A DNA stretch of 64,000 bases from Phaeospirillum sp. (lineage in GTDB: Bacteria > Pseudomonadota > Alphaproteobacteria > Rhodospirillales > Magnetospirillaceae): NCBI GenBank assembly GCA_030651575.1, contig JAUSFB010000027.1:248001-312000 (forward strand), written 5' to 3'. The notes below the pieces were generated by a model, which had not been told where the DNA came from, searched no databases, and saw only the letters and a program-made list of their open reading frames with translations. The translations under genes were made by a program, and so were the position numbers. The number at the start of each line of letters is the position of its first letter. Position 1 is the stretch's first letter. Shown piece after piece: positions 1-64,000 of this stretch.

Positions 1-5
1 CAACG

Positions 6-941
6 TCAACGTAGAGGTACATTTCGTTCGCCAGACGTCCGTTGCTCAATCATTTTTCTGGTTTGTTCTCTGTAACGTTCATCGGCGGCACGGCTCTCGG
101 CTTTTTCGTTATCTTTATAAGCCTTTGTTGCCGAAATGGCTTTGGCAAGTACCTGCTCGTCGATATACGCTATTTGAATGTTACGACCCGCCTTGATTCT
201 CACGACGGGGGACATTTGTTCTACATCGTCTTGTGTAGCGATAAAAAATTTGCAGCTTCTATCTGCGCGGCCAGAGCGTGTCCTCTTTAGGGCAAAGGCC
301 ATGGCAACTGCCGAGGGGGCTTTCCACGTTGAGCTGCTTGTTGAGGATCGTACGGTACTGTCTGCCTCTTTGAGGAAATGAAGCAGCATGGGCTCCTTGT
401 CGAAGATGCTTCCCGCGAGAATACAGGTTCGTTCGTATGTGGATGCCAGATTTACCCCAAAGACATATTTTTCCTTTTTCTGGGCGTCATTATCTGCTTG
501 TAGGGTGGAGACTGTCTTGCGGAACTCGGGGTTGGCGCTGATCGCGGTCGCGCAGATTTTTGCTGCGCCTTTAAGGTCATCGCCCTCCATTGCCGCTAAT
601 ACCGCTTTACTGGTCAGCACGCTGGGAGCCACGACATTTGCCGCATCAATGATACGAGTTGGCTTCTGGTATCCCTTCTTGGCAATGGCATCAAGAATCT
701 CTCCAAAATCTCCTTCAAGAATATCAAGTCCTTCTGCAATCTTGTATTGTTCCTCCTGATATTCTTGAGGTCGGTCATAGATGAGTTTGAGCATGCAATG
801 TGATACCATTAGCGTGTCCGCCCACCTATCAATACTAACGCTGCCCTCCTCCCCAACGGCGGGCATTGGCCTTAATATCAAGGATGTTATTGTAAGTAAC
901 ATAAGTGTTATTTGTGACATGCTGCCAAGTTCTATCTTCAT
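6..941 (-). CDS. hypothetical secreted protein (311 aa)
   Basis: I do not recognise the family. The N-terminus has a short charged stretch (MKIELG) followed by a hydrophobic run of about 20 residues ending near PAVGEE, which looks like a Sec signal peptide, so a periplasmic location is likely. The body is mixed helical with a few cysteines (about residues 49, 130, 172 and 228) and a charged Glu/Arg-rich C-terminal tail. The ATG at 941 is preceded by GGAG at a suitable distance, which supports this start. It is the last gene in the leftward series formed by the two-component pair and the porin-like gene, but a gap of about 600 bp separates it from the porin. The gene model is fairly sure; the function is unknown. 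Confidence 0.6.
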   Translation of the reverse strand: MKIELGSMSQITLMLLTITSLILRPMPAVGEEGSVSIDRWADTLMVSHCMLKLIYDRPQEYQEEQYKIAEGLDILEGDFGEILDAIAKKGYQKPTRIIDAANVVAPSVLTSKAVLAAMEGDDLKGAAKICATAISANPEFRKTVSTLQADNDAQKKEKYVFGVNLASTYERTCILAGSIFDKEPMLLHFLKEADSTVRSSTSSSTWKAPSAVAMAFALKRTRSGRADRSCKFFIATQDDVEQMSPVVRIKAGRNIQIAYIDEQVLAKAISATKAYKDNEKAESRAADERYREQTRKMIEQRTSGERNVPLR

Positions 942-1142
942 GACTATCTCCGCTTATCCAAGAAGCTCTCTCGCCATTGATTGTCGATGCGAAGTCAGGC
1001 GAGCATCTGTACATGGGGGAGCTGGAATGGCAGGCCGCAAAAGCACCGGCTATAGGGCTGTGGTGTTGTCGACATATTTTGGTGATTTCGGCACGGTGAA
1101 AGGAATGAAAGTGGCCGGAACAGGTGGCGTTTCCTTCAGCGG

Positions 1143-1277
1143 CTATGCCAAGGATGGTTTACTGCGTATCGGCATTAACGAATGCGGCGATGCCCATGTT
1201 GCCTCAATATCCGTGCCGGTTGCCATTGCCGAACCGCACATCACCAATACCGAAAACCCCGCCAAAAGCTTGTGCAT
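1143..1277 (-). CDS. possible small secreted peptide or truncated gene (44 aa)
   Basis: This short reading frame has a strong ribosome binding site (GGAGGG, 4-5 nt before ATG) and starts with a good signal peptide, MHKLLAGFSVLVMCGSAMA, followed by only 25 more residues. A TACAAT hexamer lies just upstream (about 1291-1296) with a poor -35, as expected for an activator-dependent promoter. One copy of the 24-bp direct repeat lies 85 bp upstream. The mature part shows no recognised motif. It may be a genuine small exported peptide or the 5' remnant of a longer periplasmic protein. Only the start signals support it. Confidence 0.35.
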   Translation of the reverse strand: MHKLLAGFSVLVMCGSAMATGTDIEATWASPHSLMPIRSKPSLA

Positions 1278-1361
1278 GCCGCCCTCCACATCCAATTGTA
1301 GCGGACGAGTCTGTTGCATGACCCCGCTTGCGTCAGACTACAAACGCGCAGATGTCTTCGT

Positions 1362-1385
1362 TATTGTGGGAAACTACGGATTGAT
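1362..1385 (-). repeat. 24-bp direct repeat, copy 2
   Basis: On the minus strand this copy runs from TCAATCCGTAG to CCCACAATAA. It is identical to the copy at 3078-3101 and has the same orientation. It lies in the intergenic region upstream of the small secreted ORF and the 311-aa secreted protein. It may be a binding site for the FixJ-type regulator encoded nearby; that role is inferred. Confidence 0.7.
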
Positions 1386-1548
1386 GGGCCGCTGCCGGGC
1401 CAGAAAGTGGGCGGCGTTGGCTCCTACTGTTACCGCCGGTAACGGCCTCGCCGCGAATCCCTCCGCAGACCGGGGTCCGGGGCGCTCCAGCGCGCAGGTA
1501 GCTGGGGAGGAAGACGAGCATTGGCCGGGCGCAGATGCGTAATCTGTC

Positions 1549-2679
1549 CTAGAATTTGTATACGTAGAGAACTCGCGACGTGATCTCGTATACTTCCAGG
1601 CTGTCGATGCTCCTGACGCGATAGCCGACTTCGGGCCGCACACCGTTTCCGAACTCATAGCCGAGGCTTGTGTTGAACAGGTAGTCGCGCTTTTCCTCGA
1701 CATTGGGCGTGTTGTTGATGCGCAGGGTGTAGCCGACGCTCAGTCGCCAATTGCCTGGATTGACCTCCAAACCCGTCGAGATGTAATCCCGTTCCGCATT
1801 CCGCACGCCAGCCCTGTTCCAGAAATGCTGGTACTCGAACATCGGAGCCACAACGAACCCGTCGTCAATCGCCCATTCGTGCCGAACGCCACCGACCACA
1901 CCAATTTCGGCCTCGGGCAGATCAGAGTTCGTGGTGCTGATCTTCCGGGTTTCCTGCCGCAGCAGACCCGTATGCCAGGAAAAGCCCTCGACGGACGGAA
2001 GCTTCGTCCCCGTAGCCGACAGGGCAAAGGAATCAAGCTGCCCCGTGTTGCTCGGCCCTCCGTCAAATTGGCGTTTCCGCGTTCGGGTCGGTGTGCCGAT
2101 CCACGACTTGCTCATGATGGTGGTGTCGAGCATGAAGGCGCTGGCGGACATGCGCACCGTGCCGGTTTCACCACCCTTGACGTTCAGCCAGCCGCCAACG
2201 CCATTGCGATCCCATATCGCGTTGTCTTCGGCCAACTCCCTACCGAAATAACCTGGGAGCGTGAGCCAAGCCTGCCCGAACTCTGCGGCAAATCTTCCGC
2301 CATAGATGCCCCACGTATCCTTGCTGTAGTCGAGAACAAGGTTCTTCAGGTGTAGCTGCTGGTTGGCGAATGCACGGCTTTCGTCGGGATGGGGATCAAC
2401 GGCAGGGTCGTATGTGAAAAGCGTCTGGATCGAAAGCTCTTTATTGAGGCTTGCTTTTATGAATGGCTCGACAAAGACGAACAGGTCATTGCGTTGGGTC
2501 TTGTCTTCCGCTGCGTAGCGCCAGCGGTCGGCAATGAACATATTCACCGTCCCGCTAATTGATGGCTTTTGATCGCTGGCGACGTCATCGGCAATCGCAG
2601 GCGCGACACAGGCCGCAGCCGCAATAACTGAAATAAATGTATGGCCATTGATCAATTTGCGAAAAGGCGACAAGCACAT
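1549..2679 (-). CDS. outer-membrane porin-like beta-barrel protein
   Basis: The predicted 376-aa protein has an N-terminal signal peptide (MCLSPFRKLI, then a hydrophobic AAAACVAPAIA and a likely cleavage before DDV). A series of alternating aromatic/polar segments typical of beta-strands follows, and the last residue is phenylalanine (YVYKF), the usual recognition signal for outer-membrane barrel insertion. Repeated short segments such as WGIYGGRFAAEFG and LSVGYTLRIN fit barrel strands. I chose the ATG at 2679 because it places the signal sequence at the N-terminus; an in-frame ATG at 2760 would add 27 residues, and neither has a strong ribosome binding site. It lies downstream of the kinase/regulator pair and is a plausible regulated target. 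The substrate is unknown. Confidence 0.7.
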   Translation of the reverse strand: MCLSPFRKLINGHTFISVIAAAACVAPAIADDVASDQKPSISGTVNMFIADRWRYAAEDKTQRNDLFVFVEPFIKASLNKELSIQTLFTYDPAVDPHPDESRAFANQQLHLKNLVLDYSKDTWGIYGGRFAAEFGQAWLTLPGYFGRELAEDNAIWDRNGVGGWLNVKGGETGTVRMSASAFMLDTTIMSKSWIGTPTRTRKRQFDGGPSNTGQLDSFALSATGTKLPSVEGFSWHTGLLRQETRKISTTNSDLPEAEIGVVGGVRHEWAIDDGFVVAPMFEYQHFWNRAGVRNAERDYISTGLEVNPGNWRLSVGYTLRINNTPNVEEKRDYLFNTSLGYEFGNGVRPEVGYRVRSIDSLEVYEITSRVLYVYKF

Positions 2680-2693
2680 TGCGATGTTTATGT

Positions 2694-3053
2694 TCAAGAT
2701 TGTGTCCCGGACTCTTTCTTGGAAAGCTCGCCGAGCAGGGCCGCACAGGTGATTGTGCATAGGGCGCGATCTTCACACTGGCGCCTCTTTGGGCAATCCA
2801 GCATGGAGTTGATGGCGCGCTTTTGAATGTCGATATGATCGTTCCCAGCCAACGCAGGGCGTTGCCTCATGATCCTGAGCGTCTTGCACTTTTCGCCATC
2901 GCGGTCCATGGGGTTCTCACCGGGAAATTTCCAAATAGTTGGATGTCTATATTTAAAGCCAATCATGCTGCTGTCGGCGATATCAACATCTCCCCCGGCT
3001 CTTTTTTGCGCAAAATCACTGAAGTGGCCGATATGCCAGCTTGCCTGATACAT
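2694..3053 (-). CDS. uncertain small ORF (119 aa)
   Basis: This frame begins with ATG preceded by GAGGAAC and runs between the response regulator and the porin-like gene, stopping just inside the long-start version of the porin gene. The peptide (MYQASWHIGHFSDFAQ...) has no signal sequence and no motif I recognise, and its composition does not clearly look protein-coding. Otherwise the roughly 410 bp between 2680 and 3091 hold no gene. It is listed only because it would fill the gap; it may not be translated. Confidence 0.25.
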   Translation of the reverse strand: MYQASWHIGHFSDFAQKRAGGDVDIADSSMIGFKYRHPTIWKFPGENPMDRDGEKCKTLRIMRQRPALAGNDHIDIQKRAINSMLDCPKRRQCEDRALCTITCAALLGELSKKESGTQS

Positions 3054-3077
3054 TGTGTTCCTCACGGCAAGGGGCTT

Positions 3078-3101
3078 GTTATTGTGGGAAACTACGGATT
3101 G
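3078..3101 (-). repeat. 24-bp direct repeat, copy 1
   Basis: This copy is identical to the one at 1362-1385. It overlaps the last codons and the TAG stop of the response regulator gene and lies about 400 bp upstream of the porin-like start. Having the same sequence both inside a coding end and in a non-coding region suggests a functional DNA site rather than shared coding sequence. Confidence 0.7.
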
Positions 3102-3721
3102 ACGGTCTGCCGGAGTAGGAATCGGGCGGCATTGTGTATCTCTGCCAAGCTGCCCACGCTCATCTTCCCGAAGACCTGCGCCCTGTGGCACTCAGCCGTT
3201 CGCACGCTGATTGTCATGGCTGCCGCGATCTCTTTGGTGGTCAGGCCATCGACCATCAGCCAAAACGCTTCCCGTTCGCGAGAGGTCAGGCGTCCATAGG
3301 CATTTAAGGCAGTTGCTGCCCGGCCATAGCGATCACATTGCTGACGATGGGCGCTGCATGCCGCCGCGACGGTGGCGAGGAGCTTGCCGCTATCAATCGG
3401 TTTCTCGATGAAGCCCGCCGCACCAAGCTGTACGGCCTGGACTGCCGTTGGAATGTCGCCGTGACCGGAGATCATCATGACCGGGGCATCGTGTCCGTGC
3501 TCGCGTGACCGCTGAAACGCCTTGATGCCGCAGTCCTGATCCAATCTCAGGTCCAGCAGCGTACAGCCGATGGCCTTGATGTCGTGCTGTTCGATGAACG
3601 ATGCTGCGTCGGCATAGCAGTGGACCTCGTAGCCGTTCGTCCGCAGCAGCCAACCGATGGCGTCACGGAATCCCGCATCATCATCGATGATGGCAACGAC
3701 AAAGGGCACATCAACGGCCAT
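3092..3721 (-). CDS. FixJ/NarL-type response regulator
   Basis: The 209-aa protein has a receiver domain with the acidic pocket DDD (residues 13-15), the phospho-acceptor Asp at about 57 in LLDLRL, the switch Ser/Thr in MISGHGD and the conserved Lys in FIEKPID. A LuxR-type helix-turn-helix follows (LTSREREAFWLMVDGLTTKEIA, then VRTAECHR). This is the FixJ/TtrR/DctR-like architecture: phosphorylation by a partner kinase promotes dimerisation and transcription activation. I chose the ATG at 3721 because GAGG lies 6 nt upstream; two earlier ATGs sit on top of that site. It overlaps the end of the kinase gene by 11 nt, so the two are co-translated. The targets are unknown; the repeated 24-bp site nearby is a candidate. 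Confidence 0.9.
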   Translation of the reverse strand: MAVDVPFVVAIIDDDAGFRDAIGWLLRTNGYEVHCYADAASFIEQHDIKAIGCTLLDLRLDQDCGIKAFQRSREHGHDAPVMMISGHGDIPTAVQAVQLGAAGFIEKPIDSGKLLATVAAACSAHRQQCDRYGRAATALNAYGRLTSREREAFWLMVDGLTTKEIAAAMTISVRTAECHRAQVFGKMSVGSLAEIHNAARFLLRQTVNP

Positions 3722-5336
3722 GGTCATCCTCAAGCGCTTTCGGCAGCCAGCATGTTACTGACGCACCGCCCCGGTCGTCATTGGCGATTTCAAGGTCACC
3801 GCCATGGGCCGTGAGGATGGCTTTGGCGATGGGCAGGCCGAAGCCGCTGCCGGTCTGCTTGGTCGAAGCAAACAGCGCATGGCCCGCCTGAATGATGTCG
3901 TCGGGGAAGCCGGGACCGCTATCGCGGATGCAGAGGATGACTTTGCCATCCTCCTCCTTCGCCTCGACACGCAACCGCTTTCCGACAACCGGCATGGTCG
4001 CCATGGCTTCGCAGGCATTGCGGACGAGGTTCACCGCCAACTGCTGAAGCGTGGCGCGGTCGCCCAAGACGTTGGCCGAACATCCGGCCACGTCCATGGT
4101 CGTCGCCACGCCGTTGTCGTCGCACATCTGCTGCAACAGCGGCAGAACGTCGGTCAGGACGAGGCGGAACGACAGCAGCTCACGCGAGCCCGCCTGTTGA
4201 TCAAGGCGGGATTGGTTGGCCGTGATGATCCCGCTCACGCGCTCGACCTCGCGCACGATGCGTTCTGTCACTTGCGGGAGTTCACCGGGGTCGCCGCCGC
4301 CACGTTGGGCCAGGGCGTGAAGCCCCTGCGCATAGGCCAGAACGCAGGACAACGGCTGATTGATCTCGTGAGCGAGCTTGGCGGCGGTTTCTTGGGTGGT
4401 GAAGTGGCGATATGCCTTGTCCAAGGCTGTTTCCTGACGGCGTAATCGCCGCAATGCTCCTTCGCGATCCTCCACTGCACCGGCAATGATCAGGCTGAGA
4501 TAGCCGATGGACAGCATGAAGTACGGCGCACCAGCCAGAACCTCCTGGTTCGGGTCCAGCAGGCTCGCCAGCGTGATCGAGGCATTGGCAAGCAAGGTGG
4601 ACAGTGCCGCGCCAAGCACTCCGAACGCGACGGCGTTCCACGCCACCGGCAGCATGACGAAATAGGAGAAACGCCCTTGGTCGTGGCCGAGCAGCAGTTC
4701 GGCGACTTCCAGATAGAGGATCAGCGCCGCCGCCAGCAGCCCCAGAGCCAGCACACCGAAACTGCGGTTGCGGATATAGGTTCGCCATGGCCGGTTCAGC
4801 AGCAGCAGCGCCGGGGTCAAGGTCACGATGCCCAGTGCATCGCCAATGAAGAACCGCGCCACCATCGAGCCGTAATCCGACCACGGGATTGCGCCATCGG
4901 CGCAGAAGTTCAACACGTTGATCGCGGCCACCGCCGACGGGGTGGCGAGTGAGGCGATGATAAAGCGGTGGATATGGGCTTGTTTGCTGAGGTCGAGCGT
5001 ACCCACGGCGCGTCGCAGCAACGTGATGCCGAGGACATAGCCGGTTGGTGGGATCAGCCACGACAGCACCGCACCGGGATTGGTCGTGGCATACGGCCCC
5101 AGCAGTACCACGTAGCCGATGCCGACATAGGCCAAGGGCCACAATCGGGGAAAACTGAGAAGGAAGGCGAAGGTCAAGCCCGCAGGCGGATACCACACGC
5201 TGACGCCGGGGCCGACATTCATCGCCACCGCCGCTTTATGGCTCAGCACCCAGGCGAGGGGATAGAGCGCAACAACGGCCATCTGCGGCGTGGTGAGCTC
5301 CAGAGCGGCAAGTTTCACCGATATCAGTTTCCGCAA
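3711..5336 (-). CDS. MASE1-domain sensor histidine kinase
   Basis: The N-terminal half is a multi-helix membrane region of MASE1 type (PGVSVWYPPAGLTFAFLL near the start, then about eight hydrophobic helices). The C-terminal half is a histidine kinase: H-box HEINQPLS, N-box NLVRNACEAM, G1 DSGPGF and G2 GSGFGLPIAKAI. The H-box form (HEINQPL) is that of the DctB/FixL class. It would autophosphorylate and pass phosphate to the overlapping FixJ-type regulator. The start is uncertain: a TTG at 5336 has GAGG five bases upstream and puts the first helix close to the N-terminus, whereas the open frame extends to an ATG at 5483 without a ribosome binding site. No periplasmic sensor domain is visible, so the signal probably comes through the membrane region. 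Confidence 0.88.
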   Translation of the reverse strand: MRKLISVKLAALELTTPQMAVVALYPLAWVLSHKAAVAMNVGPGVSVWYPPAGLTFAFLLSFPRLWPLAYVGIGYVVLLGPYATTNPGAVLSWLIPPTGYVLGITLLRRAVGTLDLSKQAHIHRFIIASLATPSAVAAINVLNFCADGAIPWSDYGSMVARFFIGDALGIVTLTPALLLLNRPWRTYIRNRSFGVLALGLLAAALILYLEVAELLLGHDQGRFSYFVMLPVAWNAVAFGVLGAALSTLLANASITLASLLDPNQEVLAGAPYFMLSIGYLSLIIAGAVEDREGALRRLRRQETALDKAYRHFTTQETAAKLAHEINQPLSCVLAYAQGLHALAQRGGGDPGELPQVTERIVREVERVSGIITANQSRLDQQAGSRELLSFRLVLTDVLPLLQQMCDDNGVATTMDVAGCSANVLGDRATLQQLAVNLVRNACEAMATMPVVGKRLRVEAKEEDGKVILCIRDSGPGFPDDIIQAGHALFASTKQTGSGFGLPIAKAILTAHGGDLEIANDDRGGASVTCWLPKALEDDHGR

Positions 5337-5655
5337 GATGTCCTCACGCAACGGTGTGCTACTCCGAGCTAACACGAGCCGGACGAAAGGGAAAGGGCGA
5401 TGGACGCGCGCAACCGTCGTGCGTGACGGCAGTTCATTGGGTTCTATGTAAAATGCAATATGTTGGCGACAGTAATTACGCAAGCTATTTCAATGATGAG
5501 CCTCGGCATTCCTGTCTGCATCGGTGATGGGTGCGCGGCTTGGCTTTTCGCGTCCCGCGTTGGCCTGCGCGCTTCTCGTGCGGAAAAAATATTTAGAAAT
5601 ACATATTTTATTATGTTTCTGCTAACTTGTTGAAATAACGCACGGATCAACGCCG

Positions 5656-5683
5656 TTGCGATATTGAGCAATCCGCGTATATA
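5656..5683 (+). promoter_or_regulatory. possible sigma-70 promoter of the recombinase gene
   Basis: TTGCGA (5656-5661) and TATATA (5678-5683) are separated by 16 bp in an AT-rich gap of about 385 bp before the recombinase start at 5724. The rest of the gap shows no gene. Confidence 0.35.
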
Positions 5684-5723
5684 ACAATTTGCGCGCCTGA
5701 GTTGATTTCTCAAGGTTTTAGCC

Positions 5724-6299
5724 ATGAAACAGGCCAAGGTTCTGAGCGAGAACGAGCTGAAGCGAGTGCTGGCGGTGATCGCCGGACGCAAGCATGCCGC
5801 CCGCAACCGTGCCGCCCTCATGCTGAGCTTCTATGCCGGGATGCGGGTTGGTGAGATCGCTGCCCTGACGGTAAAGGACGCGCTGGACGCGGACGGGCGG
5901 GTCAAGGATCAAATCCTGCTGCGCGGCGCGATCACCAAGACCGGCGAGGCCAGGACCGTCTTCGTCGGCGACAAGCTGCGCAAGGAACTGGAGCGCTATG
6001 CCGGGTCGCTGAAGCAAGCCGACCGCGATGCCCCGTTCCTGATGACCCAGAAGCACACCGCCTTCTCCCCCAACACGCTGTGCCAGTTGTTCGCCCGCCT
6101 CTATGCCCTGGCCGGGATCGACGGGGCGAGCAGCCACAGCGGACGGCGCTGGTTCATCACCCGGCTGGCGCACAGCGGCGTCAGCGCCAAGGTGATCATG
6201 ACCCTGGCCGGTCACCGCCACCTCAGCACCACCCAGCGTTATATCGAGGTCAACGACGAGATGATGCGGGCGGCGGCCCAAGCGTGCGGGACACGCTGA
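5724..6299 (+). CDS. tyrosine recombinase/integrase, catalytic domain only
   Basis: The 191-aa protein carries the full catalytic set of tyrosine recombinases: Arg41 in AGMRVGE, Lys near 72, His138 and Arg141 in SHSGRR, His164 in LAGHRH and the nucleophile Tyr173 in TTQRYI. It lacks the usual N-terminal core-binding (SAM-like) domain, so it is about 100-150 residues shorter than a XerC/D-type or phage integrase. It opens the mobile island. AAGG lies 9 nt before the ATG. The following gene overlaps its 3' end, suggesting a small operon. It may act alone on a short site like other minimal recombinases, or need a partner; which is unknown. Confidence 0.85.
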   Translation: MKQAKVLSENELKRVLAVIAGRKHAARNRAALMLSFYAGMRVGEIAALTVKDALDADGRVKDQILLRGAITKTGEARTVFVGDKLRKELERYAGSLKQADRDAPFLMTQKHTAFSPNTLCQLFARLYALAGIDGASSHSGRRWFITRLAHSGVSAKVIMTLAGHRHLSTTQRYIEVNDEMMRAAAQACGTR

Positions 6300-6865
6300 T
6301 CGATGAGCCGATCCAACGCGCGTGGCCGCTGATCCAGGCTTGCATGAGCCAAGGCTTTCACCGCGAACTGTCGGAGTACCTGGAAGCTGGGCTGATCGAT
6401 GCGGTCAGGGCCAAGGAGCAGGCGCTGTGGAATGCGCTGAGCGATGAATACGCCATTTGCTTCGACACCCTGCCCCCAGGTGTCCGCGTCGCCATCATTG
6501 AGACGCTGGAGGCAGAAGGGCTGCCCAGCACCGATCTCTCGGCCTTGGCCCGTAACCATTACGGCACGGACAGCTTCGTGTGGGGGCCGGTGGAGTCCCA
6601 GGCCATCACATTGGCCTTCGTGCGCAAACGCATGGAACTGGAAGCCGAGACCCAGGCCGTTGCACCGCTAATCTCGCTGCTGGAGCAGTCCCACGCCTTC
6701 ATCGCCCACGAGAACGTGTTCTGGATATCGGAGCCGCCGAGGTTCATCAGCGAGAACACCATGCACTACGGCGACGGCTGGACCGTCACCGTCAGCCCGG
6801 AATTGCTGGACTGGTCGCGGCGGTTGTCGCTGAGCTCTCTCTTCGGCGATGCCGTCTTGCCATAG
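6284..6865 (+). CDS. hypothetical protein overlapping the recombinase
   Basis: I do not recognise the family. The frame opens with a GTG at 6284 inside the last codons of the recombinase gene (VRDTLIDEPIQRAW...) and gives 193 aa; an ATG at 6344 (MSQGFHREL) is an alternative start. The protein is acidic and rich in Trp and aromatic residues towards the C-terminus (WISEPPRFISENTMHYGDGWTVTVSPELLDW), with no membrane segment. The overlap and orientation suggest translation coupled to the recombinase and joint transfer with it. Confidence 0.6.
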   Translation: MRDTLIDEPIQRAWPLIQACMSQGFHRELSEYLEAGLIDAVRAKEQALWNALSDEYAICFDTLPPGVRVAIIETLEAEGLPSTDLSALARNHYGTDSFVWGPVESQAITLAFVRKRMELEAETQAVAPLISLLEQSHAFIAHENVFWISEPPRFISENTMHYGDGWTVTVSPELLDWSRRLSLSSLFGDAVLP

Positions 6866-6874
6866 GGGACCGCA

Positions 6875-7270
6875 ATGGCCGTGCTGTATCTCGGGATCGA
6901 GGGCGTTTTGCTGTGCGGCAATGGCACATTGGCACCCCATGCGGGGGAGTTCCTGCGCTGGACCATCGAGCGCCACACGCCGTTCTGGCTGACCTCGTGC
7001 ACGCAGGCCGGGATCGTGTCGGCGTTCAAGGGCTGCGCTGCGTGGGACGCGGAACTTGAAGCCTTGTTTCGGGCCGTGACAACTCTGCCTTGGACGGGGA
7101 CCAAGACCGCCGCCATCGACATGGACGTCGACTTCTACTGGATCGATGCCAACCCGATGCCAGCAGACCACCACGACCGCCGTGCCCGTTGGGTCGAGGT
7201 CGATGCGAACGTGTTTCCCGGTGCACTGCTGGCCGCAATGACGGTGGTCGATGTGCTGTGTGGAGGGTGA
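6875..7270 (+). CDS. small HAD-like domain protein
   Basis: The 131-aa protein starts MAVLYLGIEGVLL and continues with LRWTIERHTPFWLTSC, a pattern resembling the small HAD-like domains in which a beta-strand with an acidic motif (normally DxDGV) is followed by a Thr/Ser motif. Here the first Asp is replaced (GIEGVLL), so ordinary phosphatase chemistry is doubtful. It lies 9 bp after the preceding gene on the same strand and is likely in the same operon as the recombinase. It may be a binding or regulatory HAD relative; this assignment is an inference from the fold-like pattern. Confidence 0.6.
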   Translation: MAVLYLGIEGVLLCGNGTLAPHAGEFLRWTIERHTPFWLTSCTQAGIVSAFKGCAAWDAELEALFRAVTTLPWTGTKTAAIDMDVDFYWIDANPMPADHHDRRARWVEVDANVFPGALLAAMTVVDVLCGG

Positions 7271-7291
7271 CCTCCGCTTGGGCGACGGCCC

Positions 7292-7831
7292 CTATAAGAA
7301 GGTCGCCTGCTGGAAAACGGCAGGCAATTTGGTCGGAGCCTTGACCCTCAACTGCTTGTTTACGTTGAAGCGTCCAAAGACAACCTCGATTGCCGAGGGA
7401 GAAACGCCGAACTCACCAGCCAGAAAACGCACCATGTGATCCGTCGCCCGGCCCAGGCGGGGTGCCGCCGTCACGCTGATATTGAGCTGTGCCCCTTTGG
7501 GTTTGCCGATGGCATCGCGGCTGGCGCTGGGCTTGCCCAGAACATTGATGACCAGCGTATCGTCCTCCCACCAGAAGAATGGGGCATTCTCATCGGCAAT
7601 CGATCCCGGCTTTGCCCGTGGCCGCTTCATGTGGGATTCCGCTCCAGAATTTCGACGCGCTCGCGCACCCTGCCAGCTTGCTATAGGCCCGTCTGGCGGG
7701 GATGTGCAATCCGCGAGGTTCCGCCAGAACCCGATATCGGTTTCCAGAAAGGCGATGCGCTGAGCCGACTGCCGGGCAGCCTCGTCCGGTGTGAGGTCTG
7801 GGATATCACGCGGATTGGTCTGTCGCGCCAT
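7292..7831 (-). CDS. DUF167 (YggU-like) domain protein
   Basis: The C-terminal 75 residues match the DUF167/YggU family pattern: LVINVLGKPSASRDAIG, then LNISVTAAP, ATDHMVRFLAGEFGVSPSAIEVVFG and NKQLRVKAP. These are small alpha/beta proteins of unknown function. About 100 extra residues precede the domain (MARQTNPRDIPDLTPDEAA...), longer than the usual 90-110 aa of the family. The ATG at 7831 has GAGGT at a good distance; an internal ATG at 7630 would give just the domain. It converges with the HAD-like gene at its 3' end (21 bp gap). Confidence 0.7.
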   Translation of the reverse strand: MARQTNPRDIPDLTPDEAARQSAQRIAFLETDIGFWRNLADCTSPPDGPIASWQGARARRNSGAESHMKRPRAKPGSIADENAPFFWWEDDTLVINVLGKPSASRDAIGKPKGAQLNISVTAAPRLGRATDHMVRFLAGEFGVSPSAIEVVFGRFNVNKQLRVKAPTKLPAVFQQATFL

Positions 7832-7960
7832 TTCATACCTCGCGGCCCTATGGGGCCTCAGTAATAATAGCACGCGCGGGCTGGCCGGGGAGAGCAGGCC
7901 CAAAGATCAGCGATAAATGCGGAAATTCATCAAGTGATATCAATGGGCTGCCCTGCCGGT

Positions 7961-8143
7961 TCAGCGTGTCGGCAGCATTGGGTGCTGGGGCACGGTTTGG
8001 GGCGTCGATGGGGGCGGATTTCGCCGACTTGCTGCCGGGCGGGTCGCGGCCACCGCCATCGCGATGACCTCCCGCAACGTCACCTGCTGCCCCTTGAACC
8101 CAACCTCCACCATCTTATCCAATAGGTAATCATCATCCTGCAT
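7961..8143 (-). CDS. small hypothetical protein (60 aa)
   Basis: The frame has a strong ribosome binding site (AAGGAG, 7 nt before ATG). The N-terminal part (MQDDDYLLDKMVEVGFKGQQVTLREVIAMAVAATR) looks like a folded helical segment, followed by a Pro/Arg-rich tail. It is transcribed divergently from the gene at 8227, and the 83-bp gap between them contains an 8-7-8 palindrome. The function is unknown; its size and setting would suit an antitoxin-like or regulatory peptide, but no family is recognised. Confidence 0.55.
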   Translation of the reverse strand: MQDDDYLLDKMVEVGFKGQQVTLREVIAMAVAATRPAASRRNPPPSTPQTVPQHPMLPTR

Positions 8144-8176
8144 GGCCGTCTCCTTTTTGCCGCTGCCTATGCAGCT

Positions 8177-8199
8177 ATTTATGCGGACGGGGCATAAAT
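8177..8199. promoter_or_regulatory. palindromic operator candidate in a divergent promoter region
   Basis: ATTTATGC and GCATAAAT are perfect reverse complements separated by 7 bp (GGACGGG). They sit between two divergent small genes (8143 leftward, 8227 rightward), the usual place for an autoregulatory repressor site. Confidence 0.55.
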
Positions 8200-8226
8200 A
8201 CGGTGAACACCGACGGAGGGGATGGG

Positions 8227-8526
8227 ATGATCCTGGGAGAGGCCTACAACGTGCTGCGGACCATCGGCATGACCGACAACCAGTACGAATTCAGCCGGAT
8301 ATGGCTGGGGCGATGCCGCAGCTACATGAGCAGCACGATAGCCCGGCAGCGCCGTCCTTGCGCCGACGCGCTACTCACCTTGGCCGCGAACCTCAGCCGG
8401 GCATCGGCACGGTTCCGGCAGAGCTATCAGCATGCCCAAGCCAACATGCTGGACGACCTCGGCGGCAAGGTCTGGGCTGAAGTGATGGGACGCGCCAAGA
8501 TCAGCCATTCTTTGCCATTGAGTTAA
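8227..8526 (+). CDS. small HTH-like protein (DUF6626-type)
   Basis: The 99-aa protein begins MILGEAYNVLRTIGMTDNQYEFS and continues RIWLGRCRSYMSSTIARQRRPCADALLTLAANL. This arrangement resembles the helix-turn-helix-like DUF6626 proteins found in Magnetospirillum and relatives. I chose the ATG at 8227, with GGAGGGGATGGG upstream, over a GTG at 8203. The location next to a palindrome in a divergent intergenic region suggests a DNA-binding repressor of its own promoter. The family is recalled from pattern only and the DNA-binding role is inferred. Confidence 0.6.
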   Translation: MILGEAYNVLRTIGMTDNQYEFSRIWLGRCRSYMSSTIARQRRPCADALLTLAANLSRASARFRQSYQHAQANMLDDLGGKVWAEVMGRAKISHSLPLS

Positions 8527-8595
8527 ATTGATCGCGCCATCCCTGACCGCGCTAAATAGTATGGGAGAACGGCAATGAACGATGTCAACTAATTC

Positions 8596-8614
8596 TATAA
8601 TCACGGCATATAAT
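8596..8614 (+). promoter_or_regulatory. two candidate -10 boxes upstream of the helicase leader
   Basis: Perfect TATAAT hexamers occur at 8596-8601 and 8609-8614. No strong -35 is visible at 16-18 bp (GTCAAC at 8584-8589 is the closest). A start near 8620 would give a leader of about 90 nt that begins at the foot of the long hairpin. Confidence 0.45.
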
Positions 8615-8627
8615 ATGCGTGGTCATT

Positions 8628-8705
8628 AGCCCTGAGCCAATTTCTTGTTCACTGCCGTCTCCCACCGGCGAACAACGGCTCAGGGCTATTTTATTTGTGG
8701 GAGAC
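8628..8705 (+). ncRNA. structured leader RNA: long hairpin whose loop pairs with the helicase SD
   Basis: The outer stem AGCCCTGAGCC (8628-8638) pairs with GGCTCAGGGCT (8677-8687). Inside it, TTGTTC (8645-8650) pairs with GAACAA (8670-8675), and GCCG (8654-8657) pairs with CGGC (8666-8669). The eight-base apical loop TCTCCCAC (8658-8665) is the exact complement of GTGGGAGA (8697-8704), which contains the ribosome binding site of the helicase gene starting at 8710. This geometry is an H-type pseudoknot or a loop/SD kissing control, comparable in principle with plasmid rep leaders. All pairings are seen in the sequence; the regulatory role is inferred. Confidence 0.65.
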
Positions 8706-8709
8706 AATT

Positions 8710-10737
8710 ATGAAGACAATCTATTACGTATCGGGTGGCTGCGGATCGGGCAAGACCGAAGCGGCGATCACCTACATGCATCACCTCTGCGAGATGAGCG
8801 GCAAGAACGTGCTGCTCGTGCAGCCGACCAAGTTCCTGCTGAAGCAAACCAGCGAGCGCATCCAGCAGCAGCATCCCAAACAGAATGTCGTCCTTATCCA
8901 CGGCGAGAACGGGGAAGATGACGTGTCGGTGAAGGCTCGCATCATGGCGTTCATGCGTGGGCACCACCGAGGCGTCGTTCTGGGCATCACCCATGCGGCA
9001 TTCCTCGGTATGAAGTCGTGGCACCGAGACGGCGATTGGCATTTGATCATGGACGAAATCCCTGCCGCTGACGGCACGTTCCAACTCAACGTGCCCGACA
9101 CCTTCCGCTGGTTCATCGACGATTTCGAAATTGAAAGCGGCCACGGCAATTACTTCCGTATGAGCCGGGCAGTTGGGCATCAGCGTCGCTTCGACGACGT
9201 GGCGGCGAACAAGGAGCGGGATGATCTGCTCGCGGTTCTGCGTGACCTCTATGCCAAGGTCAACAGCAAGGCGTATGACGTGTGGGTTCGGCGCGATTGC
9301 TGGAACCGTCTCGGCAAGCAGCGGTTCGACGGCCAAGGGCGGCATGGTGCATTGATCTGCCACTGGGCATTGCGGCCCGAGGTGTTCGATGCCTGGGACA
9401 GACCGACGATCATGGGGGCCAACTTCACCAGTTCCATGCTGTATTTGCTGTGGCAGAACAAGGTCGAGTTCGCGCCGCATCCGAACATCAAGCCGAGGTT
9501 CGAGCATTATCCCCGTGAGACCAGCGAGCGGTTGACCCTCCATTACATCTCGGAACGGCGCAACAGCGTGAGCATGCAAAAGCGGTTGGATAAGCGATTC
9601 CACACCGCCGTCAACGACGCCATCTCCAAGCATTGGGGCACGGAGCCCTTCCTGTGGGTCGGCAACAACGCCAAAGGGGAAGACTTCATCGGCAGCGATG
9701 CCGGTGCCCGTATTCCCGCCATTTGCCATGGCCGTAACGATTGCGTGGATCACACCCGTATTGCCTTCGTCGCCGCGCTCAACGACACCCCGCCGCACTT
9801 CAAGTTCTTGGAGGTGGTGCATGGCATTCAGGCTGACGTCGTGCATCAGGCCAAGTCGCAGGAGGTGATCCATCAGGCGATCATGCGGACGGCGTTGCGG
9901 GATGCCGCGTCGAGCAAGCGGGTCGAGGTGCTGGTCGTGGATAAAGAGACAGCCCTTCAGTTGAAGGCGCGCCTATTCCCGGCGGCGCGCATCGAGGGGC
10001 CGGACGAAATCGATCCGGCGTTCATTGAGCGGGACATGAAGGCGCGTGAGTGCGCCAGGACCAAACCGGCATTGACCCCCGTCGAGCGGAATGCGAAGGC
10101 GCGTGAGGCCAAGAAACGGCTCCAGGACCAGCAACTCCGCCTGTCATTATTGCTGGCCGGAGGCCACAACACGTTGTGTGTTGATCAAGACCAGACACAT
10201 GACAGGTGTTACGATTATGGCCTTAATAATATAGTCGAATTCGTAACACCTGGGATTTCGGCTTCGTTCATTTCAACCAAGACAAGTCCATATGTCCTGA
10301 ACGAGCACATCACCAATTGGAACGAAGTCCGTGCGCTCTTGCGTGACGCATTCGCGCACGCCTACAAGGCGAAGGACGACAATTTGCTGATGTCCGGGGC
10401 CAAGTATGATCCATGGCGCAGCCCCGACACCCGTCGTGGCCTCGCCAACGTCGAATACGTGACGTTCATGCAACTGGACTTCGATGGCGGCGACCTGGGC
10501 GTCGATGAACTCCATGTGGTGCTCGACGACTTCGCATGGCTCGCCTTCAACTCGTTCAACAACGATCTCGGCGAGGGCCAACTCCGCTATCGCGTATTCA
10601 TCCCCTTGCGGCATCCAGTCACGGCGGACTATTACCACCGCCTGTGGGATGCGCTGGCGGCGCGCATCGAGCAATACGGCTTCACCGTGGGGAAACGGGT
10701 TCCAGGCAAACGCTTCACCATTCGTCGGCCAGCATGA
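8710..10737 (+). CDS. SF2-type helicase with C-terminal primase-like remnant
   Basis: The 675-aa protein has Walker A GGCGSGKT (residues 9-16), a motif Ia-like VQPTKFLLKQT, Walker B IMDEIP (Asp115/Glu116) and, further on, HQAIMRTALRD, which fits a motif VI arginine finger region. This is a DEAD/DEAH-like helicase core. The last 170 residues look different: a LDFDGG acidic motif followed by LRYRVFIPLRHPVTADYYHRLW resembles primase-polymerase (AEP-type) domains of plasmid and phage replication proteins, but the expected His motif is absent (FNSFNN) and the protein stops soon after. Its C-terminus overlaps the convergent DUF3768 gene by 23 bp, consistent with a truncation. The ATG at 8710 is used because GGGAGAC precedes it. 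It is probably a replication or mobilisation protein of the island. Confidence 0.75.
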   Translation: MKTIYYVSGGCGSGKTEAAITYMHHLCEMSGKNVLLVQPTKFLLKQTSERIQQQHPKQNVVLIHGENGEDDVSVKARIMAFMRGHHRGVVLGITHAAFLGMKSWHRDGDWHLIMDEIPAADGTFQLNVPDTFRWFIDDFEIESGHGNYFRMSRAVGHQRRFDDVAANKERDDLLAVLRDLYAKVNSKAYDVWVRRDCWNRLGKQRFDGQGRHGALICHWALRPEVFDAWDRPTIMGANFTSSMLYLLWQNKVEFAPHPNIKPRFEHYPRETSERLTLHYISERRNSVSMQKRLDKRFHTAVNDAISKHWGTEPFLWVGNNAKGEDFIGSDAGARIPAICHGRNDCVDHTRIAFVAALNDTPPHFKFLEVVHGIQADVVHQAKSQEVIHQAIMRTALRDAASSKRVEVLVVDKETALQLKARLFPAARIEGPDEIDPAFIERDMKARECARTKPALTPVERNAKAREAKKRLQDQQLRLSLLLAGGHNTLCVDQDQTHDRCYDYGLNNIVEFVTPGISASFISTKTSPYVLNEHITNWNEVRALLRDAFAHAYKAKDDNLLMSGAKYDPWRSPDTRRGLANVEYVTFMQLDFDGGDLGVDELHVVLDDFAWLAFNSFNNDLGEGQLRYRVFIPLRHPVTADYYHRLWDALAARIEQYGFTVGKRVPGKRFTIRRPA

Positions 10738-11041
10738 TAGTCAGCACACGGACGGTAACCGCCGGGTCGGCGGGATCGGGAGAGGCGAAGGTCATTTCGC
10801 GGTCGTAGGCGTCGATCTTGAAGATGATGCGATGCTCGCCAACGGTCATCACGGCGCAGTTATGCTCATGGTACGGATCATTGTCCGGCGTGAAGTCGGA
10901 AAACGCGGCGACGGCAGCAATGATCTCCGTGACGGCATCCTGGTCGAGGGCTTGGATGCCCTGGGTGATCATCACCCTGCCACCGATGTGGTGGCGGCGT
11001 AGTCGGTCGTTCAGTTCGGCGATCTTGGAGGCTTGGTCCAT
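10715..11041 (-). CDS. DUF3768 family protein
   Basis: The 108-aa protein matches the DUF3768 pattern: RVMITQGIQAL, then VAAFSDFTPDNDPYHEHN, FKIDAYDREM and the C-terminal SPDPADPAVTVRVLTIMLADEW. The family is common on alphaproteobacterial plasmids and islands and has no known function. Here EHNC replaces the more usual EHDFG. It is convergent with the helicase gene and overlaps its 3' end by 23 bp. The family assignment is confident. Confidence 0.85.
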   Translation of the reverse strand: MDQASKIAELNDRLRRHHIGGRVMITQGIQALDQDAVTEIIAAVAAFSDFTPDNDPYHEHNCAVMTVGEHRIIFKIDAYDREMTFASPDPADPAVTVRVLTIMLADEW

Positions 11042-11045
11042 GCGG

Positions 11046-11082
11046 CTCTCGCTTCGGCGAGGGCGCGTGTCCGGGATGGGCG
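11046..11082. repeat. dispersed hairpin repeat A, copy 1 (37 bp)
   Basis: The unit begins with a small hairpin, CTCGC-TTCG-GCGAG, and continues GGCGCGTGTCCGGGATGGGCG. A copy with 35 of 37 identical bases lies at 13973-14009. It spans the start region of the DUF3768 gene. Confidence 0.7.
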
Positions 11083-11272
11083 TTGCGCCCGTTGCGCTGC
11101 TATAGCGGTGGGCCGCGCGAGACGTCTACGGGCGTGGCGTGGCGTGGAGTGGTGCGCTACCAACGCATGGAGTATCCGCTGAGTACGGCTTTACCTTTCT
11201 GGCACACCACCCTCGGCAATGCTATTTTCTTTAAACGGTCCCAACGTAAAAGGGGGGGCTGGAAAGGAAGAC

Positions 11273-12427
11273 ATGCAGGGAACCGGGAAGGGCAGCCAAA
11301 GTCGACAGCCACGGCCATTCGTCTTTGATTACGCAAAACTGTGTCCCGGTGACATCGTGCTTACGCGTGACACTGGCTTGCGCAGCCAGATAATCCAGCG
11401 GGCAAGTGGTGGCCGCTTTAGCCATGCCCTGATTTGCACGACACCGCCAACTTTGACGGAAGCCCGCCTGGAGGGGGTTCGGAACATATCCGCCCGCAAT
11501 GTCTACATATCCGACATTGTGAATGTCGCAGTCCTACGGCTTCGCGGGCAAGCTGGTGATATAAGAAAAGCAGCGTCTGATGCCGCCTCATACGCCACAT
11601 CCTTTTTTTCCGCAGCTTACGACCTTCCACAAGCACTTGCCTCGGTCACAAATAAGATCCTGGACGAAGGAAATCCTGGCGTATTCTGTTCGGAGCTTGT
11701 TGCAAAGTCCTACAAGCATGCGGGTATTGATCTCGTTGACGGACTAACGCCGGACAACATCACCCCAAATGATATCGCTAGTAGCATCAAGTTGATGGAG
11801 ATTACACACGAGGTTTGCAGCCCCTGCCCCTCCGATTTCGACCCCGGTACACTTGAGCCGATTGATGGAGTAGTCGGTGACAACGTTGCAAGGGAATCAT
11901 CCCTCGAGCTGAGGCGTCTATTTGAGGACACCAGGGCCGCATGGGAACCCTATTACGGAGAAATTCGGCCACGTAACATTTGGGACGTCGTCGGCCTTAT
12001 CGGAATGGGTACCGTAAAAGACATCAAGGACCTTGATCGAGTGCGAGCGATTGACGCTATCCTCGCAGAGGCCATCCGAACGTCCAAGTTATGGTCAATT
12101 GTTGAAGCGATGGCAAAGAATGACGGGAAAGCCGTAGCCCACCAACTTTCCATTTGGCAGAGCCAACTTGCCAATGCGGGTAACAGCCCCAACTTGCTAG
12201 GCCTGCTTGCTCAAACAATCTCCGATGATCTGGAATTGGTTTCAGGGCAAATAAACAGCAGAGAGCCAGAGGCAATCACATTTCAAGAGATTGGAGATAA
12301 GGGCGGGATGCAAAGCCCTGGCGAGCTCGCAAAATTTCAACGCGCCATCGTGCATCTGTACAAGCTGCGGCACAATGTTGAGGCTGATCTTTACCAGCAG
12401 GTCTTAGCCAAATTGGGGAAAAACTAG
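11273..12427 (+). CDS. permuted NlpC/P60-like (YiiX/C92-type) cysteine protease or amidase family protein
   Basis: In the 384-aa protein the first 150 residues carry the permuted papain-like pattern: LCPGDIVLTRD, SQIIQRASGGRFSHA with the candidate catalytic His51, and later FCSELVAKSYKHAGI with Cys139. These proteins hydrolyse amide or acyl bonds on peptides or lipids. The remaining 230 residues form an alpha-helical domain (for example RRLFEDTRAAWEPYYGEIRPRNI) that I do not recognise. There is no signal peptide, so the protein looks cytoplasmic. I chose the ATG at 11273 because AAGGAAG precedes it; an ATG at 11219 has no such site. It lies just upstream of the BrnT/BrnA pair on the same strand, inside the island; a defence or toxin role is possible but unproven. 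Confidence 0.7.
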   Translation: MQGTGKGSQSRQPRPFVFDYAKLCPGDIVLTRDTGLRSQIIQRASGGRFSHALICTTPPTLTEARLEGVRNISARNVYISDIVNVAVLRLRGQAGDIRKAASDAASYATSFFSAAYDLPQALASVTNKILDEGNPGVFCSELVAKSYKHAGIDLVDGLTPDNITPNDIASSIKLMEITHEVCSPCPSDFDPGTLEPIDGVVGDNVARESSLELRRLFEDTRAAWEPYYGEIRPRNIWDVVGLIGMGTVKDIKDLDRVRAIDAILAEAIRTSKLWSIVEAMAKNDGKAVAHQLSIWQSQLANAGNSPNLLGLLAQTISDDLELVSGQINSREPEAITFQEIGDKGGMQSPGELAKFQRAIVHLYKLRHNVEADLYQQVLAKLGKN

Positions 12428-12446
12428 CCCCGGCAACGGCATATTC

Positions 12447-12493
12447 TGTACATACGGAGAATCTTGACGCAGCCACTTTTTTGTATGTACAAT
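12447..12493 (+). promoter_or_regulatory. brnTA promoter with flanking inverted-repeat operator
   Basis: TTGACG (12464-12469) and TACAAT (12488-12493) are separated by 18 bp and form a strong sigma-70-type promoter. TGTACATAC (12447-12455) and GTATGTACA (12483-12491) are exact reverse complements; the second half overlaps the -10 box, so a bound repressor would block polymerase. BrnA antitoxins are known to autorepress their operons. The ATG of brnT begins 7 bp after the -10 box, so the mRNA may be leaderless. Confidence 0.75.
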
Positions 12494-12500
12494 AATCCGC

Positions 12501-12773
12501 ATGAAGATCACCTTCGACCCCGCCAAGCGAGACGCCACCCTAAACAGCCGAGGGCTGGATTTCGCCGACGCCGCCGAGGTGTTTGCCGGGCCGGTGTTCG
12601 AGTTCACCGATGATCGCTTCGATTATGGGGAGACCCGGATCGTCACGGTCGGTCATCTCGCCGGACGCATGGTGATCTTGATCTGGACGCAACGTGCCAA
12701 CGCACGCCACGTCATTTCGATGAGGAAAGCCAATGACCGGGAAAAAGCGCGCTTTGGGCAGCGATTTGACTAA
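12501..12773 (+). CDS. brnT: BrnT family toxin (ribonuclease)
   Basis: The 90-aa protein has the BrnT pattern: MKITFDPAKRDATLNSRGLDFADAAEVF near the N-terminus, DYGETRIVTVGHLAGRMVILIWT in the middle and ISMRKANDREKARF at the end. BrnT is a RelE-fold type II toxin that cleaves RNA and is neutralised by BrnA. There is no ribosome binding site before the ATG, which sits only 7 bp after the -10 box, so initiation on a leaderless mRNA is likely. The toxin gene precedes the antitoxin, the usual brnTA order, and brnA begins inside its 3' end. Confidence 0.93.
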   Translation: MKITFDPAKRDATLNSRGLDFADAAEVFAGPVFEFTDDRFDYGETRIVTVGHLAGRMVILIWTQRANARHVISMRKANDREKARFGQRFD

Positions 12774-13020
12774 GGTCGATGCTCATGTCATCCAGCCCGA
12801 GGAATACGACGAAATCCCCGAGCTGACCGACGAGATGTTCGCTCGCGCGGACTATATCGTCGGCGGCAAGGTGGTGCGACGCGGACGTCCGCCGAAGGAG
12901 GCCCCAAAGGTTCCGGTCACCCTTCGGCTGGACGCGGACCTTGTCGAGCGCCTGCGGGCTGAGGGCCAGGGCTGGCAGTCGCGGGTCAATGAGACACTGC
13001 GCAAGGCGGCGGGTCTGTAG
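12733..13020 (+). CDS. brnA: BrnA family antitoxin
   Basis: The 95-aa protein ends with a ribbon-helix-helix-like DNA-binding segment, VPVTLRLDADLVERLRAEGQGWQSRVNETLRKAAGL, preceded by the acidic toxin-binding region YDEIPELTDEMFARADYIVGG and the RRGRPPKEAPK linker typical of BrnA. It neutralises BrnT and represses the operon. The ATG at 12733 lies 41 nt inside brnT and has AGGAAAG upstream, so the two are translationally coupled. The inverted repeat over the promoter is its probable operator. Confidence 0.93.
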   Translation: MTGKKRALGSDLTKVDAHVIQPEEYDEIPELTDEMFARADYIVGGKVVRRGRPPKEAPKVPVTLRLDADLVERLRAEGQGWQSRVNETLRKAAGL

Positions 13021-13026
13021 GGCGGC

Positions 13027-13113
13027 GCCACATCCAAAGCCCGAACGACCCGCGCATTTTTGCTGCGCGAATACCCGCCATGACTTCTATTCTGTCGCCG
13101 TCATGTTCCCGCC
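13027..13113. repeat. dispersed hairpin repeat B, copy 1 (about 87 bp)
   Basis: The core of 27 bp (13043-13069) is identical to 14084-14110 and contains a hairpin, CGCGCA...TGCGCG. Similarity extends on both sides (GCCACATC upstream; CTGTCGCC and GTTCCCGC downstream). This copy reaches into the 3' end of the membrane-protein gene; copy 2 lies about 1 kb to the right. Confidence 0.7.
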
Positions 13114-13869
13114 TTCCGAACCCTGGGCTTGGTCATCGTCGGCTTGTTTGCGGTTGGGATTGTGAGCGCCCTTGCCATGGCTGTCTCCCTTCACTGGTGG
13201 GGCGTCCAGCGAGGCACAAAATAGGCGCTCTCTTATCCGCACGTTGTCATGTGCGTGTTTTGATATCTTTAGGGCAAAAGCGGCAGAAAACAGAAACGGC
13301 CAAAGCCTGTCTGCCATTCTCAAGAAAGAAGTCATCGCTCTAGAAAGCCAATCCCGAAAAATTTTGGGAAGTGTGGCACTTAATGCGGATTCAGCATCAA
13401 TATCGATAAATTCTGTTCGCTCTAGGTAGGGGAAAATCGGGCTACGTAGGTGGCCGACCACTTCGTCGACAATGTATTGATCGTCTCTATCCAATGATGA
13501 TGGGGCAAAACGTGATATAGATACGTAATATGGATCGTTCGTTGCTATGAATAGTGCCATATTTTTGCTGACATCACCTAGCCACGCACATAGATCATTT
13601 GGCTTATTTTCATGATGCTTGCACCTTTGCGTTTTGTGTAATTCAGTCGTTAAAATGACGATGTCACTCTTTGTCTTTAATGCCTCCATATCTTTGGTGT
13701 GGATGGCTGCCGTTTGCCGTTCTTCGGCAGCGTTAAGGAAAACGACAATGGAGAAGGCCGCGATCAGAGTGGAGCTAATATCCACCCACCAGCTTCCATT
13801 TTTTACATATCTAACTATCGCCAGACCGGCGGCCAGTGTGGCGATGAAGGCAGCCATGCACGTCAGCAT
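13087..13869 (-). CDS. hypothetical membrane protein
   Basis: The 260-aa protein has two N-terminal hydrophobic helices (MLTCMAAFIATLAAGLAIV and STLIAAFSIVVFL) followed by a long soluble region with several Cys/His residues (RCKHHENKPNDLCAWL) and a third hydrophobic stretch near residues 180-200. The polar C-terminus ends in GNMTATE. The ATG at 13869 has AAGGGG upstream; a GTG one codon earlier is possible. The region is less GC-rich than the core genes. It lies between the two copies of repeat B, and its last 27 bases lie within copy 1. I do not recognise a family, and the position beside brnTA says only that it belongs to the island. Confidence 0.6.
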   Translation of the reverse strand: MLTCMAAFIATLAAGLAIVRYVKNGSWWVDISSTLIAAFSIVVFLNAAEERQTAAIHTKDMEALKTKSDIVILTTELHKTQRCKHHENKPNDLCAWLGDVSKNMALFIATNDPYYVSISRFAPSSLDRDDQYIVDEVVGHLRSPIFPYLERTEFIDIDAESALSATLPKIFRDWLSRAMTSFLRMADRLWPFLFSAAFALKISKHAHDNVRIRERLFCASLDAPPVKGDSHGKGAHNPNRKQADDDQAQGSEGGNMTATE

Positions 13870-13972
13870 CACACACCCCTTTCATATTGACGGAGCGGCG
13901 AGGCGGCTCCCCCTTCGAGTTCGACTAGCTGAGAAGAAAAGTAACTTCAACGGCAGATTGCTGGTGCAGGGA

Positions 13973-14009
13973 CTCTCGCTGTGGCGAGGGCGCGTGTCCG
14001 GGATGGGCG
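13973..14009. repeat. dispersed hairpin repeat A, copy 2 (37 bp)
   Basis: It has 35 of 37 bases identical to 11046-11082. The two differences fall in the loop, CTCGC-TGTG-GCGAG, so the stem is conserved, which suggests that the hairpin itself matters. Confidence 0.7.
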
Positions 14010-14066
14010 CGACACCCATTGTGTCAGTATTGAGCCTTGATCTGTGTGAGCCATCCGAATGATCGT

Positions 14067-14154
14067 GCCACATCAGCAAGACTGAACGACCCGCGCATTT
14101 TTGCTGCGCGGAAAGCCCCCACAGTTTCCGTCCTGTCGCCATCACGTTCCCGCT
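14067..14154. repeat. dispersed hairpin repeat B, copy 2 (about 88 bp)
   Basis: The core 14084-14110 is identical to 13043-13069, with weaker similarity on both sides. Both copies have the same orientation. Confidence 0.7.
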
Positions 14155-14250
14155 ACGATCCGCATAATGCGGAAGCCTTGAGTTTTCGCAGTTCAATTCG
14201 CATAGTTTAAGAAGGCGTATTTTTCAACGCGAGAACAAGTCGTTAGTATC

Positions 14251-14307
14251 GCGCCTAACGTTTTCGTAATGCGCGGGCCGATGGTTCGAATCCTTTCGCC
14301 GGCACAA
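14251..14307 (+). pseudogene. 3' half of a tRNA-Thr(CGT), probable att-site remnant
   Basis: The sequence from TTTTCGTAA (an anticodon-loop-like segment with CGT at 14265-14267) through a T-arm, GGTTCGAATCC (14283-14293), to an acceptor end, CGCCGGCA (14297-14304), followed by CAA, corresponds to the 3' half of an alphaproteobacterial tRNA-Thr. No matching 5' acceptor (GCCGGCG) or D-arm precedes it, and the anticodon stem and T-stem are imperfect. Integrative elements that use tRNA genes leave such 3' fragments, and an integrase C-terminal fragment starts 140 bp downstream. Confidence 0.5.
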
Positions 14308-14444
14308 TTTTCTCCTAAGAAAACAAACAGTTAGCGTAGCACCTTGACAGGCGCTCGCTGCTGTTTTGCAATTCGCAGTGTTTTCGCAGTCCGTGCGCGT
14401 GTGTCGCATAAATAAACCGCAACTATTGCGCTGTGGAGGGCGCA

Positions 14445-14684
14445 ATGAGCCGACCGTCAAAACAAGATTATCGCTATCATGACGACAACGGCGACGCCTT
14501 TACGCCCTATTCACTGCGCCATACCTGGGCGACGCTGAAGCTGAACGCCGGAATGGATGTGCGGCTGGTGGCGCTCAATCTCGGTACCAGCCCCGAAATG
14601 GTCCACCGCCATTACGGCCACGGCAACACCAAGAGCCGGGCGTCAGAGTTCGCCGATGTTTGGTTGACCAAGGAGGAGGAGTGA
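14445..14684 (+). pseudogene. integrase C-terminal fragment
   Basis: The 79 codons contain only the last part of a tyrosine recombinase: YSLRHTWATLKLNAGMDVRL with the Arg-x-x-His-type motif, then LGTSPEMVHRHYGH with His and the candidate nucleophile Tyr. The N-terminal domain and the first catalytic Arg are missing. The ATG at 14445 has GGAGGG upstream, so a short protein could still be made, but it cannot be a complete recombinase. It marks an old element boundary next to the tRNA remnant. Confidence 0.7.
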
Positions 14685-14905
14685 GAGCGGGGCCAATCCA
14701 TCGGGCTGGCTTGGATTATCCCTGATCCGACATCATGGGGAAGGAGGCGACGCCTTTCAAAGCCGAGGCTGCGTGATCGAGTAAATCTATGCATGATTGC
14801 GCGATATGTCTTCTTGCGCTACTTTCCGTTCGTGATGAACCGTTGTTCAAGCTTGATCCCTCCCGTGGGCATCAGTGGTGACGGCGCGACGGGGGACTGA
14901 GTGGC

Positions 14906-16088
14906 GTGCAGGAAGATCTATTTGAGCCAGCAACCTTCGTGCTCCGTCCTGCGCTGATCGGGCCGCACGGTGTTACGCCGTTCTTCCTGATCGGCTGCGG
15001 TCGTAATAAGCGGGCTAAAACCACGCAGGCGAGCGACCTCTATGTCTCGGACAGGTTTCGCTCAAGCATAGACCTTGCTCGTCGGCTCGGAGCGCCGCAT
15101 GCGATCCTATCGGGTAAGCACGGTGTTGTTGCAGATGAGGCCGTGCTCCAGCCCTATGATCTAAATATCGCCGACCTACCCCGCACCGAGCAGCGCCTCT
15201 GGGCTAACGAAGCGCTCGACGCACTTCGTGTCCGTGCCGATGGGCGCAGAATCACGCTACTCGCGGCCCCCGAGTACACATCACTTTTGAGCGAGATTAA
15301 CGAGGCCAGCGCTACTCCGCTTGATATTATCGCACCATGGGCGTTGCTGGAGCCGCCAGATGTTTCAGTGTGGCTGGTCGAGGCTGAGCGCATGGCGGTG
15401 TGCATCCGCGACCTCAGTCTTCTCTATTCATGGATCGACTCTATTCATGGATCGACGGGAAGCGCAGCAAGGGGAGTGTATTCCCGTTTCGAAGTTTGGG
15501 TACGCAACCGGTGCCGAAACGGGGTGTCTACGTGTTTCTCGACCAACAGGAACCCAATTTTTAGGCGTGAAGCCACGCATCGTGCGAATCGGCACCCATG
15601 CCGTGAGCTTCGGCTCGAAAGCAACACTACGTGGGCGGTTGCGAAATCACCTTGGCCCCGCTCACGAAATCGGCAACCACCGCGGATCGATCTTTCGCCT
15701 GCATGTTGGTCGGGCGATGCTGGAGGCAGCCGCAGGCCATGCGAGCCTGCCAAGCTGGGGGGAGGGCCAAAACGCTGTTCCCAGCGTCAAAGCCTTAGAG
15801 GCAGAACATGAGCTAGCAGTATCGCGTTATCTCCAAGAGTTGGAGGTCGTGCTGATCGAGATCGATGACGAACCGGGAAAGGACAGCGTGCGCGCCAGCG
15901 TCGAAGCGCAGTTAATCGCGCTATGCAGTGAAGCGATGCTGCCTATCGACTGCCCGACAGGCGACTGGCTTGGCCTTAAATCCGTGGGGGCGCCAATCCG
16001 GCAATCCGGGCTATGGAATATCCGAGGGGCGGGAGGGAAATATGACCCAGTGGGGGCCGGTTCGGTCAGTTCGATTGTCGAGCCGTAG
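14906..16088 (+). pseudogene. disrupted DUF6884 / GIY-YIG-like protein gene
   Basis: The first 170 codons (from GTG 14906) read as a DUF6884-type domain: FFLIGCGRNKRAK, HAILSGKHGVVADEAVLQPYD and ITLLAAPEYTSLL. The frame is then broken by a perfect 17-bp tandem duplication (two copies of TCTATTCATGGATCGAC at about 15422-15455). Removing one copy restores a frame running to PKRGVYVFLDQQEPNF, a GIY-like motif. A second break lies in a run of five T near 15557-15561: one extra T would join it to PRIVRIGTHAVSFGSKATLRGRL...NHRGSIFRLHVGRAML, the YIG-like half, which stays open to the TAG at 16086. The original would be about 390 aa, a DUF6884 domain followed by a GIY-YIG nuclease-like domain. As it stands it is inactivated by two lesions. 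Confidence 0.75.
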
Positions 16089-16207
16089 GCCTGACTGTGA
16101 AAATCGCGTTTGATCCCCAACGCGCCGGGAATGCCGGCGGACGCTTCAAAATATCTTCGAGGGTCATGTTCTCGGCGGGGCGCGTGCCTGGAATATAGCC
16201 GGGGCGA

Positions 16208-16666
16208 TCAGCGCCGGCCTTGTTTCCCTTGAGCATTTCCACGATCTCCCGGACTCTCGTCAGGCCAGCCGCGTTCGTGGGCGAAGTCGGCTGTGACGAA
16301 ATCCATGGTAGCGCGGTGTTCCAGGAACCATTGCGGCAGAATGTCGGTGAAGTAGTCGCGGCAGTCCCCACCGGCCCGCAATCTGGCCAGCACATCGTCC
16401 AACTCGGCAAGGACGCGGCGATGCTCCTCGCCGTGCGGGGCAATGGCGAAAAAGCCCACCTTGTGCATCATGGCTTCCTCGCGACTGAAATGCTGGGCGC
16501 AATGATGGCGAAAGACGTCAAGATCGGCCAGCACCTCGCCGCCATCGCGGGCGGCCGCCGCCATGCGGTTGATGGCTTCCACCGCTTCCTGATGGTCGTG
16601 ATCGATGAATTCGATTCCCACCAGCAGGGCGTCACTCCAGCGGATGACGGAATGGGGAGCGATCAT
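16208..16666 (-). CDS. bacteriohemerythrin
   Basis: The 152-aa protein carries the di-iron hemerythrin ligands: HDHQE near residue 24, HHCAQHFSREEAMM around 54-67, HGEEH around 78-82 and HRATMD around 117-122. It binds O2 and may act in oxygen sensing or delivery, as in magnetotactic and other microaerophilic bacteria that carry many copies. GGAGA precedes the ATG. The C-terminus (GWPDESPGDRGNAQGKQGRR) is atypical. In another frame, from about 16265, the sequence continues as an amphipathic helix (GLTRVREIVEMLKGNKAG...) open to a TAG at 16066, so a frameshift may have cut off about 65 residues. The four-helix core is complete either way. Confidence 0.9.
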   Translation of the reverse strand: MIAPHSVIRWSDALLVGIEFIDHDHQEAVEAINRMAAAARDGGEVLADLDVFRHHCAQHFSREEAMMHKVGFFAIAPHGEEHRRVLAELDDVLARLRAGGDCRDYFTDILPQWFLEHRATMDFVTADFAHERGWPDESPGDRGNAQGKQGRR

Positions 16667-16683
16667 GGCAAGGTCTCCGTCGG

Positions 16684-16950
16684 CTACCCCGCCAGCAGGT
16701 CGGCTTTGTTGCGGAAATACGAGCAGGCCAGGCAGGGATCGTCGCTGCGCAGCTTTTCGGCAAAGCCGATGCGCACCACCCAGCAGCCATCGGCGGGAGA
16801 CCGTTCGAGGTCGTGGCCACCACTGCCGCAGCGCACCGACGCGACGGCGGCGTCACAGCCGGCACAGGGCAAAGTGCAGGGCTGGGCGCAGGATGACGGG
16901 TCGTTAGTCAGCGCAGTCTCCCTCTGCATGATTGGACCCCGCTTGGACAT
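16684..16950 (-). CDS. small Cys-rich hypothetical protein
   Basis: The frame of about 88 aa (ATG 16950, or ATG 16929 as an alternative) contains a cluster SCAQPCTLPCAGCDAA, a further Cys in VRCGSGGHD, another in DGCWVVRIGF and CLACSYF at the end, a spacing that would suit metal or Fe-S binding. It ends 17 nt before the hemerythrin start on the same strand, so the two are likely co-transcribed. No family is recognised. The start codons lack a strong ribosome binding site. Confidence 0.45.
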   Translation of the reverse strand: MSKRGPIMQRETALTNDPSSCAQPCTLPCAGCDAAVASVRCGSGGHDLERSPADGCWVVRIGFAEKLRSDDPCLACSYFRNKADLLAG

Positions 16951-16975
16951 CCCTACGGCCTGGACGACTGAAACA

Positions 16976-17239
16976 TCAGCCCGCCAGGGGCACGACCGGC
17001 AACAGGTGCCGCAGGCGGTCCAGCAGCCGGGACCGCATGGGCGACCCCTCGTGCAGATCGCTGGCGCAACGCGCCGCCTCCTGGGCACAGGCATCATGAT
17101 GACTGCACGAATCGTCCACCGGACAGAAAGCGATATCCCCCAGGAGCACCATGGCATCGACCCAGACGCCACATTCGATGCAATTGGACGTCGCCGCGAA
17201 CTTTTTCTGACAGTCGGTGGGAAGGTTACAATTTGTCAT
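16976..17239 (-). CDS. small Cys-rich hypothetical protein upstream of the hemerythrin gene
   Basis: The 87-aa frame begins MTNCNLPTDCQKKF and carries paired cysteines (SNCIECG, then FCPVDDSCSHHDACAQEAARC), a spacing that suggests a metal-binding knot. There is no signal peptide. It precedes the other Cys-rich frame and the hemerythrin gene on the same strand, so the three could form an operon concerned with iron or oxygen. No ribosome binding site is evident, and I do not recognise the family. Confidence 0.5.
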   Translation of the reverse strand: MTNCNLPTDCQKKFAATSNCIECGVWVDAMVLLGDIAFCPVDDSCSHHDACAQEAARCASDLHEGSPMRSRLLDRLRHLLPVVPLAG

Positions 17240-17550
17240 GAATGCGATGATAGGGATCGCTTTCTTGAATCACAACCACATCTTATATGCGGAAATGAGG
17301 GGGCGAACATGCGTAAGCCTCCCCATCACCGCCGATTGTGCGGTGCGGTGAAACGTGCCATAGCGGTGGGAAAATCGGGCCGGAATTTCGGGACCGATTC
17401 TCCTTTGATCGCCCCGCAAGCGCCGGGTCCGGACCACCGGCCTCCATCGACGATTCAACGGGGCAGGGCCGCCCGGCGATTGATGGGCTGTTTGAGTGGA
17501 TAACCCCTTGACGGCACCATGGGCTATTCGCTAAACATGCGGCCTCCGGT
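17240..17550. other. gene-free stretch before tRNA-His, with promoter
   Basis: I see no protein gene here. A sigma-70-like promoter for the tRNA is visible: TTGACG (17508-17513), an 18-bp spacer and TAAACA (17532-17537), placing the start about 7 bp before the tRNA. Confidence 0.55.
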
Positions 17551-17628
17551 GGCGGGTGTAGCTCAGTTGGTTAGAGCGCCAGTTTGTGGTACTGGATGTC
17601 GGCGGTTCAATTCCGCTCACTCGCCCCA
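17551..17628 (+). tRNA. tRNA-His (GTG)
   Basis: A full cloverleaf is visible. The acceptor GCGGGTG pairs with CACTCGC and is preceded by the extra G-1 that marks tRNA-His; G-1 faces the discriminator C and CCA is encoded. The D-arm is GCTCAGTTGGTTAGAGC, the anticodon GTG lies in a 7-nt loop, and the T-arm contains GGTTCAATTCC. Confidence 0.97.
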
Positions 17629-17658
17629 TCCCCCCTTTCTTTATCTTTCGCCAGGCGT

Positions 17659-18423
17659 TCAGCGATTGCAGGCCTCGGCGACACCGCCGGCGGCGCGCGA
17701 TGCGAAATCGCCGGCGAAGTTTTGCGGCCCGGTGTGAGTCAGGCGTGAATCCAGGTCCAGCCAGATCTCGCCACCCAGGTTCCGCCAGCGCCGGCAAAAG
17801 GCGTAATCCTCGCTGACATAGGCGCCGGTTTCCGGGTCAAGCATGCTCTCGAACAGGGCGTAGAGATGCGGGCTGGCCGAAGGCGGCGCCGGATAGGCGT
17901 GGGTGGCGGTAAAGCGGGTCTCGGGATAGGCCTCGAACATCCGCTGGATTACAGCGCGCCGCACCAGTTGAAAGCCGCCGCCAGCGTAGATTCCGGTGGC
18001 GAAACGGCCATCGACCGTCAACTCCTTGTCCTTGCACAGGGTTCCCACATAGGACAGCCCCGCCGTCTGAAGCGTCTCGCCCTCGACCACCCGCTGGGGC
18101 AGGCGCGCCCAATCGACCATCTTTACCGGGTACAGGGCGGCGGCGAAGTCCTTGCCGGCCGCCAGCAGTCGCCGGACCTGTTCCGGCTCGAACGAGATGT
18201 CGGCGTCGATGAACAGCAGATGCGTGGCTTCGGGCGAATCCATGAAGTCCGCCACCAGGGTCGACCGCGCCCGCGATACCAAGGCGTCGCCTCCCAGTAA
18301 CGACAGGCCCACATCAAAGCCGAGCCCCGGCCCTTCTTGCATCAGCCGCACCACCGACAGCATGTAATGCTGGGTGACCAGACCGCCGTAGCAGGGGGTG
18401 GCGATTTTGATATGCGGCCGCAT
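17659..18423 (-). CDS. glycosyltransferase-like protein
   Basis: The 254-aa protein opens with IKIATPCYGGLVTQHYMLS and has a GT-A type nucleotide-sugar motif, HLLFIDADISFEP (DxD), near residue 70. The pattern ATPCYGG / SRARSTLVADFM / LFIDAD is that of family-2-like or Anp1-like glycosyltransferases that read a short donor-binding fold. No membrane segment is seen. GGGGAGG precedes the ATG. It converges with tRNA-His. The acceptor is unknown; a role in surface polysaccharide or protein glycosylation is inferred. Confidence 0.75.
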   Translation of the reverse strand: MRPHIKIATPCYGGLVTQHYMLSVVRLMQEGPGLGFDVGLSLLGGDALVSRARSTLVADFMDSPEATHLLFIDADISFEPEQVRRLLAAGKDFAAALYPVKMVDWARLPQRVVEGETLQTAGLSYVGTLCKDKELTVDGRFATGIYAGGGFQLVRRAVIQRMFEAYPETRFTATHAYPAPPSASPHLYALFESMLDPETGAYVSEDYAFCRRWRNLGGEIWLDLDSRLTHTGPQNFAGDFASRAAGGVAEACNR

Positions 18424-18588
18424 GAGGCCTCCCCGTCGCGAATTGTAAAGGCCGCCACTCTAAAGGAAGACGATCGGCCGCGGCAATTCCGTCCTGGAAT
18501 ACGTCGGGATTACGGGCGCGAAAAACGCTGGTGGTCCTCCCCATCCCGGGGCGACAATGAATCCAACCGCCCCGGCAGGAAAAGATTC

Positions 18589-19350
18589 ATGAATCTCGGA
18601 GCCTATGACCACTACGCCTATGCCCTGGTCGCCCTGGTGGGGACCTTCCTGGCGGCGTGGTTTTTGTTGTGGGTGACCTTGCGCTCGCCCTGGGCCGAGG
18701 TGATCAGGACCTATCGCGGCGTCTCGCCGCCCTTTCTCGGGGTGGTCGGCGTCCTGTTCGCCCTGACCCTGGCCTTTCTCGCCAATGATACATGGAACGC
18801 CCATGACCGGGCGCTGAACACCGTTTATCAGGAAGCCGACGGGCTGCGCAGCATCGCCACCCTGGCCGTCCACCTGCCCGCCCCGGTCCGGCTGGCCGTG
18901 CGGGACGCGGTGACCGGCTATGCCGCCGTCACCGTCCACGAGGAATGGCCGCTGCTGGCGCGACGCCTGGACAGCCGCGGCGCCTCGGACCGGCTGGACC
19001 GGCTGCTGGAACTGCTGGCTGGTCCCGATGTGGCAATGGCCGTCGCCGCCCCCGTGCATACCCTGATGCTGGCCCAGGCCGCCCAGGTGCGCGCCGCCCG
19101 CGGTCAGCGCATCGCGCTGAGCCGGACCCATGTCAATCCGCTGAAATGGTTGGGCATGGCCTGCCTCGGCTTCCTGACCATGATCACCATCGCCATGGTC
19201 CATGTGGATCAGGCTCGGGCAGAGATCCTGGCGGTGCTGATTTTCGCCGCCGCCGCCGCTCCCACCGCCGCCATCGTCCTGGTTCAAGGCAACCCATTCC
19301 AGCCGCCGACCGTGATCACGGCCGCGCCAATCCGGGCGTTATTGCCTTAA
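18589..19350 (+). CDS. DUF4239 family membrane protein
   Basis: The 253-aa protein has two N-terminal helices (YALVALVGTFLAAWFLLWV and FLGVVGVLFALTLAFLAND) and two C-terminal helices (WLGMACLGFLTMITIAMV and ILAVLIFAAAAAPTAAIVLV), with a soluble central part containing EADGLRSIA. This layout and the ALTLAFLANDTW motif fit DUF4239, a bestrophin-like family of bacterial inner-membrane proteins of unknown function. AGGAAA lies before the ATG at 18589. A clear terminator follows the gene, so it is probably monocistronic. Confidence 0.75.
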   Translation: MNLGAYDHYAYALVALVGTFLAAWFLLWVTLRSPWAEVIRTYRGVSPPFLGVVGVLFALTLAFLANDTWNAHDRALNTVYQEADGLRSIATLAVHLPAPVRLAVRDAVTGYAAVTVHEEWPLLARRLDSRGASDRLDRLLELLAGPDVAMAVAAPVHTLMLAQAAQVRAARGQRIALSRTHVNPLKWLGMACLGFLTMITIAMVHVDQARAEILAVLIFAAAAAPTAAIVLVQGNPFQPPTVITAAPIRALLP

Positions 19351-19408
19351 CACCGGCGAGCCAATGAAATCGGCTCGCCCGAACACCCCTTATGACGGCA
19401 GGGGCCGG

Positions 19409-19433
19409 ACCGGCGAAATGATTCGCCGGTTTT
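19409..19433 (+). terminator. intrinsic terminator after the DUF4239 gene
   Basis: A 9-bp stem, ACCGGCGAA / TTCGCCGGT with loop ATGA, is followed by TTTAAT. It sits at the stop of the converging gene at 19432 and may work in both directions. Confidence 0.75.
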
Positions 19434-19659
19434 AATCGTTAAGGGCTACGGGAGCCCGGACAAAGAAATCGGTGTCGGCCAGGGTTGAGGCCGAAATCGT
19501 GATCATGGTCTTCGGCTGGTTCTTGCTGAACAGCCGAGCGTGCATAATCCCATCGACATGCTCGAAGAGCTTCTCCACAACCCAGAGATTCTTCTTGGTG
19601 TCATGGGCTTTAACGAACATGTCACCGACTTGAGCGTCGATCGACTTGCGCTTGAACAT
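19432..19659 (-). CDS. conserved-looking small hypothetical protein (75 aa)
   Basis: The protein starts MFKRKSIDAQVGDMFVKAHD and continues with alternating hydrophobic segments (LWVVEKLFEHVDGIMHARLFS, TMITISASTL) suggesting a small beta-barrel of SH3 or PRC type. GGGAG lies before ATG 19659, which is preferred over an ATG four codons earlier. It is a single gene convergent with DUF4239, with a shared terminator. I do not know its function. Confidence 0.65.
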   Translation of the reverse strand: MFKRKSIDAQVGDMFVKAHDTKKNLWVVEKLFEHVDGIMHARLFSKNQPKTMITISASTLADTDFFVRAPVALND

Positions 19660-19930
19660 TCGTACTCCCACCGGGCAGGGCCAAGGGTCAAAGAAAATAA
19701 CGTCTCCGGAATGCCCGCAGGCGACTCCGTCACCCCAAGGTTATATGAGCGGAGGCGGAAGGTGAAGCAGAGTCGTCATGCCCGCAACGCACGGCCGCAT
19801 TCCAGTCACCCCGGCCAGGATAAATCAAACGCCATCCCCATATCGATGGTGTACGGATTGCACCGGGTGGCCGCAAAAATCAGGATGCCAGCCATCAATA
19901 ACCCAGACTCGATAAAAAGGCGCGCAGAAG

Positions 19931-20572
19931 ATGCAGGCAGAGCCAGACGACAGCCGAAACTTGATATCGATCGCCCTCATCGATTGCGAAAATCTGGCCA
20001 GCACGGTCCAGCGCGCCGCCGCCTGCCGCTGGGTCGGATTCGACAGGGTCGAGCTGTTCGGGCGAGCCCCACTGGTAGCGCCGTGGCGAGACCTCCTGAC
20101 GGTGGCGGCCGAGATCATCATCGCCGATGACGCCCCCAGCCAGGCCGCCGATCAGGCCATGGCGCGGCGGGTCGATCACCTGATTGCCCAACCGGCTCCG
20201 CCCCGCCTGGTGGTCATCGCCTCCAATGACAAGGGTTTTGACGCCGACATCGCCCGGCTGGGTCGGGCCGGCGTCAAAGCCGAACGCCAGGGCGATCTGA
20301 CGGTTCCCCAGACCCTGGCCCTGGTGGTGGTGCAGTTGGCCGGCAATGGCTGGGTCGCGGCCGGTGGCGTCGGCGATCATCTGCGCCGGCGATTCGGCAT
20401 CGCCCTGCACGGCCGGGTCGAAGCCTTGGCCAAGGCGGCGGGATTGGAACTGCGCCACACCCCCGCCGGGCCGATGATCAGGACTCATCTAGGCGTGGTC
20501 GGCCGCGACTGCGGCCGCGCCGCTCGTGCGGCGAAAGCCAAGGCGAGCGGAGGGCCGCCGCTCGGCGATTGA
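19931..20572 (+). CDS. NYN/PIN-like domain protein
   Basis: The 213-aa protein begins with a PIN/NYN-like strand carrying acidic residues (IALIDCENLAST), then RVELFGRAPL, IIIADDAPSQAADQAMARRVDHL and VVIASNDKGFDADIARLGRAGVKAE. The spaced Asp residues (in LIDCEN, ADDAP and SNDKGFD) match the metal site of NYN nucleases (LabA/DUF88 and relatives), which act on RNA. A roughly 70-residue C-terminal part resembles a small winged-helix or OST-HTH-like region (GDHLRRRFGIALHGRVEALAKAAGLELR). It stands alone and converges with truA. The function is inferred from the fold. Confidence 0.65.
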   Translation: MQAEPDDSRNLISIALIDCENLASTVQRAAACRWVGFDRVELFGRAPLVAPWRDLLTVAAEIIIADDAPSQAADQAMARRVDHLIAQPAPPRLVVIASNDKGFDADIARLGRAGVKAERQGDLTVPQTLALVVVQLAGNGWVAAGGVGDHLRRRFGIALHGRVEALAKAAGLELRHTPAGPMIRTHLGVVGRDCGRAARAAKAKASGGPPLGD

Positions 20573-20609
20573 GGGGCTCGATGATCGGTTTCGATCAGCG
20601 AGACTTGGA

Positions 20610-21347
20610 TCAGTATTTCACCCCGGTAAGATAGAGCCCGCCCGGCTTGGCGGTGGGGCCGCCGGCCCTGCGGTCGCGGGCCTCCAGGGCCTCGGCCATA
20701 CGGTCGGCGCTCCAATTGCCCCGGCCGACCAGTTGCAGCGTCCCCACCATATTGCGGACCTGATGGTGCAGGAAGGAACGGGCCTCGGCGACCACATGAA
20801 TCTCCTCGCCCACCCGCGTCGCCGTCAACCGGTCCAGCGTCTTCATGGGCGACTGGGCCTGACAGTCGCGGGCGCGGAAGGTGGAAAAGTCGTGATGGCC
20901 GATCAGGCGCTGGGCGGCCTCATTCATGGCCGCCACATCCAGGTCCATGGGCAGCCACAACACCCGATGCAGGTCCAGGGCCGGCGGAGCCCGCCGATTG
21001 AGGATGCGGTAGAGATAGCTGCGCCCGATCGCCGAAAAGCGGGCGTGGAAGTCGTCGCCGACCTCCTCGGCCTCCACCACCGCCACCGGGTGGGGGCTCA
21101 TATGATAGTTCAGGGCGGCGCGCACCGTCTCGGCGGGATAGTCCTTGGGGAGGTCCACATGCGCCACCTGACCGGTGGCGTGGACGCCGGCATCGGTCCG
21201 GCCAGCGGCGTAGATGGCGATGCGGTGGCCGCACAGCTTGATGACGGCGGCTTCCAGCACGCCTTGGACCGACGCGCCGTTGTCCTGACGCTGCCAGCCG
21301 ACAAAGGGGGTTCCGTTATATTCGACGAGGAGGCGATAGCGGGGCAT
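20610..21347 (-). CDS. truA: tRNA pseudouridine(38-40) synthase TruA
   Basis: The 245-aa protein modifies U38-U40 in the anticodon stem of several tRNAs. It carries the catalytic motif AAGRTDAGVHATGQ with Asp52, the N-terminal YNGTPFVGWQRQ and the C-terminal FLHHQVRNMVGTL, all typical of TruA, and has the normal length. Its ATG overlaps the TGA of fmt (TGATG), making it the third gene of def-fmt-truA, a standard alphaproteobacterial cluster. Confidence 0.97.
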   Translation of the reverse strand: MPRYRLLVEYNGTPFVGWQRQDNGASVQGVLEAAVIKLCGHRIAIYAAGRTDAGVHATGQVAHVDLPKDYPAETVRAALNYHMSPHPVAVVEAEEVGDDFHARFSAIGRSYLYRILNRRAPPALDLHRVLWLPMDLDVAAMNEAAQRLIGHHDFSTFRARDCQAQSPMKTLDRLTATRVGEEIHVVAEARSFLHHQVRNMVGTLQLVGRGNWSADRMAEALEARDRRAGGPTAKPGGLYLTGVKY

Positions 21348-22261
21348 CAGCCGAGGACGGTCCCCGCCGGGATGGCGTGGCCGCGCAGCATTTCGTCGGC
21401 GGCCATGGGAGCCTTTCCGGCGCGTTGAACCCGGACGGGGCGCAGCGCGCCCATGCCGCAGGCCACCGTCAGCCGGTCGTCCAGCACCGCCCCGGCGACG
21501 CCGGTTCCCGGCGCCAGCGCCGCCTCCAGCACCTTGACCCGTTCGGCTCCCAGGTCGAACCACACGCCGGGCCAGGGGGTGAGCGCCCGGACCTGACGCT
21601 CGATCTCGGCCGCCGGGCGGCTCCAATCGATGCGGCCCTCGTCCTTGGCCAGCTTATGGGCATAGGTGACGCCGTCATCCGGCTGGGAGCTGGCGGTCAG
21701 GACGCCCTCGTCCAGGCGTTCCAGGGCGTCGACCGCCATCCGCGCCCCCATGGCCGACAGCATGTCATGCAGCCACGGCGCGGTGGCGTCGGGCAGCAGC
21801 AGGATGCTTTCCTTCAGCAGGATCGCCCCGGTATCGAGCCCCACATCCATCTGCATGATGGTGACGCCGGTTTCCGCGTCTCCGGCCAGGATGGCGCGCT
21901 GAATCGGGGCCGCGCCGCGCCAGCGCGGCAGCAGCGAGGCATGAACGTTGACGCAGCCCAGGCGGGGGGCTTCCAGGATCGCGCGGGGCAGGATCAGGCC
22001 ATAGGCGGCGACCACCGCCACATCGGCCTCCAGGGCGGCGAACTCGGCCTGCGCCTCGGCCGGGCGCAGACTGGCGGGGGTGCGGACCGGAATTCCGTGC
22101 GAAGCGGCAAAGACGTGAACCGGCGACGGCTGTTCCTTGTGCCCACGACCGGCGGGGCGCGGCGGCTGACTGTAGACCGCCGCCACGTCGTGCCCGGCCT
22201 CACGCAGGGATTCCAGGATCGGCACCGAGAAATCCGGCGTCCCCATGAATACGAGTCTCAT
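21347..22261 (-). CDS. fmt: methionyl-tRNA formyltransferase
   Basis: The 304-aa enzyme transfers a formyl group from 10-formyl-THF to initiator Met-tRNA. The N-terminal domain has [14 protein letters not shown], the catalytic Asn-His in [17 protein letters not shown] and the Asp in GLDTG; a C-terminal OB-type domain follows. The start ATG overlaps the def stop (ATGA) and its own stop overlaps truA, so all three are translationally coupled. Confidence 0.97.
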
Positions 22262-22776
22262 GACTCCGCCGCCTCCTTCTTGGCCTTCAGCAGCTTGCGC
22301 AGGATCATATTGCGCTTGAGCGACGAAATGTGGTCGATGAACAAGATTCCGTCCAGGTGATCCATTTCGTGCTGAACCACGGTGGCCAGCAAGCCGTCGG
22401 CGTGAAGCTCCTTGTGCTGGCCGGCCTCGTCGAGATAGCGGACCTTGACCTCGGCCGGGCGCACCACGTTCGAGTAATGCTCGGGCACCGACAGGCAGCC
22501 TTCCTCATAGGTGTTGTCCTCGTCCGAAGCCCAGATGATTTCGGGATTGGCCATGCGGATCGGCTCGCGCGTTTCCTCGGTCTTGCCGATATCCATGACG
22601 ACCACCCGATCCAGCACGCCGATCTGGGGCGCCGCCAGACCGATGCCGGGAGCCTTGTACATGGTCTCCAGCATGTCGGCCATCAGGCGGCGAATCCGCT
22701 CGTCCACGGCCTCGACCCGCTTGGCCTTGGATTTCAGAATCGGATCGGGAGCGGTGAGGATGGGAAGCACGGCCAT
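22258..22776 (-). CDS. def: peptide deformylase
   Basis: The 172-aa iron or zinc enzyme removes the formyl group from nascent proteins. Its three motifs are present: [13 protein letters not shown] and HEMDHLDG, giving the Cys and two His metal ligands and the catalytic Glu. The ATG at 22776 (MAVLPIL) fits the family length and has AAGG upstream; in-frame ATGs further up would add a non-conserved tail. It is the first gene of def-fmt-truA and is divergent from rsmE. Confidence 0.97.
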
Positions 22777-22877
22777 GGTGGAAACCTTCATTACCAACGC
22801 GTCATTCGACATAGGCCGACGCCGCCCCACCGTCAAGCACGCTTCCCCCGATTGCGCCATCGGAGTAGAAGGAATTC

Positions 22878-23621
22878 ATGCTCCAGCCTCGCCCCCGCCT
22901 GCGCCTGTTCGTTTCCGTCCCGCTGATCGCCGGTCAGGCGGTCGCCACCAACCGTGACCAGGGCCATTACCTGAGCGCGGTGATGCGTGCCGAAATCGGC
23001 GAGGCGGTACTGTTGTTCAACGGTGTCGACGGCGAGTGGCTGTGCCGCATCGAGGCGCTGGCCAAGGCCGGCGCCGCCCTGGCGCCGCAGCACCAGACCC
23101 GCCCCCAGACGCCCGAGCCCGATCTGTGGCTGCTGGCCGCCCCCCTGAAGCGCGACCGTACCGATCTGGTGGCGGAAAAGGCCACCGAATTGGGAGTGTC
23201 GCGGCTGTGGCCGGTCTTCACCCGGCGCACCAATATCGGCCGGGTCAATCAAGAGCGTATGCGCGCCCATCTGATCGAGGCGGCCGAGCAGTGCGAACGC
23301 CTGTCCATTCCCGAACTGGCCGAGCCCGTCGCCCTGGACAAGGCCCTGGCCGGCTGGCCGGCCGAACGCCCCCTGCTGTTCCTCGACGAAAGCGGCGGCG
23401 GCCTGCCGCTGGCCGAGGTGGCGGCCCCCGGCCCCGCCGCCCTGCTGGTGGGGCCGGAAGGCGGTTTCGATTCGGAAGAACGACGGATGCTGGCGGAAAA
23501 GCCGTATGCCAGACCGGTCAGTCTGGGGCCGCGCATCCTACGGGCCGAGACCGCCGCCATGGCCGCCCTGGCGGTGTGGCAGGCCGTGGCCGGCGACTGG
23601 AAAACGGGACCGCGCGGATAA
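22878..23621 (+). CDS. rsmE: 16S rRNA (uracil-1498-N3)-methyltransferase RsmE
   Basis: The 247-aa SPOUT-class enzyme methylates U1498 of 16S rRNA. An N-terminal PUA-like part (RLFVSVPLIAGQ, GHYLSAVMRAEIG) precedes the knotted AdoMet domain with LVGPEGGFDSEE and SLGPRILRAETAAMAAL. The length is normal. It is transcribed away from def, and the roughly 100 bp between them should hold both promoters. Confidence 0.95.
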   Translation: MLQPRPRLRLFVSVPLIAGQAVATNRDQGHYLSAVMRAEIGEAVLLFNGVDGEWLCRIEALAKAGAALAPQHQTRPQTPEPDLWLLAAPLKRDRTDLVAEKATELGVSRLWPVFTRRTNIGRVNQERMRAHLIEAAEQCERLSIPELAEPVALDKALAGWPAERPLLFLDESGGGLPLAEVAAPGPAALLVGPEGGFDSEERRMLAEKPYARPVSLGPRILRAETAAMAALAVWQAVAGDWKTGPRG

Positions 23622-23708
23622 GGACGCTTTCGTCCGCGATAATCTTGCCGCCGGCCATGGCGTCGTGGGCGACGTTGCCCGGAACCGGCAACGCCGCCCG
23701 GTACGCCG

Positions 23709-24731
23709 TCAGCGCCAGCCGACCCGGTCGAAGATCCGCACCGCGACGGGATTGTTTTCGCCCAGCATGGCCACGTTGATGGCCTCGGCCTTGAACGCCC
23801 CCCAGCCGCTGACGATGGCCGACGACTTGGCCGAGACCAGCACCGGGAACTCGCTGTTGGCCTCGGCGAAGGCCTGCTGCGCCTCGGGACCGGACAGGAA
23901 TTCGATCAGCTTGATCGCCTCGGCCTTGTGCTTGGCTGAGGCCGTCACCCCGGCGCCGGCCACGTTCATGTGGGCGCCGCGCCCCTGCTGGTCGGGAAAG
24001 AAGATCCCGACCTTGGCGGCGGCATCGCGCTCGTCAGCCTTGGCCGAGGTCTGAAGATTGCCGAAGTAATAGGTGTTGGCGATGGCGATATCGCATTGTC
24101 CCGCCGCGACGGCGGTGATCTGGTCGCGGTCGCCGCCCTGGGGCTTGCGCGCCATGTTATCCACGACTCCCTTGGCCCAGGCCTCGGCCTTGGCCGGGCC
24201 GTTGACCGCAATCAGATGGGCCAGCAGGGACTGGTTGTAACTGGACGACGAGGAGCGGACGCAGACGCGGCCTTTCCACTTGGGATCGGCCAGATCCTCG
24301 TAGGTGGACAGGTCGGACGGCTTGACCCGGTCCTTGGCGTAGAACAGCACACGGGCGCGGGCCGACAGGCCGAACCAATAGCCCTGGGGATCGCGATACC
24401 GGGCGGGGACATTACCATCGATCACCGGCGACGATACCGGCTGCAACACCCCGGCCACCCGCGCCTTGTGCAGATAGGCCACATCGGTGGTCACCAGCAG
24501 GTCGGCCGGGCTGTTGGCGCCCTCGCTCTTCAGCCGCGCCAGCAATTGATCCTCGCCGGCCGGCAGCAGGTTGACCTTGATGCCGGTCTTCTTGCAGAAG
24601 TCGTCGAGCATCGGTTTGATCAGGTGGTCCTTGCGGGCGGAGTAGACATTGACCTCCTGCGCCGCGGCGACCCCTGCGGTCAGCACGGAGACGGCAACGG
24701 CCAGGCCGATCGGACGAAGAACGTGGAACAT
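23709..24731 (-). CDS. ferric iron ABC transporter substrate-binding protein
   Basis: The 340-aa protein has a signal peptide (MFHVLRPIGLAVAVSVLTAGVAAA) and a mature N-terminus QEVNVYSARKDH, typical of FbpA/FutA/IdiA ferric-binding proteins. Later motifs are GLSARARVLFYAKDRV and the iron-ligand tyrosine pair ANTYYFGN. It collects Fe(III) in the periplasm for the permease and ATPase encoded just upstream. The ATG at 24731 has GAGGT in front. A 15-bp Fur-type palindrome lies 20 bp upstream, so it likely has its own iron-repressed promoter in addition to read-through from fbpBC. Confidence 0.92.
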   Translation of the reverse strand: MFHVLRPIGLAVAVSVLTAGVAAAQEVNVYSARKDHLIKPMLDDFCKKTGIKVNLLPAGEDQLLARLKSEGANSPADLLVTTDVAYLHKARVAGVLQPVSSPVIDGNVPARYRDPQGYWFGLSARARVLFYAKDRVKPSDLSTYEDLADPKWKGRVCVRSSSSSYNQSLLAHLIAVNGPAKAEAWAKGVVDNMARKPQGGDRDQITAVAAGQCDIAIANTYYFGNLQTSAKADERDAAAKVGIFFPDQQGRGAHMNVAGAGVTASAKHKAEAIKLIEFLSGPEAQQAFAEANSEFPVLVSAKSSAIVSGWGAFKAEAINVAMLGENNPVAVRIFDRVGWR

Positions 24732-24751
24732 GGCGGCACCTCGACAGCGAA

Positions 24752-24766
24752 TGCAAATGATTTGCA
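24752..24766. promoter_or_regulatory. Fur/Mur-type operator
   Basis: TGCAAATGATTTGCA is a perfect 7-1-7 palindrome of the Fur-family kind, located between the ATPase gene and the binding-protein start at 24731. The role is inferred from the motif and the iron-transport context. Confidence 0.65.
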
Positions 24767-24810
24767 ACATCACTGTTGTTTACCACATTTTTATCCGGAG
24801 TAAAGGGCTA

Positions 24811-25863
24811 TCAGTCGGCGGCGGCGGGAAAGACGAAGACCTGGGAGGAGTCGACGGCGATCTCGACCCGTTCGCCCTCTGCCGGCGCGGCGCCGCCCCC
24901 CAGGCGGGCATGGAGGTGACAAATCGCCATTTCCGGCATCTCCAGCCGCAGATGGACCAGACTGGAACGTCCGAGCCGCCGGGCGGTCAGCACGGTGGCA
25001 TGGCCTTGGGCCGATGCGGTCAGGGTCAGCGCCTCGGGCCGCGCCAGCACCTCGGCGACGATTCCCTCGGTCAGGCCCGGAGCGGCGAAACGGCCCAGCG
25101 GCGTCGCCACCGCCCCACCCCGGACCACGCCGGCCATCAGGTTGACCTCGCCGAAGAAGGAGGCGACGAAGGCGTCCCTGGGGTGATTGTACAGTTCGTC
25201 CGGCGGGGCCAGCTGGACGATCTCGCCGCCCCGCATCACCGCGATCCGGTCGGCCATGAACATGGCCTCTTCCGGATCATGGGTGACCATCAGGGTCGAG
25301 ACCCGGGTCGATTTCAGCACATGCAGGGTCTCGTCGCGCACCTGATCGCGCAGCCGTTTGTCCAGACCGGAAAATGGCTCGTCCAGCAACATCAGACTGG
25401 GGCTGGGGGCCAGGGCGCGGGCCAAGGCGACCCGCTGTTGCTGGCCTCCCGACAACTGGTGCGGCCAGGCATCCACATAGCCGCTCATGCCCACCTGGGC
25501 CAGCATCTGACGGGCGCGCTGCTCCCGTTCGGCCCTCGGCTTGCCCGACAGGCCGAAAGCGACATTGGCCATGACGTCGAGATGGGGAAACAGGGCATAG
25601 TCCTGGAACAGGAACCCCACATGACGCTCCTCCGGCGGCAAGTGAATGCCGTCGCCCGACACCACCTTGCCATTCAGGATCACCCGCCCGAGGCGGGGAG
25701 CCTCCAGGCCGGCCGCCACCCGCAAGGTGGTGGTCTTGCCGCAGCCCGAAGGCCCCAGCAGGCAGACCAGCTCGCCAGGGCGAATCCGCAGGCTGACTCC
25801 TTTGACCACCGGAACCCCGTCATAGTCGTGGCCGATGGAGTCCAGAACCAATCCGTCCGTCAT
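24811..25863 (-). CDS. ferric iron ABC transporter ATPase
   Basis: The 350-aa protein is an FbpC/PotA-like ATPase with Walker [10 protein letters not shown], the Q-loop in [12 protein letters not shown], signature LSGGQQQR, Walker [13 protein letters not shown] and the switch His in [12 protein letters not shown]-terminal TOBE-like domain follows (LARPEALTL...). It energises iron import. Its ATG overlaps the permease stop by 4 nt (ATGA). The binding-protein gene follows after a 79-bp gap. Confidence 0.93.
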
Positions 25864-27560
25864 TGTGCTCCTCCCGGCCGCGATCGCGCGATGGTCCGGC
25901 TCAACAGCACCACCGGCAGCAGCCCGGCCAGGACGATGGCCAGGGCCGGAGCGCCGGCGTCGGCCAGCCGCTCATCCGAGGCCAGGGTAAAGGTGCGGGT
26001 CGCCAGGGTGTCGAAATTGAATGGCCGCATGATCAGCGTGGCGGGCAATTCCTTCATCACATCGACGAAGACTAGCAGCCCCGCCGACAGCAGGCTGCCG
26101 CGAATGATGGGAAGATGGACCCGCCGCAGCGTGCCCAGGCCGCCTTCGCCCAAGGTGCGGGCCGCCGCCTCCATGGAGGGCGTCACCTTGCCCAGGCTCG
26201 CCTCGACGCCGTTGACCGCCACCGCCAGAAAACGGACCACATAGGCGTAAACCAACCCGGCGATGCTGCCGGTCAGCAGCAGTCCGATGCTCCAACCCAG
26301 CCGGTCCTGGGCAAAGCCGGCCAACGCCCGATCCACCGCCGTCAGGGGCACCAGCGTGCCCACCGCGATCACCGAACCGGGAATGGCGTAACCCAACGAC
26401 GCCAGCCGCACCCCGCTGCGAACCGCCGGACGGGGATGCAGCCGCAGGGCGTAGACCAGCAGCAGGGCCACCGCCACCGCCACCAGGCCGGCCACCGCCG
26501 CCAGGATGACGCTGTTGCCGGCCAGGGACAGGAACTCGCCGTTCAACGCCCGTTCCGCCCCGCCTTCCACCGCCCAGACCGCCAGGATCGCCGCCGGAAC
26601 CGCGAAGCCCAGCACAATGGGCAGCAGGCAGAACGCCAGCGCCGCCGCCGCCATTGCTCCGGTAATGGGAAGGCGCGGCAGGGTCCGGTACCGGCCGGTG
26701 GTGTGATGAAAGCGCCGGCTGCCGCGCGATAACCGCTCGGTCAGCACCAGGGCCAGAACGAACATCATCAAGACGGCTCCCAACTGCGCCGCCGCGGCCG
26801 GTTGCCCCATGCCGAGCCAGGTCCGGTAGATGCCGGTGGTGAAGGTGTCCACCGCAAAATAATGAACGGTGCCGAAATCGTTCAGCGTCTCCATCAAAGC
26901 CAGCGCCACCCCAGCGGCCACCGCCGGCCGGGCCAGCGGCAACGCCACCTGAAGGAAAGCCCGCCACGGCCGGCAGCCCAGGGTACGGCTGGCCTCCAGC
27001 ACGCAGACCGATTGCTCCAGAAAGGCGGCGCGGGCCAGCATGTAGACATAGGGGTACAAAACCATGGACATCACGCCGACGGCCCCGCCCAGCGAGCGCA
27101 ACTCGGGAAACCAGTAGTCATGGGCCGACCGCCAGCCGAACAGCGCCCGTAACCCGGACTGGACCGGGCCGGCGTAATCCAGCAGGCCGGTATAGGTATA
27201 GGCGACCACATAGGCGGGCATGGCCATGGGCAGCAGCAAGGCCCATTCCAGGGTCCGGCTGCCGCCGAACCGGCACATGGTGACCAGCCAGGCCGTGCCC
27301 ACGCCCCCGATGGCGACGCAACAACCGACCCCCAGCATCAGCCAGATGGAATTGGCCACATAGGCCGACAGAACGGTCGAGGCCAGGTGCGTCCAGACAT
27401 CGCCGGCGGGAACCAGCAGATTGGCCGCCACCGCCAGAACCGGCAGGCTGACCACTCCCACCAGCACGAACACCGCCACCGACCAGCCCCGCCCCCCCAG
27501 CGCCTGACGACGGCGGCCCTTTGACGGCGGCGCTTCCAAAGACGGCGGGAGAGGATTCAT
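25860..27560 (-). CDS. ferric iron ABC transporter permease
   Basis: The 566-aa protein is a fused two-module permease of FbpB type, with about twelve hydrophobic helices and two EAA-like loops (LEASRTLGCRPWRAFLQVALPLARP and MEAAARTLGEGGLGTLRRVHLP). This is the usual form for ferric-iron transporters of this class. I chose the ATG at 27560 (MNPLPPSLE); a TTG at 27608 would extend it. Upstream, around 27600-27620, a partial Fur-like sequence (TTGCAAACGATTG on the minus strand) may control the operon. Confidence 0.92.
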   Translation of the reverse strand: MNPLPPSLEAPPSKGRRRQALGGRGWSVAVFVLVGVVSLPVLAVAANLLVPAGDVWTHLASTVLSAYVANSIWLMLGVGCCVAIGGVGTAWLVTMCRFGGSRTLEWALLLPMAMPAYVVAYTYTGLLDYAGPVQSGLRALFGWRSAHDYWFPELRSLGGAVGVMSMVLYPYVYMLARAAFLEQSVCVLEASRTLGCRPWRAFLQVALPLARPAVAAGVALALMETLNDFGTVHYFAVDTFTTGIYRTWLGMGQPAAAAQLGAVLMMFVLALVLTERLSRGSRRFHHTTGRYRTLPRLPITGAMAAAALAFCLLPIVLGFAVPAAILAVWAVEGGAERALNGEFLSLAGNSVILAAVAGLVAVAVALLLVYALRLHPRPAVRSGVRLASLGYAIPGSVIAVGTLVPLTAVDRALAGFAQDRLGWSIGLLLTGSIAGLVYAYVVRFLAVAVNGVEASLGKVTPSMEAAARTLGEGGLGTLRRVHLPIIRGSLLSAGLLVFVDVMKELPATLIMRPFNFDTLATRTFTLASDERLADAGAPALAIVLAGLLPVVLLSRTIARSRPGGAQ

Positions 27561-27682
27561 GGACCGATCACGACTGAGGATGATGACGGACCCTAATGCG
27601 GACGACAATCGTTTGCAAGATATAGCCTGTCAAATCATAAGGACATAGCGACGATGTGTCGGTAATGGCACGTCACCAAAAG

Positions 27683-27709
27683 AAAAACCCCCAGGTTGCC
27701 CTGAGGGTT
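27683..27709 (-). terminator. intrinsic terminator of tRNA-Ala
   Basis: On the minus strand, AACCCTCAGG and CCTGGGGGTT form a stem with a GCAA-containing loop followed by TTTTT, directly downstream of the tRNA. Confidence 0.8.
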
Positions 27710-27714
27710 GATCT

Positions 27715-27790
<76 letters not shown>

Positions 27791-27922
27791 GGAAACTTTA
27801 TTCGACGGGTTTGGGGCCCCGTCGGTGGAGGCGGAACATATGGGTTCCGGGAGAGGGTTGCAAGCAAAAAATTCAACCCGTCCCACCTTGTTCCGCCGCC
27901 CCATGGCAACGGTGCGAAATCC

Positions 27923-28303
27923 TCAGACTTCGTCTTCCATTCCTTCGTCCATATGCTCCATGACCTCGGCCATGTCGTCATCGTCCTCGCCCAGGTCGGA
28001 GGCGTCCTCGATCAAACCGCTTTCATCATCCTCGGCGGCATCGTCGTCGCCGGCCAACGCTTCTTCATCATCGACCGCGACCAGATCGTCGGCCTCGATC
28101 TGAGCGATGACGGGATTGATCGCCACCGGCGCAACGACCTTGGCCTCGGCGGCGGCGGCGCTGCCGCGGCGGACCTTGAACGTCACCTCGGGCTCGACAT
28201 TCGCCCCGCATTTCGGGCAAATGAGAGGAGTGCGCGTCATGTCGTAGAAGCGGCATCCACAGCTTTGACAGGTGCGCTTCTGTCCCCATTCCGGCTTGGC
28301 CAC
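27923..28303 (-). CDS. TIGR02300-type zinc-ribbon protein
   Basis: The 126-aa protein opens (V)AKPEWGQKRTCQSCGCRFYDM and has a second pair in LICPKCGANV, giving a four-Cys zinc ribbon. It is followed by a very acidic Asp/Glu-rich tail (DDEEALAGDDDAAEDDE...). This is the alphaproteobacterial family known as TIGR02300, of unknown function. I chose the GTG at 28303 because AGGAG lies upstream and the family starts here; an ATG at 28330 has no ribosome binding site. It is divergent from aroA and lies next to tRNA-Ala, a common arrangement. Confidence 0.9.
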   Translation of the reverse strand: MAKPEWGQKRTCQSCGCRFYDMTRTPLICPKCGANVEPEVTFKVRRGSAAAAEAKVVAPVAINPVIAQIEADDLVAVDDEEALAGDDDAAEDDESGLIEDASDLGEDDDDMAEVMEHMDEGMEDEV

Positions 28304-28536
28304 TTCAATTCTCCTGTCTGTATCGTCCATTGCTAGGGGGCATGTGCCATGTTCCCTAACCCTGTGTCAAAATGAAAAAATCAGCGCACCCCGGATGGAA
28401 CGCGGCTCTATGACGCGGATGCCGCCTGTGGTAGAGCTTCGGCCGGTGCAGCCCCCCGTGGCGGCGCCCGATTCAAGAACGTTCCGTGGCCCGCAACCCC
28501 AGCCTCCGACGGCGGCGGGACACGAGGGGAGAGGTC

Positions 28537-29871
28537 ATGGCGAAACCGCTGATTTCCAGTTCCACCACCGCCCTTGCCGGCTCGGTCCGGGTTCCGGGCG
28601 ACAAATCCATTTCGCACCGCGCCCTCATGCTGGGCGCCCTGGCGGTCGGCGAAAGCCTGGTCACCGGCCTGCTGGAGGGCGACGACGTGCTGCGCACCGC
28701 AGCCTGCATGCGCGCCCTGGGGGCCGAGGTTGAACGGCTGCCCAATGGCGCGTGGCGGCTGTTCGGACGTGGCGTCGGCGGCCTGATGGAGCCGGCCAAC
28801 ATCCTCGACATGGGCAATTCCGGCACCGGAGCCCGCCTGTTGATGGGGCTGGTCGCCAGCCACCCCTTCACCTGTTTCTTCACCGGCGACGGCTCGTTGC
28901 GCTCGCGCCCCATGCGCCGGGTCTCGGACCCGCTGGGCCGCATGGGCGCCCGCTTCGTCAGCCGCGACGGCGGACGCCTGCCCCTGGGCGTGATCGGCAC
29001 CGACCGCCCCACCCCCATCGTCTACGAAACCCCGGTCGCCTCTGCCCAGGTCAAGTCGGCGATCCTGCTGGCCGGCCTCAACACCCCCGGTGAAACCACG
29101 GTGATCGAGCGCGAGGCCACCCGCGATCATACCGAACTGATGTTGCGCAATTTCGGCGCCACCGTCCGGGTCGAAGCCGCCGAGGGTGGCGGACGCGCCA
29201 TCACCGTGGTCGGCTTTCCCGAGCTGACGGGGCGGAGCGTGGTCGTTCCCGCCGATCCCTCTTCCGCCGCTTTTCCGGCGGTGGCGGCGCTGCTGGTCGA
29301 GGGCTCGGAAATCCGTCTGACCGGCGTCGGTATCAACCCGCTGCGCACCGGCCTGTACCAGACCCTGCTGGAAATGGGCGCAGCCATCGCCTTTGAAAAC
29401 AAGCGCGAGGAAAACAGCGAGTGGGTCGCCGATCTGGTGGTGCGCGCCTCCCGCCTGAAGGGCGTCGACGTGCCGGCCAGCCGGGCGCCGTCCATGATCG
29501 ACGAATACCCCATCCTGGCCATCGCCGCCGCCTTTGCCGAGGGCGCCACCCATATGCGAGGGCTGGGAGAGCTGCGAGTCAAGGAAAGCGACCGTCTGGC
29601 CGCCATGGCGCGCGGGCTGGCCGCATGCGGCGTCGCCGTCGAGGAGACCCAGGACACCCTGATCATCCACGGCACCGGCCGGCCGCCGGCCGGCGGCGCG
29701 ACCATCGCCACCCATTTCGACCACCGCATCGCCATGTCGTTTCTGGTAATGGGCATGGCCTCGGCCCGGCCGGTCACGGTGGACGACGCCGAAGCCATCG
29801 ACACCAGCTTTCCCGGCTTCGAGGCCCTGATGAACGGACTGGGCGGCAAGATCGGCGCGGCGGACCTATAG
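28537..29871 (+). CDS. aroA: 3-phosphoshikimate 1-carboxyvinyltransferase (EPSP synthase)
   Basis: The 444-aa enzyme condenses shikimate-3-phosphate with PEP, the sixth step of the shikimate pathway. Key residues are visible: [10 protein letters not shown] (Lys23, Ser24, Arg28), [24 protein letters not shown] and [15 protein letters not shown]. The GNSGTGARL form resembles the less glyphosate-sensitive class II enzymes such as that of Agrobacterium CP4. GGGGAGAGG precedes the ATG. It converges with accD, whose gene ends 51 bp away. Confidence 0.96.
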
Positions 29872-29922
29872 GCCCCGAAGCTCCCCCGCCCCTCCGTCTT
29901 GTCGGTTAAGGCGGGGCCGGTC

Positions 29923-30843
29923 CTACTCGACCACGTCTTCGTAAGGCGTGTCGATGGCCAGTGTCACCAACTCGCCCGCCGGGGCGCGGTTGCGCAGCAG
30001 CGACAGCACCCGAATCATGGTGGCGCGCAGGTCGCGGCGCGGCACCACCATATCGATCATGCCGTGTTCCAGCAGGTATTCCGCCTTCTGAAAGCCCTCC
30101 GGCAGCTTTTCGCGGATGGTGCTTTCAATGACGCGGGCGCCGGCAAAGCCGATCACCGCGCCGGGCTCGGCGATGGCGATGTCGCCCAGCATGGCAAAGC
30201 TGGCCGAGACGCCGCCGGTGGTGGGGTCGGTCAGCAGCACGATGTAGGGCAGCTGCTTTTCCTTGACCTTCTCCACCGCCACGGTGGTCCGGGCCATCTG
30301 CATCAGCGACAGGATGCCCTCTTGCATGCGGGCGCCGCCGGAGGCCGGCACCACGATCAGCGGCGCGTCCTGTAACACCGCCAGCTCGGCGGCGGCGACG
30401 ATCCCCTCGCCCACCGCGATGCCCATGGAGCCGCCCTGGAAGTCGAAATTGAAGCCGGCCATCACCACGTTGATTCCACCCATGCGGCCATGGGCTACAA
30501 TGACGGCGTCATGCTCGCCGGTCTTGGAGCGGGTGTCCTTGAGGCGGTCGGAATAACGCTTCTGGTCCTTGAACTTCAACGGGTCGTCGTTGAACTTGGG
30601 CAACTCGATCCGCTGATAGTGGCCGTCGTCGAACAGCATGCCCAGGCGCTTCTTGATTGCCAGCCGCATGTGATGACCGCAATGCTGGCAGACGTTCAGC
30701 GCCTTTTCCAGATCACGGTGGAAGATCATGTGCCCACAGCCCGGGCATTTGTGCCACAGATTGTCGGGGACCTCCTTCTGGGCGACAAGCCCCTTCAGCT
30801 TTTCCTTGAGGCTGGGACGGACGAAATTGGTCAGCCAGTTCAT
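29923..30843 (-). CDS. accD: acetyl-CoA carboxylase carboxyltransferase subunit beta
   Basis: The 306-aa subunit, with AccA, transfers carboxyl from biotin to acetyl-CoA in fatty acid synthesis. It has the N-terminal zinc ribbon Cys33/Cys36 and Cys52/Cys55 (CPGCG, CQHCG) and the crotonase-like core with GGSMGIAVGE and GGARMQEG. It follows trpA by 15 bp on the same strand; trpB-trpA-accD is a standard alphaproteobacterial order. folC, which often follows, is absent here. Confidence 0.97.
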   Translation of the reverse strand: MNWLTNFVRPSLKEKLKGLVAQKEVPDNLWHKCPGCGHMIFHRDLEKALNVCQHCGHHMRLAIKKRLGMLFDDGHYQRIELPKFNDDPLKFKDQKRYSDRLKDTRSKTGEHDAVIVAHGRMGGINVVMAGFNFDFQGGSMGIAVGEGIVAAAELAVLQDAPLIVVPASGGARMQEGILSLMQMARTTVAVEKVKEKQLPYIVLLTDPTTGGVSASFAMLGDIAIAEPGAVIGFAGARVIESTIREKLPEGFQKAEYLLEHGMIDMVVPRRDLRATMIRVLSLLRNRAPAGELVTLAIDTPYEDVVE

Positions 30844-30858
30844 GGCGCTTTTCCTTGC

Positions 30859-31652
30859 TTACTTGCGTGCGGCGCGGACGCCGGCGGCGAGAGTTTCGAC
30901 CAGCGCCAGCGCCGCGGCCGGGCCTTGGTCCGCCAGCGCCTGAACGATGGCCGAACCGACCACGGCGCCCTCGGCGGCGCGGGCGACTTCGGCCGCCTGC
31001 TCCGGGGTGCGGATGCCAAAGCCGACGCAGACCGGCAGGGCGGTATGGCGGCGGATGCGGGTGACCGCGGCCTCGATCGCCGCCGAGGTCGCCGAGCCGG
31101 TGCCGGTGACGCCCGCGATGGACACGTAGTAGACAAAGCCGGACGCATTGGCCAACACCACCGGCAGACGGGCGTCGTCGCTGGTCGGGGTGGTCAGAAC
31201 GATGAAATCGATGGCGGCGGAGCGCAGGAAGGGCACCAGCTCGCCAGCCTCTTCGGGCGGCAGATCGACGATGATCAGCCCATCCACCCCGGCCAGGGCC
31301 GCGTCACCGGCGAATTTCTCCGGCCCCCAGGCATAGATGGGATTGTAGTAGCCCATCAAGATGATCGGAGTATCGCGGTCGGCCTTGCGGAACTCGGCCA
31401 CCATCTCCAGCGTCTGCTTCAGCGATCCCCCGGCCGCCAGGGCGCGGCCCGCCGCCAGTTGGATGGCGGGACCGTCGGCCATGGGATCGGTGAAGGGCAT
31501 GCCCAGCTCGATCACGTCGGCCCCCGCCGCCGGCAGGCCGTTCAGGACCGCCTGACAAGCGGCGCGGTCGGGATCGCCGGCCATGATGAAGCTGACCAGG
31601 GCGGCGCGATTCCCGGCCCTGAGCGCCTCGAAACGTTTCGCGATGCGCGACA

Positions 31653-31653
<1 letters not shown>
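30859..31653 (-). CDS. trpA: tryptophan synthase alpha subunit
   Basis: The 264-aa TIM barrel cleaves indole-3-glycerol phosphate to indole, which passes to TrpB. The catalytic Glu and Asp are in [18 protein letters not shown], and the phosphate-binding loops are [10 protein letters not shown] and [11 protein letters not shown]. The start codon overlaps the trpB stop by one base (TGATG). Confidence 0.97.
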
Positions 31654-32876
<1,223 letters not shown>

Positions 32877-32966
32877 CTGAATCCGATAAATCCATGGCCC
32901 GAAAGAGGGGGCAATAAAGCACGAAGAGCCCCTGATGGGGAGGGGTTTTCAAATATTGGCCCTATA

Positions 32967-33965
32967 TCACCGGCGTTCGCCCCGCTCCAGCCCCACCAGC
33001 GAACAGGCAAAGGCTTCGGCCTCGAACGGGCGCAGGTCGCCGGCCTGCTCGCCGACGCCGATGGCGTGAACCGGCAGGCCGAACTTTTCGGCCAGCGACA
33101 CCAGCACGCCGCCGCGCGCCGTGCCGTCCAGCTTGGTCAGCACCAGCCCGGTGACCTTGATCAGCTCCTTGAAGATCTCCACCTGGGAATGGGCGTTCTG
33201 GCCGACCGTCGCATCCAGCACCAGCAACACGTCATGGGGCGCAGTGTCGTCGAACTTCTTGATGGAGCGGACGATCTTGGCCAATTCGGCCATCAGGTCG
33301 GTCTTGTTCTGCAAGCGGCCGGCGGTGTCGATGAACAGCAGGTCGTCGCCGCGCGCCTTGGACTCGGACACCGCGTCATAGGCGAGGCCGGCGGCGTCGG
33401 CGCCGGTCTCGCGGGCGATCACCGGGCAGCCGGTGCGCTCGCCCCAGACCTTCAACTGCTCGACGGCGGCGGCGCGGAAGGTGTCGCCGGCCGCCAGGGT
33501 CACCGACAGGCCGGCTTCCTTGTGCTGCTTGGCCAGCTTGCCGATGGTGGTGGTCTTGCCCGAGCCGTTGACGCCGACCACCAGCACCACATGGGGCCTG
33601 TGGCCGGGAACGATCACCAGCGGCTTGGCCACCGGTTCGAGAATCCGGGTGATTTCCTCCGCCAGGGTCTGCTTGATCTCGTCGGAGGTCACGTCCTGGC
33701 CGAAACGGGTCTTGGCCAGATGCCTGGCGACCTTGGCGGCGGTGGCGACGCCGAAATCGGCGGTGATCAGCAGGTCTTCCAGCTCCTCCAGCGCCTCGTC
33801 GTCAAGCTTGCGCTTGGTGAACAGGTCGCCGATCCCCTGGGTCAGCCGGGACGACGACTTGGACAGCCCGGACTTCAGCCGGCCGAACCAGCCCTGCTCC
33901 TCCGGTTCGTCCGGCGGGGGAGCCGCCTCGGGTGCCTTCTTCTTGCCGAAACCGAAAATGCTCAT
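32967..33965 (-). CDS. ftsY: signal recognition particle receptor FtsY
   Basis: The 332-aa SRP GTPase docks ribosome-SRP complexes at the membrane. It has a short acidic/proline N-terminal A-domain (KKAPEAAPPPDEPEEQGW), an NG domain with G1 GVNGSGKTTTIGKLA, the SRP-specific DTAGRLQNK and TKLDGTARGG. Its ATG overlaps the mtaB stop by 4 nt (ATGA). It is the third gene of dapF-mtaB-ftsY, a common alphaproteobacterial operon. Confidence 0.97.
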   Translation of the reverse strand: MSIFGFGKKKAPEAAPPPDEPEEQGWFGRLKSGLSKSSSRLTQGIGDLFTKRKLDDEALEELEDLLITADFGVATAAKVARHLAKTRFGQDVTSDEIKQTLAEEITRILEPVAKPLVIVPGHRPHVVLVVGVNGSGKTTTIGKLAKQHKEAGLSVTLAAGDTFRAAAVEQLKVWGERTGCPVIARETGADAAGLAYDAVSESKARGDDLLFIDTAGRLQNKTDLMAELAKIVRSIKKFDDTAPHDVLLVLDATVGQNAHSQVEIFKELIKVTGLVLTKLDGTARGGVLVSLAEKFGLPVHAIGVGEQAGDLRPFEAEAFACSLVGLERGERR

Positions 33966-35218
33966 TGTTCACGCCCCACCAAAACGCCGTCCGTCACGCC
34001 GACGATCCTGACCTGTACGATGGCCCCCGGCTCGGCTTCAAGTCCGCCGACGCAGACCGGCAGATAATGCCCGCAATGGCCCCGGCCGTCGCGCTCGATC
34101 AGCACCTGGGCGTCGCGGCCGACGCGGCTGGCGAGAAACTCGGCCAATGCGGCTTCGCCCTTGGCGCGCAAGCGCGCCGCGCGGTCCTTGACCACGTCGC
34201 CCCTGACCTTGGGCATCCTGGCCGCCGGGGTGCCGGGCCGGGCGGAGAACGGAAAGACGTGCAGATGGGTCAGTCCCGCCTCGTCCACCAGATCGAGCGA
34301 ATGCTGGAACATGGCGTCGTCCTCGGTGGGGAAACCGGCAATGATGTCGGCCCCCAGCGCCACATCGGGCCGCAGGTCGCGGATGTGCCGGGCCAGCTCC
34401 AGCACGTCGCCGCGCAAATGGCGGCGCTTCATGCGCTTCAAGATGGTGTCGTCGCCGGCTTGGACCGACAGGTGGATATGAGGCATCAGCCGCTCTTCCT
34501 CGGCGATGGCGGTCAGCAGATCCTTGTCCACCTCCACCGGGTCCAGCGAGGACAGCCGCAGGCGGGGCAACTCGGGCACCAACGCCAGCAGCCGGCGCAC
34601 CAGTTGGCCCAGGCTCGGCTGTCCCGGCAGGTCTCCGCCATAGGCGGTGACGTCGACCCCGGTCAGCACCACCTCGCCATAACCGGCCGCCACCAGTTCG
34701 CGGATCTGCCCGACCACCCGGCCCATGGGGACCGAGCGGTTGGGACCGCGCCCGAACGGGATGATGCAAAAGGTGCAGCGATGGTCGCAGCCCTGCTGAA
34801 CCTCGACGAAGGCGCGCGCCCGGCCCTCGAAGCCCGATACCAGATGGGAGGCGACTTCGCGGACCTGCATGATGTCTCCGACCACGATCTTTTCGGCCGG
34901 CGGGGCGGAAAAGATCCTGGGCTGCATCTTCTCGGCATTGCCCAGGATCTGGTCGATCTCGGGCATGGCGGCAAAGGTCTCGGGATGGGCTTGCGCCGCG
35001 CAGCCGGTCACCACGATGCGGGCGTCGGGCTTTTCGCGGCGAATCTTGCGGATGGCCTGGCGGGCCTGACGCTCGGCCTCGGCGGTGACGGCGCAGGTAT
35101 TGACGATCACCGTCTCGACGCCGGACTCGCTGGCGCGGGCATGCTCCCTCATCACCTCCGACTCATAGGCGTTGAGCCGGCAGCCGAAGGTCAGAACGGT
35201 TGGAGCCGATTTGGTCAT
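33962..35218 (-). CDS. mtaB: tRNA (N6-threonylcarbamoyladenosine37-C2)-methylthiotransferase MtaB
   Basis: The 418-aa radical-SAM enzyme converts t6A37 to ms2t6A37 in tRNA. The N-terminal domain begins TFGCRLNAYES and has further conserved Cys in VNTCAVT and VTGCAAQ; the radical-SAM motif is GCDHRCTFCIIP; a C-terminal TRAM-like region follows. The ATG at 35218 overlaps the dapF stop (ATGA) and is chosen over an upstream ATG with no support. Confidence 0.95.
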   Translation of the reverse strand: MTKSAPTVLTFGCRLNAYESEVMREHARASESGVETVIVNTCAVTAEAERQARQAIRKIRREKPDARIVVTGCAAQAHPETFAAMPEIDQILGNAEKMQPRIFSAPPAEKIVVGDIMQVREVASHLVSGFEGRARAFVEVQQGCDHRCTFCIIPFGRGPNRSVPMGRVVGQIRELVAAGYGEVVLTGVDVTAYGGDLPGQPSLGQLVRRLLALVPELPRLRLSSLDPVEVDKDLLTAIAEEERLMPHIHLSVQAGDDTILKRMKRRHLRGDVLELARHIRDLRPDVALGADIIAGFPTEDDAMFQHSLDLVDEAGLTHLHVFPFSARPGTPAARMPKVRGDVVKDRAARLRAKGEAALAEFLASRVGRDAQVLIERDGRGHCGHYLPVCVGGLEAEPGAIVQVRIVGVTDGVLVGREQ

Positions 35219-36072
35219 GACAGCAGCGACGGGTCCAAGGTCCCGACAAAGCTGGTCGCCACCGGGCCGGTCATCAGCACATGATCGTCGGGCAGCCATT
35301 CGATGGCGAGGGTGCCGCCGTCCAGGATGATTTCAGCCTTGCGCGGCGACAGACCGCGCCGTGCCGCCGCCACCAGGGTGGCGCAGGCGCCGGTGCCGCA
35401 GGCCATGGTGATGCCGGAGCCCCGCTCCCACACCCGCATGCGGATACGGCCGGTGGCTGCGTCCATCGGCGACAGCACCTGGGCGATCTCGATATTGGCG
35501 CGTTCGGGAAACAGGGCGTAGTGCTCCAGCACCGGGCCGAAGGTGGCGAGGTCGACCGCCTGGACATCGTCGACGAAAAAGACCGCGTGGGGGTTGCCCA
35601 TATTGACCCCGACCGGATCGGATAGCGGCCCCACCCGCACCCCCAGATGCAGGGTGTCGCCGGGCTCCGCCAGCGGAATCTCGCGCCAGTCCAGCCGGGG
35701 ACGGCCCATATCCACCGCCACCAGATGATCGCCGCGCAATTCGGCGTCCAGCAGGCCGGCACGGGTCTCGATCACCACCTTGTCCTGACCGGACTGGGTC
35801 ATCAGCAGCCAGGCGACGCAGCGCGAGGCATTGCCGCAGGCCGACACTTCCGAGGCGTCGGCGTTGTAGATCAGCATGGTGGCGTCGCTGACCTGCCCCT
35901 TTGGCGGCGCGATCACCACCAGTTGGTCGCAACCCACCCCGGTCCGGCGGTCGGCGATGGCACGAATCCGGGACGGCGTAAGGTCGAAGGCATGCGCCCG
36001 CGCATCGAGGACGACAAAATCGTTCCCGAGCCCGTGCATCTTGAGAAACGGCGGTGCGATGGTCTGGCTCAT
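35215..36072 (-). CDS. dapF: diaminopimelate epimerase
   Basis: The 285-aa enzyme interconverts LL- and meso-diaminopimelate for lysine and peptidoglycan synthesis. The two catalytic cysteines are in SACGNASRC and MACGTGACAT. N-terminal LKMHGLGNDFVVLD is diagnostic. It is the first gene of dapF-mtaB-ftsY and overlaps mtaB by 4 nt. Confidence 0.97.
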   Translation of the reverse strand: MSQTIAPPFLKMHGLGNDFVVLDARAHAFDLTPSRIRAIADRRTGVGCDQLVVIAPPKGQVSDATMLIYNADASEVSACGNASRCVAWLLMTQSGQDKVVIETRAGLLDAELRGDHLVAVDMGRPRLDWREIPLAEPGDTLHLGVRVGPLSDPVGVNMGNPHAVFFVDDVQAVDLATFGPVLEHYALFPERANIEIAQVLSPMDAATGRIRMRVWERGSGITMACGTGACATLVAAARRGLSPRKAEIILDGGTLAIEWLPDDHVLMTGPVATSFVGTLDPSLLS

Positions 36073-36143
36073 GACCGGGTTATATGGGGCGGCGGGACCA
36101 AGAGTCCAGCAAGGATCATGGCGGCCCCCCGGTCGCCGCCGGA

Positions 36144-36842
36144 TCAGAACAGGGCGTACTGCCCGACCGGGGCGGGCTTGCCGCCACGGATGGCGAGCGC
36201 CGGCGACGGCGCGACGCGGCGCGGGGCCGACGGCTCCACCCGCGCCATGGGTTCGGGACGGGCGATGGTGTCGGGCCGTTGAGTCGGGGTCGGCAGGGGA
36301 TGGTTCCGGTCGGCAAGACGCTCGTCCAGCTCGGCCTTCAGCGCCCCGGCCACCAGCGACAGGCGGCGGTTCTCGGCCTCCAGCCTGTCATTGCGGCCCT
36401 TCATCTGCTCGAACTGCCGGGTCAGGCGCTCGGCCACCGCGATGGCCTGGGCGAAGTCGCCCCGCAAGGCCAGCTCATCCGCCTTGCCCTTGACCAGTTC
36501 GGCCCGAAGCCCGTCCAGTTCCGCCTGAAGGCGGATGGCCTGGGCGACGTCCTGGGCGGCGCAGGCCAGATTGGGGGCTGCGACGCCGGGCTGGCGCAGC
36601 CGCTCGTTCTCGGACCGCAGATGGCGGACCTCGTTGCGCAGGTCAAAGACGGTGTCTTCCAGGTCTTCCATGCGAGTGGCCGAAATCACCGGTCCGGAGG
36701 CGGACAGGCGCTCGGCCAAGGCGACGAAGTCAAGCCCCGCATTGTTCAGCAGACGGTCGGCGGTCCGCAACGCGTGCAGCGCCTCGACATCGTTGTCCGA
36801 GGCGGCCATGGCCAAAACCTTCGCAAGCTTCTGAACGTCCAT
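36144..36842 (-). CDS. coiled-coil hypothetical protein
   Basis: The 232-aa protein starts MDVQKLAKVLAMAASDNDVEALHALRTADRLL, a short helical domain resembling the N-terminal part of DUF2786-type proteins. A long coiled coil follows (MEDLEDTVFDLRNEVRHLRSENERL and later AERLTRQFEQMKGRNDRLEAENRRL), then a Pro/Arg-rich C-terminus. AGGGGG precedes the ATG at 36842. It lies between dapF and secA on the same strand. The function is unknown; it looks like a structural or scaffolding protein. Confidence 0.7.
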   Translation of the reverse strand: MDVQKLAKVLAMAASDNDVEALHALRTADRLLNNAGLDFVALAERLSASGPVISATRMEDLEDTVFDLRNEVRHLRSENERLRQPGVAAPNLACAAQDVAQAIRLQAELDGLRAELVKGKADELALRGDFAQAIAVAERLTRQFEQMKGRNDRLEAENRRLSLVAGALKAELDERLADRNHPLPTPTQRPDTIARPEPMARVEPSAPRRVAPSPALAIRGGKPAPVGQYALF

Positions 36843-36947
36843 GCCGAACCCCCTGGAATCGCGGGGGATTCTGACCCAAGCCGAGTCCGGGATCAAACTA
36901 TATTTTGTAGCGTGGCCGGATGAAGGCACAAAAAGCGGATCCGTGAA

Positions 36948-36965
36948 TTCCCGCTTTCGCGGGAA
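36948..36965 (-). terminator. hairpin downstream of secA
   Basis: On the minus strand, TTCCCGC-GAAA-GCGGGAA forms a 7-bp stem with a GNRA tetraloop, beginning 10 bp after the secA stop. Only a short T stretch follows immediately, with TTTTTG further on. Confidence 0.5.
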
Positions 36966-36974
36966 CGCCCGGCG

Positions 36975-39680
36975 TCAGACCACCGCCCCGTGACAATGCT
37001 TGTACTTCTTGCCCGAACCACAGGGGCAGGACGCATTGCGCGGAGTGCCGCCCCAGGTCGAGGAATCGGTGGGATCGATGGCGGCGTTGCGGGGCGACAG
37101 GCCGATGGAAGGCGCGTCACCGCCGCCGGAGAAGGCGGGGTCCTCGCGGGTTTCCCGCGTCTGGCCGGGGCCACGCGGCTCCAGCGCCGTTTCCGGGTTC
37201 TCGTCGCCAAAGCGCAATTCCACATGCGCGATCACCGAGGTCACCTTCTCGCGCAGATCCAGCAGCATCTGTTCGAACAGGTTGAAGGCTTCGCGCTTGT
37301 ACTCGTTCAGCGGATCGCGCTGGGCGTAGGCCCGCAGGGAGATGCCCTGACGCAGATGATCCAACTGCAACAGGTGATCTTTCCACGCCTGATCGAGCAA
37401 CTGCAACAGCAAACTCTTTTCCACCATGCGCATGGTGTCGGCGCCATAATTGGCCACCTTTTCCGCCACCTTGCGATCGGCGAAGTCGGTGATGCGATGC
37501 CGGATTTCCTGATCGGCGATCCCCTCTTCCTTGGCCCATTCGGCCACCGGAAGATCGAGATTGAAGACCCGCAGAACCTCTTCGTGCAGCCCGGCCACAT
37601 CCCACTGATCGGCATAGGCGCGCTCGGGGATGCAGCGGGCGACCATCTCGGCGATGACTTCGTGCCGGAAGGCGACGATTTCCTCGGCGACATCCTCGGC
37701 GGCCATCAGGTCCTTGCGCTGCTCGTAGACCACCTTGCGCTGGTCGTTCATGACGTCGTCGAACTTGAGCAGATTCTTGCGGATGTCGAAGTTGCGCGCC
37801 TCGACCTTCTGCTGCGCCTTTTCCAGCGCCTTGTTGATCCAGGGATGGACGATGGCCTCGCCCTTTTCCAACCCCAGCTTCTGCAACATGCCGTCCATGC
37901 GCTGCGACCCGAAAATCCGCATCAGGTCGTCTTCCAGCGACAGGAAGAACTTCGACGCGCCGGGATCGCCCTGACGGCCGGAACGGCCGCGCAGCTGATT
38001 GTCGATGCGGCGGCTTTCGTGGCGCTCGGTCCCGATGACGTAGAGTCCGCCCGCGTCGCGCACCTTGGCCTTGTTGACCTCGATCTCGGCCTTCAACGCC
38101 TCGACCCGCTTGGCGCGCTCGACCTCGTCGGCGATGTCGGCCAGTTCCAGGCGGATGCGCATGTCGAGATTGCCGCCCAGCTGGATGTCGGTGCCGCGGC
38201 CCGCCATGTTGGTGGCGATGGTCACCGCGCCGGGCACGCCGGCCTGGGCGATGATGCTGGCTTCCTGCTCGTGATAGCGAGCGTTCAGCACCTGATGGGG
38301 AATCTTCTTTTTCTTCAGCAGGTCGGAGAGATGCTCGGACTTCTCGATGGAAGTGGTGCCGACCAGGGCCGGCTGCATGCGGCCGCGGCATTCCTCGATC
38401 AGAGTGACGATGGAATCGTTCTTCTCGGCGGCGGTGCGATAAACCTCGTCGTCGGCGTCCTGACGGGTCACCGGCATGTTGGTGGGAATCTCCACCACTT
38501 CCAGGCCATAGATTTCCTGGAATTCGCCGGCCTCGGTCATGGCGGTGCCGGTCATGCCGGCCAGCTTGGGATACAGGCGGAACAGGTTCTGGAAGGTGAT
38601 CGAGGCCAGGGTCTGGTTCTCGTTTTGGATGGTGACGCCTTCCTTGGCCTCCAGCGCCTGATGGAGGCCCTCCGAATAGCGGCGGCCCTCCATCATGCGG
38701 CCGGTGAACTCGTCGATGATGATGACCTTGTCGTTCTTGACGATGTAATCGACGTCGCGGGTGAACAGCTTATGCGCCCGCAGCGACTGATTGACGTGGT
38801 GCACCAGACTGACATTGCCGACGTCGTACAGCGCGCCCTTCATCAGATCGGCGGCCTGAAGCATCTCTTCCACATGCTCGGTGCCGCGATCGGTCAGGGT
38901 CACGGCCCGCTGCTTCTCGTCCTTCTCGAAATCCTCGGCCACCAGCTCGGGCATGATCTTGTCGACCAGCCGGTAGAGGTCGGAATTGTCCTCGGTCGGG
39001 CCGGAGATGATCAACGGCGTGCGCGCCTCGTCCACCAGGATCGAATCGACTTCGTCGACGATGGCGTAGTTGAACGGCCGGTGGCACATCTCCTCCAGCC
39101 GGAACTTCATGTTGTCGCGCAGATAGTCGAACCCAAGCTCGTTATTGGTGCCATAGGTGACGTCACAGCCATAGGCCTGCTGCCGCTCCAGGTCGTCGAT
39201 GCCGTGGACGATGACGCCGACGGTCAGGCCGAGGAAGCGGTAGACCTGCCCCATCCACTCGGAATCGCGGCTGGCCAGGTAGTCGTTGACGGTGACCACA
39301 TGGACACCCTTGCCCGACAGCGCGTTGAGATAGACCGGCAGGGTGGCGACCAGGGTCTTGCCTTCGCCGGTCTTCATCTCGGAAATGCGGCCTTGATGCA
39401 GCACCATGCCGCCCAGCAGCTGCACATCGAAATGGCGCTGGCCCAGGGTCCGCTTGGCGGCTTCGCGCACGGTGGCGAAGGCCTCGACCATCAGGTCGTC
39501 CAGGGTGGCGCCGTCGGCGATGCGTTGCTTGAAGAGTTCGGTCCGGCCGCGCAACTCGTCGTCGGAGAGCGCTTCCAACGAAGGCTCCAGGGCGTTGATG
39601 GCGTCGATGTGCTTCTTCAGCGGCTTGAGAACACGGTCATTCGCGGTTCCGAAGATCCGCCGGGCAATGGCGCCGAACAT
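36975..39680 (-). CDS. secA: preprotein translocase ATPase SecA
   Basis: The 901-aa motor drives proteins through SecYEG. It has the DEAD core with [33 protein letters not shown] and [18 protein letters not shown], the preprotein-binding and scaffold domains, and the C-terminal zinc motif [14 protein letters not shown], which binds SecB and phospholipid. GAGGAAG lies before the ATG. It is a single gene with a hairpin on each side. Confidence 0.98.
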
Positions 39681-39706
39681 GAAGCTTCCTCGACGTTAGG
39701 TGGCCG

Positions 39707-39730
39707 AGACCCCCCGAACGGGGGTCTTTT
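39707..39730 (+). terminator. strong hairpin with T-run upstream of secA
   Basis: The stem AGACCCCC / GGGGGTCT with a 5-nt loop is followed by TTT on the plus strand. No rightward gene ends here, so it may stop antisense transcription or act as a structure in the secA leader. Confidence 0.5.
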
Positions 39731-39840
39731 GCGACCGGCAAGAGATAGAGGCCGGCCCGCCATCTGTCAATGTCGCGGGCCGGTTTCGGGGCCTTGAAAG
39801 CGTCATGACGCCCGTTTCAGCCCGGCGACCGTCTTCCGCA

Positions 39841-40473
39841 TTACGAATCAGCGTTGCCGCGTGGGGATGGCGAGACCGGCAAAGGGTCGTTTGGCCGGTC
39901 GGTACGCCCCCCCTCTTCGTCCGGGACTTCTGCACCGCGTTCGCTGCCGCGCAGGTAGTGCATCATGTCGGGTCGGGCGCGGGCGATGTCGCAGTGGTGC
40001 GCCCGCATGGCCCCGACCAGGACGCCCCCCAGCCCCAGCATGGCGTCGGCCATGCCGATCATGCGTGAGTTGGGCCAGGAGAACGGCCGGATGGCGCGCA
40101 GATGGGTGAATATCTCGGCCTCGCGACCCGACCCGGCCTGGGCCATCAGGATAACGGCGGTGGCGGTCGAGCGCGAGATGCCCATATGGCAGTGGATCAG
40201 CAGGTGGTCCACCGTTTCGGCCCGCAACGCCTCGCCATAGTCCAAGATGGTCCGGATATCGGCCTCGGTGGGGTGGCTTTGGCCATCCGCCGGATTGACG
40301 ATGTCGTGGAAACGCCAGATGGTGCGGCGGTGCGGCCGGAACCGGGCGAAGTGCTCCGGGTCCGGCCAGCCGGGATCGAGGATGGTCAGCACATGGCTGA
40401 CCCCGGCATCGGCGTGGCTGGGCAGCTCGTCGATACCGCAGATGGTCAGCGGGAAGGGGAGCGGGGAGACCAC
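39841..40473 (-). CDS. dual-specificity/tyrosine phosphatase-like protein
   Basis: The 210-aa protein contains the phosphatase signature IHCHMGISRSTA (HCX5R; Cys nucleophile, Arg binding the phosphate) around residue 95, with an upstream candidate general-acid region (HDIVNPADG). This places it with bacterial DSP/PTP-like phosphatases. The C-terminus is charged and probably disordered. It follows gatB by 3 bp on the same strand and could be co-transcribed with gatCAB. The substrate is unknown. Confidence 0.8.
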   Translation of the reverse strand: MVSPLPFPLTICGIDELPSHADAGVSHVLTILDPGWPDPEHFARFRPHRRTIWRFHDIVNPADGQSHPTEADIRTILDYGEALRAETVDHLLIHCHMGISRSTATAVILMAQAGSGREAEIFTHLRAIRPFSWPNSRMIGMADAMLGLGGVLVGAMRAHHCDIARARPDMMHYLRGSERGAEVPDEEGGRTDRPNDPLPVSPSPRGNADS

Positions 40474-40476
40474 CGG

Positions 40477-41937
40477 CTACTCTCCCAGCACCTTCTTGGC
40501 CAGCATCTCGTTAACCATGGCCGGGTTGGCCTTGCCCTGGGTCGCCTTCATCACCTGACCGGTGAACCAGCCCAGCAGGGTGGTCTTGCCGTCCCTGACC
40601 TGCTGCACCTTGTCGGGGTTGGCCTTGATCACCACGTCGATGGCGGCCTCGATGGCGCCGGTGTCGGTGACCTGACGCAGGCCCTTTTCCTCGACCAGGG
40701 CGGCGGGAGCCTTGCCGGTTTCCACCATCAGGGCGAAAACGTCCTTGGCGAGGCGGCCCGACAGGGTGCCGTCGCCGATCAGATCTATCAGGCCGCCCAG
40801 ATCCGTGGCCGAGACCGGCGGATTTTCCATGGTCTTGCCGGTGGCGTTCATGGCGGCGAAAAAGTCGCCCATCACCCAGTTGCAGGCGATCTTGGCGTCG
40901 CGGCCCTTGGCGACGGTCTCGAAGAAGTCGGCCGAGATCCGTTCCGCCACCAGCACGCCGGCGTCATAGGCGTTGAGGCCGTATTCGGCCATGAAGCGGG
41001 CCTTCTTGGCGTCGGGCAGTTCGGGCAGGCCGGCCTTGATTCCGTCGACGAAGCCTTGCTCGATCACCAGCGGCAGCAGGTCGGGGTCGGGAAAATAGCG
41101 GTAGTCGTGGGCCTGCTCCTTCGAGCGCATGGAGCGGGTCTCGACCTTGACCGAGTCGAACAGCCTGGTCTCCTGGCGGATATCGCCGCCGGCCTCGTAG
41201 ACGTCCACATGGCGGCGGGCTTCGAATTCGATGGCCTGCTGGACATAGCGGATCGAGTTGACGTTCTTGATCTCGCAGCGGGTGCGCAGGCCGGTCTCGC
41301 CCACCGGGCGGACGCTGACATTGGCGTCGCAGCGCATGGAGCCTTCCTGCATATTGCCGTCGCAAGTGCCCAGATAGCGCAGGATCGAGCGCAGTTTGGT
41401 GAGGTAGAGGCCGGCTTCTTCCGGGCTGCGCAGGTCGGGCTTGGAGACCACTTCCATCAGCGCCACGCCCGAGCGGTTGAGGTCGATGAACGACTTCGAC
41501 GGGTGCATGTCGTGGATGGACTTGCCGGCGTCCTGCTCCAGATGCAGGCGCTCGATGCCGACGGTGCGGGTGGAGCCGTCGGGCATGTCGAGGACCAGTT
41601 CACCCTCGCCGACGATGGGCTTGTCGAACTGGCTGATCTGGTAGCCCTGCGGCAGGTCGGCGTAGAAGTAGTTCTTGCGGGCGAAGACCGAGGTCAGGTT
41701 GATCCTGGCGTTGAGACCGAGGCCGGTGCGAACCGCCTGCTCGACGCAGATCTCGTTGATCACCGGCAACATGCCGGGAAAGCCGGCGTCGACGAAACTG
41801 ACCTGGGTATTGGGCTCGGCCCCGAATTCGGTGGAGGCGCCGGAGAACAGCTTGGACTTGGAGGTCACCTGGGCGTGGACCTCCAGGCCGATCACGATCT
41901 CCCAATCGCCGGTTTCACCCTGGATGATATAGGCCAT
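40477..41937 (-). CDS. gatB: Asp-tRNA(Asn)/Glu-tRNA(Gln) amidotransferase subunit B
   Basis: The 486-aa subunit binds mischarged tRNA and activates its carboxylate with ATP. It begins [24 protein letters not shown] and has [11 protein letters not shown] and the C-terminal YqeY-like tail domain. It is the third gene of gatC-gatA-gatB, one base after gatA. Its presence implies indirect formation of Gln-tRNA or Asn-tRNA. Confidence 0.98.
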
Positions 41938-41938
41938 G

Positions 41939-43411
41939 TCAGATGCCCTCCGGACGAGCGGTAAAGTTCGCCGCCGTTTCCATCACGCCGGCCACCTTGA
42001 ACACGGTTTCCTCGTCGAACGGCCGCCCGATCAGCTGCAAGCCCAGTGGCAATCCGTCGGAAGACAGGCCGGCGGGAAGCGACAGGCCCGGCAGGCCGGC
42101 CATGCTGGTGGGAATGGTGAAGACGTCGTTCAGCCACATGGTGACCGGATCGTCGGAGCCCTCGCCCTGGCCGAACGCCGCCGATGGCGCGGTAGGGGTC
42201 AAGATCACGTCCACGGTCTCGAACGCCTTGGCGAAGTCGTCGGCGATCAGGCGGCGGACCTTCTGCGCCTTGGCGTAATAGGCGTCGTAATAGCCGGCCG
42301 ACAGCACATAGGTGCCGATCAGGATGCGGCGGCGGACCTCGGCCCCGAACCCGGCGGCGCGGGTCTTGGCGTACATCTCGTCCAGACTCTTGCCCGGAAC
42401 CCGCAGGCCGAAACGCAACCCGTCATAGCGGGCCAGATTGGACGAGCATTCGGCGGGCGCGATGATGTAGTAGGTCGGCAGGGCGTATTTGGTGTGGGGC
42501 AGGCTGATCTCCACCGGGGTGGCCCCGGCCGCCTTCAGCCATTCGACGCCCTGCTCCCAGACCTTGGCCACTTCTTCACTAAGACCGACCGGTCTGTATT
42601 CCTTGGGGATGCCGATTTTGAGGCCGCGGATATCGCCGGTCAGGGCCGCCTCGAAGTCGGGGACCGCCATGTTGACCGAGGTGGAATCGTTGGGGTCGAA
42701 CCCGGCCATGGAGCCCAGCATGATGGCGCAGTCGCGCACGGTGCGCGCCATGGGACCGGCCTGATCCAGCGACGAGGCGAAGGCGACGACGCCAAAGCGC
42801 GAGCAGCGGCCATAGGTCGGCTTGATGCCGGTGATGCCGCAAAAGGCGGCGGGCTGGCGGATCGAGCCGCCGGTATCGGTACCGGTGGCGGCCATGACCA
42901 TGCGGGCCGCGACGGCGGCGGCCGAGCCACCGCTTGATCCGCCGGGGACCAGCTTGGCGGTGGGATCGGATTTGCGCTTCCACGGGTTTTCCACCGCGCC
43001 GAAATAGCTGGTCTGGTTGGACGAGCCCATGGCGAACTCGTCCAGGTTCAGCTTGCCCAGCGAGATGGCGCCGGCGGCCTTCAGCTTGCCGGAAACGGTG
43101 GATTCATAGGGGGGCTTGAAGCCCTCCAGGATGTGGCTGGCGGCGGTGGTCTGCACCCCCTTGGTGCAAAACAGATCCTTGATGCCGATGGCCAAGCCGT
43201 CCATGGCGCCGTTGGTACCGGCCCGGCGGCGCAGATCCGAGGCCTTGGCCTCCTCCAGCGCCAGTTCGGGAGTCTCGACGATGAAGGCGTTGAGGTTCCG
43301 TTTGGCTTCGATCGCCTGGATATGGGCCTGGGTCAACTCGACGGCGGTGAACTCGCCCTTGGCCAGCTTGTCGCGGCCCTCGGCCAGCGTGAGGTCGGTA
43401 AGGTTGCTCAT
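41939..43411 (-). CDS. gatA: Asp-tRNA(Asn)/Glu-tRNA(Gln) amidotransferase subunit A
   Basis: The 490-aa amidase releases ammonia from glutamine for GatB. The amidase triad is visible: Lys in GIKDLF, the cis-Ser/Ser pair in [16 protein letters not shown] and [11 protein letters not shown]. Its ATG overlaps the gatC stop by 4 nt (ATGA). Confidence 0.98.
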
Positions 43412-43695
43412 TCCACCACCTTGGGAACCGTGAAGAAGCCGTCCTCGGCCTCCGGGGCATTGGCCATCACCGCGTCATGCCGGCCGCCATCGGTGACGAC
43501 GTCCTTGCGCATGGGCAGCGTCATGGCCGCCACCGAGGTCATGGGCTCGACCCCATCGGTATTCACCTCGGAGAGTTGCTCGACGAAGGTGATGATGTTG
43601 GAGAGTTCTCCGGCGAGGTGGTCGAGTTCCTCGTCGCGAACCTCGATCCGCGCCAGATTGGCGATGTTGCGCACGGTCGCTTTGTCCAGGGACAT
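43408..43695 (-). CDS. gatC: Asp-tRNA(Asn)/Glu-tRNA(Gln) amidotransferase subunit C
   Basis: The 95-aa protein stabilises the GatAB complex. It has [19 protein letters not shown] and the C-terminal [10 protein letters not shown]...[18 protein letters not shown] signature of GatC. It is the first gene of the operon and is coupled to gatA. Confidence 0.97.
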
Positions 43696-43785
43696 GGGCC
43701 TCTAGCTCTCCGGTTGGGCAGGGTGCCGGACGTTAGCACCCGAGACCGAACGGCGCAACCGCGCACGACGCCCTTGACCCCGCCG

Positions 43786-44415
43786 TCACTTCGGACAGGG
43801 GTGCCGGGCCGGGTCGGCGGTGTCGCAGACCGAGACGTTGCGCAGGAAGCCGGACCACTCTTGCAGCATATTGCCGGGGACCGGGGCGATTTCGTTGCGT
43901 TCGAAGGGCTGGCCGCGCCAGATCCGTTCGATGACGTAAAGGGCCGCCGCGCCTCGGATGGCCTTGATCGCCACCAGACCGCCCAGGCCGGTCTGGCGGC
44001 CCTTGGTGCAGGTCACGGTCATGGTCGCCACCGGATAGCCGTTGGTCTGGGCCTCGCTGACCGGGCTGGGGCCAGAGGCTTCGCAATTGGCGCGGCTGGC
44101 CTCGACGATGTGCTGGATGTATTCGCGCGGGTCGGCCCTGGGGTCGGCGATGATCTGGATCGACATCATCTCGTTCCAGGATTCCGAGGTCTGGCCCGGC
44201 GGAAACATCCGTTTCGAAATGGAGTTCTGGTTGGCGCTGGAGCCGTGGATCTGCCAGCCCTCCGGCGGGGTCATGATCAACCGTTCGGTCACCTCGCCCC
44301 CCGGCGGCGGGGTGGTCGGAATCTGCTGCTGGCGCGGCTGCGGGCGCATCTGGCTCCAGCCAGCGGCGGGAACCAGAGTCAGCGCCAGGGCGGCGAGGAG
44401 GATGGTGGGGCGCAA
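43786..44415 (-). CDS. secreted hypothetical protein
   Basis: The 209-aa protein starts at a TTG (44415) with AAGGAG 8 nt upstream, giving a clean signal peptide (MRPTILLAALALTLVPAAGWSQ). The open frame also runs back to an ATG that overlaps the mutY stop (TGATG at 44470-44474), but that start would put 19 residues before the signal. The mature part begins with a Pro/Gln-rich stretch, then TERLIMTPPEGWQIHGSSANQNSISKRMFPPGQTSESWNEM and ends with CDTADPARHPCPK, suggesting a disulfide. This resembles small alphaproteobacterial periplasmic proteins of unknown role found beside mutY. Confidence 0.7.
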   Translation of the reverse strand: MRPTILLAALALTLVPAAGWSQMRPQPRQQQIPTTPPPGGEVTERLIMTPPEGWQIHGSSANQNSISKRMFPPGQTSESWNEMMSIQIIADPRADPREYIQHIVEASRANCEASGPSPVSEAQTNGYPVATMTVTCTKGRQTGLGGLVAIKAIRGAAALYVIERIWRGQPFERNEIAPVPGNMLQEWSGFLRNVSVCDTADPARHPCPK

Positions 44416-44471
44416 TGAGGGTCTCCTTATTGTAAGCGTGTCGAGGAGTGAAGCGTCTCGAAGCATCCTCA

Positions 44472-45539
44472 TCAATACGCTTTTGCCAGGGCGTGGCTGA
44501 CCACCTTGCGCATCAGGGTCGGCAGCGCCTGTTCGCCCAGGCGGTCCAGGGGGCACCACAGGCCGCGCGCCGGGGCCGACGGGGTGGCGCGGCCGGTGGC
44601 GACGGTCAGTTCCAGGTGGAAATGGGTAAAGCTGTGGCGCACCAGCCCCGGCAGCAGCCGCCAGTCGGCGGCCAGGGAGGCAGCCGGCAGGGGCGCCTCG
44701 GCGCGGGCGGCGTCCAGGGTCCAGGCCTCTGGCCGCCAGCCGGTGGAGGGCACTTCCATCATGCCGCCCAGCAGGCCGGTGGGCGGACGCCGGCGCAGCA
44801 GCACCGCGCCGTCCCTGGCGGTGGTCCAAAAGACGACGCCTTGGCGGGTCGGGCGCTCGGGCTTGGCCAGCTTGGCCGGCAGATCGGCTTCTATCCCCTG
44901 GGCCAGGGCGGCGCAGGACTGGCGCCACGGGCAGATGCCGCAGGCGGGGCTTTTGGGGGTGCAGATGGTGGCGCCCAGGTCCATCACCGCCTGGGCGTAA
45001 TCGCCCGGCCGCGCCGTGGGGGTCAGGCTCGCCGCCAGCGCCTTGAGGCGCGGCTTGGCCTTGGGCAGCGGCTCGGCGACGGCGAACAGCCGCGCCATCA
45101 CCCGCTCCACATTGCCGTCCATCACCACGGCGGGACGGTCGAAGGCGATGGCGGCGATGGCGGCGGCGGTATAGTCGCCGATGCCGGGAAGCTGGCGCAG
45201 CGCCTGTTCCTCGTCGGGAAAGCGGCCGTGCCGCCACTCGGCCACCGTCTTGGCGCAGTGGTGCAGGTTGCGGGCGCGGGCGTAATAGCCCAGGCCGGCC
45301 CAGGCCTGCATGACCGCGTCCACCGGCGCGGCGGCCAGGGCCTCGACGGTGGGCCAGCGGGCGATGAAGGCGTTGAAATAGGGCTGCACCGCCGCCACCG
45401 TGGTCTGCTGGAGCATGACTTCCGACAGCCAGACCCGGTAGGGATCGGCGACCTCGCCCGGCAAGGCCCGCCACGGCAGGACGCGGCGGTCGCGGTCGTA
45501 CCAGATCAGGAGTCGTTCGGAGGAGGGGGGCGTCAGCAT
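44472..45539 (-). CDS. mutY: A/G-specific adenine DNA glycosylase MutY
   Basis: The 355-aa repair enzyme removes A opposite 8-oxoG. It has the catalytic Glu in SEVMLQQTTV, helix-hairpin-helix LPGIGDYTAAAI with the catalytic Asp in MDGNVERV, the Fe-S cluster motif C-X6-C-X2-C-X5-C in CTPKSPACGICPWRQSC and a C-terminal NUDIX-like domain (LLGGMMEVPSTGW). It is divergent from the DUF721 gene and leads into the secreted protein gene. Confidence 0.96.
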   Translation of the reverse strand: MLTPPSSERLLIWYDRDRRVLPWRALPGEVADPYRVWLSEVMLQQTTVAAVQPYFNAFIARWPTVEALAAAPVDAVMQAWAGLGYYARARNLHHCAKTVAEWRHGRFPDEEQALRQLPGIGDYTAAAIAAIAFDRPAVVMDGNVERVMARLFAVAEPLPKAKPRLKALAASLTPTARPGDYAQAVMDLGATICTPKSPACGICPWRQSCAALAQGIEADLPAKLAKPERPTRQGVVFWTTARDGAVLLRRRPPTGLLGGMMEVPSTGWRPEAWTLDAARAEAPLPAASLAADWRLLPGLVRHSFTHFHLELTVATGRATPSAPARGLWCPLDRLGEQALPTLMRKVVSHALAKAY

Positions 45540-45586
45540 GGGGCGCAAGGATAGTGCAAAACCCTCCGCTAGGGTATGGTCGCGTT

Positions 45587-46114
45587 ATGCCGAACACGAA
45601 ACCCGCCCCCGCCAAGCAACCGCCCAAGAGCGACGACGACCGCCGGGTCTACGGCATGGTGTCCATCGCCGTGCCCAGCCAGCGGGTGACCCGGCCGGTC
45701 TTCGGCAAGCACGGCTTTGCCGGCGGCGCCCTGGTGGTGGACTGGCCGGCCATCGTCGGTTCGGCCATCGCCAGCCACGCCATGCCGATCCGCATCCGGT
45801 TCCCGCCCAAGGAGCGGTCCGAGGGCACTTTGGTCGTCAAGGTGGATTCCGGGGCCTTCGCGCTGGAGGTGCAGCACCTGGAGCCGCTGATCCTGGAGCG
45901 GATCAACGGCTATTTCGGCTGGAAGGCGGTGGCGCGGCTGAAGCTGATGCAAGGCCCCCTGCCCGAAGCCCCGCACAAGGCCAAGCCCCCTCCGCCCAAG
46001 GCGGAACTGGATGCGGGGACGCTCGCCCGGCTGGCCGAGGTCGAGGATCCCGATCTGCGCGAGGTGCTGACCAGACTGGGCCGACGAATCGGCGAGTCCC
46101 TTACGAAATCCTAA
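45587..46114 (+). CDS. DUF721 (DciA-like) protein
   Basis: The 175-aa protein carries the DUF721 core: WPAIVGSAIASHAMPIRIRFPPKERSEGTLVVKVDSGAFALEVQHLEPLILERINGYFG. DciA proteins with this domain help load the replicative helicase DnaB in bacteria lacking DnaC. The position before dsbA and smc is conserved in alphaproteobacteria. I used the ATG at 45587; it has no strong ribosome binding site. The DciA role is inferred from the domain. Confidence 0.8.
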   Translation: MPNTKPAPAKQPPKSDDDRRVYGMVSIAVPSQRVTRPVFGKHGFAGGALVVDWPAIVGSAIASHAMPIRIRFPPKERSEGTLVVKVDSGAFALEVQHLEPLILERINGYFGWKAVARLKLMQGPLPEAPHKAKPPPPKAELDAGTLARLAEVEDPDLREVLTRLGRRIGESLTKS

Positions 46115-46156
46115 GACCTTCCCAATATAATAGGGGGCCACGGAAGGGACGACTCG

Positions 46157-46357
46157 ATGGGTGCGTTTCACGAATTGACCGATATGGCCCGCGATTACGG
46201 GCTGGGGCTGAAATATTTCCTGCTGGTGGGCGGCGCCCTGGCCGTCCTGATGCTGGCGCTGTTCCTCTGGGGACGGGTCGAGGAGACCGCCGTCACCCCC
46301 GTTATCGCCGTTCCGGTCGCAGTCCCGGACGGGACGCCGGCTTCTCCCAGCTACTGA
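46157..46357 (+). CDS. small single-span membrane protein (66 aa)
   Basis: GGAAGGG lies upstream of the ATG. The peptide has one transmembrane helix (YFLLVGGALAVLMLALFLWG) preceded by a charged N-terminus and followed by a Val/Pro-rich tail. It sits between the DUF721 and dsbA-like genes on the same strand. No family is recognised. Confidence 0.5.
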   Translation: MGAFHELTDMARDYGLGLKYFLLVGGALAVLMLALFLWGRVEETAVTPVIAVPVAVPDGTPASPSY

Positions 46358-46420
46358 TCTTGTGCCGGCTGGCCGGACCTCCTAATATCCCCCCGGTTCA
46401 TCGCCATGGAGGATACTAAG

Positions 46421-47020
46421 GTGAAGTCGCTCACCCGCCTGCTCGCCGTCATCGCCGCCCTGTTCATCGCCCAGCCCGCCTGGGCCGCCGACGATGGCTA
46501 CAAGATCGATCAGGTGCTGGGACGGCCCGACGCGCCGCTGACCATCATCGAATACGCCTCCACGACGTGCTCGCACTGCGCCGCCTTTCACAAGACCACC
46601 ATGCCCAAGCTGAAGGCCGAGTGGATCGACACCGGCCGGGCCAAGCTGATCTTTCGCGATTTCCCCACCGGTCCCCAGGGATTGTCGGTGGGGGCCTCGA
46701 TGATCGCCCACTGCGCCACGCCCGAGCGTTATTTCGGCCTGCTGGGCCTGATCATGGAGCATCAGGAAAAGTGGATGGGCTCCAAGAATCCACTGGCCGA
46801 GTTGAAGAAGCTGGCCATGCTGGCGGGCTTGGGCGAGGACAAGGTCGACGCCTGCCTCAAGCGGCAGGACCTGGCCACCGACATCAAGGACCGCGCCAAG
46901 GACGGCAACGAGAAGCTGGGCGTGGACAGCACGCCTTCCTTCATCATCAACGGCAAGCTGATGGTCGGCGCCCAGTCGTTCGAGGAACTGGACAAGGCGC
47001 TGAAGGCCGCCAAGAAGTAG
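46421..47020 (+). CDS. DsbA-family thiol:disulfide oxidoreductase
   Basis: The 199-aa protein starts at a GTG with GGAGG 8 nt upstream and has a signal peptide (MKSLTRLLAVIAALFIAQPAWA). The mature protein opens with a thioredoxin-like fold, LTIIEYASTTCSHCAAFHKTTMP (active-site CSHC), and the cis-Pro segment VDSTPSFIINGKLMVGAQ. This is the alphaproteobacterial DsbA/BdbD-like form next to smc. It should act in the periplasm as an oxidase or isomerase. An ATG at 46406 would add five residues without a good ribosome binding site. Confidence 0.9.
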   Translation: MKSLTRLLAVIAALFIAQPAWAADDGYKIDQVLGRPDAPLTIIEYASTTCSHCAAFHKTTMPKLKAEWIDTGRAKLIFRDFPTGPQGLSVGASMIAHCATPERYFGLLGLIMEHQEKWMGSKNPLAELKKLAMLAGLGEDKVDACLKRQDLATDIKDRAKDGNEKLGVDSTPSFIINGKLMVGAQSFEELDKALKAAKK

Positions 47021-47075
47021 GAACATCGGCGAGCATGGCGGGAAAGGCCCGGCGCTTGGGGGGCATTGAAAACTT

Positions 47076-50000
47076 TTGATCCAGTTCACCAAGCTGCGGC
47101 TGTCGGGGTTCAAGTCGTTCGTCGACCCGGCCGAGTTGCTGATCGAACCCGGCATGACCGGAGTGGTCGGCCCCAACGGCTGCGGCAAGTCCAATCTGAT
47201 CGAGGCGCTGCGTTGGGTGATGGGCGAGACATCGGCCCGGCAGATGCGCGGCGGCGAGATGGACGACGTCATCTTTGGCGGCACCTCGTCGCGCCCGGCC
47301 CGCAATATCGCCGAGGTCGGGCTGGTGCTGGACAATACCGACCGCACCGCGCCGCCCCACCATGACCGCGACGATATCGAGGTCATGCGCCGGATCGAGC
47401 GCGGCAACGGCTCGCTCTACCGGGTCAACGGCCAGGAGACCCGCGCCCGCGACGTCCAACTGCTGTTCGCCGACGCCGCCACCGGGGCGCGCTCGTCGGG
47501 ACTGGTCAGCCAGGGCCGCGTCGGCGCGCTGATCGCCGCCAAGCCCGCCGACCGGCGCCTGCTGCTGGAGGAAGCCGCCGGCATCTCCGGTCTCTATTCC
47601 CGCCGTCACGAGGCCGAGCTGCGCCTGAAGAACGCCGAGACCAATCTGGGCCGGCTGGACGACGTGCTGGCCACCTTGGACGAGCAGTTGAAGTCGCTGC
47701 AAAAGCAGGCGCGCCAAGCCAACCGCTACCGCACCCTGTCCGAGCAGATCCGCAAGATCGAAGCGCAGGTCTTCTATCTCGAATGGCTGGCGGCGCTGGC
47801 CACGGTCGATGCCGCCCGAAGCGCCTTTCGCGAGGCCGGGATGCGGGTGGAGGAGGCGACCGAACAGGCCGCCATGGCCGCTGCCCGTCAGGCCGACATC
47901 GCCGCCGGCCTGCCCGAACTGCGCAAGGCCGATGCCGAGGCGGCGGTGCTGTTGCAAAAGGTGGCGACCGAGCGCGAGCAGTTGGAGGCCGAGGAAGGCC
48001 GCCTTGCCGAGACTCGGCGCGATCTGGAAGCCCGACTGGCCCAGGCCGGCGCGGACCTCCAGCGCGAGCATGCCCGCTCCGCCGACGCCGCCCAATCCAT
48101 CGCCCGGCTGGAGGACGAGCGCCTCATCCTGATCGAGGCCTCGGAGGGCGAAGCCGAATCCCGCCTGGAGGCCGAGGCCGTGGTCGATCTGGCGGCCGGC
48201 GCGGTGGTCGAGGTCGAGCACGACCTGTCGGCGTTGATGGAGGAAGTCGCCAGCGCCGATGCCGAACGCGGCGCCGCCCATCGCCGCCTGTCCGAGACCG
48301 AGACCCGCCGCGACCGCCTGAGGGAGCGCCGGGATCAGGTCGAACGTCAGCGGGCCGAGATCGAAGCCGAAAGCATCGACCGTTCCGACCTTACCGCCCT
48401 GGAAATGGACCTGGAAGGGGCGCTGGAATTCCTCGACGAATCGCGTGAGGCCGCCGAAACCGCCGACCGGACTCGCGTTCACGCCCTGGCGGCGCGCGAA
48501 AGCGCCCGCGACGCCTTTCAGGCCGCCAACGCCGCCCGCTCGCGCATTCAGGCCGAGGCCGATGCCCTGCGTCAGGTGCTGGCCCAGGGCAAAGGCGGCG
48601 ACCACCGCCCGGTACTGGAAGACACCTCCGCCATGTCGGGGTTCGAGCCCGCCCTGGCGGCGGCGCTGGGCGACGATCTCGGCGCTCCGGTCGATCCGGC
48701 CGCGCCGCTGCACTGGGACGAATTGGGGCCGCTGGACCAGCCGCCCGGCCTGCCCGACGGCACCGAGCCGCTGGCCCGTTTCGTCACCGCGCCGTCGCAA
48801 TTGGCCCGCCGGCTGTCCCAGGTCGGCGTGGTGACCGATGCGGCGCAAGGCGAGTCGCTGCGTCACGCCCTGGCGGTGGGACAGCGGCTGGTCAGCCGCG
48901 ATGGCGATCTATGGCGCTGGGACGGTTATACCGCGCGGGCGGGGGCTCCCAGCCCCATGGCGCTGCGCCTTGCCCAGCGCAATCGCCTGCGCGAGCTGGA
49001 GGCTCGCCTGGAGGACGCCTCCATGGGAGTGGAGGAGGCGGAAGATGCGGTTCAGGCCGCCACCATGACCGCCGAACACGCCGCCGAGGCCGAGCGCCGC
49101 GCCAAGGACGCCGTGCGTCAGGCCGAGGCGGAAACCGCCAAGGCCCGCGACGCCCATGCCAGACTGGCCCAACGCTTCAACGCCTATGAAAGCCGCCTCG
49201 CCGCCGTGACCGGGCAGCGCGACGGAGTCGGGGCCGACCTCGCCCTGGCCGAGGCCGAACTGGCGGAGGCTCAGGCGGCGGTGGCCGCCTTCCCCGAATC
49301 CACCGATGGCCGCGACCGGGTCGCCGCCTTGCGCGCCGCCCTGGCCGAACGCCGCTCCGCCCTGGTCGAGGCGCGATCCGAGCTTGACCGGCTGATCCGT
49401 GAAGGCGGGGAACGCCGCCGCCGGCTGGACGCCCTGGACGCCGACGTCAAATCCTGGCGCAACCGCACCGAGGCCGCCCGCGCCCATATGGAGGAGCTGG
49501 AAGAACGCCGCGAGACGGTGATGGCCGAGATCGAGCGCCTGTCCACCCTGCCCGACACCATCGCCAAGCGCCGCGACGCGCTGTTCGACCGCATGGAGGC
49601 GGCGGAGGCCGCCCGCAAGGCTTCCGGCGACGCCCTGATCGCCGCCGAGGCGGCCCTGGCCGAGGCCGACCGGCAGGTCCGCGCCGCCGAAGGAATCCTG
49701 GTCGCCGCCCGCGAGGACCGCATCCGCCGCGAAGGGGCCGTGACCGCCGCCGATCAGGCTTGCCGCACCGTGGCGACCCGCATCGGCGAACGGCTCGACA
49801 TGACGCCGGAGCAACTGCGCGATGTCGCCGGCCTGGTGGAGGAAGAACGCCCCGACCCGGAAGACATGCAGCGCAAGCTGGACCGTCTGATCCGGGAGCG
49901 CGACAATATGGGGGCGGTCAATCTGCTGGCCGAGCAGGAGGTCGAGGAGCTGGACGCCCGCATCAAGGGCATGGTGGCGGAAAAGGACGACCTGACCGCC

Positions 50001-50543
50001 GCCATCGCCAAGCTGCGCCACGCCATCGGCGAACTCAACCGCGAGGGCCGCGAGCGCCTGTTGGCCTCGTTCCAGGCGGTGGACCAGCATTTTCGCGATC
50101 TGTTCGTCAAGCTGTTCGGCGGCGGCCGCGCCCATCTGGCGCTGACCGAATCCGCCGATCCGCTGGAAGCCGGCCTGGAGATCATGGCCAGCCCGCCCGG
50201 CAAACGTCTGCAACAGCTGTCGCTGTTGTCGGGCGGCGAGCAGGCGTTGACCGCCCTGGCGCTGCTTTTCGCGGTGTTCATGACCAATCCGGCCCCCATC
50301 TGCGTGCTGGACGAGGTTGACGCGCCACTGGACGACGCCAATGTGGACCGCTTCTGCTCGCTGGTCGAAGGCATCGCCCGGGCCACCCGCACCCGCTTTC
50401 TGATCGTCACCCATCACCGCATGAGCATGGCCCGCATGGACCGCCTCTATGGCGTGACCATGGCCGAACGCGGCGTGTCGCAACTGGTCTCGGTCGATCT
50501 GGCCCAGGCCGAGGCGCTGCGGGATAAGACGGTGGTGGGGTAG
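47076..50543 (+). CDS. smc: chromosome segregation protein SMC
   Basis: The 1155-aa protein organises and segregates the chromosome with ScpAB. The N-terminus has FTKLRLSGFKSFVDPAELLIEPGMTGVVGPNGCGKSNLIEALRWVMGE (Walker A), long coiled coils flank a hinge around residues 500-640, and the C-terminal head has the signature LSGGEQALTALALLFAVF and Walker B PICVLDEVDAPLDD. The start is a TTG (47076); no ATG occurs before the conserved region and the ribosome binding site is weak. The hinge region is rich in Ala/Asp and less conserved. Confidence 0.97.
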   Translation: MIQFTKLRLSGFKSFVDPAELLIEPGMTGVVGPNGCGKSNLIEALRWVMGETSARQMRGGEMDDVIFGGTSSRPARNIAEVGLVLDNTDRTAPPHHDRDDIEVMRRIERGNGSLYRVNGQETRARDVQLLFADAATGARSSGLVSQGRVGALIAAKPADRRLLLEEAAGISGLYSRRHEAELRLKNAETNLGRLDDVLATLDEQLKSLQKQARQANRYRTLSEQIRKIEAQVFYLEWLAALATVDAARSAFREAGMRVEEATEQAAMAAARQADIAAGLPELRKADAEAAVLLQKVATEREQLEAEEGRLAETRRDLEARLAQAGADLQREHARSADAAQSIARLEDERLILIEASEGEAESRLEAEAVVDLAAGAVVEVEHDLSALMEEVASADAERGAAHRRLSETETRRDRLRERRDQVERQRAEIEAESIDRSDLTALEMDLEGALEFLDESREAAETADRTRVHALAARESARDAFQAANAARSRIQAEADALRQVLAQGKGGDHRPVLEDTSAMSGFEPALAAALGDDLGAPVDPAAPLHWDELGPLDQPPGLPDGTEPLARFVTAPSQLARRLSQVGVVTDAAQGESLRHALAVGQRLVSRDGDLWRWDGYTARAGAPSPMALRLAQRNRLRELEARLEDASMGVEEAEDAVQAATMTAEHAAEAERRAKDAVRQAEAETAKARDAHARLAQRFNAYESRLAAVTGQRDGVGADLALAEAELAEAQAAVAAFPESTDGRDRVAALRAALAERRSALVEARSELDRLIREGGERRRRLDALDADVKSWRNRTEAARAHMEELEERRETVMAEIERLSTLPDTIAKRRDALFDRMEAAEAARKASGDALIAAEAALAEADRQVRAAEGILVAAREDRIRREGAVTAADQACRTVATRIGERLDMTPEQLRDVAGLVEEERPDPEDMQRKLDRLIRERDNMGAVNLLAEQEVEELDARIKGMVAEKDDLTAAIAKLRHAIGELNREGRERLLASFQAVDQHFRDLFVKLFGGGRAHLALTESADPLEAGLEIMASPPGKRLQQLSLLSGGEQALTALALLFAVFMTNPAPICVLDEVDAPLDDANVDRFCSLVEGIARATRTRFLIVTHHRMSMARMDRLYGVTMAERGVSQLVSVDLAQAEALRDKTVVG

Positions 50544-50658
50544 GAATGCCCCCTTCTGCCGCTTTGACGGGAAGGGGGCGTTCCATCTACGTCCCTACAG
50601 AGGGCAACACGAACGCAGGCAAGCAGGAATAATTATCGGTAAGGTGATGCCTGTAATG

Positions 50659-50898
50659 CTATCTTCCCTGGAGAATCGCAGGAACTGATCGATATCCCTT
50701 CTCACGAGCCAAGTATATCCGATGCCTTCCATCAATTATTTTGTACGGAGTGGAACTGGCGTCGAGGGTAATAGGGTCGGAGCGGCTATTAACAACGTCA
50801 TCGAACGACGAGTAGCCATCTTGTAAGGTGTCTAACCGACTATCCGACAATATGCCTTTATATACGTCTTCGATGTCATCCAGCTTCACGTCAGACAT
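50659..50898 (-). CDS. small ParB-like domain protein
   Basis: The 79-aa protein has GAGGAG before ATG 50898. Its C-terminal half, DPITLDASSTPYKIIDGRHRIYLAREKGYRSVPAIL, matches the ParB/Srx-like nuclease or CTPase-fold core (the G-R-H-R-I segment corresponds to the ERRxxA/GHRR motif region). It lacks the HTH and dimerisation parts of a true ParB. Base composition is clearly more AT-rich than in smc and atp on either side, suggesting a recent arrival. Its role is unknown. Confidence 0.65.
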   Translation of the reverse strand: MSDVKLDDIEDVYKGILSDSRLDTLQDGYSSFDDVVNSRSDPITLDASSTPYKIIDGRHRIYLAREKGYRSVPAILQGR

Positions 50899-51281
50899 CC
50901 GACTCTCCTCATTTAAGGGATCGACTCGCACCGCTAAGGTTAGCAACAGTAGCGAACAATGCGAGCGGTGCAATCAATTTTTGATGGAGATTGCCGGGAA
51001 GCGCTTGCTGCGCTGTGGAATGCGCCTCATTCCATGGGTGGGCGTGAAAGCGGAGGCGTTGCGCATGATTCTTCGACACCACCCCTTCGGGGAGGAGACG
51101 ATTTTTGCCGCGCCGCAATATCGATTGGGGCGTCAGGGGGCGGGAGAGCTTGAAAAGCCTATGCGAAACAGCCGGTTAGTCCCGCCGGTTTCCGGCCTTG
51201 ACACGGGTGGGGCCAGACCTTATGGTGCCCGCGCTTTTGGCCCCCATGGGTCAGGAGGGGGAATATCGAGGATGCATCCAA
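50899..51281. other. 383-bp intergenic region before the atp operon
   Basis: No gene is seen. An inverted repeat, GCACCGCT ... AGCGGTGC, lies around 50930-50970. A good sigma-70 promoter lies at 51198-51226 (separate entry). Confidence 0.5.
51198..51226 (+). promoter_or_regulatory. promoter of the F0 ATP synthase operon
   Basis: TTGACA (51198-51203), a 17-bp spacer and TATGGT (51221-51226) lie about 50 bp before the atpI start. Confidence 0.7.
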
Positions 51282-51635
51282 ATGGCTGACCCCGAGACGC
51301 CCTCGTCGCTGGATGACCTTGATGCTCGTTTGCGCGCCGCACGCGCTCGGGAGCACGAGGAATCCGGACGCGGACCGGAAAGCCGGGGACGGCCGTCCGG
51401 CATGGGATTGGGATTGCGCGTCGGCGCCGAACTGGTGGTGGGCGTGCTGGTCGGGGTGGGGATCGGCTGGGTGCTTGACGCCTGGTTGAAGACCGCACCC
51501 TGGCTGATGGTGGTGTTTCTGTTCCTGGGTGGGGCAGCCGGCGTCCTCAATATCTTCCGCCTGATGCGGGGGATGGACGATACGGTCGGTCTCGGGCAGG
51601 CGCAGAGGCGGATAAAGCAGACGAAGAACCATTGA
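51282..51635 (+). CDS. atpI: ATP synthase assembly/accessory protein AtpI
   Basis: The 117-aa membrane protein is AtpI/Gct-like. An N-terminal cytoplasmic region rich in Arg/Glu is followed by two helices (GLRVGAELVVGVLVGVGIGWVLD and APWLMVVFLFLGGAAGVLNIF) and ends with a basic tail. It helps assembly of the c-ring or Mg2+ supply. GAGG lies before ATG 51282. It is the first gene of the F0 operon. Confidence 0.9.
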   Translation: MADPETPSSLDDLDARLRAARAREHEESGRGPESRGRPSGMGLGLRVGAELVVGVLVGVGIGWVLDAWLKTAPWLMVVFLFLGGAAGVLNIFRLMRGMDDTVGLGQAQRRIKQTKNH

Positions 51636-51647
51636 GAGAGGCGTGCA

Positions 51648-52391
51648 GTGGCTAATCCGATCGAACAGTTCAAGATCCAGCCGTTGGTTCCGCTCAAGGT
51701 CGGGGCGTTGGACATCTCGTTCACCAACTCCGCGGCCATGATGGTGCTATCCGTCTGCCTGATCACCGTGTTCCTGACCCTGTCGGTGCGCTCACGCGCC
51801 CTGGTGCCGGGCCGCTGGCAGTCCATGGCGGAAATATTCTACGAATTCATTGCCGGCATGCTGCGCGACAATGTGGGATCGGAAGGGCGCAAATACTTTC
51901 CCTTCATCTTCTCCCTGTTCATGTTCGTGCTGTTCGGCAATCTGCTGGGCATGATGCCGATCCCGGTGATCGGCTTCACCTATACCAGCCATGTGATCGT
52001 GACCTTCGGCATGGCCGCGGTGGTGTTCGTCGGCGTGACCGTCATCGGTTTCGCCCGTCACGGCACCCATTACCTGCGCATGTTCTTCCCCGAGGGCGCC
52101 CCGCTGGCGACCGCGGTGATCCTGATCCCGATCGAGCTGATTTCTTACTTCTCCCGCCCCTTCAGCCTCGCCGTCCGTTTGTTCGCCAACATGACGGTGG
52201 GTCACATCATCTTGAAGGTGGTGGGCGGTTTCGTGGTGTCGCTGGGTGCGTTCTATCTGGTTCCCGGCGTGGTTCCCTTTGCTTTCCTGTCGGCCGTGAC
52301 GGTGCTGGAGTTCGGCATCGCCATGCTGCAGGCCTACGTCTTCACCATCCTGTCCTGCATCTATCTGCACGATGCCATCCACATGCATTGA
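51648..52391 (+). CDS. atpB: F0F1 ATP synthase subunit a
   Basis: The 247-aa subunit forms the proton channel with the c-ring. Several transmembrane helices are visible, and the essential Arg is in FSLAVRLFANMTVGH. The start is a GTG with AGAGAGG upstream. Confidence 0.96.
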   Translation: MANPIEQFKIQPLVPLKVGALDISFTNSAAMMVLSVCLITVFLTLSVRSRALVPGRWQSMAEIFYEFIAGMLRDNVGSEGRKYFPFIFSLFMFVLFGNLLGMMPIPVIGFTYTSHVIVTFGMAAVVFVGVTVIGFARHGTHYLRMFFPEGAPLATAVILIPIELISYFSRPFSLAVRLFANMTVGHIILKVVGGFVVSLGAFYLVPGVVPFAFLSAVTVLEFGIAMLQAYVFTILSCIYLHDAIHMH

Positions 52392-52447
52392 GCCGGGTGC
52401 GGTCAGACGTTCCCCCTATTCCGTTTTGTCCTGAAGGAGTTGAGTAC

Positions 52448-52672
52448 ATGGATCCGCAAGCTGCTAAGTTCATCGGTGCTGGTCTGGCTGCCATCGGCAT
52501 GATCGGTTCTGGTATCGGCGTGGGCAACATCTGGTCCAGCCTGATCGCCACCGTCGGCCGCAACCCGTCCGCCAAGGCCAATGTCGAGCTGTACGGCTGG
52601 ATCGGCTTCGCGGTGACCGAGGCTATCGCGCTGTTCGCCCTGGTCGTTGCCCTGATGGTTCTCTTCGCCTAA
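52448..52672 (+). CDS. atpE: F0F1 ATP synthase subunit c
   Basis: The 74-aa hairpin proteolipid forms the rotor ring. Helix 1 contains GAGLAAIGMIGSGIGVG; the loop is GRNPSAK; helix 2 holds the proton-carrying Glu in FAVTEAIALFALVVALMVLF. GGAG precedes the ATG. Confidence 0.97.
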   Translation: MDPQAAKFIGAGLAAIGMIGSGIGVGNIWSSLIATVGRNPSAKANVELYGWIGFAVTEAIALFALVVALMVLFA

Positions 52673-52794
52673 AGCGAAGAGTCTCCTTCGGAACGTGGTC
52701 GGCGCCGCGACCGGGCTTTGACGCCCTGTCGCGGCCTGCCGGCCGGTCCGAGACTTTTCGGGTCAGCACCTAATACCCGCCCAGGAGCTTTGGG

Positions 52795-53289
52795 ATGCCT
52801 CAATTCGATCCCACCTTTTTTGCGCCCCAGCTGTTCTGGCTGTTCCTCACCTTCGTCACGCTCTACGTGCTGATGACCGTGGTGGCTCTGCCCAAGATCG
52901 GCGCCGTCCTCGACGAGCGTCAGCGCAAGATCGACGACAATCTCGACAAGGCCGCCCAGTTGAAGGCCGAGGCCGAGGCTGCGGTGGCAGCGTATGAGAG
53001 GGCTTTGTCCGAATCCCGCGCCCACGCCCATTCCGTCATCAAGGAAGCGTCGGACCGCCTCGCCCATGAAGCGGACGAGCGCAACAAGGCGCTTGCCACC
53101 CGTCTGGCCGAGCAGATCAAGGCCGGCGAGACCCGCATCACTCAGGCGAAGGACGCGGCCTTGGCCAATGTCCGTGACGTTGCCGTCGATGTCGCCGGTT
53201 CCGTCTTTGCCCGCCTCGTCGGCTCCGCCGCCGATGCCGCCCGGCTGGAATCCGCCGTCGCCGCCGCCCTCAAGGAGCACGGCAAATGA
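52795..53289 (+). CDS. F0F1 ATP synthase subunit b'
   Basis: The 164-aa b-type stator has one N-terminal helix ([25 protein letters not shown]) and then a long charged coiled coil. Alphaproteobacteria have two unlike b subunits; this is the first (b', AtpG or AtpF2 in some naming). Its stop overlaps the start of the next b gene by 4 nt (ATGA). Confidence 0.93.
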
Positions 53290-53822
53290 TTTCTAGCGCC
53301 TTCGCTGCCGGCGCCGGTGCCGCCGCCGCCCATGGCCCCTTCTACACCGAGGCCCATTTCTGGGTCGATATCGCCTTCATCTTGGTGGTGGCCCTGGCCT
53401 ATAAGCCGGTTTCGCGCGCCATCGCCGCCGGGCTCGACGCCCGCGCGGCCAAGATCAAGGCTCGCCTCGACGAGGCGCACAAGCTGCGTGAGGAGGCCCA
53501 GGAAATGCTGGCCACCTATCAGCGCAAGCAGCGCGACGCCATGAAGGAAGCCGAGGAGATCATTGCCCACGCCAAGGCCGAGGCCGAGCGTCTGGCCAAG
53601 CAAGCGGCCAAGGATCTCGACATCAGCATGAAGCGTCGCGAGCAGATGGCTCTGGACCGGATCGCCCAGGCCGAGGCCCAGGCGGTGAAGGAAGTCCAGA
53701 ACCTCGCCGTCGATGTCGCCGTCGGCGCCGCCCAGAAGATGATCGGAGACAGCATGTCGGCCGCCCAGACCGTCCAGCTGATCGATGCCGCCATCAACGA
53801 TCTTCCGGGAAAGCTTCACTGA
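53286..53822 (+). CDS. atpF: F0F1 ATP synthase subunit b
   Basis: The 178-aa stator subunit has a membrane helix ([26 protein letters not shown]) and a long coiled coil. It completes the F0 operon atpI-B-E-F'-F; the F1 genes are elsewhere, as usual in this class. An intrinsic terminator follows. Confidence 0.95.
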
Positions 53823-53854
53823 GGCCTTCGATCCCGCAAGTTTCGTCGCAACGG

Positions 53855-53893
53855 CAAAACCCCCGTCGGAGAACCCGGCGGGGGTTTTGTTTC
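53855..53893 (+). terminator. terminator of the F0 operon
   Basis: AAAACCCCCG and CGGGGGTTTT pair with a loop of about 15 nt; the second arm ends in TTTTGTTT. It lies 33 bp after atpF. Confidence 0.85.
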
Positions 53894-54114
53894 GTCTGCG
53901 CCAAAATCGTCATGGGATGTGGGCAGCACAAGGTTGAATGTCCCACCAAACGGCAGTAGGCTTATGTCAATTCGTCGCCAACGGGGGCATAAGCCACAGA
54001 CCCGCCGAAGTAATCCCTGGTGCGGACTCGTGGCGGAAACGGCAGCATCTTCGAGAACGTTTCCCGAAGGCAATTCTACAGAATTCAACTTTGGTGAAAT
54101 GATCAGGAGGAACC

Positions 54115-54462
54115 ATGTCTCAGCAACCCGAGCTCTCCCTTGCTGAGGAGCAAGCTTTCCAGTTGTCCCAGGCCGCCATCCTGCTGGATCAAGCCAGGGG
54201 CGACCGTGACAAGAACATCGGTCCTTTCGCCGCAGCCCTGAAGGGAAACCTGGAGACTTGGGTTGCCCTTTGCACCGTCATCGCGCACGAAGACTGCATG
54301 CTGAACGAGGATGTGAAGCGCAATCTTCGCCGGTTGGCCCAGTTCGTCGCCGACAAGACCCTGGCCGGCTTGGATAGCGTCACCAACGAGACCATCGACT
54401 CCTTCATCAATATCAATTTGCAGATTTCCGAAGGTCTGCTTGAAGGCGCCAAGTCGCGGTGA
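54115..54462 (+). CDS. FlaF-like flagellin-regulation protein
   Basis: The 115-aa protein fits FlaF by layout: an Ala/Leu-rich N-terminus, then ALKGNLETWVALCTVIAHEDCMLNEDVKRNLRRLAQFVADKTLAGL and a C-terminal SFININLQISEGLLEGAK. FlaF promotes flagellin translation or secretion in alphaproteobacteria, opposite to FlbT. AGGAGG lies before the ATG. No flagellar gene is nearby, so it is an orphan copy. The assignment is by pattern. Confidence 0.65.
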   Translation: MSQQPELSLAEEQAFQLSQAAILLDQARGDRDKNIGPFAAALKGNLETWVALCTVIAHEDCMLNEDVKRNLRRLAQFVADKTLAGLDSVTNETIDSFININLQISEGLLEGAKSR

Positions 54463-54775
54463 TCGGTCACCCTTCCAACCTCTCGGGGTTGGAAGGGGAG
54501 CACCTTGGAAAGATCCGTCTGGTTCTCCTGGCCCTTGCCATGTGCGGCGCCGACTACGGGTCGGCCCTTTCTTCTCGATGAGGCGCCCCACCGAGACGGG
54601 CATTGTTGGTTAAGGCCGTCTTGGAAACATAGCTCGCCCCCAATGACAGCCCCCCCGGGGCGGTCCCGTCCCCCCTTCGTCTTTATTCATGAAAATAAGA
54701 GAGGTTTGGGGGCTTTGCCTCCAACCGGGGCCGGGGCAGGAGCCCCACATGGCCAGATCGTCAAGGCCGCTGGAA
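54463..54775. other. 313-bp gap with a perfect inverted repeat
   Basis: CCTTCCAACC (54471-54480) pairs with GGTTGGAAGG (54487-54496) over a 6-nt loop just after the FlaF-like gene, probably a transcription end signal without a T-run. The rest is GC-skewed non-coding sequence with no gene that I can support. Confidence 0.55.
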
Positions 54776-55036
54776 TCACGCGGTTTTTTGGGCTTCCAGG
54801 GCTTCGCGGATTTCATCCAGGCGCTCGACGATGGCGACGATGCCCAGTTCTTCTTCCACCCGTGTCCGTTCCGCCATCAATTCCTGCCGCGCCGCCGGGT
54901 CGGCCGTTTGCCAGCGCACATTCATGCCTTCCTCGTATTCGGCAAAGGTGTGCAGAGCCTCATCCAGCTGGGCGTCCAGCTGGGCTCGCTCTTTCTTCAA
55001 GGCATCTGTCATGGCCTGATTCTCTTCGGCGGACAT
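54776..55036 (-). CDS. coiled-coil hypothetical protein (86 aa)
   Basis: The protein is almost entirely alpha-helical and charged (MSAEENQAMTDALKKERAQLDAQLDEALHTFAEYEEGMN, then QELMAERTRVEEELGIVAIVERLDEIREALEAQ). It follows the 69-aa gene by 10 bp on the same strand, so the two probably form an operon. Its role is unknown. Confidence 0.6.
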   Translation of the reverse strand: MSAEENQAMTDALKKERAQLDAQLDEALHTFAEYEEGMNVRWQTADPAARQELMAERTRVEEELGIVAIVERLDEIREALEAQKTA

Positions 55037-55046
55037 CTGTTTCCCA

Positions 55047-55256
55047 TCACGCGGCTGCCAACCTCGCCCTGGGATTTATCCCTTCGACTGCGGCGTGGGC
55101 GGCGGCATCCTCGACCCCGGTGACCGCCGCGAACAGCATGGCGGCAGCGGTCAGTCCCTCGGCATGCGCAACGGCGTCCGAGTTACCTCCGGCAACAGCA
55201 TCCTGGACGGTTTCATCGTAGGCGGTCAATACCATCTCCAACGTCGCGGCATCCAT
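55047..55256 (-). CDS. small Ala-rich hypothetical protein (69 aa)
   Basis: GGAGGG precedes the ATG. The peptide (MDAATLEMVLTAYDETVQDAVAGGNSDAVAHAEGLTAAAML...) is helical and Ala-rich without a signal peptide. It is the first gene of the pair with 54776-55036. No family is recognised. Confidence 0.55.
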   Translation of the reverse strand: MDAATLEMVLTAYDETVQDAVAGGNSDAVAHAEGLTAAAMLFAAVTGVEDAAAHAAVEGINPRARLAAA

Positions 55257-55443
55257 GGGGAGCCCTCCGGGTTAATCGCTGAACCGATCCGCCTCCCCAA
55301 AGACGCCGTCCACTCCCTTAGTATGCTCAGAGGACTCCTCTGTCGCAATGAAATAATTACCTTACTAAAATTGTGACAAATGTAATACTCATTCACGGTA
55401 ATGCAATTACTTCATAAACATATTATGAATAGAGTGTAACCGC

Positions 55444-55662
55444 CTAGCCCGCCTTTTGCCATGCGGCGAAGGCTTCCATCATCGTCGCTCTGACCGACGA
55501 CGCCGTGGCGGAGGGAAAGTGTTCGGCCAGCAAATCCCAGACTTTACTGTTGTGAAGGAAGCTGCGGGCGAAGGTCTCCAGGTCGGAGGCGTTGGTCTCG
55601 TCCAGCGATTGATAGAGGTAGTCGAACAGGCGCTTGCTGTCCCCGTCGTCAAGCACGGCCAT
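55444..55662 (-). CDS. small hypothetical protein (72 aa) after trxA
   Basis: The start at ATG 55662 has GGAGGG in front. The protein (MAVLDDGDSKRLFDYLYQSLDETNASDLETFARSFLHNSKVWDLLAEHFPS...) is helical and acidic. It lies downstream of trxA on the same strand with a strong hairpin in between. The function is unknown. Confidence 0.6.
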   Translation of the reverse strand: MAVLDDGDSKRLFDYLYQSLDETNASDLETFARSFLHNSKVWDLLAEHFPSATASSVRATMMEAFAAWQKAG

Positions 55663-55695
55663 GCCGCCCTCCGGATCAGGTGTCTTCAACGCAAC

Positions 55696-55719
55696 GAGCC
55701 CCGCCAATGGGCGGGGCTC
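55696..55719 (-). terminator. hairpin after trxA
   Basis: GAGCCCCGCC and GGCGGGGCTC form a perfect 10-bp stem with a 4-nt loop, 25 bp after the trxA stop. The T-run is weak (GTTGCGTT). Confidence 0.65.
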
Positions 55720-55744
55720 GAACTCAAAGCCGATATCCCCGCCT

Positions 55745-56059
55745 TTACAGGCTGGCTTCGACCCACTCGAACAGCTTGCTCTTGGGAAGAGCGCCGATCT
55801 TGGTGGCGGCCACTTGACCGTCCTTGAAGATCATCAGAGTGGGAATGCCGCGAACGCCGTACTTTCCCGGCACCCCCGGATTCTCATCGATGTTGATCTT
55901 GGCGACGGTGATCTTGGCGGCCATATCCTTGGCGAGTTCCTCGAGCGCCGGGGCGATCTGGCGGCAGGGGCCGCACCATTCGGCCCAAAAGTCCACCAGG
56001 ACCGGACCGGTGGCGTTGAGCACATCGGCCTCGAACGAGGAATCGGTCACATTCTTCAT
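55745..56059 (-). CDS. trxA: thioredoxin
   Basis: The 104-aa protein is a classical thioredoxin with active site [14 protein letters not shown], the cis-Pro in [13 protein letters not shown] and the usual length. It reduces protein disulfides in the cytoplasm. AAGGAA precedes ATG 56059. Confidence 0.98.
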
Positions 56060-56176
56060 AGGCACGTTCCTTGTCGAATTCAGATAACGGAGCATCCTCC
56101 GCTCCGGCGAGATCGTATCCGCACCGGAAACGCCACTCTAGAAAGCCGCCGACGAAGCGTCAAGCAAACCGCATGA

Positions 56177-57976
56177 CTATTTACCACTGATCCGCAAGAT
56201 GAAGCCATCGACCTCGCGACTAAGCGTCTCGGATTGCCGGGACAGCTCGGAGGCCGCCGCCGACACCTGCTCCGCCGATTCCGTGGCTTCGGCGGCGGTG
56301 GTCTGCACCGTAACGATGGCGGCGGACACCGAGGCTGCTCCGGCGGCCGCCTCGGCGACGTTGCGCGCGATCTCCAGCGTCACCGCGTTTTGTTCCTCGA
56401 CCGCGCCAGCGACGGAGGCGGACGCCTCCTCGATCTGCGATACAGTGCGCGAGATTTCCTCGATGGCGGAAATGGCCTCGGCGGACACGCCCTGGATCTG
56501 AGAGACCTGCGACGTGATGTCCTCGGTGGCCCTGGCGGTCTGATTGGCCAGGTGCTTGACCTCGTTGGCGACCACGGCAAAGCCCTTGCCGGCATCACCG
56601 GCGCGGGCGGCCTCGATGGTGGCGTTCAACGCCAGCAAATTGGTCTGGGCCGCGATGTCGTTGATCAGGCTGACGATGGCGCCGATGCGTTGGGCCGCCT
56701 CGGCCAGCCCCCGCACCGTGGTGTCGGTGCGCGACGCTACCATGGAGGCCTCCGCCGCCACGGTGGCGGCACGGTTGACCTGACCGCTGATTTCCTGGAT
56801 CGAGGCGGAGAACTCTTCCACCGCCGAAGCCACCGCCTGAACATTGACCGAGGCCTGCTCGGCCGCGGCGGCCACCGTCATGGCCTGTTTGGTGGTTTCG
56901 GTAGCCTGGGCCGACATGGCCCCGGACGAGGCCTCCAACTCCGTGGACGCGGCGGCGACGGCGTTGACCACCCCCTTGACCTGGGTGTTGGCGAAGGTGA
57001 TGAACTCGGCGTCGCGCTGCTCCATCAGTTTCAGCGAGTTGTTGATGGTGCGGGCGTAACCGACGAAATCACCGCGCAGGCCGGTAGTGATGATCCGGCG
57101 GTAATAATTGCGGCCGTTGGCCGATTCCACCGCGGCAAAGGCCTCCTTGCCGAACGCTTCGGTCAGATCGAGCAATCGGTTGATGTTGCGCAGCAAGACT
57201 CCGACCTCGTCACCGCGGCGGATGGAAAGAATACGGGCATTGAGGTCACCGCCCGACGACCGCCCCAGAATGTGGTTGGCGGAGGACAGGTCGTCGGCGA
57301 CCATTCCCACGGAGCGGCCGATCTTGAGGGCGACGACAATGCCGGCCAACGAACACAGCGCCACGACGATCATGAACCCCATGGCGAGGCTGCGGCTGCT
57401 GGAAACGGTGGCGTTTTCGTCTTCGGCGCTGCGCTGAACGATCCGGTCGATGATGGCGTCGAGGCGCTCCATGTCCTTTTGCAGCTGATCGGACAGGGCG
57501 TCAAAGTCTCCCATCAACTTGTTCCCGGTCGGGGGGCCTTCGGCCACAAAGGCCTTGGCCATTTTCTGTCCGGCCTCGTAATAGGCCGGAAAGTGGCCTC
57601 GCGCCTGATCGAGCGCCCCGCCCAGCTCGACCTGGCCGAGGAGCTTGGCCAGGCCGCCCAGCCTGGAGGCGTCCTGATCAAAGCGTTCGGCGAAGACCTT
57701 GGCCTTGTCGAAACCGTCATTCATGCCGTCGAGGCCGCGGGTGGCGGAAACGTCGGTCAGCCACTGCTGGACCTGCACCACGTCGAAGCGCAAGTCCTTC
57801 GATGCCTGGGCGATACCAAAGACATTGGAGCGGAAATGGCCGGCGATGTCGGCGATATTGCCGATGCCGACGATGCCGGACCAGACGCCGCCCACACCGG
57901 CGAACAGGCAGATGATGGCCGGGGCCAGCACCGCGATGGTGATTTTCCTGGCCTCGGATCGGAGGGAATTTCTCAT
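56177..57976 (-). CDS. methyl-accepting chemotaxis protein
   Basis: The 599-aa receptor has TM1 near residues 11-35 ([21 protein letters not shown]), a periplasmic region of about 165 residues that looks like a four-helix bundle, TM2 near 208-230 ([22 protein letters not shown]), a HAMP-like region and a signalling domain with the conserved tip [37 protein letters not shown]. It relays to CheA/CheW. The gene follows the PAS protein gene by 14 bp, so the two form an operon. See the split-Aer finding. Confidence 0.95.
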
Positions 57977-57990
57977 CTGTCCGACTCCGG

Positions 57991-58530
57991 TCAGGTATTT
58001 GGGGTGATGGCGAAGATGAATCGGGCGTAGCTGTCAAAGCCCGCATCCTCCACCGCCCGGTGCAGCATGGCCCACGAGGCGTCAAGCCCCGCCTTGCGGT
58101 CCGCGTGCCGATTCTCCTCGTCCAGCAGGCGGCGGTAGAGCGGCTTGATCTTTTCCAGCGCGCCCGGCTCCGGCACCCGCCGGTTGGAGTGATAGCCGAC
58201 AATCTGTCCCGCGCCGTCAAAGCTGGGGGTGACATGGGCGAAGACCCAGTAATTATCGCCATTCTTGGACATGTTGTTGACGTAGGCGAACAGCTCGTGA
58301 CCGCTGGATACGGTGTCCCACAGCAGCTTGAACACGCAGCGGGGCATTTCGGGATGGCGGATGATGGAATGAGGCTGACCGATCAACTCGGCTTCGGTAA
58401 AGCCGCTGACGCTCAAGAAAACGTCATTGACATAGGTCAGGCGCCCTTTCGGGTCGGTTTTGCTGACAATCAGCTCTTCGGCCGGGAATATCCGTTCCTT
58501 ACCCGAAGGAATAGCGCGTACAGGTTCCAT
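57991..58530 (-). CDS. Aer-type PAS domain protein
   Basis: The 179-aa protein is a single PAS domain of the aerotaxis (Aer) kind: [44 protein letters not shown] and [23 protein letters not shown], which in E. coli Aer bind FAD. A helical C-terminal part of about 60 residues follows, but there is no membrane or signalling domain. It precedes the chemoreceptor gene and may supply its redox or oxygen sensing in trans. Confidence 0.9.
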
Positions 58531-58643
58531 AGCCCAAGACTCCCCATCTACCCCTATCTGTTTGAACTAGGTAGCAGTACGGATGTGCTTGTGCAAGTGA
58601 GAAGCAACTTGAACTAAAACATGCCGGCCGATTGCTCGCCCGA

Positions 58644-59285
58644 TCAACCGCCCCGGACCGCCGCCATAAAGGCCCGGATCTTGTCGGCATCCTTGACGCC
58701 GGGGGCGCTTTCAACGCCGGACGAGACATCGACCGCCCGAGCGCCGGAAATACGGATGGCCTCGGCCACATTGGCCGGGGTCAAGCCGCCGGCCAGCATC
58801 CATGGCACGCCCCATTTGCGGCCCTTGAGGATGGTCCAGTCGAAGCTGACCGCGTTGCCACCGGGCAGGGTCGCGCCCTTGGGCGGCTTGGCGTCGAACA
58901 GCAGGCGATCGGTTACGGCCAGGAACGGCTCGGCCTGCGCCAGATCCTCCGCCGAAGCGACGGAAACCACCTTCATCACCGGCAGGCCGTATTCCAGGCG
59001 GATGGCCTCGATCCGCTCGGGCGTCTCGTGGCCGTGCAGTTGCAGCAGATCAAGGCGAACACGGGTCAGCACCCGATCCAAGGTAGCATCGTCGGGATCG
59101 ACGAACAGCCCGACCTTGGTCACGTCGTCGGGGGCGAATTCCACCAGATCGGCGGCAAGTTCGGCCGTCACGGCGCGGGGGCTGGGTGGGTAGAACACCA
59201 GTCCGACATAATCGGCGCCGGCTTCGATGGCGGCATCCATGGCGTCTTCGTCATTGATGCCACAGATCTTGACCTCGACCACCAT
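58644..59285 (-). CDS. trpF: phosphoribosylanthranilate isomerase
   Basis: The 213-aa TIM barrel catalyses the third tryptophan step. It starts VEVKICGINDEDAM (catalytic Cys) and has LLQLHGHETPE and the phosphate loops MLAGGLTPANV and DVSSGVESAPGVKD. It lies two bases after pyrF on the same strand, separated from trpBA by about 26 kb. Confidence 0.97.
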   Translation of the reverse strand: MVVEVKICGINDEDAMDAAIEAGADYVGLVFYPPSPRAVTAELAADLVEFAPDDVTKVGLFVDPDDATLDRVLTRVRLDLLQLHGHETPERIEAIRLEYGLPVMKVVSVASAEDLAQAEPFLAVTDRLLFDAKPPKGATLPGGNAVSFDWTILKGRKWGVPWMLAGGLTPANVAEAIRISGARAVDVSSGVESAPGVKDADKIRAFMAAVRGG

Positions 59286-59287
59286 GG

Positions 59288-60001
59288 CTAGAGTCCCAAC
59301 TCGGCCCTGATCCGGTCGGCGGCCTCCACCGGATCGGCGGCGGCGATGATGGGACGCCCGATCACCAGCACATCGGCCCCCTTGGCGCGGGCCTCGGCCG
59401 GGGTGAGGAAACGCTTCTGGTCACCGGCCTCGCTCCAGGCGGGACGGATGCCGGGGATCACCAGCTTGAAGCCGGGGCCGCATTGGGCGCGCACCGCCTC
59501 GACCTCCAGCGGCGAGCAGACGATGCCGTCGGCCCCGCTGTCCTGGGCCAGGGCGGCGAGGCGCTTGACTTGCTCCAGCACCGGCCCGCCAAAGCCCACC
59601 GCCTCGGCCCCGGCCTGATCCAGGCTGGTGAGAATGGTGACGGCGACCACGGCGGGCGGGGAAACGCCCAGCTTGTCCGCTTCATCCCTGGCGGCGTCGG
59701 CGGCGGCGCGGATCATGGCGGCCCCGCCCGAGGCATGGATGGTGGTGATGGCGGCCTTCAGCCGAACCACGCCGCGGATGGCGGCGGCGACGGTGTTGGG
59801 GATGTCGTGCAGCTTCAGGTCAACGAACAGCGGCATGCCCAGGCGGGACACCGCCTCCATTCCCGCGGGGCCGTTGGTGACGAAGTATTCCAGGCCAAGC
59901 TTGAACCCGCCGACCCGGCCGGTCAATTGCCGGGCAAAGGCGGCGGCCTTGGCGGATTCGGTGGTGTCGAGGGCGACGTAAACGGGATTGGTGGAGGGCA
60001 T
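59288..60001 (-). CDS. pyrF: orotidine 5'-phosphate decarboxylase
   Basis: The 237-aa enzyme makes UMP from OMP. The catalytic Lys/Asp cluster is in FVDLKLHDIPNTV, and other conserved parts are YVALDTTES, LVIPGIRPAW and LVIGRPI. AGGA lies before ATG 60001. It sits in the operon ihfB-lapA-pyrF-trpF. Confidence 0.97.
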   Translation of the reverse strand: MPSTNPVYVALDTTESAKAAAFARQLTGRVGGFKLGLEYFVTNGPAGMEAVSRLGMPLFVDLKLHDIPNTVAAAIRGVVRLKAAITTIHASGGAAMIRAAADAARDEADKLGVSPPAVVAVTILTSLDQAGAEAVGFGGPVLEQVKRLAALAQDSGADGIVCSPLEVEAVRAQCGPGFKLVIPGIRPAWSEAGDQKRFLTPAEARAKGADVLVIGRPIIAAADPVEAADRIRAELGL

Positions 60002-60018
60002 GAAAGTCCTGATCAAGG

Positions 60019-60303
60019 TTACGGCGTCGGGGACTGACGGTCGGCCAACCGACGTTCCAGGCTATCGGCGCGCCGGCGCTCGGCGCGGGCGCGCAGGCGG
60101 GCTCCGGCGCCCGAGACCCAGACGAGGGCCGCGCCGGTCGCCAGCCCCAGCGCCAACGGCGCCAGCACGGCGAGATAGGCCGCCACGTCAAGGCCGAAGG
60201 GCAGCGGCCACAGGTCGAAATGGATCTCCTGGCGGTTGGCGACGGCGAACACCGTCGCCACCACGGCCAAAGGCAGGCCGATCAACCAGGCGACAAGCCT
60301 CAT
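60019..60303 (-). CDS. LapA (DUF1049) family membrane protein
   Basis: The 94-aa protein has two helices ([19 protein letters not shown] and [22 protein letters not shown]) with [12 protein letters not shown] between them, and an Arg-rich C-terminal helix. These features identify the LapA/DUF1049 family involved in lipopolysaccharide assembly. Its ATG overlaps the ihfB stop (ATGA). Confidence 0.85.
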
Positions 60304-60593
60304 GATCCGCCACCCTCGATGTTGAGCTTCTCGCGCAACTGCTTGCCGGTCTTGAAGAAGGGAATCGCCTTGCCCTCAACCGACACGGTTTCGCCGGTGC
60401 GGGGATTGCGGCCCTGGCGGGGGTCGCGCTTCTTGACCGAAAAGGCGCCGAAGCCGCGCAACTCAACCCGGTCGCCACGCGCCAGGGCGCCGGCGATCTC
60501 GTCGAAAATGGTGGTGACGATACGCTCCACATCCCGTTGATAGAGATGGGGATTGCGTTCGGCCAGACGGGCGATCAGCTCCGACTTGGTCAT
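60300..60593 (-). CDS. ihfB: integration host factor subunit beta
   Basis: The 97-aa DNA-bending protein has [26 protein letters not shown] and the beta-arm [22 protein letters not shown] with the DNA-intercalating Pro. It pairs with IhfA. It is the first gene of ihfB-lapA-pyrF-trpF. I chose the ATG at 60593 by family alignment; the upstream part of the frame is not conserved. Confidence 0.96.
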
Positions 60594-60678
60594 GGGATTG
60601 CACTTCCTCGAATGGTGGCGGTCGATGGGGGCAAGGATGCCGGACTGCCCTGGCAGCGTCAAGCCAAGTCGTTGAGTT

Positions 60679-61182
60679 TCATTGACTTTCCGAGTCTTTC
60701 ATCGGCTCCGACACTTCCCAGGTGCCGTCAGCATGGCGGCAGGCCACCACGTCGCGGATGAAATCGCCCTCGGTCTCGTGCAGGCGGCTGGCTTGCTGGT
60801 GCAAGGCGCGGCAGGGCCGTCCGCCGGCATCGGTCCAGCCGTCCCCCACCGCCGTGACCGAGCCCCGATGGCCGTGGGTCTCCCACTTGACCGGTTCGCC
60901 CGCCTTGCCGGTCTCGGCCGCCTCCACCGTGGCGGTGGCCCACATGCGTTGGGCCGGCGGATCCACATAGGTGCCCAGAGCATAGCCCATGGCCGCCCCC
61001 GCGACGACGCCCACTCCGGAAAAGGCCCAGGGATAATGGGTGCCGATGGCGGCGGCGCGGCCGATGCCGCCGCCGATCATGGCCCCGGCCCCGGTTCCCC
61101 ATAACTGCCCCTCGGTGGGATTCTCGGCGCAGCCGGCGACGGCCAAGACCATGACGCCCGCCGCAAAAGTCCTGCCGATCAT
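60679..61182 (-). CDS. lipoprotein with glycine-zipper motif
   Basis: The 167-aa protein has a lipobox (VLAVAGC, Cys at about 18), then a Gly-rich segment ([24 protein letters not shown]...[17 protein letters not shown]) like glycine-zipper/17-kDa surface antigen proteins. The C-terminal domain ([31 protein letters not shown]...DGTWEV) resembles the RT0821/Lpp0805-type surface domain. It is expected in the outer membrane or periplasm. It lies between gpsA and ihfB. Confidence 0.75.
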
Positions 61183-61218
61183 GAATGCTTCCCCCCGATG
61201 ATGTCGGGTCAGTATGCC

Positions 61219-62211
61219 CTACAATCCCTCGCTGCGAAATGGCCGCGACAGCAACGCCCGAATGGCCTCGTCCAGGCTGACGCCCTTGTTGATGATGGCG
61301 TCGACGGCGGCGCAGATCGGCATCTCGACCCCGATCCGAGCCGCCATGTCCATCACCGCGCCGGCGGTGGTGACGCCTTCGGTCACCGAGCGGCGCTCCG
61401 CCAGGATTTCGGCCAGACCGCGCCCCTCGCCCAGCGCGAAGCCCAGCGAGTAGTTGCGCGACTGGGTCGAGGACGCGGTCAGAATCAGGTCGCCCAGCCC
61501 GGACAGTCCCATCAGAGTCTCGGGCCGCCCGCCCTTGGCCATGGCAAGGCGGGTCAGTTCGGCCAGACCGCGGGTGATCAGCGCCGCCCGCGCATTGTCG
61601 CCCAGGCCGCGCCCCTCGACGATGCCGCAGGCGATGGCCAGCACGTTCTTGACCGCGCCGCCCATCTGAGCACCCACCAGATCGTCGGACAGATAGGGGC
61701 GGAAGCTGGCCGTGCCCAGCGCCTCCACCAGCTTTTGCCCCAATCCGGCATCGGCGCAGGCCAGGGTGACGGCGGTGGGCTGGCCCCGCGCCACCTCGAT
61801 GGCGAAGGTCGGACCCGACAGAACCGCAACCACCGCACCGGGCAGTTCGGCCGCCACCGCGTCGGCCATCAGGGCGCAGGTGGACAGTTCGATCCCCTTG
61901 GCGCAGATCACCGCCGGCACTCCGGCGCGCCAATGCGGCGCCAAGGCGCGGCAAGCGGCGCGCAGATGCTGGGCCGGCGGCACCAGCAGCACCGCGTCGG
62001 CCCCGGCGACCTCGGCATGATCCGAGGTGGCGCGAATGGCGGGGTCCAGCGGCACTCCGGCCAGGAAGTCGGTATTGACATGGGCGGTGTTGACCGAGTC
62101 CACCACCGAGGCCTCGCGCGCCCACAGCACCACGTCACGACCGGCGCGCCGCGCCGTCAGCGCCAGCGCGGTTCCCCAGGCTCCGCCCCCCACTACGCCG
62201 ATGGTGTTCAT
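61219..62211 (-). CDS. gpsA: glycerol-3-phosphate dehydrogenase (NAD(P)+)
   Basis: The 330-aa enzyme makes sn-glycerol-3-phosphate for phospholipids. It has the Rossmann motif GVVGGGAWGTALA, CAKGIELSTCALMADAV, the catalytic Lys in GAVKNVLAIACGI and the C-terminal domain with LSGLGDLILTASSTQSRNYSLG. The length is normal. The downstream lipoprotein gene follows after 36 bp. Confidence 0.97.
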   Translation of the reverse strand: MNTIGVVGGGAWGTALALTARRAGRDVVLWAREASVVDSVNTAHVNTDFLAGVPLDPAIRATSDHAEVAGADAVLLVPPAQHLRAACRALAPHWRAGVPAVICAKGIELSTCALMADAVAAELPGAVVAVLSGPTFAIEVARGQPTAVTLACADAGLGQKLVEALGTASFRPYLSDDLVGAQMGGAVKNVLAIACGIVEGRGLGDNARAALITRGLAELTRLAMAKGGRPETLMGLSGLGDLILTASSTQSRNYSLGFALGEGRGLAEILAERRSVTEGVTTAGAVMDMAARIGVEMPICAAVDAIINKGVSLDEAIRALLSRPFRSEGL

Positions 62212-62280
62212 ACGTCCCCCCCCCTCTTATTTCGATGGGTTTTACGGGGCATTGCCCGTACCCATCAGGGACTTTAAGTC

Positions 62281-63114
62281 CTAAGGCTTCAGTCCGTCCA
62301 ATTGCTGCTGTACCTGGCCGCGTGCGGGCGAATCCGCCGGCAGTTTGTCAAGCAGGCGAGTCCACAGCTTGCGCGCCTGGATTTTGTCGCCCTTGGCTGC
62401 GGCGTCAAGGCCCAGGAAGTACAGCGCGTCGGGCTGGCCGGGATCGATGGCCAGAACCTCACCCATCAGACCGACCACGTCCGGCGGCAAGGTCTCGCCC
62501 TCGGCCTCGTCCAGCAGCAAGATGGCGTATTCGATGCGGGGTTGGACCTCGCCGGGCAGCTGCTTGACCGCCTTGGCATAGGCGTCCTTGGCCTCGTCGA
62601 TCTTGCCCAGCGCCCGGTAGGAGCGGCCCAGCATGCCCCAGCCCTTCCCATCGGCGGGATCGCTCTTCAGCCGCTCGGCCAGGCGTTCGACCATGGCCTG
62701 AATGGTGTTGACCTTCTCGTGCATCTCGGCGATCTGTGCGGCCCGGCCCGCATAGGGCCGATCCGGCAGTTCCGGCGCGCCCAGCGCCAGATAAAAGCCC
62801 AGCGTCGCCAGTGGGATCACCAAAACGATAGTCAGCGCGGCGCGCTTGCCGGCATTGACCCGGATCGGCCTGGCGGTCTTTTCGCTCTCGCCGGCGGCCA
62901 GCATGCGGCGCTGAATCTCGGTCCGCGCCGCATCGGCCTGATCCGCCGACAGCAAGCCCCGGTCCACGTCGCGGGCGATTTCATCCAACTGATCGCGGTA
63001 GACCGTCAGATCGTAGTCCACACGGGCGGCGCCGATGGCGACGGGGCGCAGCAGGGGACGCAGCAGCATGGCCAGCACCAGGGCCAGCATGGCGGCGAAA
63101 ACGATCCAGATCAT
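62281..63114 (-). CDS. ccmI: cytochrome c maturation protein CcmI
   Basis: The 277-aa protein has two membrane helices (IWIVFAAMLALVLAMLLRPLL and ALTIVLVIPLATLGFYLALG) with YRDQLDEIARDVDRGLLSADQADAARTEIQRRML between them, the CcmI/CycH signature. A C-terminal TPR region follows (GWGMLGRSYRALGKIDEAKDAYAKAV). It is a chaperone for apocytochrome c. It overlaps ccmH by 4 nt. Confidence 0.95.
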   Translation of the reverse strand: MIWIVFAAMLALVLAMLLRPLLRPVAIGAARVDYDLTVYRDQLDEIARDVDRGLLSADQADAARTEIQRRMLAAGESEKTARPIRVNAGKRAALTIVLVIPLATLGFYLALGAPELPDRPYAGRAAQIAEMHEKVNTIQAMVERLAERLKSDPADGKGWGMLGRSYRALGKIDEAKDAYAKAVKQLPGEVQPRIEYAILLLDEAEGETLPPDVVGLMGEVLAIDPGQPDALYFLGLDAAAKGDKIQARKLWTRLLDKLPADSPARGQVQQQLDGLKP

Positions 63115-63641
63115 TTACCCGACTCCTTCAGCAGCGCGTCGAGGCGACGGCGCTCGTCGGCGGATAGCGGCGGCGGCGGCGGTTGGATGGTGGCGGTGCG
63201 GCGGCGGCGGTAAAAGCCGAACACTACCGCCAGGGCGCCGACGAACAAGGCGAACGGCCCCAGCCACAGCACCAGGGTGGTGCCCTTGAACGGCGGCTTC
63301 AGCAAGACATAGTCGCCATAACGGTCGACCACGAACTTGCGCACCATGTCGTCGGTATCGCCGGCCCCGATACGCTCGCGCACGATGACGCGCAGATCCT
63401 TGGCCAGATCGGCGTCGGAATCGTCGATGGACTGGTTCTGGCAGACCAGACAGCGGAGATCCTTGCCCAATTCGCGGGCGCGATGCTCCTGGGCCGGGTC
63501 CTTCATCATCTCGTCCGGATTGACGGCCAGGGCGGGCGAGGCCAGGGCCAGCAGCATCGCGAGAACCGGGATGCCAAACGCCGGCCGACCCTTCGAGACG
63601 CTTCGGGGCTCGGAATGAGGGGAGAAAAGGGCCGGGCTCAT
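63111..63641 (-). CDS. ccmH: cytochrome c maturation protein CcmH/CycL
   Basis: The 176-aa protein has an N-terminal signal (GIPVLAMLLALASPALA) and the active-site motif LRCLVCQNQSIDDSDADLAKDLR (CVCQN-like LVCQN), a membrane helix near the C-terminus (LVLWLGPFALFVGALAVVFGFY) and the expected length. It reduces or ligates apocytochrome c with CcmI. The start lies upstream of the signal peptide; the first 15 residues may not be real. Confidence 0.93.
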   Translation of the reverse strand: MSPALFSPHSEPRSVSKGRPAFGIPVLAMLLALASPALAVNPDEMMKDPAQEHRARELGKDLRCLVCQNQSIDDSDADLAKDLRVIVRERIGAGDTDDMVRKFVVDRYGDYVLLKPPFKGTTLVLWLGPFALFVGALAVVFGFYRRRRTATIQPPPPPLSADERRRLDALLKESGK

Positions 63642-64000
63642 TTCTGCAACTCCCGGATGATGGGCAGCAGGGTTTTGTTCCAGACCTCGGGCGAGATCGG
63701 GCCGATATGCTTGTAGCGGATGACGCCGGCCTTATCGACGATGAAGCTTTCGGGAGCGCCGGTGACGCCGAAGTCGACGGCGGCGCGGCCGGGGGCGGGA
63801 TCGACGCCGACCCGGTCATAAGGATCGCCGTGCTTCTTCAGCCAGGCCGCGCCCAAGGCGGGATCGTCGCGCCAGTCGATGCCGTGGATCGGCACGATGC
63901 CGGCCTTTTTGTACTCCATCAGATAGGGGTGTTCCTGGACACAGGCGATGCACCACGACCCATAGATATTGACCAGCGAGACCCGGCCCCTGAGATCGGC
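63638..64000 (-). CDS. ccmG: thiol:disulfide interchange protein CcmG/DsbE (5' end outside the window)
   Basis: The last 120 codons are present and the frame stays open to the window edge. They include the thioredoxin-like active site GSWCIACVQEHP and the cis-Pro part FGVTGAPESFIVDKAGVIRYKHIGPIS, both typical of CcmG/DsbE, where the active site is usually WCxxC. It keeps apocytochrome or CcmH cysteines reduced. It overlaps ccmH by 4 nt and should be preceded by other ccm genes outside the window. Confidence 0.95.
   Translation of the reverse strand, partial: ADLRGRVSLVNIYGSWCIACVQEHPYLMEYKKAGIVPIHGIDWRDDPALGAAWLKKHGDPYDRVGVDPAPGRAAVDFGVTGAPESFIVDKAGVIRYKHIGPISPEVWNKTLLPIIRELQK

Follow-up and report, generated by a model that had tools for sequence, protein, structure and literature searches.

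A putative leader RNA with a loop complementary to its own predicted 5′ end upstream of a helicase-primase-like gene

The helicase-primase-like gene and its leader

The element described here was found in the window, the whole 64-kb stretch of DNA that was analyzed, where it precedes a gene on the plus strand (8710..10737) that encodes a protein of 675 aa. The N-terminus of this protein has weak matches to DEAD/ResIII helicase profiles, the protein matches the phage families phrog_2467 and phrog_31024, and there is a weak primase match at 574-654; on these weak matches we read it as a helicase-primase. A relative of this gene, L004, on a contig of the MAG Magnetospirillum sp. 64-120, encodes a protein of 835 aa that is 70% identical to that of the window, so the window copy lacks its 3′ end. 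An alignment of five proteins retains a GxGKT/GKT motif, a DE-P motif and LDxDxG. The structure model of the L004 protein was poor (pLDDT 55) and its best PDB matches were XPD helicase (E 2.5e-4) and the AEP domain of S-2L PrimPol (4e-4); a sequence search of the PDB gave no match. Homologues of the helicase part are also present in T4-type phages, for example 44RR2.8t, where the gene is close to gene 55 and that copy has no such leader. A DUF6626 gene (8203..8526, plus strand), itself preceded by ATAAATA at 8194-8200, is located just upstream in the window.

A box that resembles a T4 late promoter, GCTAAATA, is present between these two genes (8551..8558, plus strand; CTAAATAG is at 8552-8559). 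The letters of the T4 late box are TATAAATA, and the window box is a variant with a/gC at -13/-12. T4 late promoters are described as an 8-bp TATA box with no -35 element, and the a/gC variant at the first two positions is that of phage Aeh1 (PMC2988020). The TATAAATA form is found in L026, L109, L110 and L111 and GATAAATA in seven other leaders. Judged by sequence only, a TATAAATA-type box without a -35 element is present, as in a T4-type late promoter; no sigma-70 promoter was found at 8400-8800 on either strand. TAAATA occurs within 230 nt of the start in 20 of 23 lineages, versus 2.9 expected from mononucleotide shuffles, and ATAAATA in 17 of 23, versus 0.9 expected. In the window, ATAAATA occurs three times (0.64 expected; 3 of 100 shuffles reach three), always between 8,176 and 14,414 and inside the stretch taken for the element, with two copies just before the DUF6626 gene, one per strand.

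The leader that follows this box contains a long hairpin. The sequence-only reading had placed an 8-nt loop above three nested stems of 11 bp (8628-8638/8677-8687), 6 bp (8645-8650/8670-8675) and 4 bp (8654-8657/8666-8669), an arrangement that was confirmed in the sequence and by RNA folding, which predicts the same hairpin. The outer stem is 12 bp long once T8627-A8688 is added (arms at 8627..8638 and 8677..8688, plus strand), and the apical loop, TCTCCCAC, is at 8658..8665 on this strand. The minimum free energy of 8600-8730 is -42.6 kcal/mol, versus a shuffle mean of -28.9 (z -3.77; none of 200 shuffles was as good), and the stem-loop by itself has -32.4 kcal/mol; the hairpin is real and not a product of chance. 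Its 3′ end is followed by TTTTATTT (8689-8696), GTGGGAGAC (8697-8705), a 4-nt spacer and the ATG at 8710, and a small predicted hairpin (8600..8623, plus strand), whose sequence is mostly kept in L004, precedes it.

The window and L004 leaders are 81% identical over 8540-8712, versus 75.5% for the DNA match, which is mostly coding. Both arms of the outer stem are identical in L004, and the loop and the core of the Shine-Dalgarno sequence (SD) are also unchanged. When the nested stems of the sequence-only reading were checked for compensatory changes, the alignment, by our reading, showed 2 of 10 inner pairs lost in L004 and no double change. However, an equivalent of the inner hairpin, with 7 and 4 bp, is predicted for L004 at a shifted position, so the inner hairpin as such is retained. 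Rfam searches gave no gathering-level match in 16 loci, and the sole match of the window leader, to mir-1756, was far below the threshold of that family. Very likely, as the sequence-only reading had it, the object is an RNA element in front of a helicase-primase-like gene, within an island that is presumed to be mobile; on this evidence it is real and conserved.

Complementarity between the loop and the leader 5′ end

The loop has a second complement, overlooked in the sequence-only reading, at 8562-8582. This segment (A; 8562..8582, plus strand) starts just 3′ of the T4-late-promoter-like box and is presumed to be the 5′ end of the leader. It is complementary, with 19 pairs, one bulge and one mismatch, to a segment composed of the inner 5′ arm and the loop (B; 8645..8664, plus strand), the 3′ part of which is also complementary to the SD. 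In L004, the A:B complementarity comprises 20 contiguous pairs, counting G-U. A comparison of the window and L004 over 8645-8662 revealed two double compensatory changes (G-C to A-U and U-A to C-G) and three one-sided changes to G-U; the mismatch of the window is repaired and no pair is lost. The A:B duplex energy was matched by 5 of 1000 shuffles for the window, 1 of 1000 for L004 and 193 of 1000 for L017, and the longest perfect match in the window alone (7 nt) was not significant (p 0.114).

Homologue searches, own genome included, gave a match in 11 of 55 genomes of the family, 17 of 199 of the order, 5 of 385 of the class and 4 of 398 of the phylum, plus six loci in viral contigs; the homologues are mostly 23-32% identical. 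Of 34 leaders taken, the 27 with TAAATA at 110-200 nt upstream were kept (the seven without it at this distance are L045, L014, L018, L035, L048, L049 and L051), and these were grouped by eye into 16 lineages with one representative each. An automatic rule then took the 35 nt after the box as A and the loop of the best stem with a T-rich tail as B. By this rule, A and B of the same leader match over at least 7 nt in 11 of 16 lineages versus 8 of 240 crossed pairs, and none of 20,000 permutations equaled the sum, in a test that was automatic and not blind to the idea, because some leaders had first been spotted by eye. The longest perfect A:B complements in the 16 lineages are 7, 9, 11, 8, 4, 10, 10, 9, 8, 7, 7, 9, 5, 4, 5 and 4 nt, so five lineages fall short of 7 nt; for L023, inspection by eye shows 6 nt of loop match where the rule found 4. 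When no hairpin was assumed, 13 of 19 leaders reached p<0.05, and the Fisher combination for the 16 representatives was 2e-12; in this test the match in L050 and L064 is the outer stem itself, a different layout.

The letters that make up this complementarity differ among leaders. For example, the A/B pairs are CGAGCCGCCAA/TTGGCGGCTCG in L002, GTCTTGGAAA/TTTCCAAGAC in L026, AACTTGCCGG/CCGGCAAGTT in L024 and GGCTTGCTG/CAGCAAGCC in L006, and L017, which is close to L006, has GGTTTGCAG/CTGCAAGCC, in which a T-A pair is swapped to A-T. Genomes with two elements also carry differing A/B pairs, as is the case for the window and L002 in the genome of the window and for L006 and L015 in G034.

Support from held-out relatives is mixed. 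Nine held-out loci gave four distinct leaders (L106, L109, L110 and L111); L106-L108 are identical and lack a box at 110-200 nt, and L112-L114 lack a box and have their match inside longer reading frames. Of these, the automatic rule picked out L109 alone, with an A:B match of 7 nt; the hairpin-free test gives this leader p 0.164. In L110 and L111 it is the loop of a different hairpin that carries a match, 9 nt long in each (p 0.010 and 0.008), and L106 yielded nothing. No comparable hairpin was seen by eye in the homologues of phages Atu_ph07, 44RR2.8t and SCTP-2 or of plasmid pMNOD04, and neither the window protein nor a 22-base leader pattern, when used to scan viral contigs, found a relative.

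Pairing of A with B within one RNA would compete with the inner hairpin. In the window, the hairpin fold (-48.6 kcal/mol) and the nested A:B fold (-44.8) are close in energy, and the two folds of L004 are 0.6 kcal/mol apart, so that neither leader shows a difference above 4 kcal/mol. Among 12 other leaders, the nested A:B fold is weaker than the hairpin by 4.4-24.3 kcal/mol in 10, by 2.3 in L046 and by 3.6 in L027. A:B is therefore not claimed as a cis antiterminator at equilibrium in those 10 leaders, where such a role is doubtful. A display of segment A in a hairpin loop of its own was also considered; it is clearest in L002, L010, L023, L027, L030 and L046, none was found in the window, L006, L017, L024, L033 or L047, and it is not claimed as a feature.

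The Shine-Dalgarno region and the T-rich tail

The sequence-only reading proposed that the loop pairs perfectly with the SD of the helicase gene. This complementarity is indeed perfect at 8658-8665/8697-8704, and it grows from 8 to 9 nt with G8657-C8705, so that the SD region (segment C, GTGGGAGAC; 8697..8705, plus strand) is complementary to 8657-8665. L004 also has 9 bp, offset by one base; when covariation between loop and SD was checked, these two leaders showed conservation only. Across the other leaders, a match of at least 9 nt between the loop and the hairpin-to-ATG stretch is found in L027 (9 bp, running into the start codon), L050 (10 bp) and L064 (9 bp), which together with the window and L004 makes 5 of 17 leaders and 4 of 16 lineages, with the loop regions of L050 and L064 set by hand where the automatic rule chose another hairpin. 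The remaining leaders have matches of 2-7 nt, and 4 of 270 crossed pairs reach at least 8 nt. Therefore, loop/SD complementarity is a feature kept in the sole close relative, but the conserved core of the element is pairing of the loop with the leader 5′ end (11 of 16 lineages) rather than with the SD (4 of 16).

The pseudoknot was suggested to hide or position the SD; pairing of this kind would be expected to hide it and not to position it, since the SD itself would be covered. It is conceivable, if rather unlikely, that the leader acts by translational self-repression only, with the loop hiding the SD in cis, A:B pairing freeing it, and neither termination nor a trans-acting RNA. The 9-bp loop/SD matches of the window, L004 and L027 and those of 10 and 9 bp in L050 and L064 fit this proposal, as does the finding that the window SD is otherwise predicted to be open (paired probability 0.08), so that the loop would be its main cover. 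However, loop/SD pairing is absent from 12 of 16 lineages, 7 of which keep the hairpin 15-24 nt before the ATG. In addition, the mean pairing of the SD with the rest of the leader, not counting pseudoknots, is 0.65 versus 0.67 in shuffles (18 leaders), which also argues against this proposal and led to rejection of a general SD-hiding helix.

The same data bear on the direction of control. In Gifsy-1, IsrK is a short RNA that acts on its own read-through mRNA, both made from one promoter (PMC4825925). The leader is similar in that a single promoter would likewise give rise to a short transcript and to a longer read-through mRNA, and it differs in gene and layout and in that its sequence does not fix the sign of control. 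A short terminated RNA that opens, instead of shutting, the read-through mRNA would agree with the IsrK-like arrangement, in which a promoter is followed by a short RNA ending in a terminator and then by the read-through mRNA, and with the SD being fully paired in the predicted fold of several leaders (e.g., L022, L026, L030 and L110). Such activation is nevertheless improbable, given that SD pairing over all leaders does not exceed that of shuffles and that the window SD is open.

The stretch directly behind the hairpin, TTTTATTT (8689..8696, plus strand), is a T-rich tail that the sequence-only reading overlooked and that makes the hairpin look like an intrinsic terminator. A simple terminator scanner found no terminator, since it admits only loops of 3-8. 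Between the 3′ end of the hairpin and the ATG there are 15-24 nt in 10 of the 16 representatives, L050 being counted here for a hairpin that does not carry B; the distance is 37-78 nt in five others and 6 nt in one. Ten of 16 lineages have at least 5 T in the 8-nt tail of the sense strand, and 1 of 16 (L026) does so on the antisense strand; the six representatives with fewer on the sense strand are L022, L024, L027, L064, L029 and L031, with 3 T in L024 and L027. A strict rule, which asks for a perfect stem of 9 bp or more, 5 or more T in an 8-nt tail and a position 12-45 nt before the start, selects 6 of 23 lineages and none of 206 mechanical ORF starts (>=100 aa) of the window, a count outside which the helicase itself falls, its mechanical start being TTG 8695, 6 nt behind the stem.

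An antisense RNA copying the hairpin had been put forward as the controller. With 5 T in the antisense tail of just one lineage of 16, a counter-transcribed RNA that ends at the hairpin is not indicated; were an RNA to act in trans, the short terminated sense transcript would be the simpler candidate. The inverted repeats could also act as DNA, for instance as an origin or primase loading site, since they lie at a replication gene whose product has a primase-like domain. A strand-specific T-rich tail and G-U pairs in A:B, such as those of the 20-bp helix of L004, suit RNA instead, and we regard a role as DNA as highly improbable.

A proposed attenuator and its relation to known systems

CI RNA of P4 has a hairpin form, C4 RNA is co-transcribed with its target and is among the Rfam families, and rep control of the IncB/IncL/IncI type uses a translated leader peptide coupled to rep together with a counter-transcribed antisense RNA. 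A coupled leader peptide of this last type was considered for the window and rejected, since the reading frame from GTG 8619 is not that of the helicase gene in the window, whereas the two coincide in L004.

In P4, where A, B and C precede the replication genes in the order found here, these genes are repressed by premature termination and CI RNA pairs with seqA upstream and seqC downstream of itself (PMC4825925). The leader is similar in being a mobile-element hairpin that is complementary to sequences up- and downstream of itself, and, on the weak protein matches, it also precedes a helicase plus primase-like replication gene. This A-B-C layout, in which B is complementary to both A and C, is present in the window clade (the window and L004) and L027, whereas L050 and L064 have B-C, and most other lineages have A-B alone. 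The leader differs from P4 in having no Rfam match or sequence relation to it, a terminator-like tail on a hairpin beside the SD of the replication gene, a downstream site that is the SD and occurs in some lineages only, and a T4-late-like promoter box. The A-B-C order would also accommodate processing as in P4, in which cleavage would release the hairpin from the leader as a stable RNA that causes termination further on by pairing with A and C. This is very unlikely, as the T-rich tail suggests an RNA end right at the hairpin and C is missing in most lineages.

C4 RNA of P1/P7 is an antisense RNA that acts around a ribosome binding site through complementary sequences located in loops, and it separates related elements (PMC12197685). 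Pairing sequences in loops and a site around the ribosome binding site are shared with the leader, in which 5 of 17 examples have a loop complementary to the downstream ribosome binding site. In contrast to C4, the target here is a replication gene and not an antirepressor, the main partner is the leader 5′ end, and there is no Rfam match. In pT181, and likewise pIP501, a terminator-like stem-loop lies immediately before the rep start codon, and an upstream complementary segment can compete with it (PMC5703833). A terminator-like hairpin directly before the start of a replication gene is found here as well; however, the trans-acting RNA of those plasmids is counter-transcribed, whereas no antisense tail is present at this hairpin and its upstream segment pairs mainly with the loop. 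By analogy, the leader would work like self-encoded RNA control of the P4, C4 or IsrK type, without being a proven member of any of them, and the candidate element combines a terminator-like hairpin at the start codon with a loop complementary to the 5′ end of its own RNA.

The architecture of the leader is well supported: the box, A, B, C, the hairpin and the T-rich tail can be read from the sequence, along with A:B complementarity that is present in most lineages with differing sequences. From it we infer a start site, termination, a short RNA, action of this RNA in trans and a sign of its effect, and we give an even chance, the highest among the readings considered, to the proposal that the leader is an RNA attenuator of the replication gene of the element, controlled by a trans-acting RNA derived from itself. 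Transcription would start right after the TAAATA box, placing A at the extreme 5′ end of the RNA. The polymerase would then make the terminator-like hairpin that displays B and mostly stop at the T-rich tail, producing a short RNA of ~130 nt, with occasional read-through into a helicase-primase mRNA whose SD is directly behind the hairpin. The short RNA, with B in its loop, would find its partner in the A segment of a transcript just begun and, in the window clade, also in the SD of the read-through mRNA. Replication protein would thereby be held low in proportion to the copy number of the element, and elements with the same loop would be excluded. In a single RNA, A:B pairing would be a competitor of the inner hairpin; the terminator may thereby lose strength, which would correspond to an on state.

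Trans action by a short terminated RNA is favored because genomes with two elements have different loops; differing A/B pairs in one genome are what RNAs acting in trans would be expected to show where cross-reaction has to be avoided. Conserved pairing with differing letters points to a built-in RNA switch that would probably limit copy number. A wider proposal is tentative and, on balance, improbable: these islands and small plasmid-like elements would be satellites awaiting a T4-type helper phage, with a replication gene read by a late sigma of the gp55 type and held low by a self-made antisense RNA whose element-specific loop code sets copy number and exclusion. A response of the elements to such a helper is a guess, and the T4-late-like box would be what links them to helper phages.

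Control of mobile elements by an RNA from their own leader has been described for P4, P1/P7 and Gifsy-1 of enterobacteria (PMC4825925; PMC12197685). What looks like the same logic is seen here with an unrelated family of helicase-primases, which occurs in Alphaproteobacteria and some viral contigs and whose loop codes have fully diverged while pairing was kept; among the matches listed in a literature search whose coverage excluded most subscription journals, no title or abstract opening describes these leaders. The leaders could supply a naturally occurring collection of RNA attenuators that differ in pairing code, and could be used to test how elements that share a cell avoid cross-control. 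If the wider proposal is true, the loop code would amount to a rapidly evolving incompatibility system that has no dedicated repressor gene.

Other observations concern the mobile character of the elements. Small contigs that carry the gene are plasmid-like by their sequence but unproven as plasmids, and no end overlap was found in them. One of these (G672:C3; 4,652 bp) contains this gene plus an ORF that, by eye, we take to encode a serine recombinase. In the window, three families of direct repeats of 23-76 nt are present within 4500-15500.

A sister type of leader

Five homologous loci (L050, L057, L058, L063 and L064) carry a sister type of the leader, in which the outer stem is formed by A, the presumed 5' end of the leader. 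The loops of two of these, TTTCTCCTCA in L050 and GTTCTCCTC in L064, are predicted to pair with the Shine-Dalgarno (SD) region.

The window gene and ATAAATA boxes

The helicase-primase-like protein encoded at 8710-10737 has a C-terminus that is shorter by about 160 residues than that of its close relative L004, and the gene is followed by a DUF3768 gene on the opposite strand. The same stretch of the window also contains a BrnT/BrnA toxin-antitoxin pair at 12501-13020.

A sequence scan of the whole 64-kb window for the T4-late-promoter-like ATAAATA box placed all three occurrences within the presumed element: two that are divergent and sited between the DUF6626 gene and its neighbour (8176-8182, minus strand; 8194-8200, plus strand), and a third at 14408-14414 (plus strand).

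Contigs and a phage with homologues

The main open reading frames of the 4,652-bp contig bearing L088 (G672:C3) are the helicase-primase gene and a putative serine recombinase gene; this contig looks plasmid-like, and a check for overlap between its ends found none. The contigs bearing L089, L090 and L094, which also carry this helicase-primase gene, have perfect inverted repeats at their ends, 141, 95 and 117 bases long, respectively; these contigs may be linear elements, the repeats may flank segments that invert, or they may be an artefact of assembly. In the T4-type phage 44RR2.8t, the end of the L097 homologue lies 290 bases before gene 55, which encodes the late sigma factor.
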